From: a virus
Strand: one strand, 5' to 3'
Virus record (IMG/VR): IMGVR_UViG_3300025327_000170
Coordinates: 1 to 21,164 of that record
Length of the DNA stretch: 21,164 bases
The notes under the pieces are model-generated. The model had not been told where the DNA came from. It did not search any database and saw only the letters and a program-made list of their open reading frames with translations. Below, in pieces: positions 1-21,164 of the stretch; the first letter of the stretch is position 1; each line of letters begins with the position of its first letter. Both the position numbers and the translations under genes were made by a program.

Positions 1-1
1 T

Positions 2-235
2 GCGACTTTAACAAAGACCAACCTTGTGTTCGACGAGTTCCGTGTGATCCGCGAACTCCAAGAGGACTTCGCAACCTACAAGTATTTTATCTCTCTTGGG
101 TATCGTGTGGAGAACACCGACGAGGCATTCCAGCGTAACCGTTACGTTGAGCTGACCGGCCAGCAGGCGACACGTGCGGCCACCATGTTTGCGGATATCA
201 CGAGCCGAATCAGGACAGCGGAGGGACTGCCGTGA
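2..235 (+). CDS. Partial unknown phage protein (3' end)
   Basis: The reading frame is open from the first bases of the window, so the true start probably lies upstream; GTG at 26 is the first possible start inside the window. The visible part is about 77 residues, mixed charged and aromatic, with no cysteines, membrane segment or motif that I recognise. It ends in TGA at 233-235, overlapping the GTG of the next gene by four bases (GTGA), so the two are translationally coupled. Because it precedes the lysis cassette it may be the end of a tail or head-tail gene block, but that is only position-based inference. Confidence 0.6.
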   Translation, partial: ATLTKTNLVFDEFRVIRELQEDFATYKYFISLGYRVENTDEAFQRNRYVELTGQQATRAATMFADITSRIRTAEGLP

Positions 236-591
236 AGATTGTACAGGCCGGCCACAAAAAGGTTCTGTTCGACTTGTTCTTCGAGGTGGCGGGCAGGACA
301 GCACAGGGAACTCCAGCCTATGAGGGCCGCAAGTTCCCCATCGACAAGCTGGCCGATGCCGCCTCCGCTGCGAAGAAGCTCACGAAGGGCTCTACGCAAA
401 TCCTGGACGACAAGGGGAGTCCGACTGGTAGCCTGATGCTGAGCGGAACTGCCGTCGAGTTCAGCCCGAACGAGGTATCCCTTCTCAAGGAGCTATTCGA
501 CGGGCGCACGGAATGGCCCTTCGGTGAGGCCGACACCGTGTTGGCCCTCAAGAACATCTTTGCGGGAAAGAACGGCAAGGAGGAAGCGTAA
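232..591 (+). CDS. Unknown phage protein, 119 aa
   Basis: GTG start at 232 overlaps the previous stop (GTGA). The product is a soluble, mixed-charge protein with a lysine-rich stretch around residues 38-55 and no transmembrane segment or cysteine pair. The middle, ending LMLSGTAVEFSPNEVSLLKE, looks like a beta strand followed by a helix, and the C-terminus is charged (GKNGKEEA). It ends in TAA whose last A is the first base of the next ATG. I do not recognise the family. Position between a structural-block remnant and the lysis genes is compatible with a small virion or accessory protein. Confidence 0.7.
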   Translation: MKIVQAGHKKVLFDLFFEVAGRTAQGTPAYEGRKFPIDKLADAASAAKKLTKGSTQILDDKGSPTGSLMLSGTAVEFSPNEVSLLKELFDGRTEWPFGEADTVLALKNIFAGKNGKEEA

Positions 592-821
592 TGCCACGAA
601 TGGTGAAGCTGGAAGCCGGGCATGTAGTAGACGCTCTGTGGCGTTGCCGCAGGGGGCACGAAGAACCAGCGAGAGTGCATGATTCCGCAGTAGATAGAGA
701 ATCCACCGTCTCCATCTGGCCGTTTGTCTTCATGTGGGAAGATGGAACCAAGACGGTGATTTGCCCGCGGTGCTTGGCCGAGGACTATGGGTGCGAACTG
801 GTGGAGTTCGGGAAGGGCTAG
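591..821 (+). CDS. Small zinc-binding-like protein, 76 aa
   Basis: ATG at 591 shares its A with the preceding TAA stop. The protein carries a CRRGH group near residue 19 and a CPRC group near residue 58, together a possible C/H-C-C zinc site, with a tryptophan/phenylalanine-rich strand between them (IWPFVFMWEDG). There is no signal peptide or membrane segment. It is one of about a dozen small proteins with paired cysteines in this window. Function is unknown; a knuckle that binds nucleic acid or protein is the usual expectation for such phage proteins, but nothing here proves it. Confidence 0.65.
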   Translation: MPRMVKLEAGHVVDALWRCRRGHEEPARVHDSAVDRESTVSIWPFVFMWEDGTKTVICPRCLAEDYGCELVEFGKG

Positions 822-822
822 C

Positions 823-1107
823 GTGGCCCCCTGCCGCGCTTACTGGACGTGCGTAGGGCTGCTGGTGGCGTTCAACGCCATGGTCTGGCTGACTATCGCC
901 AACGAAGTCTTGAGGCGCGCTGAGGGGCCGCAGGGGCGCTCTCGTGAGATAGGGCCTGGTGATTGGTGTGAGAAACGGTATCTAATCCAAGTGCCGGGTG
1001 ATGTAGACACGACGACGACAACAACTGGCGGCCCGCCAGACATCTATGATTTCCAGCACCTCGCGCCCAACGGCGGGACCACGGCTTACATAAGCGAGCG
1101 GAACTGA
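823..1107 (+). CDS. Small single-pass membrane protein, 94 aa
   Basis: I choose GTG at 823, two bases after the preceding TAG, rather than an ATG at 787 that would overlap the previous gene by 35 bases. Residues about 6-25 (CVGLLVAFNAMVWLTIANEV) form one hydrophobic helix, followed by a charged, probably extracytoplasmic segment with a run of six threonines (encoded near 1009-1026) and a Gly/Pro-rich stretch. The stop TGA at 1105-1107 shares its A with the endolysin ATG. Its place just before the endolysin suggests a lysis accessory or spanin-like role, but there is no lipobox and the family is not recognised. Confidence 0.55.
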   Translation: MAPCRAYWTCVGLLVAFNAMVWLTIANEVLRRAEGPQGRSREIGPGDWCEKRYLIQVPGDVDTTTTTTGGPPDIYDFQHLAPNGGTTAYISERN

Positions 1108-1904
1108 TGAAGGGCCTAGACCTGAGCTTCGCCACCCCACCCGCGGCCTGGTGGGTGGATCGCTACGCCGAGGGCTACCGCCTCGCTGTGCAGGACCTCT
1201 GGACGGGCGCCAGCGTTCCCGGCGCTCCCGCGACCACGCTGGCGCGGGCGCGCGCTGCAGGGCTCGTGACGGCCGGCTACACCGTCGTCAACACCTTCCC
1301 CGCCGCCACTGCCGTCAACAAGGCCGTCGCAGCAGCAGGCGCCGAATGGCAGCACCTGGCGTTCGTCTCCGTGGACGTAGAGATCGCCACGACGCCCGAG
1401 ATCATCCGCCAAGCGCTCAACGGCCTGCGCGCCCTCGGCAAGAGGGTCTGCATCTACACGGCGGCCTGGTTCTGGGGCGGCCTGAGCGGCGACTTCAGCG
1501 ACGTGGCCGCCTGGCTCGCGGACTACGATGGGAACCCGGCGTTGGACACGCTGCGTCTGGGGCGCCTGGGCCCGGTCATCGGCAAGCAGTACGCCGGGAC
1601 AACGCAGCTAGCAGGCCACGCTGTGGACCTCAACACCTTCGACGACGCCTTTATCACGGGACAGGAGGAAGACATGGGAATCGAGTTCTCGTCCTCGGTC
1701 AACTTCGGCAACGAGGGGCCGGGGCTCCCCAAGGAAGCGGTGGCACTGGCGGACTTGCTGGCCCGCTACCGGCGCGACATCTACGCCATCCGGGCCGAGG
1801 TCGCCAGGCTCAAGGCTCTGGGCGGGTCGGGGCCGCTCGTGGCGAAGTTCCCCGGGGCGACCGTTCAGGTCCCGCCGATGGACGTACCCGTAGAGGAGGC
1901 GTAG
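1107..1904 (+). CDS. Endolysin, glycoside hydrolase family 25 muramidase-like
   Basis: Likely cleaves the N-acetylmuramic acid-N-acetylglucosamine bond of host peptidoglycan at the end of infection. The N-terminus has the GH25 first strand with its aspartate (GLDLSF, residue 5), the central FVSVDVEIA strand supplies the catalytic DxE pair near residues 90-92, and the C-terminal part of the barrel ends with KQYAGT and AVDLNTFDD, as in GH25 enzymes. The catalytic domain covers about residues 1-185. A tail of about 80 residues follows, containing a short coiled coil (LLARYRRDIYAIRAEVARLK) and a Pro-rich end, possibly for oligomerisation or wall binding. There is no signal peptide, so release should depend on the holin genes just downstream. 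The stop is TAG, and the same frame stays open after it (see 1905-2009). Confidence 0.88.
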   Translation: MKGLDLSFATPPAAWWVDRYAEGYRLAVQDLWTGASVPGAPATTLARARAAGLVTAGYTVVNTFPAATAVNKAVAAAGAEWQHLAFVSVDVEIATTPEIIRQALNGLRALGKRVCIYTAAWFWGGLSGDFSDVAAWLADYDGNPALDTLRLGRLGPVIGKQYAGTTQLAGHAVDLNTFDDAFITGQEEDMGIEFSSSVNFGNEGPGLPKEAVALADLLARYRRDIYAIRAEVARLKALGGSGPLVAKFPGATVQVPPMDVPVEEA

Positions 1905-2009
1905 CTTGGGGAGTACAAGTTCTGGCACAAGTGCGGCGGCTGCGGGTGGCTCATCCCGAACCGCTGGACGTTCTGCGCCTGGTGCGGGCGCGAGCAGCCT
2001 GACGGGTAG
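1905..2009 (+). other. In-frame zinc ribbon after the endolysin amber stop
   Basis: Directly after the endolysin TAG (1902-1904) the same frame encodes 34 more residues before a second TAG. They hold two cysteine pairs, CGGC and CAWC, eighteen residues apart with aromatic residues between, a typical zinc ribbon. No ATG, GTG, TTG or CTG start lies in this frame before the cysteines. So this domain would be made only by UAG readthrough, as an extension of the endolysin, from a non-standard start, or not at all. TAG ends other genes here (821, 10410), so wholesale amber recoding is unlikely. Confidence 0.4.
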
Positions 2010-2024
2010 GAAGAGGAGGAAGCG

Positions 2025-2234
2025 ATGAAGACGTGGCTCATCGAAGGGCAGCCGTGGCAGATCGCCGCGGCGCGGGCCATCCTTTCGGCCTGCATCGTGG
2101 GCGGGCTGGCCGCTCTCGCTGTCTGGTCTCAGAGTGACGACGGGAAGACGATTGCTATCGCGGGCTTAATCCCGGCCCTGACGACGCTGGCTACGCGGCT
2201 GGGGCTAGAGGGCGCGGTAGACTCACGCAAATGA
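2025..2234 (+). CDS. Holin-like protein, 69 aa
   Basis: A strong ribosome site (AGAGGAGGAAGC, 2012-2023) precedes the ATG. The protein has two hydrophobic helices, about residues 14-34 (AARAILSACIVGGLAALAVW) and 43-60 (IAIAGLIPALTTLATRLG), joined by a short charged turn, and a short charged C-terminus. Size, topology and position next to a muramidase that lacks a signal peptide match a two-helix phage holin, which forms lesions in the inner membrane so the endolysin can reach the wall. The stop overlaps the next ATG (ATGA, 2231-2234). Holins vary too much in sequence for a family name from reading alone. Confidence 0.72.
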   Translation: MKTWLIEGQPWQIAAARAILSACIVGGLAALAVWSQSDDGKTIAIAGLIPALTTLATRLGLEGAVDSRK

Positions 2235-2470
2235 TACCCCTCTGGATACGTCGCCTACCCCATAATCTATCGACCGTGCGCCCCGCAATCAGGCCGAAGT
2301 TCGACCGGCTGTACTGGGCGCTGGGCCTGTTCCCGTACTTCAACGCCAACAAGGGCGACAAGGATTATCTCTTCCACTTCGAGGAGACGGGGCTGATGAT
2401 ACTCTTGGGGCCGTTCTCGCTATTCATCGGCCTCATCGACACGCCCGAAGAGAATGCTTGGCTTCGCTGA
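2231..2470 (+). CDS. Small membrane protein in the lysis cluster, 79 aa
   Basis: Starts at the ATGA overlap with the holin-like gene. The first half is basic and aromatic (residues 1-45, with RPKFDRLYWALGLFPYF as a possible amphipathic or membrane-associated helix). Residues about 53-70 (GLMILLGPFSLFIGLI) form a clear transmembrane helix, followed by a short acidic tail. It may be a second holin subunit, an antiholin or another lysis-timing factor; that reading rests on position and topology only. The next gene starts inside its last 17 bases, again suggesting coupled translation. Confidence 0.6.
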   Translation: MIPLWIRRLPHNLSTVRPAIRPKFDRLYWALGLFPYFNANKGDKDYLFHFEETGLMILLGPFSLFIGLIDTPEENAWLR

Positions 2471-2828
2471 ACTCCACAGCATCGCTCGCACGGTCGCCGC
2501 GCAGTCCGGGCGGGCGGCTCTCTTCGACGACATCGTGCAAGAGGCGTGGCTGCGGTTCCTGCAATGGCCGCCGCGTCACCGGCAGGGCGCATGGCTGATG
2601 GCGACACAGGCGAAGAACGAGGCCATCTATCGTGACCGGCAAGACGTGAGCGCGGGTATGCTGTACCCCACAGAGATCGCACGCATCGGCGCCCTGGAGC
2701 GCATATGGGACGGGCGCCAGAGCAGGCGCTGGTGGTGGCTGGTGTGGTACGCGCTCAGCGATGGGCACTCAGGCAGGGACCGGAGCCGGGCGCATCGCTA
2801 CCGGGCGGAGTTGGCGCTTGGACGGTGA
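2454..2828 (+). CDS. Sigma-70 region 2-like protein, 124 aa
   Basis: ATG at 2454 overlaps the previous gene by 17 bases. Residues about 25-66, from FDDIVQEAWLRFLQW through WLMATQAKNEAIYRDR, have the order seen in region 2 of ECF-type sigma factors: an acidic D-D-x-V-Q-E-A helix that would meet the RNA polymerase clamp, then a W-L-x-x-x-A-x-N-x-A helix. The C-terminal segment (GRDRSRAHRYRAEL) resembles the recognition helix of a region 4-type helix-turn-helix, though the domain is compressed. It could be a phage transcription factor for late genes or a degenerate sigma homologue that binds polymerase. Finding it inside the lysis operon is unusual. The family match is by eye and needs a profile search. 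Confidence 0.55.
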   Translation: MLGFAELHSIARTVAAQSGRAALFDDIVQEAWLRFLQWPPRHRQGAWLMATQAKNEAIYRDRQDVSAGMLYPTEIARIGALERIWDGRQSRRWWWLVWYALSDGHSGRDRSRAHRYRAELALGR

Positions 2829-2832
2829 CGAC

Positions 2833-3279
2833 GTGCCCAACAACAACAAAGCCGTCAATCAGTACGGCACGTCGGTTAAGGAGCAGCTCTACCAACTGGA
2901 AAAGCTGTTCAACTCAGAGCTACACCACCTTCGGGCGCTTATCGAGCATGAGAAGGAACTCCGCATCTCATATGAGAAGTCCGTGGAGAAGGCGCTGGAA
3001 CTGCGGGCTAAAGAGGTAGAGCGGCGACTAGAGGGGATGAATGAGCTGCGTCAGCAAGTCGTCTCTGACCGTGCTCAGTTCGTGAGGCGCGAAATCTACG
3101 ACACCAGACAGGACGCCCTGGACGCGCGGGTTACCGCGGCAGAGAAGCTAGCGGCGACGGCGGCGGCTACACTTGTCGGAAAGGCTCAGGGTATCTCTAC
3201 GGCCCAGCTCTGGTTAGGATTCGTCGTCATCGCCAGCGTCATCATCGCTGTAGTTGGGGCCGTGATAGGAGCGAGATGA
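2833..3279 (+). CDS. Coiled-coil protein with C-terminal membrane anchor, 148 aa
   Basis: I take GTG at 2833, just after the previous stop, over an ATG at 2761 that lies inside the preceding gene. Residues about 10-110 are strongly helical and charged with heptad-like spacing (LYQLEKLFNSELHHLRALIEHEKEL is the start of it), followed by an Ala-rich segment and one transmembrane helix at about residues 124-146 (LWLGFVVIASVIIAVVGAVI). The protein is probably a tail-anchored homo-oligomer facing the cytoplasm, although the opposite topology cannot be excluded. Proteins of this build are common beside phage lysis genes. A spanin function would need a long periplasmic coil and is speculative. The stop overlaps the next tiny gene (ATGA). 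Confidence 0.65.
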   Translation: MPNNNKAVNQYGTSVKEQLYQLEKLFNSELHHLRALIEHEKELRISYEKSVEKALELRAKEVERRLEGMNELRQQVVSDRAQFVRREIYDTRQDALDARVTAAEKLAATAAATLVGKAQGISTAQLWLGFVVIASVIIAVVGAVIGAR

Positions 3280-3356
3280 ACGGGAATATCTGGCTAGTCC
3301 TCATCGTCATCTTCATTCTGCTGGTGTTGGCAGGCTTCATATCAGTCGGGCGCTAG
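3276..3356 (+). CDS. 26-residue membrane peptide
   Basis: ATG at 3276 forms an ATGA overlap with the previous stop, the same coupling used throughout the window. The product is almost entirely one transmembrane helix (NIWLVLIVIFILLVLAGFIS) with a short VGR tail. The overlap and the uninterrupted hydrophobic coding argue for a real gene. It closes the lysis cluster and may modulate the holin. Its TAG stop lies in the palindrome CTAG (3353-3356), which is also the stop of the convergent gene on the other strand, so the two transcription units meet with no spacer. Confidence 0.6.
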   Translation: MNGNIWLVLIVIFILLVLAGFISVGR

Positions 3357-4177
3357 CACGTCTCCCTCCATGTCTGTGTCCATCTGCTCGCGAAGGGCTC
3401 CAGCCCCAGCTCCGCGCTGGTCTCCGCGTTGACGCCATGATACCAGCAGCGGGCCAAGGACAGCGGCGCCGCGCGGTAGTAGCTCCAGCCGCCGGCGTCG
3501 AAGTCGTCTATCGCCACGGACCGCTTGCCCACGGCAGTCAGGGCGTTCATGCCCCGATCCGCACGCTGACACCACGGCTCACCATGTGACGCGCAGAGCC
3601 GTCTCAGGCCGATGACCGCATAGTTCATCTGATTCAGGATGAAGAGGTGGTTGTCGGTGCCCACGTTGGCAGCCAGGTACCAGTAGCGGTACGGCTCGTA
3701 GACGTAGGCCACGCCGCCGTTACCGGCCGTCCAGTCGAACGCACGGCCGGCCCGCTCCGCCAGGTCGGGGTCGGTGTCCATGAGGAACTCCGCCAGGTTG
3801 GCCTGTACCATCGCGTTTGCGTGACCGTTCCAGACCGGCCAGACCGTCAACCCCCGGTGTGGTGACACGCCGTTGTCGCGGAACCACTGGAGCTGCGTCT
3901 CCAGGTAGGGGCAGGTCTCCGGTATCGTCTTGCAGTCTTCCTTGAGGAAGCGGGCGTACAGGAAGATGAAGTGCGGGTTGGGGACGGCGCCGACCGCGTA
4001 GATCCACATCGGGGTCAGGCCGCTGAAGCCGATGCAGCCCGCCGTCTTCTCTGGGGTACAGGCTTCGCTGGCGATCCAAGCCGCCGCCGTGCCCTCCGTG
4101 GGGTAGTTCTGCGGGGCCGAGGGCAGCTTCCAGGCCGCGAGGAAGAGGGCCAGGGCGAAGAGAGCGAGCAACTTCAT
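3353..4177 (-). CDS. Secreted protein of unknown function, possible alpha/alpha-barrel fold
   Basis: The ATG at 4177 has a good ribosome site on the minus strand (AAAGGAG). Residues 1-20 (MKLLALFALALFLAAWKLPS) form a Sec signal peptide with no lipobox cysteine, so the mature protein of about 250 residues should be exported. It is rich in Trp, Tyr and Asn-Gly turns, with several cysteines that could form disulfides. The C-terminal GGWSYYR...WYH...E...LGL pattern resembles the end of the D-glucuronyl C5-epimerase C-terminal family of alpha/alpha barrels, but the match is weak and from memory. It follows the integrase by 19 bases on the same strand, so it may be expressed in lysogens as a cargo (moron) gene acting on surface polysaccharide. 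That role is inference. Confidence 0.6.
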   Translation of the reverse strand: MKLLALFALALFLAAWKLPSAPQNYPTEGTAAAWIASEACTPEKTAGCIGFSGLTPMWIYAVGAVPNPHFIFLYARFLKEDCKTIPETCPYLETQLQWFRDNGVSPHRGLTVWPVWNGHANAMVQANLAEFLMDTDPDLAERAGRAFDWTAGNGGVAYVYEPYRYWYLAANVGTDNHLFILNQMNYAVIGLRRLCASHGEPWCQRADRGMNALTAVGKRSVAIDDFDAGGWSYYRAAPLSLARCWYHGVNAETSAELGLEPFASRWTQTWRETC

Positions 4178-4196
4178 CTCGGAACGCTCCTTTCCG

Positions 4197-4757
4197 CTAG
4201 CTTACGCGCCGCAGCATCGGGGCGTCCAGCACGTCCACCGCCTGCTGCAGCCGCTCAGGGTTGCTGTGTAGATACTGACACGTGGTGGCGATGCTGCTGT
4301 GCCTCATTAGGTCCCGGACTTCGAGTAACGCGACGCCCTGCCAGAGTAGATGCGTGGCGAAGGAATGCCGTAGGGCGTGTGGGTGGGCTTTCGAGCGCGG
4401 AATCCCCGCCCTCTCACACGCCTCCACGAGCCAGTAGCGGGCTTGCCGGTCTACGATGTGCGTCTTGTAGCCCGGAAACAGCCAACCTTCCCCGTCCGGC
4501 TCGCGGGCCAGCGCCCGGCGCAGCGACGGCGCCAGCGGGAGCAGCGCTTCCTTGTCGCCCTTGCCGATCACGCGCAGGATCGCGGGCTGGCCGTCTCGCC
4601 AAATGATGTCCTCGCGCCGCACCCGGGCGGCCTCCGACGAACGCAGGCCGGCGCGAGCGCACAGCAGGAAGTACAGCCGGTGCTGGGGCGGCGACACGGC
4701 GAGCAGCGCTGTTAGCTCGTCCGGCTCCATGTAGGTCGGCAACCTCGATTTCTTCAC
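4197..4757 (-). CDS. int: Tyrosine recombinase (phage integrase), short form
   Basis: Catalyses site-specific recombination, presumably prophage integration and excision. From GTG at 4757 (preceded by AAGGGGG on the minus strand) it is 186 residues. All active-site positions are visible: Arg39 in ARAGLRSSE, Lys66 in GKGDK, His127 and Arg130 in HALRH, His153 in LMRHSS and the nucleophile Tyr162 in TTCQYLH. A TTG at 4775 is an alternative start. The usual N-terminal SAM-like core-binding domain of phage integrases (about 100 residues) is absent, so it is closer in size to FimB/XerD-like stand-alone catalytic domains. The arm-binding domain is also missing. It is divergent from the early operon, and the secreted-protein gene lies downstream of it. 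Confidence 0.9.
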   Translation of the reverse strand: MKKSRLPTYMEPDELTALLAVSPPQHRLYFLLCARAGLRSSEAARVRREDIIWRDGQPAILRVIGKGDKEALLPLAPSLRRALAREPDGEGWLFPGYKTHIVDRQARYWLVEACERAGIPRSKAHPHALRHSFATHLLWQGVALLEVRDLMRHSSIATTCQYLHSNPERLQQAVDVLDAPMLRRVS

Positions 4758-4768
4758 GCTGCACCCCC

Positions 4769-4799
4769 TTGACAATCAGTCGCGGGGCCGTGGTAGGAT
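4769..4799 (+). promoter_or_regulatory. Weak candidate rightward promoter
   Basis: TTGACA (4769-4774) is followed by TAGGAT (4794-4799), a -10-like hexamer, but with a 19-base spacer, longer than optimal. It overlaps the integrase start region, so a protein bound here could affect both directions. It is much weaker than the promoter at 4834-4861. Confidence 0.3.
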
Positions 4800-4833
4800 G
4801 CGTCTGAACCCATGGTATCACCACTAGAAGGCC

Positions 4834-4861
4834 TTGACAAGTACCCACGCGCTGTTATAAT
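4834..4861 (+). promoter_or_regulatory. Strong sigma-70 early promoter with extended -10
   Basis: TTGACA at 4834-4839 and TATAAT at 4856-4861 are both perfect consensus hexamers separated by 16 bases. TG at 4853-4854 adds an extended -10 (TGTTATAAT). Transcription should start at about 4868, only about four bases before the ATG at 4872, so the first early message would be leaderless or nearly so. It points right into the early operon and away from the integrase. No palindromic operator is obvious around it. Confidence 0.85.
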
Positions 4862-4871
4862 CGTGGATGGT

Positions 4872-5030
4872 ATGAGCGACCACAAGCGATGCGCAGCCGA
4901 AGGTTGTAACCGGTTTGTCCCGGACGAACGGCGATTCCATGCGATCTACTGTTCCAAGAAGTGTGCCTCTCGCACGCAGGCCCGCCGTTACCGGGAGCGG
5001 CACCCCAAGCCGAAAGAGGAGCAGGCGTGA
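4872..5030 (+). CDS. Small zinc finger protein, CGNR/treble-clef-like, 52 aa
   Basis: The first gene of the rightward early operon. ATG at 4872 lies about 11 bases after the -10 element, and an upstream ATG at 4812 would be outside the transcript, so 4872 is the likely start; in-frame GTG at 4863 is another. The pattern C-x4-C, then C-x3-C followed by SRTQARRYRER, matches the layout of CGNR-type or related treble-clef zinc fingers with a basic DNA-contacting tail. As the promoter-proximal early product it may regulate phage or host transcription, and it could fill the place of the missing repressor or Cro-like protein. That is inference from position and zinc site. Confidence 0.68.
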   Translation: MSDHKRCAAEGCNRFVPDERRFHAIYCSKKCASRTQARRYRERHPKPKEEQA

Positions 5031-5064
5031 TTTCCGACTCCATGATTTGTCGGAGTTCACGCTG

Positions 5065-5313
5065 ATGGCGAAGCGTATCATCATCGGCGCCGCCGGGCCC
5101 ACCGTGCATCCACGACCGGATAACCAGCCCAGCTATGACCGCTATGGCTGCCAAGACGCGAATCCTATCGAGACCATCTGCGCGACCTGCGACGGGCCAG
5201 CCTACGCGCTCGGCGGCGGCAGCCTCTGGTGCCTGCGCTGTCTGGAGCCGCTGATCGCCAGGGGCGAGGCATTCCAGCCGCGCATCACTGTCCGGCGGGC
5301 GGTGACAGCATGA
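5065..5313 (+). CDS. Zinc ribbon protein, 82 aa
   Basis: ATG at 5065 follows a CGGAG ribosome site. A 12-codon open frame from GTG 5027 (GTGA overlap with the previous gene) ends at TGA 5063-5065, sharing its A with this ATG, so it could act as a translational bridge. The protein has CATC near residue 38 and CLRC near residue 57, separated by a Gly-rich loop, a standard zinc ribbon, with a basic C-terminal tail (ITVRRAVTA). No membrane segment is seen. Function is unknown; the zinc ribbon fits nucleic acid or protein binding. The ATGA at its end couples it to the doubtful ORF at 5310. Confidence 0.68.
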   Translation: MAKRIIIGAAGPTVHPRPDNQPSYDRYGCQDANPIETICATCDGPAYALGGGSLWCLRCLEPLIARGEAFQPRITVRRAVTA

Positions 5314-5603
5314 GTCCTTTGGTCAAGGCGGTCAGGTATCCTCCCTTAATCCTGGGCCGCACCCCTTTTGCGGCTGCCGTCCCCTCCGACGGCGGTCGCC
5401 TTGAGCGAAGGACTGTCCATGGGGATGCCGGAGCGCTGCCGGTTCCTGGGGGCGCCAACCTCCCGGACTCGCCGGCATCTTCCTCCGGCATCCCCATGGG
5501 CGGCGGAGGGGAAGCGTATATGTCCCTGGCAGCTGCTCAAGGCAAGCGCCTCTCCGCCGTCAAAACAACAGAACCGGCCAGCGCTGAAACCGCCAGCCGG
5601 TAG
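5310..5603 (+). CDS. Doubtful ORF over a hairpin-rich segment, 97 aa
   Basis: An ATG with ATGA overlap opens a 97-codon frame ending in TAG just before the HNH ribosome site. The predicted product is low in complexity (Ala, Pro, Gly, Ser) and has no recognisable domain. Most of it covers a chain of inverted repeats (5356-5512), which would explain the odd composition better than protein selection does. I list it because its start coupling matches its neighbours, but the segment may act mainly as structured RNA or DNA. Confidence 0.3.
   Translation: MSPLVKAVRYPPLILGRTPFAAAVPSDGGRLERRTVHGDAGALPVPGGANLPDSPASSSGIPMGGGGEAYMSLAAAQGKRLSAVKTTEPASAETASR
5356..5512 (+). repeat. Nested inverted-repeat cluster upstream of the HNH gene
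   Basis: Several perfect inverted repeats lie in series: 5356-5361 with 5369-5374 (GCCGCA), 5376-5381 with 5388-5393 (GCCGTC), a 17-base stem 5417-5433 with 5483-5499 (begins CCATGGGG), and an outer 9-base stem 5380-5388 with 5504-5512 (TCCCCTCCG). The outer stem competes with the GCCGTC hairpin for the same bases, so alternative folds are possible. No U-run follows, so it is not a simple terminator. It ends about 107 bases before the HNH start. Confidence 0.75.
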
Positions 5604-5618
5604 AAAGGACGGAAGCCA

Positions 5619-6074
5619 ATGACATCCGACCTCAAGGGTGATTCTACCACCAAGCGCTGCCGTCGATGTCGGGAAATCAAGCCGGAGACGGAGTTCTTTC
5701 GGCGCGGGCGCTTCGCAGTAGGATTACGCTCCCATTGCAAATCTTGCCACAACAAGGCGCGCTCGCCTGAATCGCCCTGGCAGTCCCGCTCCGTCAGCCT
5801 GCGATTGAGGGGCTTGCCCAGCCCTGGCATCCCAGCGCTGCGTGAAGCGCTGGGAGAGCCACAGACATGCTATCTCTGCGGCAGCAATAGCCTTGATTGG
5901 AAGACGGCGGTAATTGACCACATTATGCCCATGGCACGTGGTGGCACCAATGCCCCCGCCAATCTGGGCTGGACCCATAACAGTTGCAACAAGCTGAAAG
6001 CGAATCGGACACTCCCCGAACTGGTGACCTTACTGAAAAGCATCATCCGATTCCAAGAGCATCTAGGCAGATAA
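5619..6074 (+). CDS. HNH endonuclease with N-terminal zinc ribbon
   Basis: A 151-residue protein with two metal-binding parts. Residues 14-43 form a CxxC...CxxC zinc ribbon (CRRC and CKSC) of the kind common in phage HNH proteins. Residues 84-130 form the HNH/beta-beta-alpha-metal nuclease: CYLC, the catalytic VIDHIMP with His101, then NLGWTHNSCNKLK carrying the remaining motif residues. It should be a free-standing, metal-dependent nicking or cleaving enzyme. Phage HNH proteins act as homing endonucleases or, when near terminase, in packaging; here it lies far from TerL, so homing or host DNA cleavage is more likely. An AAAGGA ribosome site lies upstream, directly after the hairpin cluster. 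Confidence 0.88.
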   Translation: MTSDLKGDSTTKRCRRCREIKPETEFFRRGRFAVGLRSHCKSCHNKARSPESPWQSRSVSLRLRGLPSPGIPALREALGEPQTCYLCGSNSLDWKTAVIDHIMPMARGGTNAPANLGWTHNSCNKLKANRTLPELVTLLKSIIRFQEHLGR

Positions 6075-6085
6075 AGGAGTCTTCG

Positions 6086-6421
6086 ATGCAGGAACAGTTT
6101 ACCACCGCCCAGCACACACCGGGGCCGTGGCGCATCGGCGCTTACGGTGGCATTGTCGCGGACACGCCTATCGAGGGCGGCCTGCAGGGCACCGATGCCA
6201 CGGCCTTCTATGGCGCGCACCTCATCTGTGAAACCGTAGCCCCCTGCAACCAGCCTCTCATAGCCGCCGCGCCCGCCCTGCTGGCGGCGCTGGAGCGGCT
6301 GATCTTGCCCGTCAATGTTCGCGGAACATCGGTGACTGGCGATGTCACTCTTGTTGTAAGCGGTGAAGACTTAGAACAGGCTAGTGCCGCCATCGCCGCC
6401 GCGAAGGGAGAATCGTCGTGA
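6086..6421 (+). CDS. HTPGPW-family phage protein, 111 aa
   Basis: ATG at 6086 has an excellent AAAGGAG site (6073-6079) seven bases upstream; a longer in-frame reading from 5984 would overlap the HNH gene. The N-terminal AQHTPGPWRIG and the later NQPLIAAAPALLAALE are signature segments of a small protein very common in phage early regions, whose role is not established. It has no membrane segment. The C-terminus is Ala-rich and probably helical. The GTGA at 6418-6421 couples it to the next gene. Confidence 0.75.
   Translation: MQEQFTTAQHTPGPWRIGAYGGIVADTPIEGGLQGTDATAFYGAHLICETVAPCNQPLIAAAPALLAALERLILPVNVRGTSVTGDVTLVVSGEDLEQASAAIAAAKGESS
6403..6413 (+). repeat. Ribosome-site repeat, copy 1 (GAAGGGAGAAT)
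   Basis: An 11-base sequence identical to copies at 6822-6832 and 7444-7454. Each lies just upstream of a start codon (6418, 6838, 7457) and contains the Shine-Dalgarno-like core AAGGGAG. The repetition suggests that these early genes share a translation-initiation cassette or arose by shuffling at such borders. Confidence 0.7.
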
Positions 6422-6834
6422 AGCCCGAAGACGACGTGCTGGTCATCCTCGAAGAGCAGGGCGAAGAGCGCCGGCAGTTGGGCGAACGGCTGCGGCGTGA
6501 GCGTGAGCCTACGCCCGCCAGCGTCCGCGCCGAGCGGGACCGGCTAGACGTCAGCCTGTTGCGCGAGCGGGCGCTGGCGAAGACGGCCACCGAGTGGCTT
6601 GAGGACCTGCAGAGGGAGGCGAAGGAAGTCCCCGGCGTCGTGGTCCGCCAAGACACGGTCGCTGGCACGATCCGCATCGCCTACTACCGCGGGCAGCGGG
6701 CACGGTACGGCAGCGGCCAGTACGCGGGTGAGTTCTTCCACTACGAGCGGCGCCTGCCCTCGGGGATGTGGGATTACACCGACGAAAGCGGAGCCCTCGC
6801 GCTGCTCACACAGGCAATCGGGAAGGGAGAATGA
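6418..6834 (+). CDS. Unknown early protein, 138 aa
   Basis: GTG start at 6418 in a GTGA overlap, with the GAAGGGAGAAT ribosome cassette four bases upstream. Residues 1-70 are very charged and helical (EEQGEERRQLGERLRRERE), probably a coiled coil. Residues about 75-125 are beta-rich and aromatic (IRIAYYRGQRARYGSGQYAG), and the C-terminus is a short helix. No family is recognised. Its place in a series of short coupled early genes suggests an accessory role in host takeover. Confidence 0.65.
   Translation: MKPEDDVLVILEEQGEERRQLGERLRREREPTPASVRAERDRLDVSLLRERALAKTATEWLEDLQREAKEVPGVVVRQDTVAGTIRIAYYRGQRARYGSGQYAGEFFHYERRLPSGMWDYTDESGALALLTQAIGKGE
6822..6832 (+). repeat. Ribosome-site repeat, copy 2 (GAAGGGAGAAT)
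   Basis: Identical to the copies at 6403 and 7444. It overlaps the last codons of the upstream gene and serves the start at 6838 (a TTG at 6835 is a weaker alternative). Confidence 0.7.
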
Positions 6835-6837
6835 TTG

Positions 6838-7437
6838 ATGGAACTTCAGACAATCGAAATGCCGGTAGATGAGGCCAAACAAGCCTTCCGTGAGTATCGC
6901 CACGCCATCCGTTCGGCCAAGACGGCGGTGGTGAACTCGGAGGACGCGCAGATCGCCCGCTGCTACAAGGCGCTGGCTGAGGGGCGGCAGGTCATCAACA
7001 TCATGGAGGCGTTCGAGCAGGCGGGGGAGGACGACAAGGGCTTGCCGCGATTGGCGATTGCGCGGGCGGATGAGACACGCATTATGGTTCGCCAGCACAA
7101 CTGGCGAACTGAAGTCGAGATGGGGCCGGAAGACTTGGTGGGATACAGACGCGCCAATGCCGCTATTCAAGGGCGGCTCTTCGTCATCCCTTGCTCAGAC
7201 CGAGACCGGAGGCGGGAGGACATGTACGCCATCGTGCCCAACATCCCGCCAGCACTCAGGCCGCCCCACAGCCTCCAGAACAACCACCTGCTCTGGGAGC
7301 CGCGCTGGGAGCGTCGGCCACGGCCGCCCGGCGATCCTGCCCTGCTGAAGCACCTCGCAGGCCCGCTGTACGCCGTGCTGGCGACGTGGGACCTGACGCC
7401 GGTGGAGCAGGCCGTTTTGGGGGTGACCCGGAGCTGA
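6838..7437 (+). CDS. Conserved-looking phage protein of unknown function, 199 aa
   Basis: ATG at 6838 has the GAAGGGAGAAT cassette five bases upstream. The N-terminal MELQTIEMPVDEAKQAFREY resembles a family I associate with phage early regions, helical and charged, without a known activity. The middle holds a VINIMEAFEQAGEDDKGLP segment and a strand with a lone cysteine (FVIPCSDRD). The last third is Pro/Trp-rich and then helical. No catalytic motif, zinc site or membrane segment is visible. It is the largest unrecognised protein of the early block. Confidence 0.65.
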   Translation: MELQTIEMPVDEAKQAFREYRHAIRSAKTAVVNSEDAQIARCYKALAEGRQVINIMEAFEQAGEDDKGLPRLAIARADETRIMVRQHNWRTEVEMGPEDLVGYRRANAAIQGRLFVIPCSDRDRRREDMYAIVPNIPPALRPPHSLQNNHLLWEPRWERRPRPPGDPALLKHLAGPLYAVLATWDLTPVEQAVLGVTRS

Positions 7438-7443
7438 GCCCGT

Positions 7444-7454
7444 GAAGGGAGAAT
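7444..7454 (+). repeat. Ribosome-site repeat, copy 3 (GAAGGGAGAAT)
   Basis: Identical to the copies at 6403 and 6822. It lies between the stop at 7437 and the ATG at 7457 and is in the correct place for ribosome binding. Confidence 0.7.
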
Positions 7455-7456
7455 GA

Positions 7457-7681
7457 ATGATGGGATACATACGGACCTGGCGCTGCGACACTTGTGGCAA
7501 AGAACAGGACGACCACCCAGAGATGGGCGAAACTTGGCCACGTGGATGGTTCACCGTTCGCTTTGGTAGATATGATCCGTTTATAACACTGTGTTCCGCA
7601 GACTGCGCCCGGCAATGGGAAGCTAAGCGCGAGCGTGAGGCCGAAACATCCACCAGCTCTAGCGGCGGGGCCGACGCATAA
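7457..7681 (+). CDS. Small zinc finger protein, 74 aa
   Basis: Two ATG codons in a row (7457, 7460) follow the third ribosome-site repeat. The protein has CDTC near residue 10 and a C-x3-C pair (CSADC) near residue 47, followed by a basic helix (ARQWEAKREREAE), the layout of a treble-clef zinc finger with a DNA or protein-binding helix. The tail is Ser/Gly-rich and probably disordered. It is similar in build to the protein at 4872 but not in sequence. Its stop TAA overlaps the ATA discussed at 7678. Confidence 0.65.
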   Translation: MMGYIRTWRCDTCGKEQDDHPEMGETWPRGWFTVRFGRYDPFITLCSADCARQWEAKREREAETSTSSSGGADA

Positions 7682-8058
7682 GATGGCTCATTCCGCTGGC
7701 GCTATCGTTGGTGTTGGGTGGGGCATGGGCGCTGGCGGGACCGACCGGAGGAGACAATGGACAACCTGATAGTACTCGCGCCCTGGCTCTTGGGCCTGAC
7801 GCTGTTCTTCGCGCTCTGGGTGGCGGAGTGGCTCTCGGCCCGCCGGCAACAGAAGCGGATGGAGCGGCGGCTGACGCAACTGACATCAAGCTCATGGAAA
7901 GCGAACGAAGCGGGGCCGATCCACTACGGGCTGACGTACCCAAACATCCCGAAGCCGTACCAGAAACGAGCGCGATAGATGTCTGGGTCACTTTCTATTC
8001 CTGTCCGCCCTACTGCGGTGACCCCTCCGGCCCTCTCAAGCTGGGTGAGGGACAGTGA
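7678..8058 (+). CDS. Possible secreted protein with ATA start, overprinting 7757-7978
   Basis: From ATA at 7678 this frame reads as a textbook Sec signal peptide (RWLIPLALSLVLGGAWALAG), then an Ala/Pro/Asp-rich linker of about 80 residues, and ends with a compact cysteine/proline motif (TFYSCPPYCGDPSGP) near residues 104-118 that resembles exported 3D/barwin-type domains but is cut short. Upstream in this frame there is no ATG, GTG or TTG; the first standard start (TTG 7708) lies inside the hydrophobic core. The ATA lies exactly where the ATGA overlap is found at other junctions (here ATAA), and the stop forms a GTGA overlap with the next gene. It is either an AUA-initiated gene or one whose ATG was recently lost. 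Confidence 0.4.
   Translation: MRWLIPLALSLVLGGAWALAGPTGGDNGQPDSTRALALGPDAVLRALGGGVALGPPATEADGAAADATDIKLMESERSGADPLRADVPKHPEAVPETSAIDVWVTFYSCPPYCGDPSGPLKLGEGQ
7757..7978 (+). CDS. Single-pass membrane protein, 73 aa
   Basis: An excellent GGAGGAG site (7746-7752) precedes the ATG. Residues 4-26 (LIVLAPWLLGLTLFFALWVA) form a transmembrane helix, followed by a strongly basic coil (ARRQQKRMERRLTQL) and a Pro/Tyr-rich tail. Third codon positions are GC-rich, as in neighbouring genes, which supports this frame. The whole gene lies inside the 7678-8058 frame, shifted by one base. The arrangement recalls nested spanin genes, but neither frame has a lipobox. Function is unknown. Confidence 0.6.
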   Translation: MDNLIVLAPWLLGLTLFFALWVAEWLSARRQQKRMERRLTQLTSSSWKANEAGPIHYGLTYPNIPKPYQKRAR

Positions 8059-8333
8059 CGGCCGAGAGAATGATCACCTGGCTGATTAAATTCGCCCGCG
8101 CCCCAAATGGTGCTTTCTGGTGGACTCAGAACGCAAACAGCCAGGGTGCGGCCAGTTGCGACGGGTGCGAGGAGACTCGGCCAGTTGTCTATAGCTCCTT
8201 CCTCCAGTGGTGCGAATCGTGCTGGCCGCTGGCCGAGCCGTATGACGAGTCCACGCAGCCGAAGGATTGGCCGTCAAAACGCGAGGGGCAGGAGCGTGAT
8301 TATGGCTGGGGATCGCGCGAGGTGAAGCCATGA
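8055..8333 (+). CDS. Zinc ribbon protein, 92 aa
   Basis: GTG at 8055 makes a GTGA overlap with the upstream frame and has GAGGG just upstream; ATG at 8070 is an alternative that would drop five residues. The protein carries CDGC near residue 35 and CESC near residue 53 with an aromatic strand between, forming a zinc ribbon. The N-terminal helix is amphipathic (MITWLIKFARAP). The C-terminal third is highly charged and probably disordered. No known family; likely a small nucleic acid or protein-binding factor. An ATGA overlap links it to the next gene. Confidence 0.65.
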   Translation: MTAERMITWLIKFARAPNGAFWWTQNANSQGAASCDGCEETRPVVYSSFLQWCESCWPLAEPYDESTQPKDWPSKREGQERDYGWGSREVKP

Positions 8334-8737
8334 ACGACAAACAGCTGGCGGCGCTGACGGATGGGCAGAAACTCGTTCAGAACCTCGTGGAAGTATTGTT
8401 GAGGGGTAGCGGGAGGGATAAGGTCGCTGGCCACACGTTACGGCGCTGCCTAGAAGACCTTGCCGACGCCCGGCTGGAGGTCGTTAACGGCTTAGAGGAT
8501 GGTGTTGGTTGGCGTTGGCGCGTACGAGACACAGAGAAGCGGGGACTTGTGTTGGAGCGGTTGCAGCTCGGGCGTCGCCCGTTCTGGGAAGAAGTCGCAG
8601 AATTGGCGGCATATCAACCTTCTGCTCAGGATGCTCGTTCGGTGCGCTTCCGTGCCCTGCTTACCAGGGCTGAGAAAGCAGAGGCTGAGGTCGCAGCTTG
8701 GAAGGCGAAGATGGAGAACGTTGAGCGCTATGCCTGA
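8330..8737 (+). CDS. Unknown helical protein, 135 aa
   Basis: ATG at 8330 in an ATGA overlap. Mostly alpha-helical: an N-terminal helix pair (residues 1-55), a short beta segment (GVGWRWRVRDTEKRG) in the middle, and a long C-terminal coiled coil (FRALLTRAEKAEAEVAAWKA). Cysteine content is low, with no zinc site. The family is not recognised. The next gene begins eight bases before its end. Confidence 0.62.
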   Translation: MNDKQLAALTDGQKLVQNLVEVLLRGSGRDKVAGHTLRRCLEDLADARLEVVNGLEDGVGWRWRVRDTEKRGLVLERLQLGRRPFWEEVAELAAYQPSAQDARSVRFRALLTRAEKAEAEVAAWKAKMENVERYA

Positions 8738-9086
8738 CTGGACGGAGCGACTGACGGAGGAGGAGCGGGAGGCGGTTGGATATACAGAAACCGTCGGAGA
8801 GAACGCTAAGTACCGCGATAGAGCACTAAATGCGGTTGAGGTTCGGCATGTCTGCCACGAAGCGCTGGCCGCTTTCCGCACCGTCGCCCTCTTGCGGGCG
8901 CTGGTGGCGGAGAAGGACAAGGCGCTCGCAGTGGAACATGGGCCAGAGAGTTCAGTAACGGAATACAGCTTCAAGTTTCATAATCTCTGTTATTGCGAGG
9001 GGGATAGACAGTTGCATGGCTGTCATAACTGTGATGCCCTCAGACTCACTGAAGACGACATGCGGAAGCGGCTGGAGGAGAAGTGA
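8730..9086 (+). CDS. Helical protein with cysteine-rich segment, 118 aa
   Basis: ATG at 8730 overlaps the previous gene by eight bases; the in-frame reading from 8499 would lie inside that gene. The first 70 residues are helical and acidic (TERLTEEEREAVGY). A segment near residues 87-103 contains CYCEG and CHNC plus histidines, a plausible single zinc site, and the C-terminus is a charged helix. The function is unknown. Its stop TGA shares its A with the next ATG. Confidence 0.62.
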   Translation: MPDWTERLTEEEREAVGYTETVGENAKYRDRALNAVEVRHVCHEALAAFRTVALLRALVAEKDKALAVEHGPESSVTEYSFKFHNLCYCEGDRQLHGCHNCDALRLTEDDMRKRLEEK

Positions 9087-9553
9087 TGCCTGAGCCACTC
9101 ACACGAGAAGAGATTGAGCGTATGCCCACTGACTCGGGCGACGGGTACACGGACGACGCCCTGGCGGAGATCGCAGAGAGCATGAAGGCTGAAGGTCGGC
9201 GCCTGCTCCAAATGGCGGACGGCGCCAGGTTCGAACTGGAGCAGCGGCTCATTGATCGCGGTGCGACGGTTCTGGAGAGCGAGCACTGGACCGGTAAGCT
9301 GGCGTCCGTGGGCTACGAGCACACTATCGATGACCCGGCGGGGCTGCGCGAGAACCTGCTACGGCACCTGACCCCAAAGGCCGTGGATCGCGCCTTCCCG
9401 CTGCCGCCGCTGCCTGAGCGCGGCATTGACCATCGAGAGCTCAACGAACTGCGTAAGCATGGTGGAGTTATCGCGGGCCTTATCGACGAATACCGCCGGT
9501 CCGCACCGAAGCGGCCGCGTCTGGAGTTGAAACGCAAGGAGGAACCCCAATGA
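9086..9553 (+). CDS. Unknown protein preceding the annealing protein, 155 aa
   Basis: ATG at 9086 (TGATG overlap) is preferred over GTG at 9083. The protein is acidic, with helices at residues 20-55, a possible small mixed fold around residues 60-100, and a basic, probably flexible C-terminus (RRSAPKRPRLELKRKEE) that may contact DNA. There are no cysteines or membrane segments. It immediately precedes the putative annealing protein with a four-base overlap, so it may be a partner such as an exonuclease accessory or a DNA-loading factor. I see no nuclease motif, so that remains a guess. Confidence 0.65.
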   Translation: MPEPLTREEIERMPTDSGDGYTDDALAEIAESMKAEGRRLLQMADGARFELEQRLIDRGATVLESEHWTGKLASVGYEHTIDDPAGLRENLLRHLTPKAVDRAFPLPPLPERGIDHRELNELRKHGGVIAGLIDEYRRSAPKRPRLELKRKEEPQ

Positions 9554-10410
9554 CCGACGAAGTACGCGACCTGATACCCGTGGGGGATCTAGCCCCCTCC
9601 TTCATCGTGAGCGGCGCCGACATCCGCCACCGGATCGCTGAACTCCAGGAGTTTGTCAAGGAGTACATGGTGGAGGGCGAGGACTACGGGACGATCCCCG
9701 GCACGGCTAAACCCACGCTCCTGAAGCCCGGCGCCGAGAAGCTGTGCGATGTCTACGGCTTCCAGCGCCTCTTCCAAACCATGAACCGCGTGGAGGACTG
9801 GGAGCACGGCCTGTTCCACTACGAGGTCCGCGCGGACCTCGTGAACGCCCGCTCCGGGCTCGTGGTGGCGCAGGGCTTCGGCTCCGCCAATAGCAAGGAA
9901 GCTCGCTATCGCTGGCGTCAGGCGAACCGTAGCTGCCCGGACTGCAATCAGGAGGCGATCATCAAGGGCAAGGCGGAGTATGGCGGCGGTTGGCTCTGCT
10001 TCAAGAAGCAGGGCGGTTGCGGGGCGAAGTTCGACGACGGCGACGCTCGCATCACCGATCAGCCGATTGGACGCATCGAGAACGATGACCCGTTCACGCT
10101 GGTTAACACTCTACTCAAGATGGCGAAGAAGCGGGCGCTCGTGGACGCCGTGCTGTCGGCCACGCGCAGTTCCGGTTTGTTCACGCAGGACATGGAGGAC
10201 ATCGCGCCGGAGCCCGCATCAGAACCGGCGGCGCCCAAGCCGAAACCCGACAAGTGGCGCTGTTCAGGCTGCAAGGCCACGAACGAGGACCCGGAGCGCT
10301 GCTACAACTGCGGCCGGGTGCGTGGCGCAGGGACAGCAGCCGCAGCTTCATCGGAACCCGAGCCGGAAGCAGGACCCGAGGAAGCCGCGCAGGCGGCGTT
10401 GCTGGAGTAG
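9550..10410 (+). CDS. Rad52/ERF-like single-strand annealing protein candidate with two zinc modules
   Basis: Segments TLLKPGAEKLCDVYGF (residues 57-71), QGFGSANSKE and ENDDPFTLVNTLLKMAKKRALVD (from 178) with TRSSGLFTQD are the signature of a phage protein group that I associate with single-strand annealing or recombination mediators. These coat ssDNA during replication-linked recombination. An inserted zinc site (C129, C132, C150, C157) interrupts the core. The C-terminal region has a RanBP2-type zinc finger: W236, C238, C241, N245, C251, C254. The end is Ala/Glu-rich and disordered. It lies upstream of the replication initiator and RusA gene, consistent with a recombination module. The family call is from memory and the exact superfamily is not certain. 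Confidence 0.68.
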   Translation: MTDEVRDLIPVGDLAPSFIVSGADIRHRIAELQEFVKEYMVEGEDYGTIPGTAKPTLLKPGAEKLCDVYGFQRLFQTMNRVEDWEHGLFHYEVRADLVNARSGLVVAQGFGSANSKEARYRWRQANRSCPDCNQEAIIKGKAEYGGGWLCFKKQGGCGAKFDDGDARITDQPIGRIENDDPFTLVNTLLKMAKKRALVDAVLSATRSSGLFTQDMEDIAPEPASEPAAPKPKPDKWRCSGCKATNEDPERCYNCGRVRGAGTAAAASSEPEPEAGPEEAAQAALLE

Positions 10411-10425
10411 CAGGAGGAAGCCCCG

Positions 10426-11967
10426 ATGTCCGTCAGTTTCTGTAGCGTCACACGCACCCCCACGGGCGCAGAAGCGCCACATCCCGCTATCAAACGATGG
10501 GCACGATTGGGGGATCGTACCGTTTTGATGGGAGATAGAAGCGACCTTTGTGCTTGCCGCCAGCGCCTCCATGCTGAGCGGTGGGTAGTCTTCGCGCATC
10601 TACTTATAGGCGAGGAAGAGTTGCCGCCCATATGCCCGCACTGGCGGATACCGAACTGGGAGATGGCGGAGGCGTTTGAACTGAACACGGACGACGAATC
10701 CGATGCGATTCGCAGCCTTCGAGGAGTGGGAGAGATGGGTCAGGGAGTAACCCGCACCCCCACAGGTGCCGAACTTCAGTGTGCGGTATGCCGCTCCCCG
10801 AATGACATCGACATCGACCACATTCAGAACCGTGGCGCCGGTGGCTCGAAGGAACGCGACGTAGCGGAGAACAAGATACCGCTGTGCCGTGGGCACCACA
10901 CGGCGAAGACGGTAGGCACAATCAAGACATGGGTGAAGGACGGGGTGTACCACTGGCGCAAGCGGGACTCCGACCTGGTGTTCCGCGTGCCCGTAGTTAT
11001 CAGCGAGCGTTACAAGTGCCTGGTAGCCTGTGATGGAGCGGAGCTACAATCGAACGTCGGTGGTCCTGGTCAGCAAGGTTCCGCTCCATCACAGGCTGGT
11101 GAAGGGGTCCGTAGCGGAAAAGGATGTGTGAACACGCCCCCTTCACCAGCCACAAGCACGGGTGACCAGGGCACGGCGAAGGCCGAGGTGGGAATCGCTG
11201 TTGCTGCTGACTTGCGCGAACTCGAAGCCCTCCGCCGTGATGAGCAGGAAGCAGTTGGCTTCCTGCCACTATCGCGGTATGAGGCCGAAGTCGTTGCAGG
11301 CCGGAAGACGCTAATAACACTTCGGGACAATGGAGACATGACGGGGTTTCTCTTCTGGACGCGGGGTCGGCCCGTGGCGACGATCCAACAGATTGTTGTT
11401 CGGCCTGACGCACGCCGGCACGAGCGGGCGACGGCGCTAGTGAACGAGGCTTGCCGAATAATGGAGGCGGGCGGCCACGCTGGGGTCACGTGTCGATGCC
11501 GCGTGGACCTAGAAGCCATAGCCTTTTGGGAGGCTATGGGCTTCGAGATGATCCGCCTCGAAGAGTCGGGGCGGCGAGGGCCGCTCATGCGTTTCTATCT
11601 TAGCCTTCAGCCGTCACTACTTTCACCTTCTGAGTTCTTGCGGTCATCAGCCTTCGGGCCTTTAGCCCAGCAACGGCGAGGCTTCAGGCTGATGTCCCCG
11701 CGTACCGCAAGCGCGGGTGACCAGCAGAGAGTGAGTCCGCCAGGGGAAACTGACGGCGATAGGTCGTCCGCGCTTGCGGGGGCTGGAGGGGGCTTGGAAG
11801 AGGTGCCCGCTTTGGCGGACTACCAGCGACTCCAGGATTCCTCTCCAGCCCCTCTCCTGAAAGGGGAAGGGGGAGTTGCGCCACGTATCGGCCGCTCTGG
11901 TGAATTCAGCGCTCCCCCTTCCCCTTTCTCCCTCGCTCAGGGTGAGCGTGGAGAGCTGACGCCATGA
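10426..11967 (+). CDS. HNH endonuclease-GNAT acetyltransferase fusion ORF, 513 aa
   Basis: A strong ribosome site (CAGGAGGAAG) precedes ATG 10426. An HNH nuclease motif covers residues about 119-160 (CAVC, DIDHIQNRGAGGS, LCRGHH). A GNAT N-acetyltransferase fold covers about residues 275-392 (IQQIVVRPDARRHERATAL as motif A, FWEAMGFE as motif B), although the acetyl-CoA loop lacks the usual glycines. Between them and after the GNAT domain lie low-complexity stretches that coincide with inverted-repeat clusters. The peptide VTRTPTGAE occurs twice (residues 8-16 and 108-116). ATG 10735, preceded by GAGGAG, could start a separate HNH protein. The end makes an ATGA overlap with the DUF5131 gene. 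It may be one fusion, two genes with lost boundaries, or a mosaic. Confidence 0.6.
   Translation: MSVSFCSVTRTPTGAEAPHPAIKRWARLGDRTVLMGDRSDLCACRQRLHAERWVVFAHLLIGEEELPPICPHWRIPNWEMAEAFELNTDDESDAIRSLRGVGEMGQGVTRTPTGAELQCAVCRSPNDIDIDHIQNRGAGGSKERDVAENKIPLCRGHHTAKTVGTIKTWVKDGVYHWRKRDSDLVFRVPVVISERYKCLVACDGAELQSNVGGPGQQGSAPSQAGEGVRSGKGCVNTPPSPATSTGDQGTAKAEVGIAVAADLRELEALRRDEQEAVGFLPLSRYEAEVVAGRKTLITLRDNGDMTGFLFWTRGRPVATIQQIVVRPDARRHERATALVNEACRIMEAGGHAGVTCRCRVDLEAIAFWEAMGFEMIRLEESGRRGPLMRFYLSLQPSLLSPSEFLRSSAFGPLAQQRRGFRLMSPRTASAGDQQRVSPPGETDGDRSSALAGAGGGLEEVPALADYQRLQDSSPAPLLKGEGGVAPRIGRSGEFSAPPSPFSLAQGERGELTP
10447..10473 (+). repeat. Direct repeat copy 1 encoding VTRTPTGAE
   Basis: 27 bases that match 10747-10773 except at five positions, all of them third codon bases. 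The two copies start exactly 300 bases apart. Confidence 0.85.
10747..10773 (+). repeat. Direct repeat copy 2 encoding VTRTPTGAE
   Basis: The second copy lies immediately before the HNH CAVC motif. All five differences from copy 1 are synonymous, so the peptide has been kept while the DNA drifted. Confidence 0.85.
11025..11151 (+). repeat. Two long adjacent inverted repeats after the HNH domain
   Basis: An 18-base perfect inverted repeat pairs 11025-11042 with 11080-11097 (AGCCTGTGATGG...). A second, of 14 bases, pairs 11094-11107 with 11138-11151 (GGCTGGTGAAGGGG). The arms overlap by four bases (11094-11097), so full pairing of both at once is excluded at the border. An 8-base pair also links 11065-11072 with 11163-11170 (CCTGGTCA). 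The coded protein here is low-complexity. Confidence 0.8.
11705..11927 (+). repeat. Inverted-repeat cluster after the GNAT domain
   Basis: Perfect pairs: 11705-11716 with 11768-11779 (CCGCAAGCGCGG), 11734-11742 with 11813-11821 (AGTCCGCCA), 11779-11788 with 11843-11852 (GGGGCTGGAG), and a 16-base purine/pyrimidine stem 11860-11875 with 11912-11927 (AAAGGGGAAGGGGGAG). The first two pairs cross, so they cannot both form in a simple nested fold. The translated product is Ser/Pro/Gly-rich and not domain-like. Confidence 0.8.
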
Positions 11968-12935
11968 ACAAGACGGGCATCGAATGGACGGACTTCAGCA
12001 GCAACCCCCTCTACGTCGTGGACAAGGAGACGGGGAAGCGCGGCTGGTTCTGCGAGAAGGTGTCGCCCGGCTGTGCTAATTGCTACGCCAGCGCGCTGAA
12101 TGTCCGCCGCGGGACTGGCCACGTCTACCTGCCGGCCAACCGCGACAAAGTCGAGTGGCGGCTGAATGAGCGCGAGCTGCAGGCGATCCTGCGGCGCCGG
12201 AAGCCCACCCGCATCTTCATGTGCGACATGACTGACCTGTTCCACGAAGACGTGCCGGACGTGTTCCTCCAACAGGTCTTCGTCACGATGGAGGGAGCAC
12301 GGCGTCATACCTTCCAGGTGCTCACGAAGCGCCCCGAACGAATGCGGCAACTCCTTACGGACGGGGCCTTCCGCAGCGGCATTGAGTCGGCCTTCGGCTC
12401 GTGGCCCCTGCCCAACGTCCACTTGGGCGTCTCGGTGGAGAACCAGCGGATGGCGGACGAGCGCATCCCCATGCTGCTGGACACGCCCGCCGCCGTGCGG
12501 TTTCTATCCTGCGAGCCGCTGCTGGGGCCGCTGGATGTGCGGCGCTGGATGTGCTCCAACTGGCCCTATCACGAGGCGGGCCACGGCTGCGGCGGCCGAG
12601 GGCAGCAACCCCGTATCTCATGGGTGATCGTCGGTGGCGAGACCGGGCCGGGCAGCGCCGAGCGGAAGCTGGTCGAACGGTGCGATCATCGCTTTGGATT
12701 CGGGGGCGTAGCCACTGTGAGCATTGACCCGCCTGATTGCTGCCCTGGCTGCCACGGCACCGGCTGGCGTCCGAAGCCGCAGGCGCTGGAGTGGGTGCGC
12801 TCACTTCGGGACCAGTGCGTCGCGGCGGGTGTGGCGTTCTTCTTCAAGCAGTGGGGCGGCAGGACGCCGACCAGCGGCGGTCGGCTGCTGGACGGGCGCG
12901 AGTGGGACGAAATGCCGGAGACGATGGGCGCGTGA
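11964..12935 (+). CDS. Phage Gp37/Gp68 family protein (DUF5131)
   Basis: Recognised from GIEWTDFSSNPLYVV near the start, the three-cysteine motif CEKVSPGCANCYA (about residues 30-42), IFMCDMTDLFHEDVPD, FQVLTKRPERM, LPNVHLGVSVENQ, RFLSCEPLLGP, WVIVGGETGPG and FFFKQWGG near the end. All are conserved in the DUF5131 family found in many phages and bacteria. The three cysteines recall a radical-SAM-type iron-sulfur site, but the activity is not established. Two inserted cysteine-rich segments (around residues 194-215 and 253-266) are extra to the common core and may bind zinc. It begins in an ATGA overlap with the HNH-GNAT ORF and ends in a GTGA overlap with the next gene. Confidence 0.92.
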   Translation: MNKTGIEWTDFSSNPLYVVDKETGKRGWFCEKVSPGCANCYASALNVRRGTGHVYLPANRDKVEWRLNERELQAILRRRKPTRIFMCDMTDLFHEDVPDVFLQQVFVTMEGARRHTFQVLTKRPERMRQLLTDGAFRSGIESAFGSWPLPNVHLGVSVENQRMADERIPMLLDTPAAVRFLSCEPLLGPLDVRRWMCSNWPYHEAGHGCGGRGQQPRISWVIVGGETGPGSAERKLVERCDHRFGFGGVATVSIDPPDCCPGCHGTGWRPKPQALEWVRSLRDQCVAAGVAFFFKQWGGRTPTSGGRLLDGREWDEMPETMGA

Positions 12936-13234
12936 AACCTACGCAAGTGTACGGCGACGCAAGAAAGCGCCACCGTGCGCCCGCCCTCGGCGTGATTCGC
13001 CCCGTCGTCATCACGGAGCCGCAACACGTCCTATATCGCGGTAGGGTGCGCCGTGTGCGGGGTGTGATCGTGGCGCAACACCAGGGGCACCGATACTACG
13101 TGCTCACGTTCAAGCGCGGCCATGCTCCCCGGGACGCGCACCTGGCCGTCATCGGCCCGCGCGGGCAGCGGCACGTCACCGGCGTGGTGGTGCGGAGCGA
13201 CCACCTTGTACCTTTGAGACGCGGAGTTCGGTGA
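12932..13234 (+). CDS. Basic beta-rich protein of unknown function, 100 aa
   Basis: GTG at 12932 overlaps the DUF5131 stop (GTGA); a longer in-frame reading from 12737 lies inside that gene. The product is strongly basic with many Arg and His residues and alternating hydrophobic strands (VIVAQHQGHRYYVLTFKRG, AHLAVIGPRG), suggesting a small beta barrel that could bind nucleic acid. There are no cysteines or membrane segments. It is followed by a winged helix gene through another GTGA overlap. The family is unknown. Confidence 0.65.
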   Translation: MKPTQVYGDARKRHRAPALGVIRPVVITEPQHVLYRGRVRRVRGVIVAQHQGHRYYVLTFKRGHAPRDAHLAVIGPRGQRHVTGVVVRSDHLVPLRRGVR

Positions 13235-13485
13235 GCGCCACACTCACGCCCCGCGACCGCGCGATCCTACGCTGGCTCTGGAAGCATCCGGGCGCCAGCG
13301 TCCGCGAGATGATGGTCGGCTGCGATATCCCCAGCCCCTTCTCTGTGAGCTACCGGCTGTGGCGCCTGAACCACGCGGGCTACATCAAGGCCCGGCCGTA
13401 CAGGAGCGGGCGCACGAACGCGCTGACGGCGACCGGGCTGCTGGCGGCCCAGGGGTTTCGGGTGCTGTGGTGGGAGGCGGAGTGA
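13231..13485 (+). CDS. Winged helix-turn-helix DNA-binding protein, 84 aa
   Basis: GTG at 13231 in a GTGA overlap. Residues 6-65 have the pattern of a small winged helix domain: a first helix (DRAILRWLWKHPG), a turn helix (SVREMMVGCDI), a recognition helix (FSVSYRLWRLNHAGYIK) and the wing strands (ARPYRSGRTNALTATG). This is the layout of LexA N-terminal or MarR-like DNA-binding domains. There is no dimerisation or autocleavage domain. It may act on a phage promoter and is one of the few regulator candidates in the window. Its position next to the replication initiator gene is compatible with control of replication. Confidence 0.75.
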   Translation: MSATLTPRDRAILRWLWKHPGASVREMMVGCDIPSPFSVSYRLWRLNHAGYIKARPYRSGRTNALTATGLLAAQGFRVLWWEAE

Positions 13486-13514
13486 CGGCGACTGTGGTAG
13501 AGGGATAGCAGCCT

Positions 13515-14348
13515 GTGACCTGGGTCCGCATCGATGACGCTTTCACTCAGCACCCGAAGGTGCTTGCGGCTGGGCCTCTAGCGATTGCCATGCAGGTTGC
13601 CGGGCTCTGTTACTGCAACCGGAATCTGACGAACGGGTTCGTGCCGTGGGCGGTTGCCCGCACCTTGGTCACGTGGGAGTTCTTGGAGCCACCTGACGAT
13701 GATGGCGAGCGACGTGTCTGCGAAGTCGGCGTCACTTCAGGCATGGCGGGTGAGACCGTCGATGCTGAGTATGTTCTTCGCCTCCTGCTGGAGACTGGCA
13801 TGTGGCAGGAGATACCGGGCGGCTATCTAATCCATGACTACCTGGACTTTCAGCCCAGCCGAGAACAGGTTGAGTCCGAGCATCAGGCAAAGGTAGCGGC
13901 TGGTCAAGCAGGTGGTCAAGCAGCCGCTAAAGCACGTGCTAAGGCAGGCGCTTTAGCAAAACGCAAGCAGAATTCAAGCCCAAACCCAAACCCTAAGCCC
14001 GTAGCCCGAAGCCCGGCTCCCGTACCCCTTGCTGCTGCTGCTTCCGATCCTGTCCTATCGCTGCTTTCAAAGGCTTACGAAAACGGATTAGGTAACTTAT
14101 CCGTAGGCGTAGAGGACGAGTTGCGCGATTGGAGCGAGCGGATTCCGGCGAATGAACGTGGCGAGAAGTGCATTGAGTACGCTTTTCGTGAAGCTGTGGC
14201 GCAGAATCATCGCTCCTGGTCCTACGTTGCCGCCATCCTGACGCGACTGGAGGCTGAAGGCTGGCCGGCTGAACCGGAGACTGTGGCGCCACCGAGCAAG
14301 GCGGAAGCGGAGTGGCTTGAGCGTCGCTACCAGCGAGGCAAGGCGTGA
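13515..14348 (+). CDS. DnaD-like replication initiation protein
   Basis: The N-terminal part (residues 1-110) has the WVRIDDAFTQHPKVLAAG opening and LLETGMWQEIPGGYLIHDYL segment of phage replisome organiser proteins, a winged helix domain that recognises the origin. After a flexible Ala/Lys and Pro/Asn linker (about 120-175), residues 185-250 match the DnaD domain (YENGLGNL..., CIEYAFREAVAQN, SWSYVAAILTRLEAEGW), which remodels DNA and helps load the host helicase. Such proteins often bind their own coding sequence, so the origin may lie within it. GTG at 13515 is preceded only by a weak AGAGGG site. The stop overlaps the methyltransferase GTG. A separate helicase loader is not seen. Confidence 0.85.
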   Translation: MTWVRIDDAFTQHPKVLAAGPLAIAMQVAGLCYCNRNLTNGFVPWAVARTLVTWEFLEPPDDDGERRVCEVGVTSGMAGETVDAEYVLRLLLETGMWQEIPGGYLIHDYLDFQPSREQVESEHQAKVAAGQAGGQAAAKARAKAGALAKRKQNSSPNPNPKPVARSPAPVPLAAAASDPVLSLLSKAYENGLGNLSVGVEDELRDWSERIPANERGEKCIEYAFREAVAQNHRSWSYVAAILTRLEAEGWPAEPETVAPPSKAEAEWLERRYQRGKA

Positions 14349-15257
14349 ATGTGGCTCTACGTCCCCTCCGAACACTTAGCGTCTGCGCCGGAGCCGGGGG
14401 GCTCGACCTCGGCCTACGAATGGCGGAGCCTGCTGCTCGCACAGTCCTGTACGTGGAACATGAAGTTACGGCCTGCCTCCAGTTGGTCGCGCGCATGGAG
14501 GACGGCACCCTTGATCCGGCGCCTCTATGGACTGATCTCCGAACCCTTGACGGCAGGCCGTGGCGTGGAATCGTGGATTGCATCATTGGGGGGATACCCT
14601 GTCAGCCCCACAGTGTCGCCGGCAAGCGACTCGGAGCCGCAGACGAACGCGACCTCTGGCCCGATACAGCCCGTGTTATCGGGGATGTCCACCCTGAATG
14701 GGTCTTCCTGGAGAACGTGTCAGCAGTGCTCCCCTACGTCTTTCATCGCTGGCTGCCAGAGCTATCGGAGATGGGCTACGTGGCTGAGGCGGCGCTCGTC
14801 CAGGCTGCGGACGTCGGCGCGCCGCACAAGCGCGAACGCCTCTTCGTCCTGGCCCACGCCGGACACCATGCCAGAAGCACCGAACAGCGGGACGAACAAG
14901 AAGAGCGATACGGCATCGTTGGGCGAGATGGCGAAGAACTGGCCCACGCCCCTAGACAACGATGCGAAGCAGCACGCGAACAGGGATGGGATGGCCCCGA
15001 CTCTGACGCAAGCGGCGGCGATGTGGCCCACGGCGACGGCCCACGATGGGCGGAGGCCGGGGAGCGAAGAGGGGAGCACGCAGGGGCGCAACCTGAAGCG
15101 CGAGGCGGAGCAGTGGCAGACGCCGGGGACGGCCCAGAGAAAGCTCGCCTCCGTAGACCTCACTCGCGCCGCTCGACTCCGGCTCACAGGAAACGGCGTC
15201 GTCCCGCAACAGGCGGCGCTCGCTTGGCGCATCCTCAAGGCGCGGTTCGTGACGTGA
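14345..15257 (+). CDS. DNA cytosine-5 methyltransferase, motifs split over two frames
   Basis: Starting at GTG 14345 (GTGA overlap), residues 12-22 give motif I (SVCAGAGGLDL, AdoMet binding), 85-87 motif IV with the catalytic Cys86 (GGIPCQPHS), 123-125 motif VI (ENV) and 162-170 motif VIII (KRERLFVLA). After about 14855 this frame lacks a motif X. Instead the frame one base later carries it near 15186-15218 (GNGVVPQQAALAW) and ends at TGA 15257. A complete enzyme therefore needs a +1 shift between about 14843 and 14856. This may be a sequencing indel, an inactivating mutation, programmed frameshifting, or two overlapping genes. The enzyme would protect phage DNA from host restriction. The GTG frame itself stays open to 16258, through the resolvase region. 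Confidence 0.8.
14349..15257 (+). CDS. Overlapping +1-frame ORF of 302 aa with WPTP repeats and motif X
   Basis: ATG at 14349 sits directly after the stop of the DnaD-like gene, four bases beyond the methyltransferase GTG, and runs in the +1 frame for 302 codons. Its N-terminal half is Ser/Trp-rich (SWSRAWRTAPLIRRLYG, GVESWIASLGG). The second half has repeated WPTP-type motifs (WPTPDTMPEA, NWPTPLDND, MWPTATAHD) and ends with the C5-methyltransferase motif X segment (GNGVVPQQA). I recall phage proteins of both kinds in databases, but cannot test whether this frame is translated as its own protein or only its C-terminal part belongs to the methyltransferase. The stop makes a GTGA overlap with the RusA start at 15254, which supports use of its 3' end. 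Confidence 0.5.
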   Translation: MWLYVPSEHLASAPEPGGSTSAYEWRSLLLAQSCTWNMKLRPASSWSRAWRTAPLIRRLYGLISEPLTAGRGVESWIASLGGYPVSPTVSPASDSEPQTNATSGPIQPVLSGMSTLNGSSWRTCQQCSPTSFIAGCQSYRRWATWLRRRSSRLRTSARRTSANASSSWPTPDTMPEAPNSGTNKKSDTASLGEMAKNWPTPLDNDAKQHANRDGMAPTLTQAAAMWPTATAHDGRRPGSEEGSTQGRNLKREAEQWQTPGTAQRKLASVDLTRAARLRLTGNGVVPQQAALAWRILKARFVT

Positions 15258-15331
15258 GCTCGTGGTCCTTCGCCGTCAAAGGCACGCCCCAACCCAAAGG
15301 CAGTACGCGCGCCTTCGTGCGCAACGGGCGC

Positions 15332-16135
15332 TTACAAAAGCCGGGACCAACGATAGGTGCCAGGCCCTCTTCGCTGCGCCAAACGACAAGCTTGACATCG
15401 GGTATATTCGGGCCGCGACACGCGTTTACCGCAGTCAATACAGAGCTTCGGCGAGTAGTTGGCTCGGCTCATTTCATGGAGCGTAGCGATATTACAAGTC
15501 CGCGAACAGAACCGAGAGGGCGTGCGCTTCGCCAGAGATACGGGCATGGTAAACCGTCGCCCACAGCGTTCACATTGCTTCTCGATTCTATTCTCACGGC
15601 AGGTAGCGCTACAGAGTTTGCGCCGGGCGCGGTGGGATGGCCAGCGAACCTGAAATTGCTTACCGCACCGCTGACATGTCAACGGGGCCAGGAAGTTAGG
15701 CTCCTGAGTCCGGTAGATCAAGAGAACAACGCCAGGATCGGGGCAGCCATGAAAGACCCGCCCGAAGGTCTCTGCGACTTGGCTGTCATCTTCCCAGATG
15801 ACGCCAGTACCCGCGTCGTGGCAAGCCTTGAGCAGATTGTCCACATCCGTCCGCTGATGGGTGCGCCGGAAGAAGAGGGCCCTGACGCCAAAGGTATCTT
15901 TCGATACCTGATAGCCCGCCTGGCGCCAGCCATCTTTCAGCGTCCAGGCCAACTCGTCTCGATAGCGGCCATAGCGGGCGGGCATGTATGTACCGCTGGC
16001 CACCACGCGTGGTCGAGGTGTTGGCAATGGATCGCCTTTCAGGCGGACGAGGTAAAGTTGGTCCTCGCAAGGTATGTGATAGGGCCATTCGCAGATATCC
16101 GCAAAGTCAACCACGCCTGTTGGCAACTTATCCAT
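15332..16135 (-). CDS. RusA-like Holliday junction resolvase fused to zinc ribbons
   Basis: ATG at 16135 follows an extended -10 element by only a few bases. An in-frame extension to 16255 is rejected because it is antisense to the RusA C-terminal remnant. Residues about 25-145 form the RusA domain: VRLKGDPLPTPRPRVV, RTHQRTDVDNLLKACHD with the catalytic aspartates (DVDN), and GVIWEDDSQVAETF. This enzyme cuts four-way junctions formed during recombination and concatemer processing. Residues about 150-267 hold three CxxC/CxxxC zinc modules (CQRC...CSATC, CERC...CSRTC, CIDC...CQAC), not part of standard RusA and likely adding DNA binding. It is the only minus-strand gene in the replication-packaging half. 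Confidence 0.8.
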   Translation of the reverse strand: MDKLPTGVVDFADICEWPYHIPCEDQLYLVRLKGDPLPTPRPRVVASGTYMPARYGRYRDELAWTLKDGWRQAGYQVSKDTFGVRALFFRRTHQRTDVDNLLKACHDAGTGVIWEDDSQVAETFGRVFHGCPDPGVVLLIYRTQEPNFLAPLTCQRCGKQFQVRWPSHRARRKLCSATCRENRIEKQCERCGRRFTMPVSLAKRTPSRFCSRTCNIATLHEMSRANYSPKLCIDCGKRVSRPEYTRCQACRLAQRRGPGTYRWSRLL

Positions 16136-16141
16136 GTCGGT

Positions 16142-16150
16142 ATTATACCA
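16142..16150 (-). promoter_or_regulatory. Extended -10 promoter of the inverted RusA gene
   Basis: On the minus strand this reads TGGTATAAT, an extended -10 (TGn plus the perfect TATAAT). No good -35 is seen at the usual distance. Transcription would begin at about 16135, which is the ATG of the resolvase, so the message would be leaderless. It lies at the border of the inserted gene, so the insert carries its own promoter. Confidence 0.6.
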
Positions 16151-16247
16151 CGAGACGCGCAGGTGACGGGGGCGCTGGTGGGCAAGTGCTACGGTGAGGC
16201 GCCGGGGCTGCGCTGCGAGATTCGATGGAGCAAGGAGACACGATCCG

Positions 16248-16688
16248 ATGGCCACTAAACTGGACTCCTACCGATACACTGACGTGGCTGCTCACAAGAG
16301 CAAGGAGGCGATTGAGAAGCTGCTCCTGCGCGTCGGCGCCGTCGGCTTCCGCTGGTCTAGTGCCATAGCGCAGGGCGAGGAGGCACTTGAGGCCGCGCTG
16401 GAGTGGGAAGGACGCAAGCGGGGCTTCCGCTTCACTGTGCGCTATCAGGACGAGAAGCAGCGTAAGCAGATTCTCCGGGCCCTCTACTGGTTCCTGAAGG
16501 CTAAGATCGAGGCGATCCAGTTCGGGCTGGTGGAGTTGGAGCAGGAGTTCCTGCCCTACCTGCTGACTTCGGAGGGGCGAACGGTGTTCGAGCACATCGG
16601 CGGCGTCAACATGGCCTTGCTCCCACCACCGAGCGAAGGCCGCCCGGAGGGCGACGACAGCATGGCCGAGGGAACGGGCGTGCTATAA
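16248..16688 (+). CDS. Conserved-looking phage protein, 146 aa
   Basis: ATG at 16248 is preceded by AGGAG (16232-16236) and overlaps the RusA remnant stop by 11 bases. The KSKEAIEKLLLRVGAVGFRWS opening, a strand pair (RGFRFTVRY) and a long helix (QRKQILRALYWFLKAKIEAIQFG) with EQEFLPYLL are familiar from a widespread phage protein of unknown role, found near replication or packaging genes. It is probably cytoplasmic and alpha/beta. The C-terminus is Pro/Gly-rich and flexible. The stop TAA shares its A with the following ATG. Confidence 0.7.
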   Translation: MATKLDSYRYTDVAAHKSKEAIEKLLLRVGAVGFRWSSAIAQGEEALEAALEWEGRKRGFRFTVRYQDEKQRKQILRALYWFLKAKIEAIQFGLVELEQEFLPYLLTSEGRTVFEHIGGVNMALLPPPSEGRPEGDDSMAEGTGVL

Positions 16689-16900
16689 TGGCCGAAATGG
16701 TGGCCTGCTGCCCACGCTGTAACGGCCCCCTGTTTGCGGAGGGTGGGGATATCGTCTGCCTCCCCTGCGGCTGGCGGCGGCTGGACGCTGGCAAGGTTCT
16801 CACCCCCCTGAATCCGTCGGGCTACTGCCCGAAGTGCGGCGTGGGCTACAATGCGGCGAAGCACCAGCGGGAATGCAAACGGCAGGAGGCCGTGGCGTGA
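16688..16900 (+). CDS. Double zinc ribbon protein, 70 aa
   Basis: ATG at 16688 (TAATG overlap) or ATG at 16697. It has CPRC and CLPC forming one ribbon (residues 8-27) and CPKC plus H-x3-C (residues 47-63) forming a second, C2HC-like site. An extended -10 sequence (TGCTATAAT) lies at 16681-16689, eight bases before ATG 16697, so an internal leaderless start is conceivable, but no -35 supports it. Small two-ribbon proteins near terminase genes are common in phages. Their function is unknown. Confidence 0.68.
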   Translation: MAEMVACCPRCNGPLFAEGGDIVCLPCGWRRLDAGKVLTPLNPSGYCPKCGVGYNAAKHQRECKRQEAVA

Positions 16901-17130
16901 TGGCGATCAAAGCCTGCAAGCCGCTGCGCAACGCCCGCAAGGGCACCTGGCGCTGCGCACGCCACCCAGCCCTTGGCCTGACGAATTCGCTAGCCATCGC
17001 CCATCATCTCGGCCTCTGGGCCGTGAGCGAGGAGAACGCGCAGGACGTGCGCCACCTCCCGAAGGGCGCGGGCTGCACGCGGGAGGATGTCTACTTCCAG
17101 TGCGCGGATCACGGCGAGGAGGCGGCATGA
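16900..17130 (+). CDS. Small Cys/His protein, 76 aa
   Basis: ATG at 16900 shares its A with the previous TGA. CARH (near residue 20) and the C-terminal CTRE...CADH group give a possible mixed Cys/His zinc site. The N-terminus is basic (KACKPLRNARKGTWRCARH), which would suit RNA or DNA binding. No known family. The stop overlaps the next tiny ORF (ATGA). Confidence 0.6.
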   Translation: MAIKACKPLRNARKGTWRCARHPALGLTNSLAIAHHLGLWAVSEENAQDVRHLPKGAGCTREDVYFQCADHGEEAA

Positions 17131-17177
17131 GGCTCGGGTGCGATGGACGAGGCTGGGTCGAGGTGAAAGCAACATGA
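17127..17177 (+). CDS. 16-codon bridging ORF
   Basis: ATG 17127 overlaps the upstream stop, and its own TGA (17175-17177) overlaps the ATG at 17174, both as ATGA. The peptide (MRLGCDGRGWVEVKAT) is too short for a domain. The two exact overlaps suggest that it relays ribosomes between neighbours, or is a micropeptide. Confidence 0.4.
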   Translation: MRLGCDGRGWVEVKAT

Positions 17178-17338
17178 GCTGCCCCACCGGCAGGATGCGC
17201 AGGGTTGTTACCAGCCGGTCGGTTCAGCGGCACCTTATTCAGGCCGTCATGCGCGCCGATGGCCTCTCGTGGTACATGGCGGCGCGACAGGTACTGTCCT
17301 TCACCGTGGCTCCTTCACTGTGGCTTATCCATGAGTAG
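17174..17338 (+). CDS. Small basic protein, 54 aa
   Basis: ATG at 17174 in an ATGA overlap; an in-frame reading from 17087 would lie in the preceding gene. The N-terminal half is very basic (RMRRVVTSRSVQRHL) and the C-terminal half hydrophobic with Trp residues (SWYMAARQVLSFTVAPSLW). The HLIQAVMRADGLSWYMAARQV part could be a short helix-turn-helix-like unit, but this is weak. It overlaps the TerS start by eight bases and may be a small DNA-binding or packaging accessory. Confidence 0.55.
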   Translation: MSCPTGRMRRVVTSRSVQRHLIQAVMRADGLSWYMAARQVLSFTVAPSLWLIHE

Positions 17339-17891
17339 GACGAACGGCGCGAAGCCGAAGCGCCACCAACGCCGCTATACGGCCCCTGAGCGCTTGGGCT
17401 ACATGATGCTCGCCATTGAGACCAGTAGCGAGCAGGTCGAGGCCAAATATCACGTCCCCTCCCGGACTATCCGCCAGTGGTTTGATGATGTTGGCGGGAT
17501 AGCCGAATGCCGCCGTTGGCTGGAAACGCAGGCCCTGGCGTCCTACCTCCAATCGCGGCGTGCCGTCTTCGATGCCGTCACCGCCCGCGTTTCCGAGGGC
17601 GACTTCGCGGAGGTCATGGAGACCTACCGGAAGATGGTGGCACCAGCCGAAAGTCACGGCGTGAACATCAACCTGAACCAGCAGCAAGGACAGGTGCAGG
17701 CGCATGGTGATCTCAGCGCAGCCGAGTCCGCCTATCTCGCCGCTCTTGCGGGGCAGTCGTCTCTTCCGACTGGGCAGGCTCTTGCCGGGCCAACCTTACC
17801 GATATCAGGCAACGGTGTGGATGGACCCCAGCCCGCAGAGGATTATCCTGAAGGCGAGGCAGATAGGCATCTCGACGGCAATCATGGCTGA
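17331..17891 (+). CDS. terS: Terminase small subunit-like protein
   Basis: ATG at 17331, eight bases inside the previous gene. Residues about 10-60 form a helix-turn-helix (YTAPERLGYMMLAIETSSEQVEAKYHVPSRTIRQWFDD) like the DNA-recognition domain of phage small terminases, which bind the packaging site and regulate the large subunit. Residues 65-110 are helical, for oligomerisation, and the end is Gln/Asn then Pro/Gly-rich. It lies directly before TerL, the usual place. The last 188 bases overlap TerL in another frame, which is long for such a pair; its C-terminal tail (after about residue 125) may be poorly constrained. The call is by context and fold, not by a strict motif. Confidence 0.72.
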   Translation: MSRTNGAKPKRHQRRYTAPERLGYMMLAIETSSEQVEAKYHVPSRTIRQWFDDVGGIAECRRWLETQALASYLQSRRAVFDAVTARVSEGDFAEVMETYRKMVAPAESHGVNINLNQQQGQVQAHGDLSAAESAYLAALAGQSSLPTGQALAGPTLPISGNGVDGPQPAEDYPEGEADRHLDGNHG

Positions 17892-18933
17892 AGCGCTGGA
17901 CGGGGCTTTTACGGAGCCCGACAGTCTGGCCCTGTTCGTATCCCGGAACGAGCGGGCCGCCACCCACATTCTGAGTTACGCTTATCAGATGCTCCGTCGC
18001 CTTGAGCTTCAAGATCAGCTCGTCAAGTCGAATGAGACGGAGATGTCGCTATCCAACGGCTCGCGGCTGATCTCCCTGCCGGCATCAAAGGACACCGGCC
18101 GCGGCTACCCGGCGGATCGCGTGTACCTGGACGAACACGCCCACCAGATGTGGGCGGAAGACATCTTCGGGGCCATCGCTCCTACGATAGCTCGCGGTGG
18201 GCGTATCACGTCTGTCTCCACACCGTTGGGCCGCCGTAACCTGTTTCACCGCATCTGGGCGGGGCTTGAGGGCGCGGGCTGGTCCCGCCACGTCATCGAT
18301 TGGCGTGCCTGCCCTGTCTACGATCAGGCGTGGTACGAGCGGGAGCGGCCCAAGTATACCGCCCAGCAGTGGGCGCAGGAGTTCGACTGCGACTTCGTCG
18401 AGTCGGGGATGACGCGCTTCCGCGCCGGGGACATCGAGGCCGCGCACCAGAATGCCACAGGGCTGCACGAGCCGCGCGAGAACCGTCACTACCTGAATGC
18501 CTGGGACATTGGCCGCCACCACGACGCCACGGTCGGTGTTACGCTTGACGTGACGGAGGAGCCGTACCAGGTGGTGGCCTTCGAGCGCCACCAGGGACTT
18601 CCTTACCCGCGCATCCAGAACCTCATCGATGCGCACGGGGAGTGGTACAAGGGCGATACGGTGATCGACTCCACCGGCGCCGGTGACCCCGTGCTGGAGA
18701 ACCTGACCTGCCGAGCGGACGGGTTCGTGTTCAGCCACAAGTCCAAGCAGCAGGCTCTGGATGCGCTATCATTGCTGCTGGAGCAGCGGCGGATCAAGTT
18801 CCCCTACATCCGGGAGGTGGAGGAAGAGTTGCTGGGCTACGAGGACAACGATCAGGCCATCGTACAGGACTGCGTGATGGCGCTGGCGATGGCTGCGTTC
18901 AAGGCGTCAGGGGTCGGCCTGTGGGCGCTGTGA
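17704..18933 (+). CDS. terL: Terminase large subunit
   Basis: This ATP-driven motor and nuclease packages concatemeric DNA into procapsids. Visible motifs: adenine-binding Q motif PYRYQ (31-35), Walker A KARQIGIST (50-58), Walker B VYLDE (140-144) and coupling motif STPLGRR (172-178). The RNase H-like nuclease has acidic residues at Asp268 (AWDIGRHHDAT), Asp322 (IDSTGAGD) and Asp389 (QDCVMALAMA). The 409-residue length is normal. ATG 17704 gives a 188-base overlap with TerS; a later start must still keep the Q motif, so it cannot be after about 17790. The GTGA at its end starts a tiny membrane gene. Confidence 0.95.
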   Translation: MVISAQPSPPISPLLRGSRLFRLGRLLPGQPYRYQATVWMDPSPQRIILKARQIGISTAIMAEALDGAFTEPDSLALFVSRNERAATHILSYAYQMLRRLELQDQLVKSNETEMSLSNGSRLISLPASKDTGRGYPADRVYLDEHAHQMWAEDIFGAIAPTIARGGRITSVSTPLGRRNLFHRIWAGLEGAGWSRHVIDWRACPVYDQAWYERERPKYTAQQWAQEFDCDFVESGMTRFRAGDIEAAHQNATGLHEPRENRHYLNAWDIGRHHDATVGVTLDVTEEPYQVVAFERHQGLPYPRIQNLIDAHGEWYKGDTVIDSTGAGDPVLENLTCRADGFVFSHKSKQQALDALSLLLEQRRIKFPYIREVEEELLGYEDNDQAIVQDCVMALAMAAFKASGVGLWAL

Positions 18934-19034
18934 GGCGGCTGGTAATGCTAGCCGTGACGGCCGTGACCGTCGCGGGGCTGGCTCTCGCTGCGGGCGCCGG
19001 GCTGCGGCTGTTCGTCTGGGCGGCGGGGATATGA
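18930..19034 (+). CDS. 34-residue membrane peptide
   Basis: GTG at 18930 overlaps the TerL stop (GTGA), and its TGA overlaps the next ATG (19031, ATGA). After MRRLVM, the peptide is one long hydrophobic Ala/Val/Leu helix (LAVTAVTVAGLALAAGAGL) with a short FVWAAGI end. The positive N-terminus suggests an inner membrane protein with its N-terminus in the cytoplasm. The double overlap supports real translation. Role unknown. Confidence 0.55.
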   Translation: MRRLVMLAVTAVTVAGLALAAGAGLRLFVWAAGI

Positions 19035-19825
19035 CTGATACCGTTCGTCTCCGCGCCGCCCTGGAAGCGCTCTTCCCCGATAACACATCGGGCGACATTT
19101 CGCCCCAGGACTTGCGCGACTTCCTGGCGTCAGCGCTGCTGGAGATCATCGAATACCCCGCGAGCTCGGTTGGCGGCATACGAATCCGGCCTACCGCTGG
19201 CAGCGGCACTTCCGATATCGTCCGCCTCGGGCGCTACGGTGGTGGTGGCTTAATCGGGTTCGCCCTCGGCAACGACGGGCACTTTGCCATCTTTAGCGGC
19301 GACTACACCAAGGAGCTGTACCACTGGGATTCCAGCATCCCTGGCAATGCCAAAGGGCGCGCAATTGGTCTGGACTTCATCGCAGCGAATCGATATCCGC
19401 GCGTTGAGTTTGTCCAGGACAGTAACAGGAAGCTGGGTTCTTATGGTGGCCAAGCCCCGCAGATGATCGGCCTGCCCCGCCGCTCCGTTGACCCTACCGA
19501 CTTATCCCGTGTCACGGGGACGGCCACGGCGGGCACGGCAGGCACCGTGACGACGGATAAGAACTGGACGTTAGACCAATATGCAGACGCCTGCATAATC
19601 CTGACGGGCGGTACAGGCCAGGGACAGATTCGCAAGATTGTGACGAACACGGAGGGGCCGAACTCCATCGCCGATATTGGTTCACAGATATGGGACACCA
19701 CCCCGAACGCAACGACGACTTATGAGGTCTTCTTCGTGCTGGCCGGTGATATCTGGTATGACCCTGTGCTGAACGTGGTGAAGTATTTCGATGGCACGGC
19801 GGTCAAGACGGTGGCGACGGTCTGA
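19031..19825 (+). CDS. Tail fibre or head-decoration-like structural protein, 264 aa
   Basis: The N-terminal LFPDNTSGDISPQDLRDFL segment is a common opening of phage appendage proteins, which trimerise and attach to the virion. The rest is Gly/Thr/Asn-rich beta structure with short repeats (TGTATAGTAGTVTTDKNWT, ILTGGTGQGQIRKIVTNT) and a YEVFFVLAGD strand near the end, typical of fibre or baseplate decoration. It lies between TerL and portal, an unusual place for a tail fibre, so a head fibre or capsid decoration is also possible. There are no cysteines. It starts in an ATGA overlap and ends in TGATG. Confidence 0.65.
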   Translation: MTDTVRLRAALEALFPDNTSGDISPQDLRDFLASALLEIIEYPASSVGGIRIRPTAGSGTSDIVRLGRYGGGGLIGFALGNDGHFAIFSGDYTKELYHWDSSIPGNAKGRAIGLDFIAANRYPRVEFVQDSNRKLGSYGGQAPQMIGLPRRSVDPTDLSRVTGTATAGTAGTVTTDKNWTLDQYADACIILTGGTGQGQIRKIVTNTEGPNSIADIGSQIWDTTPNATTTYEVFFVLAGDIWYDPVLNVVKYFDGTAVKTVATV

Positions 19826-19971
19826 TGGCGGGCGGATTCAGCAGGGGGTTCAATCGCGGGTTTGCCGTTGGCTTCAGGGGCTACGGGGTGCCGCGCCAGC
19901 ATGGCCCATCGGGGCTCAAACCAAGGCCGCCGGGCGGTCTGCTGCGACCGAGAGGATGGAGCAAGGTATGA
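19825..19971 (+). CDS. Small Gly/Arg/Phe-rich protein, 48 aa
   Basis: ATG at 19825 shares its A with the preceding stop, and its TGA overlaps the portal ATG (ATGA, 19968-19971). The N-terminus repeats Gly-Phe units (GGFSRGFNRGFAVGF), the rest is Pro/Gly/Arg-rich, and the protein is very basic. The reading frame fits exactly between two overlaps. It could be a disordered nucleic acid-binding or virion peptide. The function is unknown. Confidence 0.5.
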   Translation: MAGGFSRGFNRGFAVGFRGYGVPRQHGPSGLKPRPPGGLLRPRGWSKV

Positions 19972-21164
19972 ACGATATCACGGAAGCCTGGGGGCAGCCC
20001 TTCCGCTACAAGCAAGGGGTGGACGTTCTCCCGACCTGGCAGCAAAACCAGAACCTAGATTCTGGCCAGAATCTGGCCAACTGGATTGATGAAGGCTACT
20101 CCAAGAATAGCCTGATCTACGCCTGCATCGAGGAGATTGCCACGTCGTTCGCGGAGCTGAGTCCCCAACTCCTGTTGCCGGATAGCAGGGGCGAACTGCA
20201 AGAGCAGGAAGCGCATGAAGTCCTCGAGTTGCTGGCGGACCCTAACGAATCGATGGACGGATACGAGTTCCTGGCGACGGCGGCGACGCACCACCGGGCG
20301 GCGGGAAACGTTTACATCCACAAGGTGCGCCGCTCGAATGTGCCGGACCGCAACCGCTCATTTCGGGCGGTGAAGGAACTGCAGCTCATCCGGCCGGACT
20401 ACGTGACCATCAAGCCCGGCACCCGGCGTGAGGATGACCTCTTCGAGGTGTCGATAAGCGGCCAGGTCAAGGCTAGGCTTCCCCGCCGCGATGTTATCCA
20501 CTGGCGGACGCGGAACCTGACTAACGACTTCTACGGGCTCTCCGCGGTCGCTCTCCTGATCTACGAAGGGAACGTGGACAGTGAGATGACCAAGTTCGAC
20601 TGGGCGTTCTTCCGCAACGCCGGTGTGCCGATGGGGATCCTCAAGACGGCGAAGAAGCCCACGCCGGACGAAGCGAGGGAGCTGAAGGGCGCTTTCCGCC
20701 GGATGTTCAACGGCATGAAGAAGTGGTTCGAGGTGATGATCCTCCCGGCTGAGGGGGCTTCCTACGAACAGCTAGGCTTGCCGATCAAGGATATGGAGAT
20801 GCCGGGGACGCGGGCTCACGTAGAGTCGCGTATCTGCTCCGTGTTCGGGGTGCCGCCCATCCTGGTTGGAGCCAGGGTTGGGCTGGAGGCGGCAGGCGGG
20901 CTCACAACCACGTCCATCGAAGGAAGCCAGTTCTCCTTCTGGTCGGAGACGATGAGTCCGCTGGCGCACTCGTGGTCATCCAGGGTGACGCAGGAGCTGT
21001 TTAGCGAGTACCGGACGCCACAGCAGCGGGGCGCCGTGCTGGGGCTGGACATGTCTCACGTCAAGGCGCTCCAGGAGGACAACAGCGACCGGCTCAAGAC
21101 GGCGCTGGAGATGGTGAAGAGCGGCGGGTGGACAATCAATCAGGCGCTGGATGCCGTGGGGTTA
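19968..21164 (+). CDS. HK97-type portal protein (partial, 3' end outside)
   Basis: Forms the dodecameric ring at one capsid vertex through which TerL moves DNA. The 399 visible codons show SLIYACIEEIATSFAEL near residues 48-64, LQLIRPDYVTIKPG, VIHWRTRNLTNDFYGLSAV, FFRNAGVPMGILK, and the diagnostic ESRICSVFGVPPILVGARVG with TTTSIEGSQFSFWSETMSPL, all characteristic of the HK97-like portal family. It runs off the window without a stop; such portals are typically about 400-500 residues, so only the C-terminus is missing. Protease and major capsid genes would be expected next. A short tandem (TCTGGCCAGAA then TCTGGCCA) occurs near 20060. Confidence 0.92.
   Translation, partial: MNDITEAWGQPFRYKQGVDVLPTWQQNQNLDSGQNLANWIDEGYSKNSLIYACIEEIATSFAELSPQLLLPDSRGELQEQEAHEVLELLADPNESMDGYEFLATAATHHRAAGNVYIHKVRRSNVPDRNRSFRAVKELQLIRPDYVTIKPGTRREDDLFEVSISGQVKARLPRRDVIHWRTRNLTNDFYGLSAVALLIYEGNVDSEMTKFDWAFFRNAGVPMGILKTAKKPTPDEARELKGAFRRMFNGMKKWFEVMILPAEGASYEQLGLPIKDMEMPGTRAHVESRICSVFGVPPILVGARVGLEAAGGLTTTSIEGSQFSFWSETMSPLAHSWSSRVTQELFSEYRTPQQRGAVLGLDMSHVKALQEDNSDRLKTALEMVKSGGWTINQALDAVGL

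Follow-up and report, generated by a model that had tools for sequence, protein, structure and literature searches.

A phage rusA gene probably displaced in place by an inverted RusA-zinc resolvase gene with its own predicted promoter

Lambdoid phages carry either rap or rusA downstream of orf, in the same relative position (PMC4118853). A different route by which phage operons gain genes is the moron, a single gene acquired with its own promoter and often with a terminator (PMC2147016). The locus described here shares with the lambdoid case that phage resolvases alternate at one locus, and with gene displacement in situ in mosaic operons that an analogue of other origin takes the place of a gene at that gene's own locus. 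It differs from these cases in that the replacing gene is inverted, the old gene has kept its two ends in register and intact relatives fix the junctions to the base. Like a moron, it involves one gene with its own (predicted) promoter inserted into a phage operon; unlike a moron, the insert lies within rusA, with 237 bp lost, and not between genes that are adjacent in relatives, no terminator was found, and the insert's predicted function is that of the broken gene. The RusA proteins of the mycobacteriophages Majeke (about 30% identity over the RusA domain) and BigNuz (the best viral fold match) belong to the same subfamily as the replacing protein, but the three zinc modules are absent there, and no match covers 80% of the fusion. 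Our literature search, made largely without subscription papers, turned up no account of an inverted analogue lying within its counterpart.

The rusA locus and its junctions

The window, that is, the whole stretch of DNA analyzed, is an entire virus record of 21,164 bases. A scan with the large terminase identified four contigs with terminase identities of 91, 93, 94 and 74%, and three of them, L193, L194 and L196 (91, 93 and 74%), carry an uninterrupted rusA. Because these relatives were located through the terminase, the comparison is independent of the rusA remnants in the window. Their intact RusA proteins of 139, 130 and 138 aa scored 61.9, 76.9 and 59.8 bits, respectively, against Pfam RusA (PF05866, curated cut-off 22.8), and in all three the gene begins with the same GTGA overlap with the upstream gene that is seen in the window. 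The ancestral locus was not reached by distant blastn of the region against phages, via relatives of the downstream gene or of the methyltransferase, by a degenerate DNA pattern for the N end, or by the zinc part alone. In another phage (L021), a methyltransferase is directly followed by rusA.

Blastn against L193 aligned positions 15249-15331 of the window with 4916-4998 at 82% identity and positions 16154-16264 with 5236-5346 at 93%, with no alignment between 15331 and 16154. L196 aligned at both rusA ends and L194 at the N end. The break points lie at 15331/15332 and 16153/16154, and between them a segment of 822 bp (15332-16153, minus strand with respect to its gene) stands in place of the 237 bp of rusA present in L193. 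The relatives thus hold the ancestral rusA at the same locus, and the comparison with them fixes both the replacement and its exact ends. The sequence-only reading of this region had proposed a split plus-strand rusA and suggested looking for an uninterrupted copy in related phages; L193, L194 and L196 carry the gene whole. Neither of the outcomes it had named beforehand as speaking against it was observed, as the ends are RusA and the relatives keep the gene uninterrupted.

The N-terminal remnant (15254-15331, plus strand) comprises 26 codons from a GTG that forms the GTGA overlap with the stop codon of the upstream methyltransferase gene. It reads VSSWSFAVKGTPQPKGSTRAFVRNGR, the start of the old rusA, and is 82% identical to the intact genes of L193 and L194. 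The C-terminal remnant (16154-16258, plus strand), 34 codons plus a stop codon at 16256-16258, reads DAQVTGALVGKCYGEAPGLRCEIRWSKETRSDGH from 16154 and is 93% identical to L193 over 111 bp. The start of the next gene (16248) and its likely ribosome site lie inside this remnant. The RusA N-terminus had been claimed to end at about 15331, and the alignment with L193 stops exactly there; the C-terminus claimed from about 16148 was correctly identified as RusA, but it begins six bases further downstream, at 16154.

When the short ends were searched alone, no Pfam family matched, and the sole weak PHROG match was the RusA family (C end, E 0.13; joined ends, E 0.021). We also searched the six frames of the window with a RusA profile built from ten other phage RusA proteins, 2 of which had been found via the remnants themselves, making the test slightly circular and not fully independent; E values were 2.9e-5 for the N end, 0.06 for the C end alone and 1.6e-6 for the joined ends, the comparison that the sequence-only reading had proposed. 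A broader profile of 75 RusA proteins was weaker on the ends (joined ends, E 0.0017 among 25,832 segments). A permissive tblastn search of 50,697 phage records with the joined ends as query matched 18 records, half of which (9) were RusA loci of Pseudomonas and Tunturiibacter phages.

Relative to L193, the window lacks 79 rusA codons containing the PDLSK / PDADK motif with the first two catalytic acidic positions, and the retained C end keeps only the last catalytic Asp (of DDAQV). The catalytic centre of the old rusA is therefore incomplete, in agreement with the earlier claim that it had been displaced. The second catalytic acidic position is Ser in the intact RusA of L193 (4921-5340) and L196 (3524-3940), both with PDLSK, while L194 has PDADK, so the old gene may already have encoded an altered enzyme. 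The remnants contain no stop and no frameshift, and their divergence from an intact gene (window to L193, 81 and 91% identity in the N and C parts) is about that between two intact genes (L193 to L194, 86 and 79%). On these grounds the event looks recent.

Upstream of rusA, the window carries a C5-cytosine methyltransferase gene (14345-15257, plus strand), which appears to be frameshifted: most of it lies in the frame of 14345, and its last 22-32 aa (LTGNGVVPQQAALAW) lie in the frame of 14349. The methyltransferase at this position is an N6/N4 type in L193 (3959-4924) and a different, SPPY-type enzyme in L196 (2139-3527). Each of them meets rusA in the same GTGA overlap, which we read as a module swap breaking at the gene boundary. 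Downstream, the gene following rusA (16248-16688, plus strand) encodes 146 aa in the window and is a 21-codon stub in L193 (5330-5395), arising through an in-frame 375-bp difference; L193 probably lost this gene, since a full-length relative (63%) is present in L004. With both the upstream methyltransferase type and the next gene differing in L193, the neighborhood is mosaic. Elsewhere in the window, a 513-aa frame at 10426-11967 (plus strand) unusually combines a weak HNH match (residues 119-162) with a GNAT acetyltransferase domain (276-373), and a 274-aa frame at 3353-4177 (minus strand) matches the D-glucuronyl C5-epimerase C-terminus family (30.8 bits, cut-off 23.3), an unusual gene for a phage.

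The replacing gene and its predicted promoter

The segment between the remnants had been described as a complete minus-strand resolvase of another RusA type, with the size of one gene plus a promoter, and this description holds. The gene (15332-16135, minus strand; ATG at 16135-16133, stop at 15334-15332) encodes 267 aa, and the 822-bp insert runs from its own stop codon to 3 bp past an extended -10 element. The protein matches Pfam RusA at 50.7 bits (cut-off 22.8, residues 34-126); the domain extends over approximately residues 34-150 (15683-16034), and this is the only RusA of the record above the Pfam cut-off. D97, D99, D117 and K103 align with D70, D72, D91 and K76 of E. coli RusA (1q8r), and the catalytic positions D97, D99, K103 and D116/D117 are invariant in all 15 aligned family members. 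An AlphaFold2 model (pLDDT 82.9) has the RusA fold, with TM scores normalised to the target of 0.77-0.78 against 1q8r and 2h8e (E. coli RusA, 0.78). The insert is thus predicted to encode a RusA-zinc resolvase with all catalytic residues, and no other protein; its predicted function is that of the gene it breaks.

Following the RusA domain are the three zinc modules that had been claimed (15383-15676, minus strand), with cysteines at 154/157/175/179, at 189/192 to 210/214 and at 232/235/247/250; this Cys pattern is conserved in relatives that carry the fusion. Between the displaced and the replacing RusA proteins, only a 39-aa core matches, at 36% identity, and we assign the replacing gene by its sequence to a different lineage, the zinc-fusion RusA subfamily. 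Relatives of this kind occur in viral contigs (L160-L165 and L167-L170) and in genome contigs of Streptomyces, Mycobacterium and Burkholderiaceae (L153-L156). Most have three zinc modules, with fewer in L162 and L168. The closest fusion proteins are 24-34% identical to that of the window and, where the neighborhood is clear, the genes lie in same-strand gene order in the other phages. No curated NCBIfam model matched the RusA-plus-three-zinc subfamily, and to our knowledge none of its members has been characterised. L168 (1-1252) carries a RusA gene and, in tandem with it and on the same strand, a RusA-zinc gene; the two overlap at about 479. L196, like L168, has two RusA genes, and a stage with two resolvases is therefore plausible.

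As claimed, a predicted extended -10 promoter, TGGTATAAT, bounds the minus gene at 16142-16150 (minus strand). It lies 6 bp before the ATG in the layout TGGTATAAT-ACCGAC-ATG, and the insert ends 3 bp beyond it. The element TGNTATAAT occurs three times in the window (4853-4861 and 16681-16689 on the plus strand, 16142-16150 on the minus strand) versus 0.04 expected in shuffles, each time 5-10 nt before a start codon, and these are all three TATAAT boxes of the window. Of the other two sites, one precedes a zinc-ribbon gene at 16697 and one a gene at 4867 or 4872. A perfect TTGACA lies 16 bp upstream of the 4853 site, and no -35 was found for the promoter of the RusA-zinc gene. Counterparts of the 16681 site are present in L193 (5388) and L194 (1680), and in L196 an ATG follows TGGTATAAT at a distance of six bases. 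The transcript of the RusA-zinc gene is probably leaderless, and the extended -10 sites suggest leaderless transcription units in this phage lineage. Because none of the 13 relatives examined carries a TATAAT box immediately ahead of its start, the promoter is not a fixed feature of the family.

For Deinococcus-Thermus, a leaderless pattern has been described in which the -10 box immediately precedes the start codon (PMC12340547). The sites in the window are alike in this respect and differ in their extended TGN element; the nearest terminases from isolated phages are those of Thermus and Meiothermus phages. A leaderless transcript and a Deinococcus-Thermus host are plausible.

Origin of the arrangement and rival explanations

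The insert has no DNA similarity to the 237 bp that were lost, and on the recipient side neither junction shows microhomology. The ends of the insert were checked for repeats, as had been proposed, and showed no inverted or direct repeats (none of at least 12 bases linking the junctions) and no target duplications. The insert contains no transposase, as had been stated, and no recombinase, and Rfam gave no intron match. Recombination between two resolvase genes, the route favored by the sequence-only reading, finds no support in these data: the insert is inverted, it shares no DNA similarity with the segment lost, which led us to reject homologous exchange, and the recipient side offers no microhomology. 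The "self-contained cassette" of that reading survives as gene and promoter and fails for a terminator, as no terminator-like site was found within 14200-17200. An inverted insert with neither shared DNA nor microhomology points to non-homologous joining followed by selection, which we infer to be the best-supported mechanism.

It seems very probable to us that a resolvase gene has been displaced in place by an inverted analogue bringing its own promoter. The ancestral phage would have had a plus-strand operon with a DNA methyltransferase gene, rusA and further genes. A small segment, holding a gene for RusA with three zinc modules and its own extended -10, would then have been joined into rusA in inverted orientation, and the loss of 79 rusA codons, in the same step or another, would have destroyed the old enzyme. 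The insert would have supplied a new resolvase, making the event self-complementing and allowing it to survive; the displacement would be tolerated because the insert restores the function that the insertion breaks. The new gene would be read against the operon from its own, probably leaderless, promoter, and, with the plus frame open through the insert, ribosomes starting at the old rusA could still get as far as its stop and the start of the next gene, which overlaps the rusA end. The inverted state was seen in one contig only, with no other opposed RusA pair at one site among 141 RusA-match loci. As the record covers only a fragment, the rest of the genome may encode another resolvase.

An assembly chimera, in which a RusA-zinc gene belonging to another phage was placed in the contig by mistake, would fit a single metagenome contig for which no second contig with these junctions was found. 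It would, however, take two independent false joins, both at the ends of a gene plus promoter and both in frame, and there is neither a repeat of at least 12 bases linking the junctions nor any longer similarity between insert and site to mislead an assembler; we consider a chimera improbable. Another reading treats the RusA-zinc gene as a selfish nuclease gene of the homing type, which would target rusA and spread through the cleavage of intact copies. In its favor are the insertion within a gene that it resembles and the weak similarity of its zinc part to HNH endonuclease families of phages (E 0.08-0.4). Against it, RusA enzymes show little sequence preference when they cut junctions, the relatives lie in ordinary order outside rusA, and there is a single case among 141 RusA loci. 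A homing endonuclease gene, intron or intein should also leave a clean insertion; with 237 bp of the host gene missing there is no complete host gene and no splicing, and we judge the homing explanation very unlikely.

The inverted orientation of the segment and its sharp ends could also be taken as the work of a reversible inversion, a transposon, an intron or an intein. The lack of terminal repeats, target duplications, recombinase and transposase argues against a transposon or invertible element, the lack of an Rfam match argues against an intron, and the relatives' site holds different DNA, not the same DNA in opposite orientation, leaving this explanation with hardly any probability. Finally, the ends alone fall below every Pfam cut-off, as they would if their resemblance to RusA were due to chance and the minus gene lay between unrelated genes. 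The intact rusA of the relatives refutes this, with 82% and 93% DNA identity between the two ends and those of the L193 gene, and we regard its probability as negligible.

The open plus frame and what the locus may tell

With displacement by an inverted analogue as the preferred reading, the plus frame is also of interest. It runs from the old rusA start to the old stop (15254-16258, plus strand; 334 codons) with no in-frame stop, although the inserted segment contributes 274 of these codons. Both lengths, 822 and 237, are divisible by three. The frame is not expected to encode an active RusA. At phage codon usage, the 267 codons of the new gene would be free of antisense stops with a probability of 0.01, and with the insert's own bias to codons ending in A this probability falls further. 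The observation is to be held loosely, since the open frame came to our attention only afterwards, in a region chosen in part because its frame is long. An open codon-aligned antisense frame is absent from all 13 other genes of the window, and 12 of 13 relatives have at least one antisense stop in that frame. The start of the next gene (16248) lies inside the old rusA end, so the open frame may protect coupled translation. It is conceivable, although we think it rather unlikely, that an inverted analogue can replace an operon gene if it restores function and its antisense strand keeps the operon frame open, so that the plus frame was selected. If this were true, selection would be acting to avoid polarity, to keep translation of the next gene coupled or to maintain a hybrid protein, and about 270 codons would be constrained on both strands.

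Swaps of unrelated or distantly related genes that do the same job have been inferred across phage genomes, and intermediates are rarely seen. With both old rusA ends preserved, the junctions known exactly and intact relatives for comparison, such an intermediate would be directly visible here. Models of gene swapping, whether by homologous, homeologous or illegitimate joining, by self-complementing insertion or with the operon kept translated, may now be tested against it. The locus also brings out the RusA-plus-three-zinc subfamily, with members in Streptomyces, Mycobacterium and uncultured phages.
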